A DNA stretch of 64,000 nt from Limnanthes douglasii subsp. nivea (Eukaryota > Streptophyta > Magnoliopsida > Brassicales > Limnanthaceae). The notes beneath the pieces are model-generated. The model was not told the origin of the DNA. It saw only the letters and a list, made by a program, of their open reading frames with translations, and did not search any database. Where the stretch lies: positions 141,590,973 through 141,654,972 of the forward strand of contig JAUPFV010000004.1 in the NCBI GenBank assembly GCA_036936605.1, read 5' to 3'. This document shows positions 1 to 64,000 of this stretch, in pieces (the first letter of the stretch is position 1; every line of letters begins with the position of its first letter). The position numbers and the translations under genes were made by a program.

Positions 1-2816
1 TGGTGTGCTAATGACGGAGAGATGAGCCACAAGTCATGCCAGAACAAATTGTTTTGACCATTTCCAATAGCCACCCTGTACAAATTACTCGCTAGAGGGC
101 GAAGACGGAGGATTTTCCTCTATATCCAAGAAGGAGAGGAACCGATAGGAACATTCCAGAAACTTTTGTTTTTAATCTTTTCAGTTTTAATCCAGTCACA
201 CCATATGGAATGGTGCTTATTAGTAACTATAGACCAGAGATGCTTTAGGACGACCGCCTGATTCCAGATTTTTAAATCTAGAATCCCAAGGCCGCCCTCA
301 TCATAAGGAGTGACAACAGTGGACTAGGCTACTTTGGCCCCGTGGATTTTCATAGCAGATCCGGACCATAGGAATCTCCTTAAGTATTGGTTTAGCTCTT
401 TAACAATTCTAGAAGGAAGAATAAAGATCGAGGACGAGTAAACCTGTCCCGCAAAAATGACCGATTTAATTAATTGGAGTCTTCCTGCAAAAGAGAGGTG
501 TTTAGAAGTCCATGAGTCAATACGGGAGGTTAATTTGTAGAGGAGAGGGCGATAGTCCATATAAGAGAGTCTAACTGTAAGGAGAGGGACTCCAAGGTAC
601 TTCACAGGAAGAGAGCCTTCCGGGAAATTCAGAATTGGCAGAAGGATCGATCTGAGGTGATCATCAATACCGGAGAAAAATATGTGAGTTTTCAACGGAT
701 TGACTTTAAAACCAGAGAAATAAGAGAACTCATCTATAGCATGTTTGATGAGGTTAAGTGAAAGAGGATCTACATGACAGAAAATCAATAGATTATCGGC
801 AAAACAAAGGTTGATGATTTTTTGCTTGTGACATTTCCAGTGAAATCAAAAATTTCCATCAAGACTTTTTTCTCTGAGAATGTTAGAAAGTACTTGCATA
901 ACAAGTACAAAGAGAAGAGGGGAAAGGGGGTCTCCTTGTCTAAGGCCTTTTTTCCCTTGGAAAGAGCCATGAAGGTCTCCATTAATGATGACAGAGTAAG
1001 ATGGAGAAGAGATACAATTTACGATCCAGGTAATCATCTTCTCAGGTAAATTCATCACCACAAGAATGTCAAGGATGAGATGCCATCGGACATTATCAAA
1101 GGCTTTCATGATATCAATTTTAAGAGCAATCTTTTTCTCTCTACCCTAAGCAGCTATTGGGATAAAAGACTGTTATCAGAAATATTTCTTCCTGGAACAA
1201 AAGCCGACTCAGAAGAATCAATAAGGTAAGGAAAGGAATTTTTAATTTTTAGTGGCCAGAATTTTTGAGATAATTTTATAAACAACATTGCAGAGGGAAA
1301 TGGGTGTATAGTCGGCTGTTACAGACGGTGACTCAGATTTGGGGATAAGAGCGATAGAAGTAGCATTCCACGACGTGGTCAGATTCCCAGAAAGGAAAAA
1401 TTCTTGGACACTCTTACAGATGTCCTGAACAACTATGCTCCAGGAAGACTTGAAAAAATTAGAGTTATAACCGTCAGGTCCAGGAGATTTATCACAATCG
1501 ATACTGAAGAGAGGAGATTTTATTTCAGCACAAGTGCTCCCACGAATCATTAACTCTCTCTCAGCATTGGTAACTTTAGAAGAGATCAGAGAGGAGACTT
1601 TTTCCAAGCCGGGGTAGTTAGGAGGATGCTTGGTACCCAAGGAATTTTCAAAAAAAATCACGAAAACTTTTGAAACGATAATTTTATTGCGGAATAGCCG
1701 GGCTTTGATATTTTTGTGAAAGAATTTAGAATTCTTGTCCCCCAACTTGATCAAGTTTTCTATGGACTTTTGTTTTAAAAAGGATTCTTCTGCACAACTT
1801 AGGAAAATAAAGAGAGCAGAGGCCTCACTTTCGTTTGTTACTAAACGAGGGTTGAGGAGGTCAGAGGCTAGCTCATCCTGAATGTCGAACATGCTTTTTT
1901 TAGCATTCGTTACTCGGGAAGAAATGCCACTAAATTCCTTACGATTGAGTAGAGCTAGCTCACTTTGAAGACGAGCTAGCTTATCAGAGACCAAATTCAT
2001 ACCAGTGGAAGAGATAGGAAAATTCCAACTGTTGGAAGCAATATCCTTAAAAAGAGGGTGAGTTTGCCACATGTTAAAATAATGAAAAGGTTTTTTCCGC
2101 TTAGGCCGAGGAAACCCAAGATTGAGAGTAACCGTGGCATGGTCAGAAGTGCGAAAATACCCAAAATGGACATGGGACATAGGGAAGAGGTCGTCCCAGT
2201 CCGGATTAACAAGGACACGATCTAACTTGGATATGATGGGATGTGAGGGTTGTTTATTAATCCAAGTGAAAGGATATCCAGATGATCTAAGATCACTGAA
2301 TTCGCAATGATAACAACAATTATTAAAATCATCGATAGCTTGGGACCAAGATTCAGAGGAGCCAATCCTCTCGTTCGGATGACGGATAGCATTAAAGTCT
2401 CCCATGGAGACCCAATGGGAAATAGGTTTCAGGCTTGGATAAACCAATAAGTTCATTCCAAAAAGGAATGCGGTCTTGTGCTTCGTTGAAAAGCATAAAC
2501 AGCGGTTAGCTTGAAAGTATAATTATGTCATTTAGCAATACAGTGGATGTAATGAGGGGATTGGGAGATCCTAGATATTGAGATAACACTAGGGTTCCAA
2601 GTGATCCAAATTCTACCTAGATGATGAGACAAGTGGTTTGTTAAAACATTCCAAAAAATGGACCATTCGCCTAACAATAGAATCAACATTATGACTTTGG
2701 ACTTTAGTTTCCACAAGCACTATTAAGGAGATATGATTACTAATAATAAAATCAGTGATGTCTTTTTGCCTAACTGGGTCGTTTAGACCTCGCACATTCC
2801 AAGTAGCAATATTCAT
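1..2816 (-). pseudogene. LINE-A ORF2 (endonuclease-reverse transcriptase), broken
   Basis: ORF2 would copy the LINE RNA into DNA at a nicked target. It starts at 2816 with MNIATWNVRGLN, the hallmark first strand of the exonuclease-endonuclease-phosphatase fold. The endonuclease continues in another frame from about 2456 with SMGDFNAI and ends with TSDHATVTLNL. The RT N-terminus follows, with SPGPDGYNSNFFK near 1470 and ALIPK near 1340. Palm motifs SAFVPGRNISDN (about 1190), KAFDNVRW (about 1105) and GLRQGDPLSPLLF (about 930) are visible, then the active-site box near 800. That box reads FADN instead of FADD, so the second catalytic aspartate is lost. The thumb (SFAGRLQLIKSVI, about 490) and the zf-RVT region (GGLGILDLKIWNQA, about 290) follow. 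At least three frame changes and an in-frame stop near 115 show it is not functional. Confidence 0.85.
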
Positions 2817-2848
2817 TGATAGAGAACTTACAGTGAGCCAGCCGATGC

Positions 2849-4174
2849 TCATGTTGGAGGAGAATACTTGATTACCCTTTTCTTTAGCTTCATCCATGCA
2901 AGCCCTTTTGGGGGGGGGGAGTCCACCTCTTCCTCAAGCTCCACCTCCTTATCTTTAAAAATGGATGGAAGCCAAGAACCCGAATCTAGCTCAGGGGCAA
3001 TCTCAGAAGGTTCTTCCTCAGAAGAAGAAGTCAAGATAGGGAAAGGGGAAAGCTTGATATGACCTCTTTTGCATTGGCAAGTAGGATGCCCGAAGACTTT
3101 ACAGTTTGCACATTAGGGGGGAAGGCCCTGATATTCAAACAAAACCGAAATAGATTTGCCACGAATCTTAAAGGTAAGCTCAGATTGAACATGAGGTCCC
3201 GCCTTAATCATGATACAAATTCCGGAAAAATAAAGCTTTTCCTTTCTCTCCGTCTGACGATCCACGTAAAGTGGAGTTTCGATGACCGATCCAATGTTAC
3301 TAAAACCCTCCGTAGCCCAAAGCTCAAAAGGTAGGTTGAAAACCTTAACCCAAATCGGAATTTCCGTGTGAAGGTCTTTGATAAGAGAGGTAAGGGGCTC
3401 CCATAGCTTTAATATCATTAAATTTCCACCCAAATTCCATGGTGCTTCCTCCAACACCTTTTTAGCCATCACCTCTGAGCCAAATTTGAAAAGAAAGTAG
3501 CCCCGAGGGAGGGGCTTAAAATCCAAAAGACCAAATCTTTTCCAAAGATATTCCGTATTTAATTTTAGAAAAGAAAGGTTTGACGATTGATTCAGGAAAT
3601 ATCCCGAAAGGCAAGCCTTTCAAGAATCCGAAGAATCTAATGTTGAGTCGTTCATAATGAATTCGTTACCCACCATTTCCATATGACTAATTCCAATCGC
3701 TAAGGGGGAGCGATTATCATTGTGACCCGAAACAATACTTGCAAAAGAGGGTTGAGGTGTAGAGATAGGAAGTGAATTCGAATTATAGAGACCTCTTGAT
3801 AAATTCTTTGAAGATTGAAAGGAAGGAGGCTTGGCATGGGCAAGCGTGTATTTTCTCTCTTTTGGGCCTTTACCCGCATTTCTAAAATTTCGGATGAGAG
3901 TATGGTGGTCAAATGAAGAACCTCCTCCTAATAGACCTTTTCCTTTATTCTTTAAAGGCTTTTCAATGGTTAAAACATGGGTTGGCCCAATTCTTTTAGA
4001 AGACCGGCCCAAAGAAGAGGAGTCATTTGACTGGACTGCATTAACTCTAATAGGGTCCGTTTTCACTAAATTCAGACTGGGCCTTTGCGATTCTTGTTTT
4101 TCCCCTGGGCCTAGACCATCTTGGATCCAGTTTCTCTCGAGTAACCAAAGTCGAGTCCCTTGTTTCCTCGACAA
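2849..4174 (-). pseudogene. LINE-A ORF1, DUF4283 / CCHC RNA-binding protein, broken
   Basis: ORF1 of plant L1 elements encodes an RNA-binding protein that packages the transcript. The N-terminal part (4174-3620) is basic and serine-rich and contains PSFASIV, a sequence usually found just before DUF4283. The DUF4283 domain itself lies at 3526-3113, with PLPRGYFLFKF, APWNLGG and IWVKVFNLPFELW. In a shifted frame at about 3110-3065 a zinc knuckle reads CKLCKVFGHPTCQC, the C-x2-C-x4-H-x4-C pattern of this family. An acidic tail (3034-2849) leads to the ORF2 start. The three segments lie in different frames, so the gene is decayed. Confidence 0.75.
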
Positions 4175-6110
4175 TCAGCATCGACCTGCAACAGAGGAGA
4201 AGAAACCCTAGCTAAGTCCAGGGAAGTGATACCTAGGCGATTTTCGGCGACGGAGGGCGATTGATCCAGAGACTAGACTGTTGGTTCAACAATTAAGGGG
4301 AAATATCCTCCTAATACAGAAGAAGCATGAGCCCTAGATGCCGATGGAGAGGCGTAAGCAGTAATCGGAGATTTTCCCCGACTCTCTGGAGATATGACAA
4401 AGGAGTTGCATTGGCCAGTGGTGGATGGAAGCAGACCGGTGCATTGGAGGGGACTCAAAGCCAGAGAATCTGCCATCGACAAGGTATCCAGCAGTGGAGG
4501 GTACTGTAACTCGTCTATTGCCACCACCAGGTTCTCATAGAAGCCCCATTCAGTTTGAGGAATATTGGTGACTCCGGTAAAGGGCAGGAGGCCCGAGGAG
4601 GGAGGAAACTCCCTGGTGGAGCAAGTGAGAAGATGATTAGAGGAGCAGAGACGTTCGACTCCACCGGTGGTAAGAAGTTTTACACTTCAAGCAGATGATC
4701 AGCTTGGAAAAGAATCTGACCTTGGCCGGATTCCATATGGAATCTAGCCAAGGGTAGAGTTTGTTTGACGAAACGTTTATGGGAAGCAGAGATCAGAGGA
4801 TGGAGAGAAGTTGTGGTATCAGAGAGGAGAGGACGGGCTAGAGGAAGAACAAATGTACTAGGCTCCAAGATACTGGGGAAAGAAGCTAGAGATGAGGAGA
4901 ATCCATGCGTTCGTAAGGGGGAGAAGGATCCAGCGCGCCCCAAAGGCTTGGAGGGTCTCAGGGACTCAGATAGATCCATAAGGATAACACGTATGGGTTT
5001 TGATTTGTTAGGGGAATAAATTATAGGGTAGAAATAGTTTTGTGACTTGTTGAAGAAGAATTGCGAGGGTATATAGATGGCTTGAAAAGGTTCAGGGAAG
5101 AGGGCATTAGGGTTTTGACTTGAAAAGAGAGACAAGGGCTGACAAAGGTAAGACTGTTAGGCTATAGGAGGCAGAACACGTTTTGTCTTGTCTTAGAACA
5201 TAGGAGGCAAGAAGCCAGTAGAGCTTAGAAGGGGTCTGTTTCTGATTTAAATGGGGGCTGGGATAGAAAGTATGACTAAAGTTTTCCAAAATAGAGGGAG
5301 GGAGTCTAGTTAAGGAGAGAGGGATTTTTGAAAACAAATGAGGGTAGAATAGATGGGAGGATCGAGATTAAAAAAGAGGTTGAACCATCCAGTTAGAGTA
5401 ACTGGATAGTGAGGCTTGACTAAATGAATTAAGGCTAGTTATGTTTGGGGAACTAGAATGATAACTAGGCAAATTTGGTTTGGAAACTGGTCTAAAGAAG
5501 GATGCTGGATAGGGTAGGGAAGCAAACAAAGGATAAAGAAAGAGTGTTTTGGGTTCAGGTAAAGCGGAATGAGGAGCCAATGAATTGAAAGAGTCAAGGA
5601 GGCTTAGGGAAAGGACTTCATAGGAGGGCACACTACGGAGCCTACTGGAAAACTCTTCTTGGTCCAAAGGGTTGAAGCTGGAACAAGCCTTCGGTCTGGT
5701 CTCCACTGCATTCCAAGGTGCAGCATGACAGCAGACAGCTTGAGAAGAGAGAAGCTGTGGAGCAAGACGACTGATTACATGATGTACATTCAAAGGGTTA
5801 GAAAATTGTACAGGGGGTACTAGGTTGAGGCTTGAGCGGACCCTCTGTCATATCTCCACAGCAATCCATGGATCTGTTAAAGGGCAGACTGATTGATGGG
5901 AGTGAGGCTTAAGAGGGTGAGGATTGGTTAAGGATAGAGGAAACAAGGATGGTTGTACAAAGGGTAGAATATACGGGGGAGACAAGCTAAATGTAGCCAT
6001 CAATCACATAGACCTAAGTCCATTGATCTAAGCTTCACCAGCAGCAAGGAGAAGAACAATTTGACCGTTGGAGAATGGAAGGACAGAAGAGAGAGGAGAG
6101 TTTTCTTTCA
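4175..6110 (-). other. 5' region of LINE-A
   Basis: This stretch precedes ORF1 on the minus strand. It has only short open segments rich in serine, proline and leucine (5135-4680 and 5793-5368) and no domain I recognise. Its base composition matches the rest of LINE-A and differs sharply from the AT-rich DNA beyond 6110, so I treat it as LINE 5' leader and degraded ORF1 N-terminus rather than a host gene. The boundary is judged by composition only. Confidence 0.5.
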
Positions 6111-6980
6111 TTTTTTTAGACTCTCATAAATTTATTTTCGTATGTTAAAAGTTATAAGTTTATATACAAGTGATGTACATAAACTATCCATAAAAAATAA
6201 TTATAAAAAAAACTTGGTATATATATATATATATTATTAAAATTATTAAAATTAATTATATTTACTAATAAAAAAATAGTCTATTTTAAACGTTATGACG
6301 ATAATTATTTTATATTTATACAAATTTATTCGTTTTAATATACTTTTAACATTTTAAGAGTTGTTAGGTTTTTGTTATCTTAAGATGTTTTTATTTATAT
6401 TTTGACTTTTCGTGTTTTATATGTTTGAAACAACTTTTTTATTAGCTACTTATTTTATTTTGATCTTTATATTAGTTTTTTAAAGTTTCTATATAAAATA
6501 TGTGCAATGTTGGTGAGATAGTTCTATTATTATTATTATTTTAATATATATTAGTGTTTTTTAAAAAGAAAAATAGATTACTTGAATTAAAATAATATAG
6601 TTTGTATAAAATTTAAAGGCGCCAAAAGAAAAAAGGCGCTAAACATGAAAACAGAGAAAAAGGTTTTTCAGCTTAAATTCTACTAAAATCAGTCTCTTAT
6701 TCTCCCAAACTTTAAACATCAAACAAGCATTCTTCGACCGCCCTCATTCATCCATTCTCTCTTAAATTAAACGATTATGAGGCAGTTTCCGACCACCGAT
6801 TCATCTTCAAAGGAAAATAGAGCAGACTTTTAAGCTTCTGTCATTTGACTCCATCCACCAACGCTTCCTTCTCACAGAGCAATTCGAGAGGAATCCTGAT
6901 ACTTTTCTGGTGAAGAAAAGAAGCATTTGCACTCACAAAAAAGTCAGGAAATCACGCTCCTAGATAGACAAGGTTAGTGT
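6111..6980. other. AT-rich spacer with a possible orphan 5' gene fragment
   Basis: The first 500 bp are very AT-rich and hold nothing I can name. From about 6610 the character changes: two E2F-like motifs, then a pyrimidine-rich leader-like stretch. A plus-strand frame with no ATG of its own is open for 57 codons from 6781 to a stop at 6963; it includes FKLLSFDSIHQRFLL. A possible splice donor (ACAAG then GTTAGT) lies just after, and the 3' end of LINE-B begins soon after that. It may be the stranded first exon of a gene, but I do not recognise the peptide. Confidence 0.3.
6618..6643 (+). promoter_or_regulatory. pair of E2F-like motifs
   Basis: GGCGCCAAAA (6618-6627) is a match to the plant E2F consensus TTTSSCGC on the opposite strand. 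A weaker second copy, GGCGCTAAA, follows at 6635-6643. Paired E2F sites mark promoters of plant replication and S-phase genes, but no intact gene follows here. Confidence 0.3.
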
Positions 6981-7084
6981 GAAATATTATTGTTAACATA
7001 AGCTAACCCCAAGACTTTCAAGAATCAGAATTGACTTTAAACTAGCAAGAGCAGATTGTTCAATTTTTTGTCTCATTTTGCAAT

Positions 7085-7546
7085 TCAGAGTCCAGCGAGC
7101 AAGCTAATCGGCTGCTCTATTCTGGTTTCTGAAATATGATTGATGACCATAGAAGAGGTTAAAAGCTTTCTGCAACAATTAAGAACGGGTTCAAGAACCC
7201 AAGGATGGCTACCATGACTCATATAATTGACTAGCAGCAAAAAGTCAGTCTCAATATCGATATTGTCCAAAACCATTTTGTTTTAAACAAGAAGACCATC
7301 CAATAGCGTACGAGCTTCAATCACTAAATGAGTAAGCTTACCGTATAAGAAACCAGTACATTGGAGGATATTACCTTCTCCATCCTTGATAATAATGCCA
7401 ACGCTAGCTTCACCACTATAGTGACACGAGGTATCAATGTTAAGCTTGAAGCGACCATTAGTTGGATGATTCCACTTGAGAACAGTAGGTCTTTTCTTAG
7501 ACTCATGACAGAGATTAAAGAAACCAAGCTCCTTAGCCACATTCAA
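7085..7546 (-). pseudogene. LINE-B C-terminal RNase H domain, frameshifted
   Basis: The fragment contains RFKLNIDTSCHYSGEASVG, where the first catalytic aspartate of plant LINE RNase H (normally in the D-G/A context) sits at IDTS. IEARTLLDGL then carries the glutamate of the E-A-x-A-L helix. After a frame break near 7280 comes DIETDFLLLVNYMS, whose aspartate matches the third catalytic position. The order fits the RNase H found at the C-terminus of L1-type ORF2; LINE-D has the same domain at 51050-51393. Confidence 0.7.
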
Positions 7547-7986
7547 GTCTTTGAACCATGGATTAGTATTAAATGAACCTGAGAAGTTGATATAGTTAAG
7601 GATTTTATAGACTTAAGAGATTACCATATAAGGAGAAACCTTAATGCCTTTGAATTTCGAACGATTTTTATACCTCCGTATAACACTGTAAATTAGAGAG
7701 GGAATAGCATGCCTCACATGAGTTTTCTTGCTAGTAGACGAAAACCATGTCCTTTACATATGTGTAATGGTGATAAATCTGTAGACTAGAAAGTTGAAAT
7801 TTCCTCCAAAATAAACCCAAACAGACCAAGCAAGATCACAAGCAATAAAAAGATGCTTAGAAGTTTCACAATTCCTACAGAATTAAAATTTGGAAACATT
7901 ATTCATATGTCTATTCCTTAAGATATAATTAGTGGGTATAAAGTTTTGAATAAGCTTCCGATGTAGGAAGGAATTCTTTTTAGGAG

Positions 7987-8487
7987 TCAAATTATTCCAA
8001 ATTTTGGCAAAACGATTAGACTCATTATGATGAGAACGTAATGTTTCCCAGGTGTCTTTGAGATTGAATTTTCCAGAAGATGAGATATTCCAAATAATTT
8101 GATCATCTCCATTATGATTGATGATACAATCACAAATACGGCTAAGATCAATAAGGTTAAGTAAGTCTTCAATACTAGAAAGGTTCCATTGATGATTAAG
8201 CCAATAGTGGCTACTTTTTCAGGAATGTACCAACTGTTATCAATAGTGTTATCAAGAGTTATGAGAGCTCTAGAGTTAGACCAATTATCTAACCAGAAGT
8301 CAATCAAACCTGCCCCAAGATTCCTGTTGATATGCTGTTCTGTAAAGTGTTTAATCTTGGTCAGTCTTTTCCACACCATTGAGCCTTTCTTATTGTCTGC
8401 AACCTGAAGAGGATGAAGATTTCTAAAGTATATATTATAAATAAGATTGGCCAAGAGAGTGTTATTGTGTCTAAAGTGAAGCCACAA
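7987..8487 (-). pseudogene. LINE-B zf-RVT region fragment
   Basis: This open stretch lies between the RT thumb and RNase H of LINE-B. It carries the typical pattern in which a WKRL segment is followed by GLIDFWLDNWSNS, the family's region before the zinc-binding cysteines. No start codon is meaningful because it is the interior of ORF2. It is interrupted on both sides by frame changes. Confidence 0.6.
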
Positions 8488-8920
8488 CTTGCAGGAAATT
8501 GAGTTTTGAATATCAGAAAATTTCTTGATATTTAAACCTCTGTTGAAGGGCTTACATACATGACTCCATCTACACCAGTGTATACTATGATCTAAACTAG
8601 TAGTCCCATATAAAAATCTATTAAAAGCTTTTCAATCTTATCAATAACATCATGAGGGATGACATTACTTTGCATCTAATATAAAACAATTTTCATAAGC
8701 ACAGAATTGATGAGAGTTATCCTCCCAGCAAAAGAGAGATGCTTAGATTCCCAATCTCTTATTCTGTTGTTGATTTTGTTAAGAAGATTAGCATAGTTAG
8801 ATGAGTTATTATTAGTGTTGATGGTGATTTCCAAGTAGTCTGTAGGAAGCATTTTGGCACTGAAACCAGTGTTGTTAGTGATAGATTTTGATGAGTTTGG
8901 AATCTTCAGATACAACCCAC

Positions 8921-9257
8921 TGTACAATCCGGATAGGAGTAATTCGGACAGTAACATGCCACTAAATAATCCGAACATGACAAAAGTAAAAACACATTTT
9001 TGACTAAGCTATTTTCTAATCTACTTAAAAGACTAATGGGTCCTTAAATTTGACCCAGTTTCATAACTTGACCTGTAAGCCCATGGGTCACTAATTAAGA
9101 GTATAAATACCCCAACCACTTTCATTAATGAGGGTAATGAACATTTAATACAACCAAGATGCTCAATTATCTCACTACTTTACACCAAACACTTGATACT
9201 TTAAAAATTCACAAAATACTTTACTAAACTACCCCGAGCCCAAAATAAACCAAACCA
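8921..9257 (+). repeat. Tat-1 5' LTR
   Basis: The LTR begins TGTACAATCC directly after LINE-B codons and ends ACCA three bases before the primer-binding site. The same three-base spacer AAT separates LTR and primer site in Tat-2, which supports this end. A TATAAATA box lies at 9102-9109. The Tat-3 LTR at 39207-39542 is almost the same length (336 bp) and shares blocks around TGACTAAGCTA and the TATA box. Confidence 0.7.
9102..9109 (+). promoter_or_regulatory. TATA box of the Tat-1 LTR
   Basis: TATAAATA preceded by AAGAG lies in the middle of the LTR, where the U3 promoter of plant LTR elements is expected. The same box occurs in the Tat-2 LTRs and, on the opposite strand, in the Tat-3 LTR. 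Confidence 0.6.
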
Positions 9258-9260
9258 AAT

Positions 9261-9278
9261 TGGCGACCACAGAGGGAG
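9261..9278 (+). other. Tat-1 primer-binding site
   Basis: TGGCGACCACAGAGGGAG follows the LTR after the spacer AAT. It resembles the tRNA-Arg-type primer site I recall for Ogre-like Tat elements. Tat-2 has the related TGATGACCACAGTGGGAG at 28633. The tRNA assignment is from memory and was not searched. Confidence 0.55.
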
Positions 9279-9539
9279 CACGAAGGTGCCTGGATCTTGC
9301 ATTCAAAACCAATAAAAAGCAGGGAACTCCCCATCTGTGGTGGAAACAGTTGGGGGAAAACAAGGAATATACTATCGAATAGCGAGATAAATTAAGAGCG
9401 GAAATAGAGGCGTTGAGGGCAATAAAACAAGCAGAAAATGTATAAGGGAGAAATCAGGGGCGTCGAATATTCATCATATTGAAAATTCTAGGATAAATTA
9501 TCCATCAGCAAAGACTTATCTGACTTCAAAAAAGACCCA

Positions 9540-10995
9540 TGTTAGCTCCAAGAAGACTCATCGGTCCAAGCCGGTTGAAAGTTCAGATTTTGAGTCCTCT
9601 AGCAGCTCTTCGAACGAGGCTGAGCTTGAGGAGTTTTTGTCATCAAGAAGTGATGAAGGGAGGTCCAGAAAGAAAATAAAAATAATTAAAAAATATTCAA
9701 TAAAGAGGGATAGACATGGTAGGCTTAAAAGATATATGGGCAAAGGGTCATCTCACAACCACAGACATGCTGATTAATTGTTGATAGATCCTTTTGCTTT
9801 TCAGACCGAACCAGGTATTTTCGCAACGCCTTATGAAGACATAGTCTTCAGTCGTAATACAAATTGGAGATAGTCACATTTGTCTTCCAAAATAATATCC
9901 GGAAACCTACCTAAAAGGTTTGACAATTCCAAAATTGAGAAGTATGATGGAAGTAAGGATCTGGACAACCATTTGGAGCAATTCAAGAACTTCATGATGA
10001 ACTTTGATGATGACGACAAGCTTTTACGGGAAGTGATCTTAAGTGGTACAAAAACTTCCCCAGGGGTGTATCAGAAATTTTGATACATTCTGGGTTATCT
10101 TTTGGAGGCAATTTGTTGGAAGTAAGGAGATGAAGGGAAATTGAGATACTAGTATCCATTGTTCCCCAGAGCCAAACGAGTCCTTGAAGAACTACATAAG
10201 TCGGTTCGTGAATACAAAGAATGGGTTAACAGATTGCTTCGAACATGTGGCAATTGCTTCTTTAAGGCAAGGGTTGCACCCTCGGAACCTGGCCGATATA
10301 GTGACCAGGAAGAAAGCCATGACCTAGGGTACGGTTTTTCTATTTTGAGGCTTTGGCTTCGATGGAGTTGAAGGGCTTGCACCAGATGTGCTAGCTGTCT
10401 TTTTACCTTTCTTTTCTTTGTTAGCCTTTTCTTTCTTCTTTTTTGGTAAATGACTCTTTGATCTGTTACGAATAGGAATGAAGACTTTACAATCGGGATG
10501 AACTAACCTTTTGCAGACAATCTTCGAATCAGGCTCTGACATCAAATATTGAATCAGGTGGGAAAACAAATAAATGTGGAAGAAACCAAGAAAACCAGGG
10601 TGCACCGTCAAGTGAGGACCACCACGAAAGCTAACCAGTCCGGATTTAAATCTAAGGAGTCCGGACAAGGGTCCAACCGACCTAAACAAACTCAGTCCAA
10701 CCAGAATCAATCTCAAAGCCAACAGTCAAAAGATAAAAGAGGTCATTGGGTTCAGCCATAGTGGTTTGCAGAGTTGAAAGAAAATGTGGCCATAATTTAT
10801 GTCAAGACTAATGATGAAGTCCAATTCCGAAAGCCAGCAACACTGCAGTCTCCCAGAGAGAGTCGAAATACCTGTTTTTGCCAGTATCATAATGATATAG
10901 GCCATAACACTCAAGACTTCATAGCTTTGAAGAAGGAGGTACAAAATCTTATTGAAAGAGGAAAGTTGGGAGCTTATGTCAAAAAAATAAGTTAA
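9540..10995 (+). pseudogene. Tat-1 gag, interrupted
   Basis: Gag would form the virus-like particle. The N-terminal part (9540-9775) is serine- and lysine-rich. The core follows with LPKRFDNSKIEKYDG (about 9905), whose IEKYDG motif is typical of Tat gag, then SLKNYISRF and RNLADIVTRKK near 10185-10310. There a segment of foreign antisense-ORF sequence interrupts the frame (10325-10540). Gag resumes with INVEETKK and ends in a glutamine-rich stretch and the motif CQYHNDIGHNTQDF, in which the final cysteine of the C-x2-H-x3-GH-x4-C pattern has become phenylalanine. Several stops and frame changes show it is dead. Confidence 0.7.
10325..10540 (-). other. antisense-ORF fragment embedded in Tat-1 gag
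   Basis: On the minus strand this segment encodes a basic stretch with KKTASTSGASPS. It matches the antisense ORF of Tat-2 (KKTASTCGASPS, around 36400), and the nucleotide sequences run parallel for much of the segment. Gag reading is coherent just before it (TRKKAMT) and just after it (INVEE), so the piece looks inserted. Tat-1's own antisense ORF is less similar in this region, which points to a related element as donor. Confidence 0.65.
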
Positions 10996-11037
10996 AACAG
11001 GCCTGACAATGCTCCTCGGACCGGCCCTACAAACAAT

Positions 11038-11830
11038 GTGGGAACATCTACTCCGGAAGGGGCAATGGTGATCCTTGAAAGATTTGATATCGATTCAAAG
11101 TACTTGGATCCTGATCAAATCCGGAATAAAGTATGGGTCATAACAGAACAAACTAAGACGGTGTCCGGACTCATTAGTTTCTTTAAATCACTCACCTTGT
11201 TCGGAGGGGATATTCTGACAGCACCCACTCCTTCATCAAGAAAGAGGAATGTGTATAGTCTGGTCACTCAGTTTGAGGGGGGAATATCCTCTCATCAGTA
11301 CCAACCCCCTTTTCCATTCATAGTTTTTGATGAGTATGATTTGAGAAATATTGTTAGGCCTCAGGAAGATGATGTGGTGATAGGAGCATACATTGGGAGC
11401 AATGATATTCGCCGGATTTTGATAGACACAAGAAGTTTGGAAAATCATTTTCCTAAGCTCATACAAGCAAATGAATAATCTGGTCGTTATTCAACGCTCA
11501 AACAGAACCATAGTGGGCTTCACAGGGAGCTCTGCGGATGTAATTGGGGAGTTTGAGGAAGAGGTGGTGTTGGGCAAGGGGCCCTTTAAAAAGTTGGTGA
11601 TGATGTTGTTTGTTGTAGTGGATTGCCCCACAGGCTACAATGCAATATTTGGGAGTTCCTAGATCTCTCGAATGCATGCCATGGCCTCGACAATCCATCA
11701 GTGTTTGAAGTATGCAGATCAAGGGCAAGTAGGTATTGTTCAAAGTAGTCAGAAGATAGCAAGAGAGTGCTATGCAACTGCACTTGCTCCTAAAACTTTG
11801 GGAGCAGTTCAGATTAATGAATATTAGAAG
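11038..11830 (+). pseudogene. Tat-1 protease region, active site lost
   Basis: This is the aspartic protease that would cut the polyprotein. RRILIDTRSLEN (about 11410-11445) is at the active-site position, but the family motif D-T-G has become D-T-R, so activity is not expected. The downstream features are right for Tat: IVGFTGSSADVIGEF, a VVDCPTGYNAIFG segment with a stop after it, and MHAMASTIHQCLKY, which resembles the conserved link to RT. Frame changes near 11480 and stops at about 11662 and 11827 break the reading frame. Confidence 0.65.
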
Positions 11831-11959
11831 TTACTGGAGCCTTCTGAGGGAGAGGGTGAGATTGATGACCCCATAAAGGCTCCAAGTGTTTTAATACCAG
11901 TTGAAGAGATTGAAACCCACTCCCTTGCAGAGGGTAGAAGTATCAAGATTGGTTCCAAG

Positions 11960-13303
11960 ATGGCGCCAAGATTGAAAAAGAAATTGTTGTCCTTTTTATT
12001 AAACAATCAGCATGTTTTTGCTTGGTGCAATAGTGATGTAACCTGAGTACCTGCAAGCATTATCTCACACAAGTTGTCAATCCGGAGTGATGTAACACCT
12101 GTTGTACAGAAAATAAGAGCTTTCTCTAAAGAAAAGGCTGGTGTAATAGTTCAAGAAGTGGATCGACTTACCAAGATGGAACACATAAAGGAATCCCAAT
12201 ACCCTTTATGGACTGCCAATCCGGTTTTGGTCAAGAAAAATAACGGGAAATGACGTATGTGTATCGATTTTACTGACCTCAACATAGCTTGCCCAAAAGA
12301 TCTTTATACAGTCCCCCGGATAGATCAGTTGGTGGAGTCAACGTCTCGAAACAAGTTACTGTCCTTCATGGATGCTTTCTCTGGATACAACCAGATACAG
12401 GTGGATCCGAAGGACCAGGATCATACTACCTTTGTAACAGACAAGGGTCTTCATTGCTACAAGGTGATGACTTTTGGGTTGAAGAATGTTGGGGCTACTT
12501 ATCAGAGGTTGGTGAACAAAACATTCGCTAGTCAGATTGGTAGGAATATGGAGGTGTACATATATGACATGATGGTTAAACGTTTGGAGGAGGATTTGCA
12601 TATAATTGACCTTCAAGAAACTTTTACCAATTTGACAAGGGTGAATTTGAAGCTGAATCCAGAAAAATGTGTCTTTGGGGTTTGATCCGGATTTTTATGG
12701 GGTTTTGTGATAAGTGAAAAAGGGATACAACCCGATCCGGATCAGCTTAATGCCATATTAGAAATGGATCCTTCTTGGAATATTAAAGAAGTCCAGAGGC
12801 TCACTGGAAGGTTTCCTACCTTGAATCATTTTATTTCAAGGTCTTTGGACAAGTGTGCTCTGTTTTTCTGAACCTTGAAAAACGCTAAATATTTTAATTG
12901 GTCTCCACAATGCAACCAAGCTTTTGATGAAATAAAGAAACACTTATCTTCACCGAAGAATCTTTTTAAACCCATTTAAGGAGAAATACTTTATGTATAC
13001 TTGGCTGTGTCAGAATGTGCTATAAGTGCAGTACTGATAAGAGAGGTGGACAATTACCCTCGTCTAGTGTACTATATCAACAAGAGTTTTATAGATGCTG
13101 AGAAAAGGTACCTAAAGCTTGAAAAGTTGGCACTGGCCTTGGTGATTGTAGCAAAAAAGATGAGGCTGTATTTTCAGTCTCATTCCATCATTGTTCGGAC
13201 ATCTTTTCCATTAAAGAATGTTCTTCAGAAGGAAGACATATCAAGCAGGATGACCAAGTGGTCAGTGGAGTTGGGCGATTATGACATTGATTTTTCCCCA
13301 TGA
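11960..13303 (+). pseudogene. Tat-1 reverse transcriptase and first RNase H
   Basis: RT motifs in order are PLWTANPVLVKKNNGK (about 12205), stop, MCIDFTDLNIACPKD, FMDAFSGYNQI (about 12370) and FGLKNVGATYQRLVN. The catalytic box then reads YIYDM at about 12555 where this family has YIDDM, so the first of the paired aspartates is replaced by tyrosine. A thumb with LNPEKCVFG and, after a stop, the connection DPSWNIKEVQRLTGR follow. The first RNase H (13001-13303) carries YINKSFIDAEKRYLKLEKLALALV and ends MTKWSVELGDYDIDF, a close match to the Ty3/gypsy consensus. Multiple stops. Confidence 0.8.
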
Positions 13304-13394
13304 ACGGCTATTAAAGCTCAATCGGTTGCCGCTTTCCTCGTAGAGTTCCATTCAGATAGGAGCTCCAAACAAATTTCAGAAGGAAAAACCAAGA

Positions 13395-13850
13395 AAAAAT
13401 GGGTAGTCCGAACTGATGGTGGTTCAAGCATAATGGGTTGTGGAGCTGGAATTTTCCTAACCTCTCCGTATGGTGATAAAATGTACCAGGTTTGTATGCT
13501 TTGGATTCAGGGCCTCTAACAATGAGTCCGAGTATGAAGCGGTTATAGCTGGTGTTAAATTGGCTTTCCTATGTGGGGCTAAGAGAGTTCGGTTGATGAG
13601 TGACTCTCAGCTTCTTATCCATCACGCTCAAGGTCAGTCTAAGGCTAAGAAGGAGCAACTGATCAAGTACTTACTCATCCCGAAGGAGGTGGCAACCAAC
13701 TTCAAAAGGGTTTGTTATGAACATATTCCTAGGTCAGAAAACACATTGGCAGATTCTTTGGCAACCATAGCATATTCTGAGTCTTACCCTAGGATTCACA
13801 TACAAGAATTCCCATTCATACAACCAAGTCAAAACAACGAAGAGGAGGAA
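13395..13850 (+). pseudogene. Tat-1 second, archaeal-type RNase H
   Basis: Tat elements carry an additional RNase H between the ordinary one and integrase. Here WVVRTDGGS (about 13410) supplies the first aspartate. After a frame change, NNESEYEAVIAGVKLA gives the glutamate helix, VRLMSDSQLLIHHAQGQ the next aspartate, and EHIPRSENTLADSLATIA the last one. All four acidic positions of this RNase H type are present, although the frame is broken near 13465. Confidence 0.75.
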
Positions 13851-13854
13851 AGCT

Positions 13855-15122
13855 TGAGTATACAGGTAATTCAACCTAAATATTGGAGATTTTCCCTTCT
13901 TCAATATATTTCTGATGGGGTTTTGCCTCCGGATAAAGCTATGGTAAGAAAAATTAAACACAGGGCTCGTGTTTTTTTTTATCATAAGGGAGGTTCTCTA
14001 TAAAAAAAAATCTTTAAGTAGACCTCTCCTGTGTTGTTTGGGGGTTAAAGAATCTCAAGTCGTTTTATCCGAACTACATGACGGAGAAGGATCAGCACAT
14101 TGTGGATACACGGCTCTAACACGGAGGGTGTTGTTGCATGGGTACTATTGGTCATCCATAATATTAGATGCTAAATAAATGGTAAAGAAGTGTGATCCAT
14201 GCCAAAGGTATGGTAATGAAATTCATGTACCAGCAATACCCATGGAGTCTATTTCTGAGCCAGTACCTTTTGCTCGTTGGGGATTGGATTTAGTTGGGCC
14301 TCTGCCTATGGCATCCAGGAGGTGCAGAACTATTATAGCTGCCATTGATTACTTCTCAAAATGGATAGAGGCAGCTCTTTTGGCAAGAACCACTTCGAAG
14401 GTTGTCATTAAATTTATCCTATCCAATATATGTTGCAGATTTGGGATTCTTTAAAGATTACCATAGACAATGTGCCACCATTTGATAACAAGGATATTGA
14501 GAGTTTTTGTGCCTCTAGGGGTATTCAGCATTGTTTTTCTTCTCCTTTCCATCCACAAGCAAATGGCCAAGTTGAAGTTGCCAACAAGACTATTTTGTCT
14601 GGATACAAAAATAATCTAGAAGGGGCTGCAGGGAAGTGGCCAAGCTATTTGCAAGAAGTGTTGTGGGCATACCGAACTATTCTTTGGGCTGCTACACAAG
14701 AGTCTCCTTTTTCTTTGGTGTATGGGATATATGCAATCACCTTCATAAAAGATTCTCTACCACCATATAAAGTCCACAACTATTTCAAACAATCTAATGA
14801 GGTAGCAAATACGGATAAGTTGGACGTAATAGAAGAAAGAAGGGTTAAAGCTCACTTAAGAACAACTCATTACCAAGGCTTGATGATGAGTAGATTTTCT
14901 TCCAAGGTCAAGAGAAGAGATTTTCAACCAGGAGATAAAGTGTTAAGAAACGTTTTCTTACACACCAAGGGGAAGCAGTTCGGTAAGCTGGCTCTGAACT
15001 GGGAAGGCCCCTATGAGGTCTCTGAAAAACTTAAGCCTGGGACATATAGGCTTCAGGATAAAGAAGGAAGAATTTTGAAGCACCCATGGAATATTGAACA
15101 TCTCAGGTTATATTTAGAATAA
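13855..15122 (+). pseudogene. Tat-1 integrase, frameshifted
   Basis: The N-terminal HHCC zinc region is recognisable from SELHDGEGSAHCG (about 14070) to VKKCDPCQR (about 14185), with a stop between them at 14176. The core begins FARWGLDLVGPLP, with the first catalytic aspartate in DLVG. The second aspartate comes after a frameshift at about 14450, in TIDNVPPFDN, where the family has DNG. The glutamate lies in HPQANGQVEVANK (about 14560). The C-terminal GPYEV domain ends at a stop at 15120-15122 with IEHLRLYLE, the usual Tat end. One frameshift separates two otherwise long open halves (14179-14454 and 14430-15122). Confidence 0.8.
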
Positions 15123-15860
15123 AGTTTGTAAATATTTACTTGTTAGATATCAATGTAAATATTAGGGGGCATACTCTTTCCTACCCTGGTGGCGCGGGGA
15201 GGTTTTAATGAGGTGTCCGATTTTTTATTCAATAATATGAGATGCCTTCTTGAAACATTCGGAGTGATTTTATTGCAATACGATTCAAGTTCAAGTCATT
15301 TTCTCAACAACTTGGATCTCTAGTAGATCGGATAAACCTGGTTAAGTGATGACTATTAAATACATGTCATCGGAGATATTAAACACTCTCACTATAATAC
15401 TTCTGAAATGCTAAGGGCTATTTAAACATTAGCCATGAAAAATTTAAAGGAAAGAAAATATTAAATAAAAAAAGGTTTGATATATTAAATCAATTTGGAT
15501 TGAAACCGAACATCAAAACAAAATATTCCTTGGCCATCCAAGGACTTTAAGTGTTTTAAAGACTTATTCGGACTCTAACCGAATAACATTACAAAATGTG
15601 CCTTGGCCATCCAAAGACTTTAACTGTTCACAAAAATAAAAGAAGAAAACAAAAATATTATTAAACCTTAGGGTTTATTCCCTTCATATTTTCCTTCACC
15701 ACCACCTTTCTTGGGACTTTTAAGTTTGGCACTCGAACTCTCACCAATTCCCTCTTCATCATCAATAGTGGAATCGATTCCACTAGATTGGTTACGTTTA
15801 TCACCATCTGCTAAAGTATGAAATAGGATGTCTTCATAGTTTACATACTTTCATAGGGGA
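15123..15860 (+). repeat. Tat-1 3' untranslated region with tandem repeat
   Basis: After integrase comes a sequence shared by all three Tat elements: CTTTCCTACC with GGGAGGTTTTAATGAGGTGTC (split here as two blocks). A tandem repeat with a 73-bp offset follows (15528-15600 and 15601-15630 onward), marked by CCTTGGCCATCCAA. Hypervariable tandem repeats at this position are known in Tat/Ogre elements. Confidence 0.55.
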
Positions 15861-15861
15861 C

Positions 15862-18230
15862 CTAGGGTCCTCTTCGGAAAAGTCTCATAGAAAGGAGCAC
15901 CATGTTAGACTTGGCTTGATCATCTCTTTTCTCTAAAGAGTCTATCACTTCATTGGTATATTTGTCAATGCCCGCCTGAATAGCTTGCTCATGCTGCTCC
16001 TTCAAATCCTCTTTCTCTTTGGCCATCTCAGACATGGTACCCTCTAACTTAGTTTTCTCATCAGATAGAGTTTGAATGACACCATCTTTGGTTGCCAGTT
16101 CCTCCTTTAACGTTGTGAGGTCCTTTTCCAAGACATAATACTTGTCCCGGAGCTCAGTTCTGGCAGTTTCTGAGGTAGCCAACTTGGTTGATGAAACCTC
16201 CTTGTCCTTCTTCAATGCCTCTATCTCCTTCTTCAGTTTCTCTATACTCTGATTGGCATTGAGGAGGTTGGTTGATAGAGAATCCTTGTCAGAGGTGAGG
16301 AAATTGATGAGGGTGGTCTGACTTTTGACCTGTCTTTCCAAGTCAAGTATTGGCTGAATGTAACCAAAGAGGGAATGGCTCAGAACATCTTGCTCTCCGG
16401 AGACGGAGAAAGACTTACCACTGAAGGTCACCATATTAGCAGAGCTGGAGGGGTAGGGACCTGCGAAATCATCATTCTCAGAATCATTGAAGTATCAATC
16501 AATGTATTGAAGCGCACTATAGTCCACTTCTTCAGTCCATCCCCCAGCAACCTCTCCGGACTGCAGACCTGTTGGGATCTTCTCTTGTAAAGTGGGATCA
16601 ACAGGGGCTGGTGGAGTTAGAGTCTCCGAATGGCGAAGAATTATTTCTTCTCCCAAGGTGACTTTCTTCTTTTTAGCAGCTTTCTCGTCACTGCTGGCCC
16701 TTCTTTTCCGGTCCTTTTTGGGAGGCTTTGATGGGTTCTGCGACTCTCCAGCCTCCCTTACTGTTTCAGCCTCTACCACTTTGAGCAGAGAAGCATCAAT
16801 TCCCCTTTGGTTTCCCGAACCAGTCCCCTTTGTGGCTGCTTGAGCCAACTCTGCTGCAGCTTTCTTCTTCTTGTTCATTATCTTGCTGGGAGCCTTTGCT
16901 CTGGAAGGTAAGAAAAATTTACCATCCTTGGCCTCTATCCGTTTTAGAATTACACCATGAGGATGCAGTGTAGTTAGCTCTTCCCATGAGAGGTCTCTCC
17001 GACCTGTGGTGTTCCACATATGGGACCTCATAAGATTACTCGAGGTAAAGCAGTTGTGGAAGAATTCCCCCAATGCTCCGCAGCCCATGCGTTAAGCTTT
17101 GCACAGGATTTTTGCCCCTTCTCTAGGTGTCCGATGAACTCTTTTGGCAGCACTGATAAAGGAGTGACAAATTAATTAGAAAGGGAACACTTGTAATTTA
17201 GAAAGGAAAATCATGAGAAACAAAGATGGGAAAGAAACTCATCAGTACTTTTCCACCTGCTAGTCACCCGAAGTCCTCAATTTAGCACTTTGGTGAAAAT
17301 CACCACTTCGTTAAGCTTGCAGACCATGCGAGTCTCCAGAGTGATAGGTATCCTTACCTTCACTGACTCTGGAATCCCCCATTTCATGCGGATCCGGCCC
17401 AACTTAACAATATGGGTGTAGATGTAGTTTATACTTTGTAGAGCCAACATGTACTTGACACTAACGTGTTTGGAGCAAGGGCCTACCTTTCCCTCTAGGC
17501 ACTCCGGAAGCTCCCGATGAGTCAGGTAGACCTTAACCTTGCTTTTGCCCTTCTTGTCAGAAGCACCATCCCCCGTTTGGCCTGATGCCTCGGTTTCAAA
17601 AGGAGCCACCTCAATACTATCTTTCATTATCTCTTTCATTACTGTGGAAGGTTTATCAGTTGCATTGGATGTATTGCGGTCAGTTTATGGTACCGAAGGC
17701 TATTTGGATGGTTGAGTACTTGTTACCTCTAAAGGCCTGGTATCCGGTTGAGGTTGGGATCCGGAAGGCTTGGCCCTTGGGGCTGCTTTAGATGCCTCTG
17801 ATCCAGAGGGCTTGTCTATTGGGGATACTTTAGATGCCTCTAATCCGGAGGGCTTTGGCAGTGAAGGTGTGGATTGAGTTTTAGTTTGACGGGTCGTCCG
17901 GCGAGGGGTTATCTTCTCCGGAGACTTCTCAGCATCAGAACCCATGGCAATGAAGGGGGAAGGTTTTCTGATACTTGAAACAACTTTTTCTTTAACAACA
18001 GAAGGTTGAGACTCTTGAACAGAAAAGCCTGAGGGAAGGGGTGAAAGGCTTGGTTTGAATAACTAACTGGGCCTAGGGTTTTGGATGAAGATAACCCTTG
18101 ATCAGCTTCTTGAGCTGGTTCACTAGATTTCTCACTTGGAGAGACTGAGAGGCCGGCAACAATGCAATTCTCTCTTGAACGGAAAATGGTGCTACGATTC
18201 TTATATTTCATACGATTGTTATCATTAAAT
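15862..18230 (-). pseudogene. Tat-1 antisense ORF (aORF)
   Basis: Tat elements often carry an extra ORF on the opposite strand between integrase and the 3' LTR; its function is unknown and some copies match Pfam's putative gypsy-type transposon family. Read 5' to 3', the product starts with a basic, proline-rich part (MGSDAEKSPEKITPRR, from 17945). A conserved middle follows: YIYTHIVKLGRIRMKWGIPE (about 17430), then FFHNCFTSSNLMRSHMW and LSWEELTTLHPHG (17070-16950). After a lysine-rich linker with KKDRKRR it ends in a coiled coil (16434-15862). Introns or frame breaks separate the blocks. The same domain order is seen in Tat-2 and Tat-3. Confidence 0.65.
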
Positions 18231-18239
18231 AGCTTAGTC

Positions 18240-20184
18240 AGCAATGATGAAGAGGCTTGGTGATAAATGATCACCTTGCCTCAGACCTTTAGTTGTTTTA
18301 AAGAAGCCCATAGAGGCTCTATTAATAATAATAAACACAAATACATTAGATATCATCTTGTAAATCAGGGAAGTAAATCTCCTAGAGAAACCAAACTTAC
18401 TAAGCTCATTGCTAATGAAGGGGTGGCTCATTTTATCAAATGGTTTACACATATCCAGCTGAATGATAATGTTACAATCTTTGACTTTTCTATTTAAATC
18501 ATAAAACAATTCTTTGGCAATAAGGATGTTGTCCTGAATGTTATTACCAGGAATGAAACCACCTTTATTTTTAGAAATGATCTTAAGAAGAATTTTAACA
18601 AGTCTATCATTCAAGATCTTAGACATGATGTGATTGAGGAGGGAACAGAGGCTTATTGGCCTCTAGTCCTTCCAACTGATAGAATTAGTAGATTTAGGAA
18701 TAAGGAAAATGCCACTAGCTGAAACACCTTTAGGAATGTTGTTACCTCTTATGAAATGATGCATAGCTAAAGTGAGATATTTTTTGATAATGTTCCAACA
18801 TGTTTTGTAAAAGAACAGATTAAATCCATCCATACCTGCCACGCTTGAAGCTTTTAAACTGTTGATGTTTCTCTAGAACTCATCTTCACTAGGAAGCTGA
18901 AGTAAGATTTTGTTATCTTTCTGAGTAACAATATTGGGGATATTGTTGAAGATTGGATGATGCATTTTATCATTCTCATCCTGCTTGTTGCTGTAAGGGT
19001 AGCTGATAAGAGCTTCAGTGAAGTAAGAAATAGTAGACAAGCCAATGGCCTCTTTATTAGTTATTAATGTATTGTTGTCTTTGATTTCATTGATGCAGTT
19101 GTTTTTTCTTTTTTTGATGACATAATTGTGAAACAACTTAGTATTGTTATCCCCATATTTAGTCCAACTTGCGTAACATTTCTCGAGCCAATATTCTTCC
19201 TCCATCTTGTGAGCTTGTAATAACAGAGCTTTAGCTTTGGATAACTCAACTCTAGATTCATTGTTATTCTGCTCTTAGTGCTTAAGTTCAAGTTTAAGAA
19301 CTTCATCCTCAAGCACTCGCACTTTATTAAAAACATACCAAAGTAAATTTTATTCCAAGAGATGAGACCTACCTTTAACCTTTTAAGCTTGAGCCAAAAT
19401 TTGGTCAGAGGATCACCATCCAAATCTTTTTCCCAATTATTAGAGACAAAAGGATTGAAATCACTGTCTAGAGACCACATATTTTGAAATCTAAAAATTT
19501 TCCTAGGACAATGAGCTTCATTAGAGAGGTGCATGACAATGGCCATATGATCAGACTCAGTTCTAGCTTTGTTCATAACTTTAGTATCTTTAAAGAAATC
19601 ATTCCAGGGATTGTTAATGAACACCCAGTCCAGGCGTTTCCATTTAGATTATTGGACCAAGTAAATCTGGACCTTGCATAACCAGCATCTAAGATTCTGC
19701 AATCACTAATCATTTTGTTAAAATCATCAGCACTATTTTGACAGAAAGAAGAACATCCAATCTTATCATCAATAAAGCTAATAGAGTTGAAATCACCACA
19801 AAGCATCCATTCAGATGTGGTACTAGCTATAGAACGCACGGGATCCCATAAGTCATGTCTATTAATCCTCTGACATTTCGCATACACAATAGTTAACAGA
19901 GAGTTGTTGCTGAGCAACGCATGATTAATCTTAATGTGTAAACATTGAATATGATCAATTAACACACTGACAATAACATTTTCATGCCAAAAAACCATAT
20001 TTTATTAGAGATATTAGATGTAAAGTGTTTAAAACCTATATTGTTAGCAATAAGATCCAAGTTTTCTCTGCCAATTAATGGCTCTTGAATAACAACCAGT
20101 TTAGCATTGTTTTTATTAATAAGGTTCTTAAGTCTTCTCAAAGAAGATTTATCCTTAATGCTTCTTATGCTTCAATTGATAATA
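18240..20184 (-). pseudogene. LINE-B, 5' half: endonuclease and RT palm
   Basis: Minus-strand ORF2 of an L1-type LINE in several frames. The endonuclease has LKNLINKNNAKLVVIQEPL (20120-20060), SEWMLCGDFNSISFID (about 19800) and ESDHMAIVMHLSNEAH (about 19540). An RT linker contains EEEYWLEKCYASWTKYGDNN (about 19200-19140). Palm motifs GGFIPGNNIQDNILIAKE (about 18560), LDMCKPFDK and GLRQGDHLSPSLFII (about 18280-18250) follow. The sequence then passes directly into Tat-1, and the next LINE-B residues reappear near 8920. About 60-70 codons, including the F/YADD active site, are missing between the two halves. Confidence 0.8.
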
Positions 20185-20592
20185 CTAATCATTTAAGAGA
20201 AGGTTTAGTGTTACTTGTTCCAAAGAATTGGAGAGTCTTTTTTGTTGCCTTTTTTTAGCTTGCTTTAGTTTTCTGTCAATTATTTCCTTGAATCCATCCT
20301 CATCATTTTCTTCTGTAACTTCCTCCATTACCTCAGTGTTTTGCTTCTGACTCCTTGTTAGTCTTTTGGCAGTCCTTGGTTCACCTTCGGTCGTATCTTT
20401 GTGACTAAAATCATCAACAACTCTGACTGGAGATTTGGCCTTGCTTATTGGAGAAGTCTGAGGACTGTCAGTGCCAATTTTAGGAGAAGAGTATTCAAAT
20501 GCAAGATTTTCATAATCTCCATTATTAGCGTTAACAATTGTAGGTTCTGCTTTAAAATTATCCTTGCGACCAGCATCATCAATATTTCCCAT
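20185..20592 (-). pseudogene. LINE-B ORF1 C-terminal fragment
   Basis: The fragment starts with an ATG at 20592, just inside the end of LINE-B homology, and is hydrophilic: acidic in the first part (TTEGEPRTAKRLTRSQ), then lysine-rich with a predicted helix (ELKQAKKRQQKRL-like, 20260-20230). It lies directly upstream of ORF2 on the same strand. Position and composition fit the tail of a LINE ORF1, but no DUF4283 or CCHC part is present, so the copy is 5'-truncated near 20600. It could also be unrelated. Confidence 0.45.
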
Positions 20593-21177
20593 TAGAGATC
20601 TTTGGTAAATTAATTAACTTTTTTTTCTTTTATTCTCATATTCATTATAGTGGTCGTTTTCATATTTTTCTTCTGCTCTTAAAAATAAAAATTATTTTCA
20701 GCATATTTTTTTAGTGTATTAAAAAAAAATTGTTAATCAAATTTGAAATTATATCCTAAAATTTAAGCTAGGAAAACAAAAATTCAGAAAAAATAAAAGC
20801 ATACAACACATTATATTTATTTTTAGTTTATTTATTTTTATTAATGTTACAAAAAGTAATTAACAGTTCTATATATTATAAATATGTTTTCATATATAAA
20901 ATTGTTTATAAATTTTGTAAATAAAAATAAAAATACTAGGTGTTTCATCCTTATTTAACTCATAATAGTAAAATGGTTATACTTATTTAAACTCTTTAGA
21001 TATGAGATGATCATAGACCGTTATAATAGACTACCGGTGGATGAAGTGAGGAAAAAATTTCTCATAAAATTCTCTCTTTGTAGAATAAATTGGGATAATA
21101 TACCGGAGATATATATTGAAAACATGGATGAACATGGTTTTATTGATACTACATTTTTTTCATTTTGCCGTACTTGA

Positions 21178-21304
21178 ATGGTGAACAAACCCAAAGTATA
21201 TGAATAACTTCATTTTTTTTCCAAATGGTGGACAAACCCAAAGTATATGAATAACTTCATTTTTTTTCCAAATGGTGGATAAACTCAAAGTATATGAATA
21301 ACTT
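21178..21304. repeat. 47-bp tandem repeat, about 2.7 copies
   Basis: The unit contains AAAGTATATGAATAACTTC followed by a T-run and CCAAATGGTGGA. Copies start at about 21180, 21227 and 21274, a constant offset of 47 bp with very few changes, so the duplication looks recent. Confidence 0.85.
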
Positions 21305-21345
21305 CGATACATATCAAAGAAAACTTGTCGCCTAAAAAAAATACC

Positions 21346-21487
21346 GCTCCAAAAATTGTTATGGAAACCAACTAAAACATAAAACCAACACAAACTTTAT
21401 ATGGACTTCTAATTACGGCTCGAAAAATTGTTATGGAAACCAACTAAAACATAAAACCAACACAAACTTTATATGGACTTCTAATTA
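21346..21487. repeat. 72-bp tandem duplication
   Basis: Two nearly identical 72-bp units begin at 21346 and 21418; each contains AAAAATTGTTATGGAAACC and ends CTTCTAATTA. It lies 40 bp from the 47-bp repeat but is unrelated to it in sequence. Confidence 0.85.
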
Positions 21488-23512
21488 TGAAGCTAAAACT
21501 AGCCCAACTATGTCATGTCACCAATAATAGAGCCACTCATGTATTTAGAACTTCTTGACCCATATAAATAGGTGTGTGTGAATTGCATAATATTAGCTAA
21601 ATAGAACAATTATGTAAAAATCTAGAAAAAAAATCAGTTTTGTAAATAGGAAATTTGATATATAGATTTGTAAGAGGAGAGAATATACACCCCTGTAAAC
21701 ATGATAAGTAGACAAAAAAAAAAGCAATGAATATGTATAGATTTTCTCCATATTTATATGTATAAGCTGTGTAATGTTTTGTGGGATAGTTATATTCTAG
21801 ATTCTAACACATTTAATTATAATTCTAACACGGAAAATATGGATCAGTTGGAATCCCAAACTCTAGAATTTAAATTTCTAAGTTTTAATCTGAAAAGATA
21901 CAACCGTTTTGAATAGTTATATTTGAAGGATTATCTATAATTTAAGAAAATACAAACAAATAAAACACAACAATTAATATACACATATATTAGTTGGATT
22001 TTAGGACTCCCTCTTGTTGAAAGGTGATATACCGTTGTCTGAGTTTTAATATATAAAGAGTAACTCTTTAATGGTGTAGTATCTTTTATATATGGTTAGT
22101 TATAATTCTATGGAAACAACCGAAATAATTGATTTCGGAATCGGAAGTGGTCTGTATCATGGAATGAGTTTTTATGTTAAAAAATGTATAACTTTTTAGT
22201 GAAATTCTTTTATATATATTAATGATAATTAATGGAGTAAAAAATAATTTTTTGTATTTTAAAATATTAAATTAAAAAAGTTATGTTTTATAAAACTATG
22301 GGACATATTTATAAGAGGTAAGGAAGCTTAAACTACATACAACAATAATCGCTATAGAGAAAAACAAAACAAACAAGAACCTAACAAACAATAATCACTT
22401 TTAAAAAAATTAAACAAACAAATCTCAACATCAAAATGCAATATAACTTGTTTAGAGAAATAAATAATACAACCGACCATCTTGAAATGGTGTATTGGAA
22501 GATAAAATCACCACGACTTTTTTTTCTCAAAATAGTGTATGGGAGATAGAAATATCACTGGAAAAAACAACAGGAGCAATAACAAAACCTGACATTAGAC
22601 GATAAGTGATATTACAATTTACTTAGCAACCATACATTCATGAATATCAGCAGGGGTCTGAAGATGGAGGTTGTATCAATACCAATATTACAATAAAAAC
22701 AATCCAAATTTAAATACATCAAATACACCAAATCAATAATTGAAATCACTCTTACTCTATTGTTTCACAATTAAGATTTAAAACTCCAAATTCTAGATCT
22801 AAAACCAAAAAACAAAAATATAAAAAAAATCAAAATTCATGACAAATCACCCATCCCAAAACAAACTAAACTAAACATAACACAAAAATATACATAAATA
22901 ACTCTAACCTTTCAAATCAATAGAATTGAGCCTAAAAAAATAAACACATATTTCGAAACCAAACCTCAAACCTCTTAAAAAGTTATAAAAACATAAAGTT
23001 AGATTTAAAATTACTCAATTTTAAAAAATTTAAAACAAAAATCTAAAATATACTGCAAACTCACCAGTACGTAAAACACGACATCAGCCCAATCTATACC
23101 TCAAGAGAGCGTCGGTTGGCCACCGTTAGTGCCTCTAGACGTCTGTTGGAAAATTTAATCTAAAATACATAATTTTACGAGAAAATGATATGCTTTAGTT
23201 TTTTTCTATCACTTATTAAGTCTAAGTGAAATTGTTTTATATTCAAATGTGTAGTTTTTTCATATTAAAATATATTTTTATAGTTCTAAAAAGTAGCTCT
23301 CGTCCTTAAATTTTAATGTTGGTATTCTTTTTTAAAATAACAACCCCAAACATAACACATTATTAGATTAAAATATAACACTTCAAATCATTAAAATAAT
23401 ATATATTGTAAAGATGTAGTATGTGCCTCTCAAAGCAAAACTCTCCTTTAGACTTATTTCAAATTTGGGTTTTAGTAAAGACGAATAGCTATCAGCAACC
23501 GCCAAACCCAAA

Positions 23513-23698
23513 TTGACTAAGGATATGGATTTTGAATTCGCAGTCAAAATAGAAACCGGTTCCACGAATATACCCGAGATAAATGATGAAAAATCGCCGA
23601 TGAAGAAATATTGGAGAAGGTTAGATGCTTTATTCGATTCCTTAGAAAGATTCTACAATTTTTATTTAAGCTACGATACATATGAACCATTATTATAA
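23513..23698 (+). CDS. small hypothetical ORF beside RPS5
   Basis: A 61-codon open frame with the sequence MDFEFAVKIETG near its start and a second half rich in tyrosine, phenylalanine and leucine (WRRLDALFDSLERFYNF). I do not recognise it. Its 3' end overlaps a dispersed repeat (23640-23850) that also occurs at 54600-54790, so the frame may be a remnant of that repeat's parent or of a truncated gene. No splice signals or promoter elements are obvious. Low confidence that it is expressed. Confidence 0.2.
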   Translation: MTKDMDFEFAVKIETGSTNIPEINDEKSPMKKYWRRLDALFDSLERFYNFYLSYDTYEPLL

Positions 23699-23850
23699 TT
23701 CAAAATGGACTTAAAATATGATTATGTTACCTATTGGTCTTGAATTGATATCCTATAGTTTAGTAAGTGAAAATGGACTCATTATCAAAGTTAACAAAGT
23801 ATATATGTTGCTAAATAATTTATAAATGTTATTATTTAAAATAAAATTAC
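23640..23850 (+). repeat. dispersed repeat, 3' part (copy 1)
   Basis: This segment aligns with 54625-54790: both contain GATACATATG followed by a CATTATTATAATTC-like block, then TATGTTACCTATTGGTC or close variants, a TATCCTAT block and AAGTGAAAAT. It lies just downstream of RPS5. A second, internally deleted copy lies on the other side of the gene (24780-25000). Confidence 0.6.
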
Positions 23851-23920
23851 TGTAAAAGTCATAACAACAATAGTAAAGAACATAAGCATCCTTGCAGAAC
23901 AAAAAGACAACATAAACCCT

Positions 23921-24541
23921 TTAACGGTTGGCCTTCGCAACTCTTTCAATCTCGTCTTTTTTCTTTATGGCATAACTATTAGAGGAACCCTTGGCAGCAT
24001 TAATCAGCTCATCTGCTAAGCATTCAGCAATAGTCTTCACATTTCGGAAGGCGGCCTCACGAGCACCAGTGGTGAGGAGATAGATGGCTTGGTTGACACG
24101 CCTTAGTGGAGAGATATCAACAGCTTGACGCCTCACAACACCAGCAGAACCAATTCGTGTAGCATCTTCACGAGGACCACTGTTGACGATGGCATCAACG
24201 ATGACTTGAATTGGGTTCTGGTCAGTCAAGAGATGGATGATCTCCATGGCATGCTTGATAATCCTAACAGCCATCAACTTCTTACCATTGTTCCTCCCGT
24301 GCATCATGAGGGAGTTGGTTAGCCTTTCAATGATTGGGCACTGAGCCTTTCTGAAACGTTTCACTGAGTACCTCCCAGCAGTGTGAGGTAAGTAGGTAGC
24401 TTTAGCACTACCAACTGCGATGTAATCTTGCAAACTAATATCAGCCACCGTGACTTCTTCAAAAGTCCATCGGTTGAAAAGCTTCACATCGTGTTGTCCT
24501 TCGACGACAGGTTCGGCGGCGGTCTCAATCTCGGTAGCCAT
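23921..24541 (-). CDS. RPS5: 40S ribosomal protein S5 (uS7)
   Basis: A 206-residue uninterrupted ORF encodes cytosolic ribosomal protein S5, which binds the 3' domain of 18S rRNA in the small-subunit head near the mRNA exit. Nearly the whole length matches the plant protein I know. Diagnostic segments are [19 protein letters not shown] (residues about 50-70), [39 protein letters not shown] and the C-terminus [14 protein letters not shown]. The N-terminal 20 residues are variable, as in other plants. The start at 24541 is the first ATG after a leader with a pyrimidine-rich stretch, and the length is within one or two residues of the usual one. The coding sequence has no intron. A full ribosomal-protein promoter lies upstream, so it is probably a working gene rather than a processed copy. 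It is the only clear host gene in the window. Confidence 0.96.
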
Positions 24542-24599
24542 ATCTGCTGCTTGAGAGAGAGTGCTGCACTAAGAAATCGAGAAACGAGAAGCCGATGAG

Positions 24600-24700
24600 A
24601 GGGAGGAAATACGACTGTCTAGGGTTTTGATAAATTTATAATCAGTAGTCTAGTCAGGGTTTCGTCATGTTTCAGATAAATTTCATGGGCTGGGTTTTAG
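24600..24700 (-). promoter_or_regulatory. RPS5 promoter: telo-box and site II element
   Basis: On the minus strand AAACCCTA (24620-24627) is a perfect telo-box about 80 bp upstream of the ATG, and AGCCCA (24686-24691) is a site II element. This pair is the standard promoter signature of plant ribosomal protein genes and drives growth-linked transcription. A second GAAACCCTG-like box lies near 24656-24664. Confidence 0.75.
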
Positions 24701-24779
24701 TGTCAAGCAGACCCATGTCATGGATAAGCTTGGTTTCTTTACCCAAGTATATTTTATATACTTGTGTCTAGTTGTATCT

Positions 24780-25000
24780 AATGACATTGTACAGTAGAAA
24801 TATATTATATAGGCTATTTTTATTTCTTATTTTGATTCAAACTTTTTTTTCTAATTTGGAATCATCAGTTGTTTATCTCTTATTCGAATGTAATGTAACA
24901 CATTAGCCAGTTTTGTATTTGTTATCTAGTAAGTGAAAATTAATCACAACAATTAAAACAAAATATATATCCTATTAAATATTTTATGAATGTTATAATT
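24780..25000 (+). repeat. dispersed repeat, internally deleted copy 2
   Basis: From AGAAATATATTATATAGG to AGTAAGTGAAAAT this segment aligns with the two ends of the unit at 54310-54790, but the middle of about 250 bp is missing. It lies upstream of RPS5 in the same orientation as copy 1. Confidence 0.55.
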
Positions 25001-26000
25001 AATTAACTCTCTTTTTAAATATTTTAAAAATAAAAAATATTTTTTAAATTAAATTAAATTGTTTATTAGTTTCCCAAACCAATTCATCTCATCTAAATCA
25101 AGCAAATTTCAAATTCTAAAATGATCTTAATGAGAATTATAAGATTAGTTTTTAAATAAATTATATTATCTATCTTAAATGTTACTACTACGAAAAAACT
25201 TTTGAATAGCTTAAACTCCACTCCATACTACACCACCAATATACAACTTTTAATATAAATTAAATTGTCTATATCAAACTAGTACTGCTTTTATTAATAT
25301 ACATTTGAAATGATCGACCAAAATTAGTACGACAAAAGTAAAAGAAACTGCAAATATACTTTTTCAAATCCTTAATAGGATTGTTTTTTAAATGAGGAAT
25401 ATGAGAATATTACGTTGGTTAAATTAGTGTGATGTAGCGAGAAATCAAAACAAAATAGAACACTTAAGAGTATACTTCGAAGGGACATGCCAACTGAAAC
25501 TGTTTAAATTCAAAAAAAAAAGTGAGTTATAACTCGAGAAGAAGAGTTGAGGTTAGAGTTATAGAGTTGTTGTACGAGAAATAGTCTACCAAAATACTTA
25601 TATTATACATTTCGGATCACGGGTAAACTGGGCCTACAAGACTTCACATTATTGGCCGATATTAAGCTGAGAAAAACTTATATTAAAACTTAAATCTATA
25701 AAATTACAACGTTTTTATATACGAGTCTTATATACAAATTATACGACCCACAATATTTCTGATGTACATAGTACAATTATAGAGGTAGGCTTTTCTTGGT
25801 AATCCTAATGGTAGGTTTTCTAGGTAATCCTAATGGTAGGTTTTCTAGGTGAAAATAAAATCAACCAAACATTATTAAAAAAATATACCTTAAAAGCTTA
25901 AAAAAAAACTTTTTTACTTTTAAATTTCTATATCGTATTAAAACGGGATCTTTACCGTAAATGGATAACTTTAGTTTTTCTACATTAATCTCAAAAAAAT
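25001..26000. other. AT-rich spacer
   Basis: No gene or element is visible except a small tandem repeat at 25784-25850 (unit of about 25-26 bp containing GGTAGGTTTTCTAGGTAATC, two and a half copies). Confidence 0.6.
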
Positions 26001-28334
26001 TTTATCCAATTGACAAATGTTGGCTCTCGTTTGAATAGCAAAAATATGCAAATGCAACAAATCAACTCATTTAATGTTAAAGAGTTTGACAAAAATAATA
26101 TTTGGTGTGAAGAACATTGCTTTTGTCTATTATCAAAGGCGACAAATTAGGATGTTTCATTAATGATGACAAATTATGTCCTAATAATTTTATATCAAAT
26201 GAAGATGATCGTGTTGTTGAAAACACTGAACATGAAGAATGTGCTAATGGCCAACTACATACAGGGTGGCAATACAACACAATGAACCCAAACATTTCTG
26301 TTTAATTCATGAAAGAGGAGACTTCTGAAGACTTATGAGACAACATATTATGTTGTTTGGATATCTTACTAAATCCAAAAGCACATTCTTCAAATCAGAG
26401 TTCCAAAGAACTCGTAAAGGGAACAACAACATGAATAAGTATCTCTGTAAAATGAAAGGTTTTGTTGATAATATATCCCTATCGATATCTCATATATCAA
26501 TTAATGACCTTGTTTCTTAGGTTCTTGCGGGGTTGGATGCTTAATACATACCAAATACTGCCAGCTTATCTAAAAAGGAGTTAAAAACTAGTTGATGTAC
26601 AAGCTACCTTACTCGCTTTTGAGAGTAAGTTGGAACAACTAAAAAAATTTCTAACTCTATAAGACTGAGAACATGACATCAAATAACTCTAACACTAATG
26701 GACAAAATATTGGCTCTTCAGAGGTCAATGCATGGGTTTTTGGGACATGAACTCATTCACCAAAAACTATAGAGGAAGGTCTAATTTTGGAAGAAGAAAA
26801 GATGGACGATATAATCCTAGTAAACCCACTTCGCAAGTCTGTGGAAAGTATGGACACACTAGAGCTTATTGCTACTATAAAGATGATCCGGCTGTGATGA
26901 ATTATATCTCAAACGACCAAGTCAAGACTAAGCAAGAAGATGGAGCTTTTGTTGTCACATAAGACCAACCAAGTGACAATGCATGGTATGTGGTCAGTGG
27001 TCCTAGCCACCATGTCACTAGAACTCCTAGCCTAATAAATCAAAACGTTGACTATTCTGGTAAAACATTTATAATTGTTGGAAGTGGTGAAAAATTGAAA
27101 CTCACACATCCAGGTAGCTCAAAATTATACATGCAAACAAAAAAATTAACCTAAATAATAATTTACATGCCCAAAAATTAACAAAACATACTATATGTGT
27201 TTATCAACTAACACTGTAAAATCCTATATACATTGAATTTTACAAGAATACATTTTTTTATTAAAGACAAGGAAACCAGAGTACTGCTGCTTACAAGAAC
27301 AACTAAGGATGATATATACAACTTCAAGAGTGTTTCCAAGCCTAGTATGTCTAGTGTTAAGGTCTCTAGTTTTTCACCTAAGATGTTTAATGTTTCAGTG
27401 TCTCCTAAAAATCAGTCTAAAAAGTTTAGTAGTTTGATTTACCTAAGAGAATGATGAAAAAATAAACTAGGCCACCCTTCCAATAAAGTTTTATCTCTCA
27501 TCTTAAGATCATATAACCTACATGTTGATTCAGGTAAAGAAAAACTATTTTGTTACTTTTACCAATTAAGAAAATCTCATTCTCTACTTATTCAAACTCC
27601 ATTTTTCAATCAAAACATAGTTTAGATTTAATACATAATGATTAATGAGAACCAGCCTCAATTCTATCTAAGTCTGGCTACAAATACTACATCATCTTTA
27701 TAGGTGACTCTACTATATAGAATGGTCGTTGTCCATTAAAACAAAAAAATGATGCTTTAGGGATTTTCAAAAACTTTAAAAAATTGTTGAAAACCAATTT
27801 TACAGAAGAATGAAAGCATTTCAGTCAGATTAAGGAGGAGAATTAATGTATTTTGTTTTATGGCAAAAGAGTGTGGAATCTTTCTCAAAACAGCATGTCC
27901 TCACACCTCCACCCAAAATACAAAGATGGAAGAAACGTAGGCATGTTGTGGAGACATGTCTTACATTTATTTCCTAGTCAAGTGTGTCAAATTGTTAGTG
28001 GCCAAAAGAATTCCTAACTGCAACCTATTTAATAAATATGTTACCAACCATAATATTAAAAGATGTATCACCTTATGAAAATGTTTTGGTTTTAAACCTA
28101 ACTACACTTTCTTTAAAAACTTTGGTGTGCTTGTTTTCCTTGTCTCTAACTCTATCAATCATATAAGCTCCAATTTCACTCAACCAAGTGTATCTTTTTA
28201 GGGTATATTAATACACATAAAAAATATAAGGTCATCCATATATTACTTTTATATGGATAATCTTGTATCATTTATGTGTATCTTTTTAGGGTATAACAAT
28301 ACATATAAAGAATACAAGGTTATCATTTATATAC
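26000..28334 (+). mobile_element. Ty1/copia retrotransposon remnant
   Basis: Scattered coding pieces appear in copia order. Gag shows LLSIIKGDKLGCFI (about 26115) and MNKYLCKMKGFVD (about 26430). A CCHC knuckle reads CGKYGHTRAYCYY (about 26855). A protease-like segment contains WYVVSGPSHHVTRTP (about 26985), where the D-S-G-A motif is degraded. Integrase debris follows, ending in a segment resembling the C-terminal CIFLGY-THKGYKC region (about 28190-28240). There are stops throughout, and no LTRs are recognised. Tat-2 is inserted at its right end; no copia sequence is evident beyond Tat-2. Confidence 0.6.
28191..28334 (+). repeat. 88-bp tandem duplication at the Tat-2 target site
   Basis: TATCTTTTTAGGGTATA occurs at 28191 and again at 28279, and the following sequence stays similar up to the Tat-2 boundary. 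The second copy is cut by the Tat-2 LTR at 28335. Confidence 0.7.
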
Positions 28335-28629
28335 TGATAATGATATAGAATATTGGTGTCTTAAATGTAATAAAGTAAAGTATTATATGACAAATTGTAT
28401 AGTTAAAGATAGTTTTGGACTATTTGTAAAGATAGGGGACTGAAATATAATTAATCCATTTATGTAACCAATTCTATTACATTAAGTCTGAATGCCTATA
28501 AATAATGGCTAAGGCTATGAAAAAAGATACGATAATTTTCATTACTTCAATCTTGTTTTCCACTTTTACTTTCTCTCTCTATAATCAAACTCTATCTTTC
28601 TCTCTCAAGGATTAGATTTATACATATCA
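28335..28629 (+). repeat. Tat-2 5' LTR
   Basis: The LTR starts TGATAATG and ends ACATATCA, with a TATAAATA box at 28497-28504. The spacer AAT and then the primer site follow. The 3' copy at 38779-39072 matches along its whole length. Confidence 0.92.
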
Positions 28630-28632
28630 AAT

Positions 28633-28650
28633 TGATGACCACAGTGGGAG
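28633..28650 (+). other. Tat-2 primer-binding site
   Basis: TGATGACCACAGTGGGAG follows the LTR after AAT. It is related to the Tat-1 site at 9261 and is likely a mutated tRNA-Arg-type primer site. Confidence 0.6.
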
Positions 28651-28864
28651 AAATCAATCGATCGGTACCTTGATTTCGTAATATAAAACTAGAGAAAATT
28701 GAATTTTCGATCATTTATAATTGTTCTTGATTAATAATGGAGCATGGGAAATAAGATGATCATTTGGTTCGAAAATCAATCGAGACTTTAAGGTCTAATT
28801 TACAAAGAAGAGAAAGTAAAGAAAATTATGATGATTAAATTCAAATTCAGCAGACTCATTTAGA

Positions 28865-30456
28865 CATCAAAGCTCGATGAATCAGTTACTGGATAAAATC
28901 ATAGCGTTAAATAATAAGTATGTTCAAAGAGAGCGGAATATTCAGTCAGGTATACTGAAATCCAAGGTAGGACAATTTAAAGAGAATTACGATCTGGAAA
29001 ATCCATCTGATCGATCTCATACAACTCATCAGATTCGAAGTGACCGGAGGAAAACACATTATAAGCCTGAAAAAGAGCATCGTACTTTACGAAAAGAAAG
29101 AAAAAACAAACATATATATATCACATCTAGTGATGATGGATTTGATAGCTTGAAATATTAGGAATGATCATCTAAGCAAAAGAGGTATTAAGAATCTTCG
29201 AAATGACGAGAAAGAAGCGGACCTCAAAAATCGCGTAAGGAAAATAGGTCAAAAAGAGATAATATACCTCATTATTTAAGAGAAATTGTGTGGTGTAAAG
29301 GGAATACATCTAACCAATACACAGGTGTAAGTGATCAGAATTTTTATGTTGTCATGGGAGCATGAGGAGATGAGCAGTACGTGCAAGGATTCGATTGGAG
29401 AAATACTCCTTTGACAACTGAGATAAGGTTTATTACTCTTCCAAAGCGGTTTGATATTTTTAAGGTCAATATCCAGATGATCACATCGAACAATTTAAAA
29501 ACTATATGATGAATTTTGAAGATGATGATAGACTGATATGCAAAGATTTTTCTCAAACATTCCAAAGTAAAACATTGAAGTTGTATAATAAGATTCCGAG
29601 GGGATCTATTTCCAACTTTATAGACTTCTATACACCTCTTCGACGACAGTTTGTGGGAAGTAAATAAATGCAAGCGAATGGTGACACAATAATACAATAC
29701 AAACAAGTTGTGGGAGAAACATTAAAGGATCATATAAAGTGTTTTGTGTTAACAAAAATAGGGTTGGGTAATTGTGTAGAGTTGGTTGATATGACTGCAT
29801 TTTGACAAGGTTTATTTCGAGGTGATTTGGAATATGAAACAACAAAAAGGTGAGCCTTAACTTTCGGAGGACTGATGGCTCAAGTCAAGGATAAAATTAA
29901 AGTGGATGAATCAACTATGGTTCAAGGAGTGATTGGACCTAGTCAAAAGAATTCAAGGAAAATGTCAAATAATCAAGGACACTATTCGAATTATCAACCA
30001 CCTCGTCCAAAGAATAAGAATAATTTTCCTCATCGAACTATAAGGTATTCCACTCAAGCTACATGTTATCAGTTTCATAGACCAAGGCTAAACCAATGGA
30101 TAACGCCAGAATATTATGCTTTAACTGAGAATGTTACTGCACTTTATGAAAATACCAAAGGTTGGTTGATCTTTAAAAATCCAACTCCAATAAACAAACC
30201 AAAAGAAGAGCGTAACAACATATTTTACAAGTATCATAATGATATTGGACATGATAGTGTAGATTGTATTACTTTAAAGAATGAGGTACATGTTTTAATA
30301 GAAAATGGCAAGTTAGTTTCTTTTGTTAAAAGCCAAAGCAGTGGTTCAAAAGTTCCAAGCACATCAACACAACAGACAACTAATCCAAATTCAAAGGAAG
30401 AAAGTTCGTTGATGATTTTAGATTCTAAGTGTGAAGAATTTAATGCATCCTTTTAA
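28865..30456 (+). pseudogene. Tat-2 gag
   Basis: The N-terminal part (28877-29161) is highly charged. The core spans about 29420-29870, and a frame change separates it from the last part (29875-30456), which carries FYKYHNDIGHDSVDCITLKN. That is the intact C/Y-x2-H-x3-GH-x4-C pattern of Tat gag, apart from a tyrosine at the first position. Stops near 29161 and 29465 and frame changes break the ORF. Compared with Tat-1, no aORF fragment interrupts it. Confidence 0.7.
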
Positions 30457-30480
30457 TATTTAGATGTTGATCCAGATCAG

Positions 30481-31310
30481 TTGATTTTGATGGCTGTAGA
30501 TAAACCAGTGGAGCAAAGATGGTTTCAAAGTTTGTGTGAGTATTTTGAGTCTTTAACAATTTTCAAGGGGAGTTCTATGACTGACAATACTAATTTCTCT
30601 AGGAAGAGACATGTGGTGAATTTAACTACTCAAATAGAGGGGAGGATGTCTACACATATGTATGTGAAAAAAAGGAAACTTCTTTTATTCTTTTGATGAG
30701 AATGATTTGAGGGGTATTGCAGGACCTCATGAAGATGCAGTGATTATTAGGGCAGAAATAGATGGGATATAAATTCGAAATATTTTTAAAGATACAGGAA
30801 GTTCTGCTAACTTATTTTTCAAATCAACCTATGATAGGATGTGTAATCCACCTCGAATTTTTCAGATCGTACTATAATTGGGTTTACAGGTGTAACAAAT
30901 CAGGTGATTGGAGAATTTAAGGGTGAAGTTTGTATGCAAAAAGGACCTTTTAAGAAGAAGTTTCAAGTTTTATTCATTGTGGTGGATTTTTAGACCTGTT
31001 ATAATGTTATTTTTGGACGAGCATGGATTTCGAGGATGTATGCAGTTATTTTTATTGTTCATCAGTGTTTGAAGTATGTTATTGGAGACTGTGTTGAGGT
31101 GGTCTAAACTGATAAAAAAGTAGCCGGATAATGTTATGGAATAGCTCTTCGTATTCAAGGTCCTAATTGTGAGGATCAAATAGCTGAATAATAATCATGG
31201 GGGTTGACTTCAGATGAAGAAGAGAGATTTGATGATCCAAGAGAAGCCCCAAGTTATTTAACAGTGAGTGGAAGTATATAGGAGTATACCATTTCCAATA
31301 AAAAAATCTT
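30481..31310 (+). pseudogene. Tat-2 protease region
   Basis: The active-site segment IFKDTGSSANLFF (about 30785-30820) retains D-T-G. Downstream come TIIGFTGVTNQVIGEF and a VVD segment with a stop, then RAWISRMYAV-like codons and HQCLKY, the same layout as in Tat-1. Several stops precede the RT. Confidence 0.65.
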
Positions 31311-31314
31311 TGAA

Positions 31315-32700
31315 TATGAACATTGTTGTCACCAACTTTTCGTCGTCAATTGTTACAATTTATATTTGCTAATTTGGATGTTTTTTCTTGGAAAACAGAA
31401 GATGTAGTTAGCGTTCCACCTGAAGTGATATGTCATAACTTAGCCATAAATCGGAAGAGCAAGCCTATTATTCAAAGGAGACGTACTTTTTATGTTGAAA
31501 TATCATAAGCTATTGTGATAATAATGGATCGCTTGTCTAGGTTCGGACATATAAGGAAGGCACAATATTATTTATGGACAGAAAACTCAGTGATGGTTAA
31601 AAAGAATAATGGGAAATGGAGAATGTGTGTTTACTTTACCGATTTGAATCGAGCTTTTCCTAAAGATTTATTTCCTGTTCATCGAATAGATTAACTGGTT
31701 GATTCTACTTCAGGAAATATAATCCAATCCTTTATGGATGCTTTTGCAGAGTATAACCATATTCAAATGGATCCAAAAGATCAAGAAAGCACTACGTTCA
31801 TTAGTGATTGAGGCTTACATTGTTATAGGGTTATGCCATTTGCGTTGAAGAATGCTGGAGAAACATATCAAAGATTGGTGAATAAGGCTTTTGCTACTCA
31901 GACTGGAAAGAATATGGAGGTATACATTGATGATATGTTGGTTAAGGGTTTCACAAATGATGAACACCTTGAATATTTAGATTAGACTTTTTTTTAAATT
32001 TGAGAGCCATTCGTTTGAAATTGAATCCTAAGAAATGTACTTTTGGTGCCTGATCAAGAAAATTATTGGGGTATATTATTAGTGAAAAAAGAATAGATGT
32101 AGACCTAGAACAATTGAAGGTTTTGGTTTCGATGACATCATCTCGAACTATAAAGAAGGTGCAAGTCTTGACATGAAGGTTAACTTTTCTTAATTGATTT
32201 ATTTTAAGGTATCCTGATAAAAGTTTTCCTTTTTTCTAAGTTTTATGAAGACCAGAGGAGTTTGTATCGACATCGGATTATGAAGCAGCAATTTCAAGGA
32301 TTAAAGAACTTTTGTTATCACCAGAGATATTATCTAAGCCTCAAACTGGAGAGCAACTATTTTGATACGTAGTAGTCTCAGACTTTACTGTGAGTGTTAT
32401 TTTGATAAGGAGGATGAATATTATGTTAGTAAAGGTTTATTGGCGGCATTGAAAAGGTATTTGAGACTTGGAAAAATAGTTTTAGCTCTAGTGGTGGCTG
32501 CTAGGAAGATGCGTCCTTATTTTCAAGCTCACACTATTATGGTTCAAACTTCTTTCCCATTAAAGAATGTGTTACAACACCCAGACATTTATGGTAGAAT
32601 GACCAAGTGGTCAGTAGAGTTTGAACATATATCACTTTTTCTCCTCGAACGGCTATTAAGGCTCAAGATTTAGCTGATTTCTTCTCAAATTTCATTCAAG
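31315..32700 (+). pseudogene. Tat-2 reverse transcriptase and first RNase H
   Basis: RT motifs run from NSVMVKKNNGKWRMC (about 31590) through FMDAFAEYNHIQMDP and FALKNAGETYQRLVNKAF to VYIDDMLVKG at about 31920-31950. The catalytic pair of aspartates is intact, unlike in Tat-1. The thumb has LNPKKCTFG. After stops, RNase H (32362-32700) shows YLRLGKIVLALVVAARKM and MTKWSVEF. Stops near 31507, 31810 and 31984 kill the ORF. Confidence 0.75.
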
Positions 32701-32769
32701 CCGTTCAGTTGAGGAGACAGATAAAGAGATATTGCTAGAAACTTCGATGTCGATAGTTTGAACATATGG

Positions 32770-33143
32770 TGAGTCTAGTACATTGGGATGCAGTGCAGGA
32801 GTTCAATTAGTTGCTTCTTATGGGGAGGAAATGTATCAAGTCATTCAATTTTGGTTTTTGTGCATCCAATAATGAAGCTGAATATGAGGTTGTGTTGGCT
32901 GGTTTAAGACTTGCTAATATCCATGGAGCAAAAATAGTTTGTTTGGAAAACAATTTACAATTAGTGGCAAATAATATGACAGGTGTTTCCGAGGCTAATA
33001 AGGATCATTTAATTTTGTATATGCGTGAGCTTCGAAATTTGGCTCTTCTGTTTGACAAAATGATTATAGAACATATTAATCGAGGGGATAATATATTTGC
33101 TGATTCTTTGACAACATTTGCTTATACAAAAGAATATCCTTAG
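32770..33143 (+). pseudogene. Tat-2 archaeal-type RNase H
   Basis: FGFCASNNEAEYEVVLAGLRLA gives the glutamate helix in a shortened family pattern. Next is VCLENNLQLVANNMTG, where the expected S-D has become E-N, so this catalytic aspartate is lost. EHINRGDNIFADSLTTFA keeps the last one. It sits between RNase H and integrase, as in Tat-1. Confidence 0.7.
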
Positions 33144-33239
33144 ATATTGTTACATGAGATTCCCTCCATTTTGACACGATGAGAGCAATGTAAATATGCT
33201 GATGAATTATTTGTTATTCCAGATATAATAAGAAGTTAT

Positions 33240-34460
33240 TGGAGGTATGATATTCTTAATTTTTTACTAAGGGGTATGTTACCTTATTTTCCACGGCTAA
33301 CTAAAAAATTAAGATATAAAGTCCATGGCTATGTTGTATTGGATGAAGTGTTATACAGGAAATCTTTGAGTAGACCATTGCTATGTTGTTTGGGTAAACA
33401 AAAATCTCAAGAGATATTATCTAAGTTGCATGATGGTGAGGGTTTAGCACATTTTCGTTTCAAGTATCTGACACGTCGAGTTTTGTTGGTATGGTATTAT
33501 TGGCCTTCAATTATGAATGATTCCAAAGTTTTAATTTGAGGCTGTGATACTTGTCAGCGCTTTGCTAACTCAATTCACAAACCAACAGTACCATTTATGT
33601 CTATTTTCGAGACTATCCATTTTGAAATATAGAGAACAGACTTGGTAGGACCATTGTTTATGGACTCTAGAGGACGTCAAATGATCATTGTGGAAGTAGA
33701 TCATTTTTGAAGTGGGCAGAAGCTGAACCATTTTCTGGAACAAAACCCAAGGATGTTATTATTTTCACTATGAATAATATTTGTTTTCGCTTTGGGGTTC
33801 CTCGAAAAATCACCACGGATAATGGTTCTCAATTTAACAATAGAGAAATTACCTTTTTTGCGCTTCGATGGGAATAACACCGTGTTTTTCTACGCATTTT
33901 CATCCCCAAGGAAAAGGTCAAGTAGAAGTGACCTATAGATCTATTTTGGAGGGTTTTAAGAAGAATTTTACACGTGTTGCATGGAAATGGCCTAACTATT
34001 TGTAAGAGGTGTTGTGGGCTTCTCGTACAACTCCTAGAAAGGTTACTCAAGAAACATTTTTTTCCTTGGTGAATAGCATGGATGTTGTTAGTCTTACAGA
34101 ATCTACTTTACCTTCTTATAGAGTACTTCAATATTCCGAAGATATTAACGAAGAGGAAAAAATAACAGAACTAGACTTGATCGAAGAAAAAAGAGTTAGA
34201 GTTCATTTGAATATGACTCATTATCAAACTTTAATGAGGAGTCATAATAATTTGAAAGTTAGAAGAAGGGATTTCAAAGTAGGTGACAAAGTCTTAAGGA
34301 AAGTATTCCTCTATACAAAGGACAAGCGCCTAAAAAAGATGGCCCGAATTGAAAGGGTTCTTATATGGTAATGGAGAGAATAAAGTTGGGTATATATCAC
34401 CTTTGTGATGAGTAGGGAAGGATGCTTCAACATCATTGGAATATAAAACACCTGAAGCTA
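33240..34460 (+). pseudogene. Tat-2 integrase
   Basis: The zinc region (SKLHDGEGLAHFRF then GCDTCQRF) has lost one histidine position. The core has DLVGPL with the first aspartate (about 33640), ITTDNGSQFNN with the second (about 33815) and HPQGKGQVEV with the glutamate (about 33905). The GPYEV-like C-terminal part is in 34009-34371, with FKVGDKVLRKVFL. Three frame changes and a stop within LYEEV (near 34003) inactivate it. Confidence 0.75.
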
Positions 34461-34489
34461 TAATGGGAATGATATTCTGTTTTGAATCT

Positions 34490-34900
34490 TTTTTGAATAA
34501 TTGGTGTACTCTTTCCTACCTTGTTGGCCCAGGGAGGTTTTAATGAGGTGTCATGTAAATATTCAAAAACATTAATAAAAGTCTGTTTTGGCCAATGGTT
34601 GTTTTAAACACAAGTATTCAAATAATTTTGGTAACTAGTCAAAGACTGATCATCTTTGAAGTTGTTGACCAAGAGTTACTAATTTGAAGTGTTATACGTT
34701 TGTTATCAACACTTTTCGAATAAACAACCATATTTGAGGTGCTACATTCTCTAAACGCACTACTTATATTCGAAGTGTTACATTATTTAAATGCACTAAT
34801 TTTATTGGAGGTGTTAACATTCTTTAAACACATAATTATATTCGAGGTGTTATTTGTTATTTAATTTAACAAATTACAAATTTATTTGTGACATATGTTG
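34490..34900 (+). repeat. Tat-2 3' untranslated region with 36-bp tandem repeats
   Basis: The shared block CTTTCCTACC ... GGGAGGTTTTAATGAGG lies at 34512-34550. Four units of about 36 bp, each with a TATATTCGAGGTGTTA-like core, occupy 34731-34862. The repeat sequence is unrelated to those in Tat-1 and Tat-3. Confidence 0.65.
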
Positions 34901-35139
34901 GAATTCGAAATGATAATGGCATGCTCATAAAATTATAAGTTTTTATGATAAGACAAATGAATGTAGAGAAAATAAAAGTACTAATCCATTAAAATTAATA
35001 CGATTTTACAAAAATATATTTTGAATACCAAACAGTTAAGCATTCACAAAAACAAATCATCACACAACATCCGATGACTTGGACAAAAAATGAAAGAATC
35101 AATTATTTTTATTTGGAGTTCTCTTCGTAAGAATCTTCT

Positions 35140-37990
35140 TGCTCAATATTATTTTCTTATGACTCTATCTTTTTAGAGAAATCAATAGGGATAGGATCGA
35201 AGGCCTCACTGGGTCGGCTTTCTATGGGGATTAATTTCCAGAAGCTCGACAAGTTTACTTTTAGGAACGTTGCATGGATTTCACGAAGCAAATTAATTGA
35301 TTGCTGCTCCTTACCATTTTTTATTGCATCCAGTGTGTCTTTTCTGCACTCAGTCGTGGCAGCTTCCACAATAATTTCTTTTTCTTTTTCAAGTGCAGTC
35401 TTGAGATCAACCATATCATTTGTCAACTTCTTTTTTTATTCTTCACTATTGTTTAAAGATTGTTTAAGAGTTTAGTATTTTGTTGGTCCTCGGATAATTC
35501 ACTAGCATGCTTGGTCTTAAGATCATCCATTTCAACTTGATAAGAAGTCTTGAGCTCTTCCATTTGTCGATCATGTAAAGAGAAAAGATGATATTTGAGT
35601 TGGATGGCTCCATGAATATATTGCGACGTGTCAACTTGGAATACATGAAATTGCTCCTCTAGTTGTTTGCCAAATATCTCTCTCATTCATTTTTCTGCAG
35701 CAGCATTGTTTTTCTATTGGACAATATCCTTAGCCATGTTTTCTATACGGCTTCGAGAAGAATTTACTTATGTGCATAATGTTGTGGCTGTTGCCTCAAT
35801 GTTAGAAAAAGGTTGTAGTGCAAGTAAGACCTCTTCGGATGGCTCTTGGATAGAGATAAACCTTTGATTATTGTAAGTTATGAGAGAAGATGAGGAATCC
35901 AGGAGAGCATCTGAAGAAGACAAAAGTTGATGCAAAAGAGGAACAATAACCTTATGGCCAATTGTTTGAAGTTGATTGTGGATTTTTTAAACCTTTAGAT
36001 CCATATCCTTGTAGAGAGCTTGAAGCTTCCCTTAACTAACATGTTCATCAAGAAAGAAGTGATTATTTCCTCGATAATTTTCTACTGCCATTTCTCCTTG
36101 GTTATCTTCAATTATAACTCATCCTTGATGATCTTCCATTGTGGTTCCTTCAACTTTGGTAGGAGGAATTTCTAAGGAAGTTTCTTCAGAGTTCTTTTCT
36201 GCCCCTTTAACTGTTGAAGTTTTTAAACTTTTATTTTTCTTTGGGTAAAAGTCTTCTTTCTTTTTGAAGAAGTTTCCGCCTCGACTCCCTCTTTGATTGT
36301 TAGAAGGCTAACTTCAGTTTCTTTCCTTTTGGTTTTGGTTACTTTCTTCTTTTGTGGCTTCGATTTACCTGAAGGGCTAGCACCACATGTACTAGCTGTT
36401 TTTTTTCTTTTTGCCTTTCTTTTTAGAAGGCAAATGACTGTCAGAACTGTTTCACACAGCAAAATAAGTTCATTGTCAGGCGTTAGCAATCTCTTCACAA
36501 CAAGGTTTTGTTTTGGTTGCTCCATTAAATTTTGGGGGAGGCCGGCATCCAAGGAAATCCTTGACAACTGTTGATAAACTTTATGGGTTGAAAAGGTGAG
36601 TGAAACCCATTGTCCCATTCATTTTCCGCACATGTGGCCAGGTGAGCAAAGACATCTTTCGCATCGATTTTACGACTATTGTACCTCTTTGAAATTCTTA
36701 AGAACAATGACAACGTGTGTGAAAAAATCTTATTTTAGTTATAAAAAAAAGATAAAAATGAAAAGAGTTATTGTTGCTTTTCCAAATAAGATTAAGTTTG
36801 GTAGGGTTCACGTCAGATATTTCTTTACCATTCTCCCAAGTTCCTGATATAAAGATAAATTTTTGTTTCTAAAATTTGCCAACTTCAAGTAGATCTTCGA
36901 TTACTTTAAAATCATCTACCAATTTTATATAGTAAAATGGTAATATTGGTCTCTTCAAAAGACCAGCCATGGCAAAGAAATCTATAATTGAGAGAGGGGT
37001 TTGGATTAGTCTATAAGCCATAATCACTAATAAGAGTGTAAACCACAAATTCGGAATTATTTGTGTATGACAGAGGTCCAAGATTTCGAAGTACTCCACT
37101 ATTATCAGATTTAGTGAGAATCAAAGACCCCAGTTGATGATCTCATGGTAGACCACCAATTCATCTGCTCCACAATCTAGTAGAGTCTTCATTTCCTTTG
37201 GAAGTCGAAGTGTAATGTTTTCTGATATTCCCTATTGATTCTTCAAACGATCAACATGAGCTTCGTTATAGGAAATGTATAATACATGTTTTAGCGCAAT
37301 GATGTATTTGGGGAGGAGAGGTTTCACGTTTACACTTATTGAGGCGGGAAGGTCGTCACGAATCTCAACTGGAAATTTACTTTTCTTTTTTCTTCTCTAT
37401 TGTTCTCCTTGTTTCCAGCATCATCTTCTATTTCTGATGCAGTATCAGTGTCCTTGGACTCAACATTTGATTAATTTTCTTCTCAGTCAGCTTCTTCCTC
37501 AGACGCTTTGTCTATTAATTGAGGAGGATTGGAGGTTGAGACTAGTTTTTCTTTTTGAGTATGGGATAGAGTTTTTTTACACTCTAAGATGGTCTCAGCA
37601 ATCTCCATCGGGAGAGGAGATGATGGTGTAGGGTGATTAGTGTTGTTTTGAGGAGAATTTTCACCATGGATATGAATGTCTTCTTTTTAGCAGAAAAGCT
37701 ATGAGAAGGATGGGCTTTTGGTTTAATCTGAGATGTTACCTTACGTGATGTTCGAAGATGATTAGAATTTATAAATGATGTAGCTTCTTCTACACTTCTT
37801 TGAGTAGATGAGCTTGATTCTATTTTACAATTCTTTTGAGGAGGAATAGACTAAGGCACTGGAGAAGTATTTTGAAGTGTTGACAGTGAAGAATTTGTTA
37901 ATAAAAGATGTTGAGATTCTGGGGTGAATGAACTTGGAAACACAAGGGAACTTTAATTTGTGTTGAAATTACCGTAAAATATGTTTTGAG
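35140..37990 (-). pseudogene. Tat-2 antisense ORF (aORF)
   Basis: On the minus strand from about 37990 there is a serine/threonine-rich N-terminal part (RTSRKVTSQIKPKAHPSHS, about 37750). A conserved middle follows with AGLLKRPILPFYYIKLVDDF (about 36965-36905), matching Tat-3's KIPFYYLNMGNDYK. A lysine-rich linker comes next with KKTASTCGASPSGKSKPQKK (about 36410-36350), and then coiled-coil segments (35686-35157). It is interrupted by stops and frame changes. The linker matches the fragment found inside Tat-1 gag. Function unknown. Confidence 0.65.
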
Positions 37991-38778
37991 TAGAGAATCA
38001 AGGAGAATTATTTATCAATCCTGCAATTTTATACTCAGCATCCCTTTCGTTGATACAAAAATAGTCGTAAGCGTTGAAAACTGGGTTTTTGGTTGATGGT
38101 TTTTTTTCATAAACTAAGTTCAAGAAGAATCTTCAAATTAGTTCATAAAAATTGAAAATTGACTGTAACGTATGAATTTTCTGGTGAAATTAGCCAAGAG
38201 ATTGGATGTTCAGATGAAGGTAGCTAAGGATTCACTGGGGTGGATAAGCTTTCTATCACTAAAAGGTGTTTGTAAAACCCAACAATGAGTGAAAAAATTA
38301 TTTATAGAAGAAAATGAAGAGATAGAAGATTCAGAGAAGTGGGAGAGGTAGTAAGGATGATTGTGTAGAGTACCAAACAGTTTCTTGTAGAAGAGATAGC
38401 ATGGCATATATTAATTGTCAGACCTAGTGGCATGCTAGTACCTAGTGAATCATCGCACGCGTTCCATACCATTCCAAACATTTCTGACTGTTTTGAGAAG
38501 GCAACTCATGCTTCTATATATGAATGTTCGAGGTGAATACGCGTACAAGTTTATCCGAAGATGATAAGTATGAAGTTAAACAATTCTGAAGTGATATACG
38601 TTCAAAGCAACATTTAGAAGTATATTTGTTCAAGGACATGATATGTTATCAAAATTAATAAAGATGAAGAACTAATTCGAAGCATATTAAAGTTTGGCAA
38701 TGAGTATTTACTTCCAATTACAATTTCTGATGATAACTAGTTCTTATTATTATCTTTCATAAGAACTATGGGGGCTAC

Positions 38779-39072
38779 TGATAAGTATATAGAATATTGG
38801 AGGCTTAAATGTAATAAGCTAAACTCTTATATGACAAATTGTATAGAAGGATAGTTTTTGGACTATTTGTTAAGATATGAGACTGGAATGTAATTAACCC
38901 ATTTGTGTAACCAATTCTGTTACACTAAGTGTGAATGCCTATAAATAATGGCTAAGGCTGTGAATAAAGATACGATACTTTTCATTAGTTCAATCTTGTT
39001 TTCCACTTTTACTTTCTCTCTCTATGATCAAACTCTCTCTTTCTCTCTCAATAACTAGATTTATACATATCA
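38779..39072 (+). repeat. Tat-2 3' LTR
   Basis: The LTR begins TGATAAGT after a purine-rich tract (CTATGGGGGCTAC) and ends ACATATCA. TATAC follows directly and duplicates the five bases before the 5' LTR. Confidence 0.92.
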
Positions 39073-39206
39073 TATACCACTTTATTTAAACGTTTTTTGT
39101 CTTTTATTTTATATTTGTCTTTAGTTTTTTATTAGGTGATTTATTAATATTTTATATCTTCTAATATCTTTATATAATGGAATTTGATAGTGGTGATGAT
39201 GAAATC

Positions 39207-39542
39207 TGATCCAGGGGTAGTTTTAGAATATCTTTAATTTATATGGTCTTAAATTTTTAATAAAAAGTAAAGAGAGAAATGATATGCTTGTATTAATTTT
39301 TTTTGAAAAAATCTAACTCATTTAATGTTTTTGGTTGAACTATTTATACTCGTTTTGAAACCATGACCCATTCAGGTCGGGTCACCTATTCGGGTCAATC
39401 TCACCAGCCCCCAAGCCCATAAATCAATTTACTAGACACTTAGCTTAGTCAGTGAGCTTACTAAGAATACTGCTTATTAATTAAGATTTAGTTGTCTAGT
39501 CGAAATTACCCCTCTAAATAAATTCCGACCCGCTTTACTGCA
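39207..39542 (-). repeat. Tat-3 3' LTR
   Basis: On the minus strand it runs from TGCAGTAAAGCGGG to CCCTGGATCA and holds a TATAAATA box (39341-39348 on the plus strand TATTTATA). Its length of 336 bp and blocks such as TGACTAAGCTA and GAGTATAAATA match the Tat-1 LTR. The boundaries come from that comparison because the partner LTR is absent. Confidence 0.55.
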
Positions 39543-40266
39543 AGGGTCCTCAAACATAATCAGAAACTATCATCTAGCCCACTTAGCTCTATCCAAAGTA
39601 TTTCAGGAAAGCTAATATTGTAAATGATTTATGAATTGCATTCAAATGATGTTATCAAATCTGTTTTCACTGAAAGGTCACGACTTTAAACGGTTACTTT
39701 TTCACGAAACGTGTCATGTAGTCATTGGAGCTGCTGAACAGTTTCACTCTTGGTAATGGTATCTATTGCAAAAAAAGGTAAGGTGGCTACATTTAATAGC
39801 CTTTTCTAATTATTACTGTAGGTTTCTCTTCCCTAGTAAAATACTCAATTGGATCTCCCTTACCCATATATGAAAGTAATTTTTTATTGTTTGCATTTGT
39901 AGAGTGAGAAATAGATTGATCTTACAATTCTAGATAGAGAAAAAATTTAACTTTCAACCATATTTCTCTTTTTGTTCTTCTAGTATTCTTTAAAGTTTAT
40001 ATTCTTGTATCGAGTAATGAATTAATCAAAGGAGGTTGGCTCAATCTATACGAGTTGGAGGAAGAAAAAAAGCAAGCCAATTTTTTTTTCGGATTACCCA
40101 CTTCTTCGTGATCCACATTTCATAACCAGACGAGTTCTTCATCTAATAGACAACCAACTGTTTCTAAACTTAACCCCCTTTCACAATCTCTTACAACCTC
40201 CGACCAATCTACTCAATCAACTAATAATCCCTTATAAAAGAAGTTAATAGTCGTAAATATCTTCCT

Positions 40267-42696
40267 ATGGGGTCGAATGTTGGAGAAAGCACCCTCGTAG
40301 GCTTACCGGACTTTCTAAGGCTAAAAATAAACCTTCCATATCAGTGAAAGAGGTGGAAAGGCTAGATGAGACTTCTACTGATACCAAAAATCTCCCACAA
40401 CGAAATCCGATCGTGGGATAACCCATCACTACTACTCTTCCAACAACTTCGTCTGCTGATCATCTTCATAGCCAGGAAGATAACCCTAGTACTCAGCCTA
40501 GTGATCCAAAACAATTAAGACCACAAATGATGGAAGACAGAATGAATGACAGTGGTGAAGACACACCTTTAGAAACATCATATCATATTGGTAATACTCA
40601 AAAGATATCTCGAGAAAAAAGAAAAAAAAAACCCCTTAATAGAATCTGAACCACTTCCTGAATGTCTTGTTGGGTGAGTTAGCCCAATTTCACTAAGTTT
40701 AGCGTCAAATACTTGATAGATTTACAAAATATATCTTATGTATACACTCATACAGCTAATTGGAAAAGATTCAGAAAAAATATGGGTTTCATGAATCAAT
40801 TAATGTAAGGATTCTTATCCCTGAAGAAACTCTGATGGATTGCAAGACATGAGATTTGATGGTGTATACCGAACTACTGAATTGGGGTCTTAAGTTTCCT
40901 TTGTACCCAATAATAGTGAGATATTTTTACTTGGTAAAGCTATGCCCAAGCCAACTAAGCCCCAATACCTAATTTACACTTTTAGCCAGTATCATAGCTT
41001 CAAGGCTATCCAAAATTCTGATGCCATGGAACAATTTGATGTTGTGGTTGGTTTGTGTCTGAATGGTAAGATTCCTTTTTATTACTTAAACATGGGGAAT
41101 GACTATAAAGTAGTCAATGATTTATTGGAAGCCGAAAAGCCTTGGAGAACTCAGTTTCTCTTTATTAACGACGTTTGGGAAAATGGAAGAAAAAATACCT
41201 CTAAAAGAAATCTGAGTATGCTCAAAAGATACCAGCAAAGCTCAGGTAGATATATTTTTCTTCAGTTTTATAACTTGTACGATATCATTAGTTCTTAATT
41301 TGAATTTCTTTAACATTATTTTCAAAGCTATTTCACAACACCTTAAAGATGGGAAAGTAACTTTCACCAAATTGAATCAAGGGGCCACTCAAAAATGGTC
41401 AAATGAATTTCACAACTGTTTTACTACATGAAATATGGTGAGATCTCACCTATGAAAAACAAATCCAATCCATGAGCTCTCATGGGAACACTTCACCACC
41501 CCTCCCCAATATTTTTCTATTCTCAATAGGACTGAGGAAGCTGATGGGAAAATTTTCTTATCATCTTGATAAGATTAAAAAGAGGAAGAAAAAGAAGAAG
41601 GAGGATGCACCGTCTCAAGTCATTCCCAAACTATGATGTATGAGACCTCCAGATGAAATTGATGTAACTCTGTTGGAAGTTGTAGCAGTTAAATTTGGGG
41701 AGATTAAGGATCCATCAAACTCTCTGATAGTTAAGAAGAAGAAAAGGGCAAAAAAGGAATAAAGAAGGCGGTGACAAAAGAGAAACAAACAAGAAGAAAG
41801 CTGTCATTGGTTCAAATATTATACTATGATCTGAAGTCCTTCCTTCATGTACTCCCACCGAAGTTCATGAAAAAGCGTTTGTTGATCCTCCTCCCCCAGT
41901 GCTTCCTACTGCTGACAGGCCCTCTGTCAAAGGTGTTGACTAACTAGATGACATAAAAAAATTCAACTTTGAATATTTTGATAAAGTTTTCTCTATGCTC
42001 ACTACCATTTCTAATGTTGTCAGCTTCGATGGAGAATCCTTTGAAGTGTGTAAGGAACACGATGAACTTGGGTATGCAATTTTAGGCTACATAAGGCCAA
42101 TAGTTGACTTGGAGAGGCATGCTAGATCTTAAATTAAGGATATTTCTGATCTTCGTAATGAAAACCAAAGTTTACAAAACACCATCGGAGCAGAGTAAAA
42201 CAATGTCGAAAATTTGAATAAAGAAATGAAGACCTTTAATGAAGGGCTAGTTCAATCCAAATCCGACCATGAGCAGCTGCAACTTAAGTTTGCTGATTAG
42301 CAAAAAGAAATCACTTTTTTGAAAGAGCAACATGTTAAGGATAAAGTTAACTTTCAACATTTATCCATGGAGAATAAAAAGGTGGAAGATCTTATAAAGA
42401 AGAAAGAAGATGATATTACCAATCTTAAAGAAAAAGCTGCAAATGAGATAGCCAATAATATGGATGCATATGCCGATGGTGTATTAGAATCTATGGATAA
42501 GAGGGATGAATTCATTAAATTGGATATGGTATTACTATTTCATAATACATTCCTTAAACGGTCTCTTAGGGAGTTGTGGAGGTATGTGCCAGCCGACCAG
42601 ATTCTTTTTCAGAGTCTGTCCATAGGTGATAAATTAAATGTTTTCACAGATGACTCTGATGAGTATGACTCTGATGATGAAGCTAAAGAAGATTAA
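40267..42696 (+). pseudogene. Tat-3 antisense ORF (aORF)
   Basis: Because the element is reversed, its antisense ORF reads on the plus strand. It starts MGSNVGEST (40267), similar to MGSDAEKSP in Tat-1, and after frame changes reads GLSKAKNKPSISVKEVERL. The conserved middle is KIPFYYLNMGNDYKVVNDLL (41070-41130), then NEFHNCFTT and HELSWEHFTT (about 41405-41500). A lysine-rich linker (about 41570-41770) and a coiled coil follow. The ending at 42319-42696 is RELWRYVPADQILF and a long acidic tail. The last 125 codons are open; the rest has stops. Confidence 0.65.
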
Positions 42697-42779
42697 AATA
42701 GTAATTCTTCACAAAAGAAAGAAGAAAACAAAGGAAAGATAATAAAAGAGAAGAAAATCGAAGAGAATGATCCCTAAGG

Positions 42780-43540
42780 TTAATAATGTTAGTGTGTATG
42801 TGTTTTGAAATGAAGTCCTTGATGTTTGCAAGGCATTTTTTTGTTTTTAGATCAGAGTATTTAGTAACTTTGTTTGTACGAGTCTTTGTTTTATACAGGG
42901 TATTTTGTCATGTGGGTCGGATTTTTATTATAATTCAAAGGTAATTTATGTCATCTGTATTTTTATTCACGTAATGCCTCAGTGCATATTTTACTTCCAT
43001 TAATATCCGATCCTAACTAAGTATTTAATTCAAATATGATAAAACTTTAAAAATATTTCTCCAAAGTTATATTAATTCCGATCAATCCATTCAAAGGTAT
43101 TACATTCAAAGTCAATATAATTTTCAATCCATCCAAGCCATTCAAAGGTAATCCATTTGAAGACAATAAAACTTTAATCCCACTAAGTCATTCAAAGGTG
43201 ATCCATTCAAAGACTATAAAACTCTCAATCCATCTAATCCATTGAAGGTAATCCATTCGAAGGAAAAAAAGTCTTAAATACAAGAAATTTGAAGGTAATC
43301 CATTTGAAGGCATCACAACTTTAATCCAGCCAAACCATTCGAAGGTGATCCATTCAAAGGAAAGAAAGTGTATAATACAAGCAATTCTGATGTAATCCAT
43401 TCGAAGGAAACATAAATTTAATCCAACCATCCAAAGGCAATAAACTTTTAAAGGCAAAAAACGATAAATTGATTAAGATTTGGACACCTCATTAAAACCT
43501 CCCCGCACCACCAGGGTAGGAAAGAGTATGTTCCATAATA
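42780..43540 (-). repeat. Tat-3 3' untranslated region with degenerate tandem repeats
   Basis: Between 43040 and 43460 phrases such as GGTAATCCATTCGAAGG and GGTGATCCATTCAAAG recur about every 50-65 bp with much divergence. The shared Tat block is at 43490-43535 (plus strand GACACCTCATTAAAACCTCC). The position corresponds to the tandem repeats in Tat-1 and Tat-2. Confidence 0.6.
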
Positions 43541-43589
43541 TTTACATTGAGCTGAACGAAGTAAAAATCTACAAAATAAGTTTTACTCA

Positions 43590-45025
43590 AATACAACCTT
43601 AGATACTCAATATTTTAAGAGTGGTTTTTGTAAAAAGCATGTACGTTCCTTACTTGATCTTTTCATACACAATATATGGTCCTTCCTAGTTTGGAGCCAA
43701 CTTTCTGGACCTCTTTTCCCTGGTGTGTAAGAACACTTTTCTTAAAGCTTTATCTCCGACTTGAAATTTTTTATTCTTACTTTAGATAAAAACCTGCTCC
43801 TCATCAAGCCTTGGTAATGCACAGTTCATAATTTGAGCTTTTACTCTCCTTTCCTCAATTAAATCCAACTAAGCCATCCGTGTCATCTCGTTATTGTCTG
43901 CGAAATAATTTTGAACTCTGAAAGAAGGAAGTATGGTTTCTATAGGTGGAGTAGTTTGGTATGCCCATAGTACTTTTTATAAATAACTTGGCCATTTCCC
44001 AGCCTCTCCCTCTAAATTATTTTTAAACCCGTTAAAATCATTTGGATTTCCACCTCAATCTGTCCATAGGCCTCATGATGAAAAAGAGATGAGAAACAAT
44101 GTTGAATCCCTCTTGACGTACAAAATACTTTAAGGTATTTATTGTTAAATTGATGACCATTATCTGCAGTTATGCGCTTGGGAATACCAAATTGATAGCA
44201 TATGTTACAGAGGATAAACTTTATTACTGGTTTGGATTTTTCCTCGGATAAAGGCGATGCTTCTACCCACTTGGAGAAATAATATATTTCCAAAATTATA
44301 ATGTGGCATCCCCCCGAAGCCATTGAAAGAGGTCCGACTAGATCAAGTCCTCGTCTGTCAAATAATATTGCTTCGTATACAAGTTATATGACGATTTTTG
44401 ACATATGGATTGCATTTTCATACATTTGACAAGGGTCACATCTTCTCACCAACTGTTTAGCATCTCCCATAATTGAAGACCAATAATACTCTTCCAAAAA
44501 GACTTTCTAGTTAAAGCTTTATAGCCAAAATGTGTTGATCATTCTCCGTCACGAAGTTCTGATAGAATACTTTAAGATTCGTTAGATCTGAGGTAGCACA
44601 ACAAATGTCTACTGAAGGCTCATATTATAGCTAAAAATCCACGAGCTTTGTATTTTATCTTCTTGGCAGAAGCCTTGTCTTGAGGTAAAAATCTATTAGT
44701 GATAAACTCTAGGATCTCAGTTCTCTAATCTTTAGAAACCACGGTGGATGCATGTAGACTTTCTCTTACTTCACCTTTTATTTCTAAATTTGTGACTATG
44801 GAATGACGTTTTTGCACTAGGATCCAAAGATATGGTTCAGAATAGGCTATAGTGGCTAGAGACTCAGCCATTGAATTTTCTGATCTTGGGATATGCTCAT
44901 ATTTAACTTATTTAGACCCGGTTGTGATATCTTTTAATACTTTTAGATACTTTACCAAGTGATCTTTCCTGGTTTCAGATTGCCCTTGTGCTTGATGAAT
45001 GAGTAGCTGCTCAACTCATATTAGA
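43590..45025 (-). pseudogene. Tat-3 integrase and part of the second RNase H
   Basis: The RNase H remnant has EHIPRSENSMAESLATIAYS (about 44880-44840), in which the last aspartate has become glutamate. Integrase follows: the core open stretch 44323-44012 has YFSKWVEASP, FGIPKRITADNGHQFNN with the second catalytic aspartate, and FHHEAYGQIEVE with the glutamate. The C-terminal part shows FQVGDKALRKVFLH (about 43760). There are stops within the zinc region and the C-terminus. Confidence 0.7.
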
Positions 45026-45160
45026 CCACCGCTATATTGTTCCTTAGCGCCACTCCAATCAAGTACCACCGTCTTGATACACTCCAATCAAGCCACACTG
45101 CCTAATGAGCCACGAGAACTCCGAACTAGGATCTTTAAAGGATATCATTCACCTTGAGCA
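45026..45160. other. short unassigned segment
   Basis: CACTCCAATCAAG occurs twice (about 45052 and 45081). The segment bridges the truncated Tat-3 and the TRIM-like element and may be a deletion scar or target remnant. Confidence 0.3.
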
Positions 45161-45591
45161 TGGCTATTGGTACATCACGTTTGGTATCTTATCTTTTCAC
45201 ATTGGTTGAGCATGGGAAGGATCAGTGGTATATAAGTAAAAACAAATCTCTGCAGACCCAAAGCAGACAATATTACATTAGTTGGTGAAATATATAAATT
45301 TTAACATGGTATGAGAGCGTGGTTGCAACTTCTGCTCCATTATAAACGAAGCGATGGGTGTATCAATGCGGAACGCATTCTGCAGATCAAGTTTAAGGCA
45401 GAGTGTTAAGAGTAAACTTGGTCTTTTATCTCACATCGGTTAAACTGAAAATAATATACAATATATAAGAGAATGAAATATCTCAACTAATATGAGGAAT
45501 TTTGGGACTAAACCAAAAATAAAGCCATGAGGGTCTGCACACCCAAAGCGGACAATATCACATTAGTTGGTGAAATATATAAATTCTAATA
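45161..45591 (+). mobile_element. TRIM-like miniature LTR retrotransposon
   Basis: Two direct repeats share CCCAAAGC-GACAATAT, ACATTAGTTGGTGAAATATA and a TCACAT-GGTT block: a left LTR of about 45161-45306 and a right one of 45404-45591. The left one ends TTAACA and is followed at once by TGGTATGAGAGC, close to the tRNA-iMet primer site TGGTATCAGAGC. The right one is preceded by the purine-rich TTTAAGGCAGAG. The interior is under 100 bp and non-coding, which fits a TRIM. The left LTR start is uncertain and no target duplication was found. Confidence 0.55.
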
Positions 45592-46125
45592 GATTTAGGG
45601 ATTTGCTATGCGATGCTCTGGTATCATTATGGATTTTGGGATTTGTTATGCTTGATGACTGGATTTCGGGACTTTACCAATGTATCTTCTGGTATCCCTC
45701 TGGATTCAGGGATTTTCTATGCTTAACTGGATTTAGGGACTTCGCCAAGGATTAGAGATTAGTCAAATAAGAAGTATAAGAAATCACTCAGGTTTGGGGA
45801 AAGACTTAAATTGATATCCTGGTATCACTCTGGATTTAGGAATTTTTTATGCTCGACGACTGAATTTAGGGACTTCACCAAGGATTAGAGATTAGTCGAA
45901 GAAGAAGTAGAAGAAATTACTCAGGTTTAAGGAAGAGTGGAATTTCTCTCAGGATATTGAAAAAATCGAGTCTAACTCCTATTTGGAGAATGGAAAAAAA
46001 TCAACATAGAATGAGGGTTTGTCTAATTTAGTATACCTTAAGCTCAAATAAGGTCTGTCTCCTGGCACAAATGTAAATAAATGTAAGGCCAATTCTTTGG
46101 GCTAATGTTTTCCTAATAAGAAGCC
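45592..46125 (+). repeat. repeat family R, left copy
   Basis: The first part has imperfect repeats of CTGGATTTAGGGACTTCACC-like phrases (about 45590, 45660, 45730, 45850). The last 100 bp (46029-46125), with TAAGCTC...AAATGTAAGGCC and ending AAGCCCTGTTA, align with 52935-53045 on the far side of LINE-D. It has no coding potential that I recognise. Confidence 0.5.
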
Positions 46126-46600
46126 CTGTTATTTTGTTTAAAAAGATAAATTTATTAAAAAAACATCAAATAAAGCAATGTATCATTCTTATTTATTTTC
46201 CTAAAATTGAAGAAAAATAAAATATTAAATTAAATAATAAAACAGTATATAAGATAAATTTATTAAAAACTCAAAATAAAACAATGTACATATGATAAAT
46301 TTATTAAAAACCATCGTGTCACATGATAACTAGTGTAACAAAAGGATTCAAAATAAGTATACATATGTTGTGGACATCCTACGTTATCAAAATAAAGTTA
46401 ATATTTCTATCTTTAATTTTTTATAAATAGTAACATGTTAAACAAAAAAACATCATGAATTCATAAGCAAGGAGAAATGAAGAATTTTGTCCACGAATTT
46501 GATTCTTGAATTCAATCATTTACAATTCCATACTTTCTTCAACCTACATTGATTTTCTGTCAATATCTAATCTATTGATTACACTATGAATAGCCTAAAG
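46126..46600. other. AT-rich segment before LINE-D ORF1
   Basis: GATAAATTTATTAAAAA occurs three times (about 46145, 46253 and 46288). From about 46440 it may be LINE-D leader. No gene is seen. Confidence 0.4.
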
Positions 46601-46611
46601 ATTCTAAGCCA

Positions 46612-47880
46612 ATGTGGCCAATTTTTCCTCATTTACTTCCAATCTCTACCCAACAATTACAAGATACGCTCAAGAGATGTGTTTCACAACAATCTGGTAT
46701 GCAGAACTCATTATCGTTTGTAGATATGGTCAATCACGTAAAGACTCAAGATTTCAAGACCACCTGCATTCAACATAAGAAATATCACATTTCAATTGAG
46801 TTTGAGGAATGTGTTAATGATTATCTGAATTCATCTACAACCTACACGCTACTAGGCAAATTCACCAAAGGTTTGCCAAAGAAACAAGCCTTAAATAAAT
46901 ATTTTGAAGCTAGAAAGTTTGAAGGTGATTTTAATTATGCAAATTGGGATTGTAGGTACCTATTTCTTGAGTTTTCTTGAAAGTAAAACCTATTAAAAAT
47001 ATGGTCACAACCTATTTGGACAGTAGGAAAATACTCAATAAGAATATTAAAGTGGACAACTAGTTTCAACCCAAAAGTTGAAAGCCCAATTGTTCCAGTT
47101 TGGATACGATTGGAGAATTTAACTGACCATCTATACAATGAATCCTTCATAAACTCTGTAGCATCTTCAGTTGACTCTCCGATTAAAATCTGGATTCGCG
47201 AAAAGAACCACGCATTGTATAATCATGTTACGTCTGGCTAGAACTTGACATCTCTAAAGATCTTTAACACAATGTTTTGACAAGCTTTGGAAGTAATTAT
47301 GGTGATTTTATTCATAATAGTTACACAGACGTGCCTAAATATTACAGTTTATATGCTCATGTGGGACATGAAAACACAGTTCAAGAAGGAAAAAATAAGG
47401 TGATAAACAATCTACCAAGGAAGACCACGAAGTTAGAAAGGTTATCAACTTACAGACAAAAGAGCACCCCTCCAGTTATTCAATATAAAAACCGTAGATA
47501 GGTCTCTAGAGAATGAAAATCCAAGTTTCAAGAGCTCCATTAGCAAAGAAATAAGTAAATCATTCAACAAACAACAGGAAATAGACAATCAAGATGACAG
47601 TAATGAAGATAAGAAAGATGCAGGTGACAAAGAAGTCATTGAGTCCATAAGATCACTTGATTTTGATTATAATTTACCAACATTGGCCAACTCTGGTAAA
47701 TCTCTATCCTCGGGTTATCAAACCCCAAATAAGGCTAATATGGGGAGTCTGCCATCTACTCCAGTCCTGAGAATAAAAGAAATAGATTCAGATTTTCAAA
47801 AGGTCTTGAATAAAGAATCGAAGCTGGAAAGAAACAAAGAAAGAGAAAAGCCATTAATAATCAAGTCTTTGTAGTTTCAT
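46612..47880 (+). pseudogene. LINE-D ORF1 (DUF4283-like)
   Basis: The first open stretch (46612-46980) contains FEECVNDYLNSSTTYTLLGK and LNKYFEARKFEGDF, in the manner of the N-terminal half of a DUF4283 domain. In later frames PIVPVWIRLENLTDHLYN (about 47090-47145) corresponds to the IPIWVKVFNLPFELW segment of LINE-A. No CCHC knuckle is evident. The tail (47683-47874) is charged and serine-rich, like the ORF1 tail of LINE-B. Stops and frameshifts are frequent. Confidence 0.6.
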
Positions 47881-47912
47881 GGGGTCAAAAGATCTTATTT
47901 TAAAATCCCTCA

Positions 47913-50900
47913 ATGATCAAAGCACTAAGCTGGAATATTCGGTGTATTGGAAATAAATCTTCAGTCAGAAGACTAAAGTCTATAATTAGGAAAGAAAACA
48001 TTAAGATCTTATGCATTCAAGAGCCTATGGTAAACTCTTCTCAATCAGGTAATATTGCTCTTACTCTAAATTTTTCAAAATATTTTGCTAACATATCTAA
48101 TAAGATATGGATACTATGGAGTGATGAACTAGTTAGAAACATTATAATGGACAATGTTCAATTTATACATGTAAATATTAAGTATCCTAACTCTAACCTG
48201 GATAAAGTCTTTACTTTTACCTGATTTTATGCTAAATGTCAGAAAAGGGAGCGACTTGAACTGTGGAACAACATTCGTGGATTAGCTGCATCAACAAGGG
48301 AATAATTATTAGTGGGAGATTTCAACACCATTATATCTCCTTTAGAGAAAACAGGATGTGTAAGCTACTATTATCAAAGTGCTAACGAATTTAATAATAT
48401 GATAAAATATTGTTTTTTTGAGGATGTAGGTTTTGCAGGACAAAATATACATGGACTAACAAAACTAAATAGAAACTCCTTGACCGTGTGTTATACAATC
48501 AAGAATAGACATACTACTTTTCTGAAACTAAAGTATTGCATATGTCTCATATGTCCCGTACTTTCTCTGATCACACACCATTATGCATATCACTTTTAAA
48601 GGACATGATCAAACAAGCCAAAATATATAAATTCTTAAACATTTGGACCATGGATAAAGAGTTTCTAACCTTTGTAGAAGCTAACTAGAATGAAGAGTTA
48701 ACAAGCTACCCTTTATTTATCTTCTAGAACAAGATATAAAGACTGAAATTAGCCTTAAAATATTAGAACAAGGCACACTTTGGAAACATATTTGATCAAA
48801 TGGTTCAAACTAAAGAAGAATTTAAAGCTTGTGAAGTAAATTATCTTCAATCTAATAGTGTTGAAAACAAGATAAACTCTCTAAAGCTACTGACCATCAA
48901 TTGGCTTTAACAGTGGAGGAGGAATACTGGAAACAGAAAAGCCATGCTGCTTGGTTACAAGATGGAGACAGAAATACCAGAATTTATCATAACTTTGTTA
49001 AGAAAAAGAGGAAAAACACAGAATCGTAGGCAAAAAAATCAACAACAAATGGGTTATTGAAGAAGAATCTATCAATAATTCAGTTGAATCCTACTTCAGA
49101 TGTAATCTAACTACTTCCTCTAATTCTAACTTAGATAATTATCTTAATTATATGTTTTATGTTATACCTAATGCCATTCGTGATGTAGATAAAAACGCTC
49201 TTCTAGTTAGCCCTATTGAACTGGAGGTGTGGAACATAATTCAAAGCCTAAAAATCCACCAGTGCAGTTGGTATGGATGGTCTCAATAAGTGTTTCTTCA
49301 CAACTCGTTGGATTATTATAAAGATAGACTTATGTGGGATTCATATATTTTTTATTTAAGGTCATACAATTCCAAAAGGTATAAAGGCTACCGGTATATA
49401 TCTAATTCCTAAAGTTGATAATTCTTCTAATTGGAATCAATATAAGCCAATCAGTTTGTGTACTATAATGAATAAGATTATGTCTAAGATGCAGAATAAC
49501 ATATTGTCTAGTATATTACCTAAGCTGATATCTGAGGTTCAGAGGGAATATGTGAATGATAGATTTGTTCATGGTAATATACTAATTTCTAAAAAACTCA
49601 TACATGATCTAGATATGAAAACAAAAGCTTGAAATATAGTTATTAAGGTTGATATGTCAAAGGATTTTGATAACCTTTCACCTAGCTTTATAATTAGAGT
49701 TCTCAAGGCTTATGGTTTTAATCTGAAGGTAAACAACCTAATCAGATCAATTTTTATATCAGTAATCATCAACGGAAAAACTATTAGTTTTTTCAAAGCA
49801 ATTAAAGGTATTAGACAAAGGGACCCTTTGTCCCATAGTCTCTTTATATTAAATACAAAGTTGTTGGCTTCCTAACTCAATTATTTCCAAGATTGAAAGA
49901 CTATTCAACAGGTTTATATGGGGTTCTAATAGTGAATCAAGTAAGATTCATTAGTCTTCTTGGGCTGCAATCTGTAAACCCTATAGAAATGGTGGATTAA
50001 ATATGAAAAATCTACAAGACATATAAAGACCTACTCTTGTAAACTTTGGATTAGATTCAAAGAGAAAAAATCCTCTAGACTAACCTAGTCCACATTATCT
50101 ACTGCAAGGACCACCACCCACTACAGCTAAACTACTCAAAGAAAAGGTCAAAACCTGGAAAATATTTGCTAACATAAAGGGGTTTGTTGAAAGAAATATG
50201 AAGTGGATACTAAGCAAAGGAAATGTGGATCTATGGCTTGATAACTTGTTTGATAAGCCTCTCGTTATTTCTCTAACTTATAACTAAAATAATTCTTGGT
50301 TTAAGGGTTTAAAGCTAGGTATTTATGGGATAATTTTACTTATTAGTTGGATAAACTAAGGCCATTGCTAATTGATTCTAACATTAATATTATCTTAAAA
50401 CTAAGTATTAATGATCAAGTGGAGGATTCAGTTCACTGGATTCCAGCTAAAAGTGTCAAGTTTAATATTAAAGAATCCCTAGAACACATAAAACCTTACC
50501 ATAACACATCTTCTGTATACGATAAGATCTGGAATATGATAACACCTACTAAATGTTCTTTCCTAGTATGGAGACTGTTTCAGGAAAAACTATATATTAA
50601 CTCTATAATGCAAAGAAAACATCTAATAACAGTCTCTAAGTTCCAAGTTTTTCCTAACCTAGAAACTAAAGACCACCTATTTGTTTCTTGTTCATTTGCG
50701 TGAAAAAATTGGTCTCATTTTGCAGGTATATTAAAGGTTGACATTAGTAGTTTTATTCGTTGCTGGTTCTAGGCTGCCCCAAATAAAAAACATATCAACA
50801 CTGTAATACATACCATTATTAACTGGCCTCTATGGCAACAAAGAAACAAATCAAAAATGAAAGGGGACCTTTATTCAGCTACTGCTACAATATCATACAT

Positions 50901-51393
50901 TACAAATATCCTAAATAGATTGGATCGATCTAACAAATTTAAGCACAAACATTGGAAGAATGTGGAACAGGAAGCACTTATATTGGGATGTATTAATCAT
51001 TTAAAAATGAACAGTAAATTCACATACCTTACTTGGTCTCCTCCACCACCAAGCAGAGTCAAACTCAATACAAACGCTAGTTGTCTTAGATCAGGAGAAG
51101 CGAATGGTGCAATAATTATTAGGAACATCCAGGGTTCAATCATACATGGCTATGGAAATACCTATTGTATGATTTCCCCCATCAAGGTTGAAGCCCAAGC
51201 TCTCCATGATGGGTTGCAAATCTGCAAAATGCACGGATTTAGGGAAGTAGACATTAAGACTGACTGTGAATCTCTAGTATACTTTATTTCTTCAGGAAAT
51301 TATCCAATAAATTTAGAAATGATATTGAAAAGTATAAGAAATTTGATGAATCCACATATGATACTTCACCACATCTATAGAGAGAAAAATTGA
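47913..51393 (+). pseudogene. LINE-D ORF2 (endonuclease, RT, RNase H), deleted and frameshifted
   Basis: ORF2 begins MIKALSWNIRCIGNK (47913). It continues with IKILCIQEPMV, then VGDFNTIISPLEKTG (about 48312) and a histidine-poor remnant of the SDH segment near 48565. RT has PISLCTIMNKI-like and VDMSKDFDNLSPSFI (about 49645-49690) motifs and GIRQRDPLSHSLFIL. Within about 15 bp the sequence then passes to IISKIERLFNRFIWGS, removing the active site and thumb, about 150 codons. zf-RVT pieces (50347-50703) include KCSFLVWRLFQEKLY. The RNase H (51050-51393) is the best-preserved part: KLNTNASCLRSGEANGA, VEAQALHDGL and IKTDCESLV carry three of its acidic residues. Confidence 0.75.
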
Positions 51394-51640
51394 GAAACTG
51401 ACTAACTTGCTCGATGGACTCCGAGATGTAAAACGAAGATAGACTTTAAAATGTCTAAAGTACAATCTTATCTTGAAGCTATCACATTTTTAAAAAGTTT
51501 TCAGTTAGCTTATATTAGAACACAATAACTTTAATGTTTTTATTAACTGTCAGGAAAACTGGATAATCAAAAGAAATTTACCTAAAGAAGAAGAACTGGA
51601 CATCTCATGTAGGAACTGCCCGAATCGTGAAGTTGTGAAC

Positions 51641-53045
51641 TCTCTGGAATTGAGCCCATAAGCAATTTATCTATCTTGCTGGCAAAACAGCAAACTTCTT
51701 GACGGAATCTATAATCAGAGAGATCCTTATTTGTACTCGAAAGAAATTGAGCCCATAAGCACTTTATCTATCGAGAGCTAGCTGTTCATATAAAGAGTTC
51801 TGATGGTGCCATATCTGAATACAGTATTCAGATCTCTCAATCATATATGGCATTATGGATCTTGCAGAAGATAAATGCTTCCTTCTTAAGAAAGTGTTCA
51901 CTCATGATGTCCTAAAAAGAATCAAAATGGATTACTAAAAACTGTAAAACAAATAAATCTAGAATGAGAAGAAGTTTGGATTACCTTGAAGTTCATAGAG
52001 AACCTTCTTTGGATTTCTAAGGAATCTAATGCAGCAGGAATTCAGCTACCCTGAAACTGGCCACATCTACACGAATGCTATGATAAAAAATATCTTTATC
52101 AACTACTACAGGAAACTGTACCCAGTTATCTCCTATCTATTATGCTTTATTGAGGGTGTCATCTCTAAATAGTCAGAAATCCTTCTCAACTATTGGAGAA
52201 AACTGAACCCAATTATCTCATATCTATCAAGTTATGTTAACAACAACCCTCAAGAAAGATTATATGTGGAAGTCATCTCCAAATCGTAAAGAGAATCTCT
52301 AATGGACCCTTCTCAACAATGGGGGAAACCAAACTCAGTTATCTCCTATTTATCAAGCACTGTTGAACAGAATCTTTCAAGAAAGATCAATTGAGGGTGT
52401 CATCTCCTAATAATGAGAAATCCTTCTCATATAATAAGTTCTCAAAGAAATTTTTCTCATCTATTGAAGGAAACTGAACCTAATTGTCTCCAGTCTATCA
52501 ACCTTTGTTGAACATAATATCTCAAGATATATTACTAAAATAGATTAATGAAAACTGAAAAAACAAGGAAATTTAGCTTAAGAAGAAGTCTAGGTTACCT
52601 TCCTGAAATTGGGGCTTTCCTGAAATTGGCCTCATCGCGAAGAAATTAGTGCTCAAAGAGATATTTCTCTGGATTTCAAAGGAAACCAAACTCGGAATCA
52701 CTCTAACTATCAAGCGTTACTACTTAATTAGAGTGTTATGAGGGTGCCATCTTCGAAATCAAAACTATGATATCTCCTCATCATCTCTAGATTTAGGTAT
52801 TTGATGAAGAATAAGGCTTCACTATGGATTTAAGGAAGGTTTGGAATTCCTTCTCAAGTTATCCTAAAGGTCGGGTCTGTCTCATAGTTTAAATAAGGAA
52901 TCAGAACGTTACAAGAATTAGAGGTTATCTAATTCTGATAACCTTAAGCAAAATTCAGGTCATTCTCTTATACCAATTGTAAACAAATGTAAGAGCATTT
53001 CTCTTAGGCTATTTTTCTCTTAATAAAAGAAGTCCCGTTAATTTA
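51641..53045 (+). repeat. repeat family R, right copy, with internal repeats
   Basis: No coding potential is recognised. TTGAGCCCATAAGCA with TTTATCTATC recurs at 51651 and 51747. A phrase like GAAACTGAACCCAATTATCTC with TATCTATCAA recurs at about 52111, 52200, 52325, 52470 and 52680 with changes. The end (52935-53045) aligns with 46029-46125. A perfect 21-bp palindrome lies at 51813-51833. Confidence 0.5.
51813..51833. repeat. perfect palindrome, 10-bp arms
   Basis: ATCTGAATAC, one A, then GTATTCAGAT: the two arms are exact reverse complements around a single base. The flanks CCAT and ATGG extend a weaker symmetry further out. Confidence 0.8.
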
Positions 53046-53209
53046 AAAATAACAAAAAAACATCATTTATTAACGAATAATTCTATTATAAATAAAACAC
53101 ATCAAATGGTCGAAGGAATGTTCATTTATAAAGGATTGTTCATTTATAATTTTATATTTTTTGTGTGTAAAAATATAAAATAAAATAAAAGTGTTCATAC
53201 AAGTACCTA

Positions 53210-54285
53210 GGGAATACCCCGAGGAGATACAATCGACATAAGAAGATCAATAAACATGACTGCTAAATCAAACAAAGTAGGAATGTTAGAATAACAGAGT
53301 TAAACGAGAATAACTAAGACAACGCAACAAGGGCCAATCGAGCCGACCGATAGTACTCTAAAGAAGTCCACAACAATGGAAGTCAACGAACTAGATCGAA
53401 GAGGAGGGAACCTGAAAATAAAGTAGAAGAATAAATAATAATAATAATAAAAGTAGTTACATATGCCAGTAGATCTTGTTGCCGTAGAATCTGAACCGAA
53501 GATCAGAGAAGATCAGAGGGGGTGAACCAAAAATTATTGAGTTCCTCTCCTTCTAGACGTGGTAAACAACCGTGCCAAAGAAAGAGCGTCAAGTGTGACG
53601 GTTTCGAGAGTGAGACCAGTTTGACGCCTCGCAGACCAAAGACTACCACCACGAAGCGAGAAAAAAAAACCCAGTTTTGCACTCAGTGAAAACTACAATC
53701 AAAGAGAAGATGAACAATAGTTTCAGAAGCAGAGTTTTATAAGGCACAATCAGGTGGGGTATTGATACCCCAGCTGAGAAGCTTATCTCTGGTAAAAAAA
53801 ATCACAGGATAGCGAGCCATAAAATAAAAGAGTGACGAGGAAAATTGAATTTATTCAATACTAACCCAACCCACGCCACAATAGGGGCAGGCGTACGAAT
53901 AGCGTTATAGGTATCCTTGATTGTGAAGTTATTGCAGTCAGCCTTCGCAATCCAAAAAGGAACATCATGGGAGTTGATGTTAGGAGAGGGTAGGGTGAGG
54001 AGGAGGTTGTTGATCTCCAGAAGATTCAAACAACTTCTAGCTCTGGACGGTCTGATGTTTGAAGGTCAATTCCAATGACCATCGAGGATAATATCCGAAA
54101 TCTTGAGGTTATTCCCGAATAGGGAATCCTTAATGATATTTGTACCATAGTGTGAAGCTAGAAAGGAAGAAAGGAGCCATGAATCGTACCAAAAGGAAGT
54201 ATTTGAACCATTTCCATAGCCACTCTGCACAAAATACTAGCCAACAGACCAGAACAAAGAATTTTCCTGCAAATCTAACAAAATG
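53210..54285 (-). mobile_element. LINE-E: 3' fragment of a LINE-A family element
   Basis: A minus-strand fragment covering the end of ORF2. NGSNTSFWYDSWLLSSF-like codons (about 54200) match the start of the window, and VPFWIAKADCNNFTIKDTYN and PRHSFILWLAILDR-like sequence lie at about 53970-53820. The zinc-binding C-terminal part follows with TIVHLLFDCSFH (about 53715-53680). Beyond the stop it ends near 53210 in probable 3' UTR. The 5' end is truncated near 54285. Confidence 0.7.
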
Positions 54286-54309
54286 CAATACGACATATTG
54301 CATTTTTAT

Positions 54310-54790
54310 AATACAATACTAGAAATACATTATATAGGATTTTTTATCATTTTATTTTGATTTAACGTTTTCTTTTATTTTAAAAGCATCATATGTTTAT
54401 CTACTATTCCAAATCAAATGTAACGTAAAATGCGGTTTTATATTTATTATCTTATAATGATTATAAATTTATTTAAATCATTTGGAGGAAGTTGAAATTC
54501 TTCTTCGTGAATAATTTATCTAGATGATTTTGAACTTGATACGACATTTTTCGTTGTTAACAACTATGTTTTGACCATGGATGTGAATGGTGTTGTTAGA
54601 TACTTATTTTTGTGATGGACTAGTAGATACATATGGACCATAATTATTGCAATTCTCCTAGAAATTCAAAATCAATTTAAAGATATGATTTTGTTACTTA
54701 TTGGTCGGGAATCGACATCCTATATTTAATAAGTGAAAATCCATTAAAAATCATTAACGAAGTATATATGTAGTTAAAATTAATAATGTA
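54310..54790 (+). repeat. dispersed repeat, longest copy
   Basis: Its first part (54310-54470) aligns with 24785-24930 and its last part (54625-54790) with 23650-23830, on the two sides of RPS5. No coding potential, long terminal inverted repeats or target duplication were found. It may be a non-autonomous element or duplicated flanking DNA. Confidence 0.5.
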
Positions 54791-55291
54791 CTGTTGGACA
54801 TAATGGCAGCTCGTGTTTATTATATCCCAGCTTTGGTGCTACATGTATACACATCAAACTAAACTAGAATGTTATTCTAGAGTAATATTTAAAGTATTAT
54901 GCAATAAATCAAATGATAATTTAAAAAGGGGCCAGGCTAGAAATATTACACATTTTTATAAATCTTAAACCGCTAGATCTTATACCTAATTGATAGATCT
55001 CGCACCTAAATTTTGACCATTTTACCCTTTTCAGAAAACCTAGCTATAAAAGCGTTTGATAGATCTCTCACCACTTTTTTTCCTCTCTTTCTCTCTCTCT
55101 CTAGAAACCTCTCAAGCACCCGGAGCATCCATTTCAAAAATTCGATTTTTGAAGAATCTGAAGTGAAGAAAAGTTAAAGGTAAACGATACAAACATCATG
55201 GTGTAATTTGTTTTTGATTTCATTCGGTCTAAACTGTCGAATCTAGGTTTTTTAGTTTTTTTGGTTTCGATTTCAAAAGTTCGATTTTTGT

Positions 55292-55390
55292 ATGATTTTA
55301 GGTGTTGTTTTGTTAGATTAGTGTTGTATTGTTGTTAGTATTGCTAGGATCTATGTTTTGGTGCTTGATTTTGTTAGAAATGAGGGTGTT
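55292..55390 (+). repeat. inverted copy of the window's right end
   Basis: The reverse complement of 63902-64000 matches this segment with only a few differences, starting ATGATTTTAGGTGTTG. It shows that the two arms are the same sequence in opposite orientation. Confidence 0.92.
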
Positions 55391-55424
55391 TTGGTGGTGT
55401 TGAGTTTTTGCCCCGTGTTTGCTG

Positions 55425-55451
55425 CTGGTAGCACGAACAGCGTGCTACCAG
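55425..55451. repeat. foldback, 10-bp arms, in the derivative
   Basis: CTGGTAGCAC, the loop GAACAGC, then GTGCTACCAG: perfect arms. It corresponds in place to the 39-bp-arm foldback at 63789-63870 in the intact arm. Confidence 0.8.
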
Positions 55452-55495
55452 ATGGGACCTGGTCGCAGGCTGTTTTTGCGACGAAGAAGGTTTTG

Positions 55496-55633
55496 GTCGC
55501 AGGCCCAAAATGAGACGAGGCCCAAATGGCGTCTCATTTTGGGCCTGCGACAGAATATTAAGCTGTCTCATTTTGGGCCTGCGACAGAATATTAAGTTGT
55601 CTCATTTTGGGCATGCGACAGAATATTAAGCCC
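55496..55633. repeat. 21-14-21 foldback plus 34-bp tandem copies
   Basis: A 21-bp arm (55496-55516, starting GTCGCAGGCCC), a 14-nt loop and its exact reverse complement (55531-55551). The right arm then recurs at 55565 and 55599, each followed by AGAATATTAAG, giving a 34-bp tandem unit. The last copy has one change. Confidence 0.9.
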
Positions 55634-56087
55634 AAATGATGCTTCATTTTTTTTTATTTGTTGATTTGTGACTAATACATATTTTCTTGCGTTGTGTTTA
55701 CAGGATGGGACGATTCAAGACTAAAGTTAAAAATCCGTTCAAGAAACTTAGGGCGTGGTTGTGGCGTACTACCCAGACCACTTTATTATTGATTTCTTAA
55801 AGGGCCAGGCTAGAAATGTTACACATTTTGATAGATCTCTCACCCTACTCCCTTATTTTTTGAAACTGAAAGTTGAAATTCCAAAATTGCCCTTCCTCTC
55901 TCTAGATTTTGACATTTATGCCATTTTGTCTCCAAATCGGCCGAAACACTTAATCTATCCGATATTAGACTAGATCTACAAGCTTTGTAGTAACATCTAC
56001 TAATCTAAACCCATTAATTCGAAAAAATTAGCTTTTTTTACCTAAACCCATAAAACCCACTTCGAAAAATCTTAAATCGGAGTATCT

Positions 56088-59000
56088 ATGGACAAAGAAG
56101 AGATGGGTATTTCTCTGGAAGACTTACTGAACGAGGAGGAAGCTTACCGGATGGAGGTAAGGACCGAAATTAAGTTTTTTTAATTTCAGAGCTGTAGCAC
56201 GCTGTTCGTGCGATGAACAGCGTTGTCATCGCACGAACAGCGCGCGACGGTCGCAGGCCCAAAATGCGACGGGCCCAACTGACCGTCGCATTTAAGGCCT
56301 GCGACGCTAGGCCAAAAATATGGCCCATATTTTTTAGCCAGAGAGCCTCTGTCGCAGGCCCAAAATGAGACGCTCTTTTGTATCCGTCTCATTTTGGGCC
56401 TGCGACGGGACTTGAGACATGTCTCATTTTGGGCGTGCGACAGGTTCTTGTATATATAAACTCATACTTTTCGATAGTATATTTTGCAGGAGGAACCTTC
56501 CCAGCCTCCATTTATGGATGCCGATTACAGTAAAATATTCACCACGGATAGATTATTCACTAAAGACGAATTAGATGCTTTCGTGGAAATTGAATCAAAG
56601 AAGATCCAGTTTGTGACAATAAGAAAACTCTACGATAGTGGGAAATGGGGAAGGACTCCTAGGTTAGAGTACGTTTGCGAGCGATACGGTGTATACGTAT
56701 CTAAGGCAAAGCCGGACACTTTGAAAAAGAGGAAGACATCGACGAAGAAATGTAATTGTCTGTTTGCGCTAAAAGGTCATCCGATCGACGTACTAGCCAT
56801 GAAATGGCGTTTGGAGGTGATAAACGGTACTCACAATCATGAACCCTACGTTCGCCTAGACGGTCATTCCCGCGCTTGTAGGCTAAAACTGGACGAAGAG
56901 GAACTAGTTCGCAGTTTGTCTCACCTAGGTTCGCGCCCTAGGGAGATTTACAGTGGTTTGAAACACCAATATCCGGAAAACATTTCGAACATGCGTGCTA
57001 TCTACAATGTCCGCCAAAAACATCGGGACGCTGAACACGGGGGACAAACCCAAATGCAATATCTATTGATGAAGTTGAAGGAGAATGGATACTCGACGTG
57101 GGAGCGTTTGAAAGATGATACGAAGGTGATCACTGACTTTTTCTTCGCACATCCTACTAGCATAGACTTATTACGTACATTCCCGAACGTGTTATTCATG
57201 GATTGTACGTACAAGACGACTAGGTATAAGATGTCGTTGTTAGAGGTTGTTGGTTTTACGTCCACTTCCATCACATTCACAGTTGCGTACGTGTTTATGA
57301 GCGGAGAGAAGATTGGAAACTACGTATGGGCTTTGGAAACTCTTCGTGGTTTGATGATGGATAGCGTTTGCGCATTTCCATCCATTATTGTTACCGATCG
57401 TGAGTTAGCTCTCATGCGTGCGGTTGATAGAATTTTTCCCGGAACGCACCATTTGTTATGCACGTGGCACATTAGTAAGAACATCCTTGGGGCGGTTCGG
57501 AAGATATTGCACGATGATGCGGTAGCGAAACAATTTGTTGAATTTTACGGCTACGCTGCGGAGGCGAACACGTTTGAGAGTTACCAAAAGAACCTGGATA
57601 CACTTAAGGAGATGTTTGCATCTAAACCGGAGTGCTTTGCGTACGTTATGGACTCGTGGATAACAAAATATGCTGACAAGTTCCTTGCGTACAAAACGAA
57701 CACGATTAAGCATTATGGCCAAACAACTACAAATAGGTTAGTCCGTGTATCCTACTTTTCATTGAGTTATTTTATTAAAGTACTTCGTGGTTTGATAATT
57801 TATTACTTGTACTTATTAGGGCGGAGGGTGCACACTCGTCCCTAAAAAAATATCTTGGGACGAATCAATGCAACTTTGAGACTTTTTGGGAAAAAGTTCA
57901 TAACTTGTTAACGAAGCAGCATGCGGGTATCGTCGAATCATTCGAGCGAAGTAAGTTTAGATCAATTCCCGGCTTCGATGGTGTTTTGACCAAAAATCTT
58001 AAAGGTCATGTGTCACATGCGGGGCTAAAGATACTAACGGTTGCTATTGTACGTGCTCGGAATATAGGAGTAGATCGGGTGGCATGTGGAGGTTGTTTCC
58101 TTAGGAAAACGCATGGTTTACCTTGTGCATGTGAAATTGCCTTTATAGCTAGAGAAGGTAGGTGCATCCCTTTAGAAGATGTGGATATTTTTTGGAAAAG
58201 ATTAGATATTGTGCACAGGGATCCTACCTCTCGCGAAGAGGAATTGCAAAAAAAGATTTCCTTGATTGACAACTCCATTCGTAGTTTCCGCCCCGACCAA
58301 CAAGACCACATTATCAATAAAGTAATGCAAATTTTGATGCCCGAGACAAGTCATATTCAAGATCCGAAAGAAGCGGTTAGAGCTAAAGGTAGACCAAAGG
58401 GAGGCGTTGATAAATCGACTAAACAGAACCCTAGTTCGTGGGAATATCCCATTGAACAAACCGCTAGTGCTAGTACTCCGGCTAACTCGGTAGGTAGTAC
58501 ACCCGTAAACACGTTAGGGAGCACGGCCGCATCCAAAGTGGCTCCCATCGTACCACCCAAACCTCCATTAGCAAAAAAGAAGGTTGGAAGGCCTAAGAAA
58601 ATTGTTCAGGATGGGAAGTTAACATTGTATCCGGATTGCATCCCGACCTTTCTACACACTTACATTTCAAAGTTAGTTGACGTTCTTCCGGACGGACAAT
58701 GCGGATATCGTTCCGTAGCGCATTCAATATACAACGACGAAGATAGATGGGAGGATGTTAGACGCGAGTTGTTGAAGGAGTTGCGGGACAACCGTGCATG
58801 TTGGTTGGATGTATATGGTTCGGAGAAGGTGTTTGGCGATTTGATACAAAGGTTAGATTACTTCAAGCCCAATCCTAGTAGCCACTATTGGATGACATTT
58901 CCGGACATTGGACTAGTCATCGCGACAAGGTATCAATGCATGGTATACCATGTATCGCTCGCAGCCTCGTTAACGTATCTACCAATACGTGGAAAGCCAC

Positions 59001-59346
59001 CCGTCAACAATTCGACGATCATAGAAGTTGGGATAGCTTTCGTGCATGGATGTCACTTTGTTAATGTAAGTATATGTCGTTTCCAATTTAAAATTGTTAC
59101 GCTATCATTACTAATGCATTCGTTTATTTTATTTCCTTGTAGATTACTACTCCACCCGATGGACCGTTGCCTCCATTATACCCGTGTTGGGCCGCTTACG
59201 CAACCGAAGAAGCGAATCAATGGGCGCATCCATACTACCGGCGGTTGAACAAATTTACACAGATAATGCCCGCAAGGAAAATCAACTTGAACGAAAAACC
59301 CCATGTCACAGATTTGACTAGAGACGAGGACGTTTCAAATGTTTGA
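56088..59346 (+). CDS. MULE transposase with C-terminal OTU protease domain (4 exons, 921 aa)
   Basis: Exons are 56088-56156, 56490-57736, 57820-59065 and 59143-59346; all introns are GT-AG and the phases agree. Domains: an N-terminal WRKY-GCM1/FAR1-type zinc finger (residues about 86-140, C86, C111, H138, H140, with THNHE), and the MULE core with D261 (MDCTYKTT), D326 (VTDRELALM), C347/H350 (LCTWH) and E441 (NRAEGAHS). E441 lies just after intron 2. A SWIM-like finger at about 528-543 reads CGGCF...GLPCAC, with cysteine where the usual histidine stands. Two AT-hook-like GRP motifs lie near 630 and 697. The OTU domain (about 725-865) has D730 and C733 in LPDGQCGYRS and H851 in GCHFVN. The protein should cut and insert the element; the OTU part would be a cysteine protease, probably a deubiquitinase. 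OTU-bearing MULE proteins are known in plants. The start is the first ATG after the terminus, in a short first exon. Confidence 0.9.
56200..56242. repeat. foldback, 17-bp perfect arms, in transposase intron 1
   Basis: CGCTGTTCGTGCGATGA, a 9-nt loop, then the exact reverse complement. The core GTTCGTGCGA is shared with the long foldback at 63789-63870 in the PMD leader intron. Confidence 0.85.
56250..56305. repeat. 21-14-21 foldback in transposase intron 1
   Basis: The left arm 56250-56270 starts GTCGCAGGCCC; the right arm 56285-56305 ends GGCCTGCGAC. Two mismatches occur in the stem. The 14-nt loop starts GGGCCCAACT. Confidence 0.85.
56351..56441. repeat. 21-14-21 foldback plus extra arm in transposase intron 1
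   Basis: Arms at 56351-56371 and 56386-56406 are perfect reverse complements around a 14-nt loop. A further right-arm copy with one change lies at 56421-56441. Confidence 0.9.
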
Positions 59347-59414
59347 AATGTTTTTGTGCGACATTTGTAGTTTAAGTTAGTTAGTTTTCCTAACATCTAC
59401 TGTAACATATGTAA

Positions 59415-59535
59415 TTTTGATGTACTTTTGATGTACTTTTGATGTACTTTTGATGTACTTTTGAAGTACTTTTGATGTAATTTTGATGTTCGATGATGTA
59501 CATTTGATGTAATTTTGATGTAATTTTGATATAAT
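59415..59535. repeat. 11-bp minisatellite after the transposase gene
   Basis: TTTTGATGTAC repeats about five times in a row with variants after it. It lies just downstream of the stop codon and could contain transcript-end signals; no clear polyadenylation hexamer stands out. Confidence 0.8.
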
Positions 59536-59583
59536 ATAGTTTACGGTGTTTTTGAAAGTTACGGAAATGGACAGAATGCACTT

Positions 59584-59738
59584 GTCGCAGGCCCCAAATG
59601 CGACCTCCTTGGGCATGGTCGCAAATTGGGCCTGCGACGGCAGACCAAAAAGTTGGCCCATAATCTTGGACAGAAGGCTTGTGTCGCAGGCCCAAAATGA
59701 GACGCCTATTGGGCCTCGTCTCATTTTGGGCCTGCGAC
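59584..59738. repeat. two foldbacks downstream of the transposase gene
   Basis: The first (59584-59638) has 21-bp arms with a few mismatches and a 13-nt loop. The second (59683-59738) has perfect 21-bp arms and a 14-nt loop. The arms have the same sequence as in intron 1 and in the right arm of the element. Confidence 0.9.
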
Positions 59739-59749
59739 GAGAGGCTAGA

Positions 59750-60010
59750 TTTTTTGCATAGTTTTTCAGACAGAAAATAGGCCTACTTTATCATTTTGGA
59801 CATTTGTTGGAATAAAATACCAGTATATGGGAGAAAACAACAAGTTCATTTTGAAGAAGTTCAGGAAAACAACTAGTCCATTATGAAGAAATAGAAGAAA
59901 AGAACAAGTACACTTGAAGTGGTTACAAGAAGAGGAAATCATTAAGTTATGACTTTTAACTTAACGAAACATAAGAAAATAATTAAACACCGAAATGGCA
60001 ACAACCAAAT
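59750..60010. other. spacer between transposase and small gene A
   Basis: AT-rich and without open frames of note; it presumably holds the 3' end of gene A's transcript (minus strand). Confidence 0.4.
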
Positions 60011-60012
60011 GC

Positions 60013-60390
60013 TCAATCATCGAAGTCGTATCCCAAGTTGTCGTCAGAATGAACCCCCTCCTCCCTTTCCGCAATCCTATCCTGAAGATACGCAACCATA
60101 TCCCTACTGATGTAGTCTACCACTGTCATGTTGAAGACGGCGGCCGCTTCTTGCTTAATTTTATACGGCTGAAACAACAAACGCTGGAGTGGTTGGCAAA
60201 AAATATACCTCCGCTTGATTTGGTCACGGTTGCGCACGAGGAGCCCTTCTGTTTGTAATCCGCCGTAACCGTAGTACATCTTACAAAGCACCCGATCAAA
60301 AAAAGCATCACTAGTATCTTCCCCCATCTCTCGGCGGGTAATCCTCGCCGCCAAGAGCAAATGGTAGTCTTCATGGGGAGTAAACTCCAT
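60013..60390 (-). CDS. small MULE protein A, SANT/Myb-like paralogue (125 aa)
   Basis: The 125-residue single-exon ORF starts at the first ATG about 56 bp downstream of a TATA box on its strand (60446-60455). It aligns along its length with protein B: ED at residues 7-8, FFDRVLCKMYYGYGG (30-44), a basic RNRDQIKRRY helix (53-62) and FNMTVVDYI (86-94). The order (acidic-aromatic start, helix, R-x-x-x-I-x-x-R-W/Y, late F-N motif) recalls the Myb/SANT-like DNA-binding proteins related to Harbinger ORF1, but the resemblance is weak. The C-terminus is acidic (HSDDNLGYDFDD). No database name comes to mind. A DNA-binding accessory protein is a guess from layout. Confidence 0.65.
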   Translation of the reverse strand: MEFTPHEDYHLLLAARITRREMGEDTSDAFFDRVLCKMYYGYGGLQTEGLLVRNRDQIKRRYIFCQPLQRLLFQPYKIKQEAAAVFNMTVVDYISRDMVAYLQDRIAEREEGVHSDDNLGYDFDD

Positions 60391-60839
60391 TTGTTGAACT
60401 TTCTAAGTTTGAGAAGATGATATGAATGTAATCGGATTTGTAGTCCCTTTATATAGTGAAGACAATTTAGGTGGGACTTTATTTTAGAGAATGAGAGGGA
60501 GTTTAGAATTTATAAAATGAGAGGGAGTTTTTGAATTTTGAAAATGAGAGGGAGTTTAGAATGTGAGCGGGATTTTTTGAATTTCCAAGAACCAGAGGGA
60601 GTTTTTGAATTTTGAAAATGAGAGGGAGTTTTGATTTGTTAAAATGAGCGGGATTATTAGAATGTTCGAGAACGAGAGAGATTTTTTGAATTTTGAAAAT
60701 GGGTGGGAGTTTTGATATTTTAGAAAGAGCGGGATTTGTTAGAATGTTTGAGGATGAGAGGGAGTTTTCGGGTCCGTCTATAAATAGAAGCTTCATGCAC
60801 ATTGAAACTTCATCATTAGTTGATAAATCTAGTTGAAAA
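60391..60839. promoter_or_regulatory. shared divergent promoter of small genes A and B
   Basis: TATA boxes stand at both ends and point outwards: TATATAAAGG on the minus strand (60446-60455), 56 bp before gene A's ATG, and CTATAAATAG on the plus strand (60778-60787), 53 bp before gene B's ATG. Between them (60485-60770) about ten irregular copies of GAGAGGGAGTTT or GAGCGGGATTT alternate with TTGAATTTTGAAAATG-like spacers, roughly every 30 bp. Such clustered sites suit a regulator shared by both genes. Confidence 0.65.
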
Positions 60840-61220
60840 ATGGGTTCATGGACTGAGTTGGAAGATCAGTATCTGATGAGGGCATCAATTGAAGTTGGTA
60901 ATATGCACATTCCAGAGTGTGGTAAAAGGTACTGCGAGGCATTAGTATGCCAGATGTACTTCCTGTGCGGAAGGGATGGTGTTCAGCCGCCTTACATTTC
61001 AAGGTGTGTTGATGAAGTGCGAGCTAGGTGGTCGGTCTTGGTCAAAACCCGTCGACATCTAGTTTCTGACCTCAACGAATTGGAACGTCGTATTGCGGGT
61101 AACCGGTTCAACTGTCAAGCGACGGATTATATAACAGAGGGCCAGCTGGATGCGGTCCGCTCTGACATTTATGACATCCAGATACAGCAAATCCGTGACT
61201 ACAAAGATGCGAAAGAATAA
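60840..61220 (+). CDS. small MULE protein B, SANT/Myb-like paralogue (126 aa)
   Basis: The ORF starts MGSWTELEDQYLMRAS; W-T-x-x-E-D is the usual opening of a Myb/SANT repeat. YCEALVCQMYF (31-41) matches FFDRVLCKMYY of protein A. The basic segment CVDEVRARWSVLVKTRRHL (56-74) matches A's DQIKRRY region and keeps the R-x-R-W found in trihelix and Harbinger-associated proteins. FNCQATDYI (90-98) matches FNMTVVDYI. The two therefore come from one ancestral gene that was duplicated in inverted orientation. The start is the first ATG after the TATA box. Function is not known; DNA binding is inferred from the SANT-like opening. Confidence 0.7.
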   Translation: MGSWTELEDQYLMRASIEVGNMHIPECGKRYCEALVCQMYFLCGRDGVQPPYISRCVDEVRARWSVLVKTRRHLVSDLNELERRIAGNRFNCQATDYITEGQLDAVRSDIYDIQIQQIRDYKDAKE

Positions 61221-61266
61221 AGGAGGTTGATGAAATGGAACTGGCCTGATAGATAATTTTGCGTGT

Positions 61267-61450
61267 GTATTTCTGTTTGAGTGTGAGTTTCAATTTAAGT
61301 ATGAGTTTGTATTTCTGTTTGAGTGTGAGTTTCAATTTGAGTATGAGTTTGTATTTCTGTTTGAGTGTGAGTTTCATTTTAAGTATGAGTGTGTATTTCT
61401 GTTTGAGTGTGAGTTTCATTTTAAGTATGAGTGTGTATTTCTGTTTCATT
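61267..61450. repeat. 42-bp tandem repeat, about 4.3 copies
   Basis: The unit contains GTATTTCTGTTTGAGTGTGA, with copies at 61267, 61309, 61351, 61393 and 61435 (partial). It lies just after gene B's stop and between the convergent 3' ends of gene B and the PMD gene. Confidence 0.9.
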
Positions 61451-61656
61451 ATAATTTTGAGTGTGTATATCATTCAAAGTAATCAAACCGATTAAAATAA
61501 ATTAAAAGCAGTCATACAATAAATTAAAATACAAAAATTAAAAGCAGTCATACAATTAACCCATTACAAAAATTAAAAGCATTCATAGAATTAACCGATT
61601 ACAAAAATATAGTGTTGATGTCCAAAAAGCTAAAAAAGTTATTCTCAGAATAATAA

Positions 61657-63653
61657 TCAATGCCGTCGGTACCTCTCGGCGATCCTACACATCATGAGGG
61701 CGGACTCTAAAAGATCAGGGTGATCCAAAGTAGGTAGCGTAGGAGCAAACGCAGCAATCTGCTCGTATCCTGAATAATCAGCACCACCCTGCGGCTCCAC
61801 CCGAGGACCTCTCTCCGGCGCAGGACGACTGACGATGTACCATAGCCTTTTCCTCGCCCAAATGTAGTACATCGGGTCAGCACTCGGTCCACTACCACGG
61901 TACTCTGTGCTAAAAGGAGTGAACACGTGGCTTTCCCAATTCTGCCACAAGTGATCGTCCCACTTTAAGTCTGTGACCCACTTCTTCCCTACTTTTTTCG
62001 ACTTAGGAGGGCGTATATCCTTAGGAATCAGCTGTACATACCCCATCTGTCGAATGACACGGTCTGGGTAGTACGCCGCAACCACGTCGAACGAAGCAAG
62101 GTTCAACTCAACATAAGTCACCTGCTGGAACGGAAAAGGGTCCCGTAAATGTATGAACGGGAGGAACAGGACCTGTAAATAGAATAATTTAGCCCATTTA
62201 TATTAGTAAAAGTACTCATAATTAAAATAATTAAATTGAAAGAAAATGACTTACATCTGCCTCGGTGCAAGTCGCCAGTGCGTGTCTCATCTGCATGCGC
62301 ACCTCATGGGAGACACCAATCTTCCGCGGCGCATGTCGGCACATATATGGCATGGATACGTCGTAACCCGGAAAAAGTGGAGCTCGAAGCTGAACAAAGT
62401 GTGTAAAAATCCACGACTCGAGCAACGCTAGAAACCCGCAAATGCCTCCCGTACCATGGAGAGATCCCTGACTAAGGGCGTGGTACAGCTGCGCTAAAAC
62501 CAACTGGCCCCAGTTGTACGCATGCAAACTCTGGTACTGGTTCACAAACTGGAGGTAATCTAATGGAATGCTGTTCCCGGTTTTGTTCGCGCAAATAGTG
62601 GTACCTAACAGATATAGTATGTAGGCACGGGTGGCATGATCTACCTGGTCATCAGTGATCCTCCTATCACTATACTGAGAACTACTAAAAGTAGTATGCA
62701 GCCACCCTAGCTTCACACTACCAGCATTCCTAAGGTTTTTACTCAGCTCCGATTGCCGCACACCTAGCATGGCAGCATAAGTAGCAAGCCTCTCAACATC
62801 ATCGTCAAAGGGTATAGCTGTGAAGGACCTACCTACAACCGGTAGTCCAGTGATGACGTGGACATCGTCCAATGTGACTGTCATCTCCCCGAACGAGAAA
62901 TGGAAAGAAGAAGTCTCCTCATGCCACCGCTCTAAGAATGCCTCCACCAAATGGAGGTTCGTATGCCAGCGGGTGAGTGCATCGACGAGTGGACCGAATA
63001 TAGTCTCCATCACCCTGGCCCGTACCCTGCTCTGCTTTGTAATATCCCATCTCCGGAGACTGTCATACATAGCGAAGCATCGGAGAGTGACCCTATCCTG
63101 CAATATGTATAAAATATGTAAATTCGTAAAACAATAATAATTAAAAACATGTGTACAGAACACGTAAGAAAATTATAAAACAGTATAAAGGTGTAACACT
63201 TACATCTCCGTGGTAGACGCTATAAGCCTCGTGCAGGGTGTAATCCGGGAAAAGTCCCGGAACATGCGACAGCACGGAATAAAAATCAACATCCTCACCC
63301 TCAGATGAGTGGAATGCTGCCTCTGGCGCGTGAGGTGCATCGTCCTCCGTATAGTCCGGTACATGAGATGCATCAGCCTCCATATATTGCGGTGCATCTA
63401 CATCGTCATCGTACTCCTCGTCAGGGGGATGCGACGTAGAAGCTGCCCCTGTGGTACCATCAGCAGGAGTAGGAATATATTCGCCGCCACGACGGAGACG
63501 TCGTCTACTACGTGTACCGGGAACATGTTCCCCGCTCGAAGCAGCCTCCTCGGCCTCGGCCTGCGCTCTAGCCGCTGCTGCTGCCTCCTCGGCCTCGGCC
63601 GCCCTAATTTTTTTAATAAACGGATTTTTTGCTTTAATCTTGTATCGAGGCAT
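61657..63653 (-). CDS. MAIN-like plant mobile domain (PMD) protein (3 exons, 602 aa)
   Basis: On the minus strand the exons are 63653-63204, 63097-62255 and 62172-61657, joined by two GT-AG introns in phase 0 (donors GTAAGT, acceptors TTGCAG and TTACAG). The start MPRYKIKAKNPF follows a 5'UTR intron acceptor by one base. Residues 18-40 are alanine/glutamate-rich, with a basic patch (RSRRRLRRGG) and a long acidic region up to about 150. The PMD spans about 155-500, with LRCFAMYDSLRRWDI, LERWHEETSSFHFSF and the hallmark GEMTVTLDDVHVITGLPVVG. Exon 3 adds VAAYYPDRVIRQMGYVQLIP, a segment common in MULE-linked PMD proteins. Plant relatives MAIN and MAIL1 act in transposon silencing and genome stability, and many PMD genes travel inside MULEs. 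Here the gene is open and its promoter is in the element's arm. Its role in the element is unknown. Confidence 0.88.
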
Positions 63654-63731
63654 CCTGTAAATACAACGCAAAAAATATGAATTAGAATGAAAAAAACAAA
63701 ATGAATATAAAAAAAAAACAATTTGGGCCTG

Positions 63732-63787
63732 GTCGCAGGCCCAAAATGAGACCTCATTTGGGCCTCGTCGCAGGCCCAAAATGAGAC
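63732..63787. repeat. two direct copies of the 21-bp arm
   Basis: Identical 21-bp arms (starting GTCGCAGGCCC) at 63732-63752 and 63767-63787 are separated by 14 bp. The spacing equals that of the foldbacks but the second arm is in direct, not inverted, orientation. Confidence 0.9.
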
Positions 63788-63788
63788 T

Positions 63789-63870
63789 GCTGTTGGGCCT
63801 CGTTGCATGCCGTTCGTGCGACGAAGACCCCTCTTCATCGCACGAACGGCATGCGACGAGGCCCAACAGC
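63789..63870. repeat. long foldback, 39-bp arms, 4-nt loop
   Basis: Arms 63789-63827 and 63832-63870 are reverse complements with two mismatches; the loop is CCCC. The arms include GCCGTTCGTGCGA and GGGCCTCGT. It is the strongest hairpin in the window and lies in the PMD leader intron. Confidence 0.92.
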
Positions 63871-64000
63871 AATGTCGAAACCCTAATGGCTACAACCCCA
63901 AAACAGCCTCATTTCTAACAAAACCAAGCACCAAAACGTAGATCCTACCAGTACTAACAACAATATAACACTAATCTAACAAAACAACACCTAAAATCAT

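Follow-up and report, generated by a model that had tools for sequence, protein, structure and literature searches.

A MULE family of Limnanthes douglasii subsp. nivea with a transposase-OTU gene, an antisense PMD gene and a pair of small divergent ORFs predicted to be Myb/SANT-like

The analyzed window (a stretch of 64,000 nucleotides from the genome of Limnanthes douglasii subsp. nivea) contains most of a MULE element of 8,554 bp, which starts at position 55802 and ends at about 64355, 355 bp beyond the window. A preliminary description of this DNA had placed the element at 55802..64000; its left start was correct, whereas its right end was not. The GGGCCAGG ends reported there were confirmed: the element starts with GGGCCAGGCTAGAAAT and an inverted copy closes the right end. 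The assignment to MULEs rests on the MULE DDE domain, the terminal inverted repeats and a 9-bp target-site duplication; target duplications of MULEs measure 8-11 bp (PMC6446971). The 28-base terminal pattern, with up to two mismatches allowed, matched the genome 805 times, and its reversed control did not match at all. The 8-base terminus GGGCCAGG as the sole marker was uninformative, with 6,151 and 4,954 matches as compared to 5,511 and 5,452 for the reversed control. An Rfam search of positions 54801-64000 gave no match.

Table 1. Features of the element and their positions in the window
Feature	Position	Strand	Remarks
MULE element	55802..64000, continues to ~64355	+	terminal inverted repeats ~28 bp, GGGCCAGGCTAGAAAT..TACACATTTT, 26/28 bases alike
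Left target-site duplication TTTCTTAAA	55793..55801		9 bp, perfect; right copy at 64356-64364, outside the window
Transposase-OTU gene, 921 aa	56088..59346; exons 56088-56156, 56490-57736, 57820-59065, 59143-59346	+	spliced reading frame
Palindromic array 1	56250..56441		transposase intron 1; GTCGCAGGCCCAAAATGAGAC and its complement 35 bp apart
11-bp tandem repeat	59418..59535		after the transposase stop
Palindromic array 2	59584..59738		between transposase and ORF A
ORF A, 125 aa	60013..60390	-	Myb/SANT-like N-terminus predicted; purifying selection
Interval between divergent ORFs A and B	60391..60839		tandem repeats
TATA-like boxes in the A-B interval	60448-60457 (minus), 60779-60786 (plus)	facing both ways	read by eye
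ORF B, 126 aa (most copies: 138 aa)	60840..61220	+	Myb/SANT/trihelix-like N-terminus predicted; omega near 1
42-bp tandem repeat	61260..61469		after ORF B
PMD gene, 602 aa	61657..63653; exons 63653-63204, 63097-62255, 62172-61657	-	spliced frame, Pfam
Repeat array 3	63732..63787		upstream of the PMD start codon; two same-direction copies here

The 921-aa transposase of the preliminary description was borne out as a gene of four exons with GT-AG introns. It comprises a FAR1-like N-terminus (a sub-threshold Pfam match), a MULE domain at residues 257-354 (PF10551, E 4.3e-23) and an OTU protease at the C-terminus, and both the DDE triad (D261, D326, E441) and the OTU residues D730, C733 and H851 are present as claimed. 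Pfam gave no OTU match at E up to 1. We therefore assigned the OTU domain by its sequence relationship to OTU proteases together with the Asp/Cys/His residues. A profile of nine sequences, namely the C-terminus of the element and eight plant relatives, retrieved ten PDB sequences at E up to 1, with OTUD5 as the best match (E 8.1e-5), followed by VCPIP1, OTUD3, OTUD1 and two chains named viral RNA-dependent RNA polymerase, which we take to be viral OTU domains; the weakest named match was a viral polyprotein (E 0.92). Transposase-OTU proteins are widespread across plant protein databases. Those of the FAR1 type from Cannabis, Citrus, Rhododendron, Rosa and Lactuca have the same order of transposase and C-terminal OTU and share the motif DG(N/Q/H/Y)CG(F/Y)R and a late His, although they are only 27-37% identical to the protein described here. 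OTU domains are also found on Ginger1 transposases and in Helitrons (PMC2836005).

On the opposite strand, antisense to the transposase, the 602-aa PMD protein was likewise recovered, from three exons with GT-AG introns; its PMD domain is unambiguous (PF10536, E 8.3e-54), and the protein also matches DUF1985 below threshold (18.4 bits, cutoff 35.1). Between the two large genes lie two small ORFs in divergent orientation, of 125 and 126 aa, as described before. ORF B of the window copy is, however, not intact by the standard of its family: its frame ends with a stop at codon 127. Of the 16 sampled copies with an open ORF B, 13 encode 138 aa, one encodes 150 aa and two, including the window copy, encode 125-126 aa. 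A 139-codon open frame was present in most of the 150 ORF B matches listed. The two ORFs had been called paralogues, which holds for a distant relationship and not for a closer one: they are 22% identical over 100 columns, their profiles align with an hhalign E of 2e-5 (probability 77%), and BLASTP gives E 0.008, supporting homology as distant paralogues. Both N-termini are predicted, with weak fold scores, to be Myb/SANT-like, and we regard A and B as a predicted, diverged pair of small DNA-binding proteins of this kind. Foldseek searches with A and B gave no significant match; in Pfam, ORF B had no match and ORF A a single sub-threshold one, to NNH5, and neither ORF matched DUF1985 or DUF287 at E up to 1. 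Searches with ORF B alone and with an A+B profile found no homologue, which does not prove absence, since the search depends on 5-residue words in common and masked genes of transposons frequently lack annotation.

Protein searches of the host assembly (1.78 Gb) revealed at least 150 close copies of ORF A, at least 150 of ORF B, at least 138 of a PMD exon and at least 101 of a transposase exon; internal stops occurred in 6 of the 150 matches listed for ORF A and likewise in 6 of the 150 for ORF B. We sampled the best 20 of the 101 transposase-exon matches, with L015 as the window copy; this choice was blind to the other genes and is biased towards close copies with a good transposase. A perfect 9-bp duplication flanked both ends at 17 of the 20 loci, with 16 different sequences among them, and none was found at L016, L019 and L027. 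The preliminary description had argued that the small ORFs and the PMD gene would be passengers if other family members lacked them at the same place. They are there: the transposase is open in 16, ORF A in 16, ORF B in 16 and PMD in 13 of the 20 copies (one more PMD gene has an in-frame deletion, and PMD is broken in 6), and all four genes are open together in nine. The DDE residues are kept in all 20 copies and all six DDE and OTU residues in 19, the exception being L017, where a deletion removes the OTU His. ORF B is missing from L022 and L028 and ORF A from L030, L019 is rearranged, and L031 lacks parts of both small ORFs. Of four copies that are more distant (L035-L038) and were taken from the lowest-ranked of the 150 listed ORF B matches, three have ORF B and two have ORF A at full length, and the transposase is damaged or mostly gone in several. 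A chance run of ORFs is ruled out by the synteny and the target-site duplications across 20 separately placed loci. As most of the close sampled copies have the same genes in the same order, the extra genes appear to be part of the element proper. Transposase-OTU, ORF A, ORF B and antisense PMD are thus the standing gene set of an apparently autonomous, young, high-copy and recently active MULE family, of which the window element is a nearly intact copy.

Selection on the four genes was measured by pairwise counts between and within three groups of copies (leaving out L019, L030 and L031 for A; L019, L022, L028 and L031 for B; L019 and L028 for PMD). Between groups, the transposase had omega values of 0.07-0.10, ORF A of 0.08-0.19, PMD of 0.49-0.98 and ORF B of 1.1-1.45. 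Within groups, with only a few, recent changes to count, the ranges in the same order were 0.04-0.37, 0.19-0.49, 0.46-0.56 and 0.44-0.79. In subsets of 8, 7 and 1 copies, the OTU part (omega 0.10-0.16) was nearly as constrained as the catalytic part (0.05-0.08); the PMD subsets comprised 7 and 6 copies. A maximum-likelihood codon model on fixed nucleotide trees, with a likelihood-ratio test (LRT) against omega 1, gave 0.19 for the transposase (16 sequences, LRT 82), 0.31 for ORF A (26 sequences, LRT 24), 0.53 for PMD (14 sequences, LRT 12) and 0.88 for ORF B (27 sequences, LRT 0.3), the last not different from 1. These trees omitted L017, L018, L022 and L027 for the transposase, L019, L022, L026, L027, L028 and L029 for PMD, L017, L019, L030, L031 and L036 for A, L019, L022, L028 and L031 for B, and L035 for both small ORFs, and the A and B trees took in eight further A/B pairs (L039-L054) chosen from matches without internal stops. 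On internal branches omega was 0.05 for the transposase, 0.19 for ORF A and about 0.9 for PMD, as compared to 0.46 on the PMD tips; the LRT for the PMD internal branches (1.92 for omega 0.93) looks poorly converged and was set aside. Positive selection on ORF B was not significant (internal-branch omega 2.0). Neutral dN/dS had been named as another sign of passengers, and ORF A clearly does not evolve neutrally, so a passenger role is rejected for it. Purifying selection is evident for the transposase with its OTU part and for ORF A, and is less clear for PMD.

Distinct indels of up to 60 bp were counted over 18 copies, leaving out the reference L015 and L019. There were none in the 378 bp of ORF A, none in the 378 bp of ORF B, three in the 2,766 bp of transposase exons and four in the 1,809 bp of PMD exons, two of these being of 3 bp, as compared to 33 in the 702 bp upstream of PMD, seven in the 449 bp between A and B, seven in the 400 bp after B and 14 in the 666 bp before A. 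An accidental origin of ORF B as a reading frame is made unlikely by the absence of small indels, an argument weakened by its controls: the indel-rich intervals abound in tandem repeats, and the 188 bp of PMD introns are also free of indels. ORF B appears to be kept open as a reading frame, with its amino acid sequence free to vary.

The noncoding parts of the element carry arrays of the motif GTCGCAGGCCCAAAATGAGAC, which occurs in three intervals, mostly as opposite-orientation pairs 35 bp apart; further tandem repeats occupy the A-B, B-PMD and post-transposase intervals. The exact motif was found 1,941 times in the genome and its reversed control not once. For 95 of 100 motif places listed, a known family marker is no more than 10 kb away, as compared to 1.3 expected; the remaining five form two clusters about 3.8 kb apart. 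The arrays are concentrated in this family. The 24 loci searched, flanks included, have 5 to 18 occurrences each when up to four mismatches are allowed, and in L037 a 91-bp repeat has a different layout around the same core.

The closest parallel is VANDAL21/Hiun of Arabidopsis with VANC21, also a MULE with extra genes, one of them variable (PMC5735166). VANC21 binds to YAGTATTAY motifs in the noncoding DNA of VANDAL21, and the arrays that it targets expand and contract by tandem copies (PMC5735166; PMC10398659). Both elements thus have element-specific motif arrays of variable copy number in introns and intergenic parts, which are here candidate binding sites. The motif described here is, however, unrelated to YAGTATTAY, and the element adds a PMD gene and an OTU fusion. 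VANC has DUF1985/DUF287, and since these are missing from A and B we did not class the element as a VANC system. VANC is presumably also larger than A and B. By analogy, the element may nevertheless work like a VANC system. Plant MULE groups 42 and 47-50 carry PMD, often antisense to the transposase as here, group 42 has an unknown ORF in addition, and the target-site duplication is 9 bp where stated (PMC6446971). In contrast to our element, the main text of that paper has no mention of OTU, and we found no pair of small Myb-like ORFs in its descriptions of these groups.

Our best explanation, which we hold tentatively and at somewhat less than even confidence, is that the gene set of the family includes a Myb/SANT-like A/B pair, one or both members of which bind the element's repeats and keep its genes expressible. 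A and B, diverging from one shared interval, would bind the element's own repeat arrays, with the 21-bp palindromic motif in the three noncoding intervals as the leading candidate site. Binding would keep the transposase and PMD genes expressible, either by autoregulation or by lifting silencing locally, in the manner of VANC in VANDAL elements; A, the conserved protein, would have a fixed role, whereas B would change quickly. We infer further that the OTU protease fused to the transposase probably removes ubiquitin from a factor located at the transposition complex or in local chromatin, and that PMD may compete with host MAIN/MAIL1 silencing. An anti-silencing use of MULE-borne PMDs was suggested by Ikeda et al. 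(PMC5418596). A role of the four genes as a set in opposing silencing is suggested by analogy only.

A possible, though rather unlikely, alternative is that A and B are Myb-like accessories of transposition, which attach to internal or subterminal sites and accompany the transposase, without playing a part in silencing. Its models would be MURB of MuDR and ORF1 of PIF/Harbinger, the latter presumably Myb-like and, as here, a small protein beside the transposase. PIF/Harbinger needs ORF1 in addition to its transposase (PMC2836001), and mudrB is said to be required for integration (PMC6446971). The conservation of ORF A and the position of arrays inside both ends agree with such a role, but the arrays are at least 0.4 kb from the ends and also occur in the middle of the element, and the fast-changing B would be an unusual required partner of a strongly conserved transposase. 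PIF/Harbinger is, moreover, another superfamily, with a 3-bp target duplication (PMC2213677) as opposed to the 9 bp and the two paralogous small ORFs found here.

We consider it unlikely that, of the three extra genes, only ORF A is functional, and that the element has little need of ORF B and PMD or carries them as passengers under relaxation, kept by the youth of the copies and by recombination. The omega of B, that of PMD on internal branches and the loss or breakage of both genes in some sampled copies would fit this, as would a set of 150 listed, more diverged ORF B matches, 26 of which contain internal stops. Between groups 1 and 2, ORF B (0.012) and PMD (0.028) show less synonymous divergence than the transposase (0.071) and ORF A (0.093), indicating that the right half was probably exchanged between groups in the recent past, which reduces the power of the selection tests on B and PMD. 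Against relaxation, ORF B is free of small indels in its 15 aligned copies as well as among the distinct events, the overall and tip omega of PMD point to constraint, and its exons have few indels as compared to the upstream region. For ORF B and PMD, a passenger status is made less likely. It is just as unlikely that the arrays are RNA hairpins in the intron and 3' region, acting as processing signals or as a source of small RNA that silences the element and not as protein targets: the RNA of arrays 1 and 2 folds far better than shuffled sequences do (z -11.6 and -8.1), and in 40 distinct hairpin units the arms pair at 19.0 of 21 positions as compared to 18.7 after shuffling, with 6 of 2,000 shuffles as good, but this excess is small and could be produced by arm-to-arm conversion, and both array 3 of the window copy and the L037 array consist of same-direction copies, which in array 3 form no hairpin.

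The preliminary description knew of no element with exactly these four genes, and none was found in the open-licence papers searched, which also gave no match for a small Myb-like pair with family-restricted palindromic arrays. PMD genes in MULEs and transposase-OTU proteins are already known; what appears new against these papers is the combination of genes, above all this pair together with the arrays. Under our preferred reading of array-binding A/B proteins, the family could represent a second sequence-specific anti-silencing system in MULEs, of independent evolutionary origin, a view to which we give little credence at present. In it, a conserved and a fast-evolving Myb-like protein would bind family-private palindromic arrays and, together with a deubiquitinase carried on the transposase and a PMD protein that mimics MAIN/MAIL1, keep the family transcribable. 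VANC is the one plant transposon-encoded anti-silencing factor with direct evidence in the literature compared. The family-restricted palindromic arrays provide a specific candidate binding site to assay, and the family would test the proposal of Ikeda et al. on MULE-borne PMDs (PMC5418596). With hundreds of ends, a small protein pair of a different predicted fold, a PMD gene and a fused deubiquitinase, it would also test whether anti-silencing systems have originated repeatedly.

In the MULE family to which the window element belongs, the right end is 18–31% different between copy groups 1 and 3, two of the three groups compared in the host genome, whereas the PMD exon windows differ by 0.3–3%. 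Because the right end diverges far more than these exon windows, the sequences look as if right ends had been swapped between family copies. On its left, the insertion is flanked by a relative of the same family's PMD (right) end that is inverted and carries an internal deletion, and in which a piece of PMD exon 3 is joined to a PMD start.

Across 18 copies, 5.9% of sites were variable in PMD introns 1–2 and 8.4% in the PMD exons, the opposite of the usual pattern, and no indels were found in these introns among the 18 copies.

Window coordinates of the features discussed
Feature	Positions
Left-flank relative	54928-55801
Transposase exon 3 zinc site	~58080-58135
PMD introns 1-2	62173-62254 and 63098-63203
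Right end	63552-64355

The window PMD protein resembles DUF1985, the domain carried by VANC, the anti-silencing protein of VANDAL MULEs, at a level below threshold (residues 301–354, E 0.0023). The SWIM-like zinc site of the transposase reads CGGC...THGLPCAC (plant relatives, e.g. CGC...THGLPCAH).

Family copies are evenly spaced in two host regions, by 7,675 bp in C441 (~239.277–239.293 Mb) and by 38.6–38.7 kb in C334 (~181.45–181.53 Mb), and this regularity suggests that they arose there by tandem or segmental duplication.
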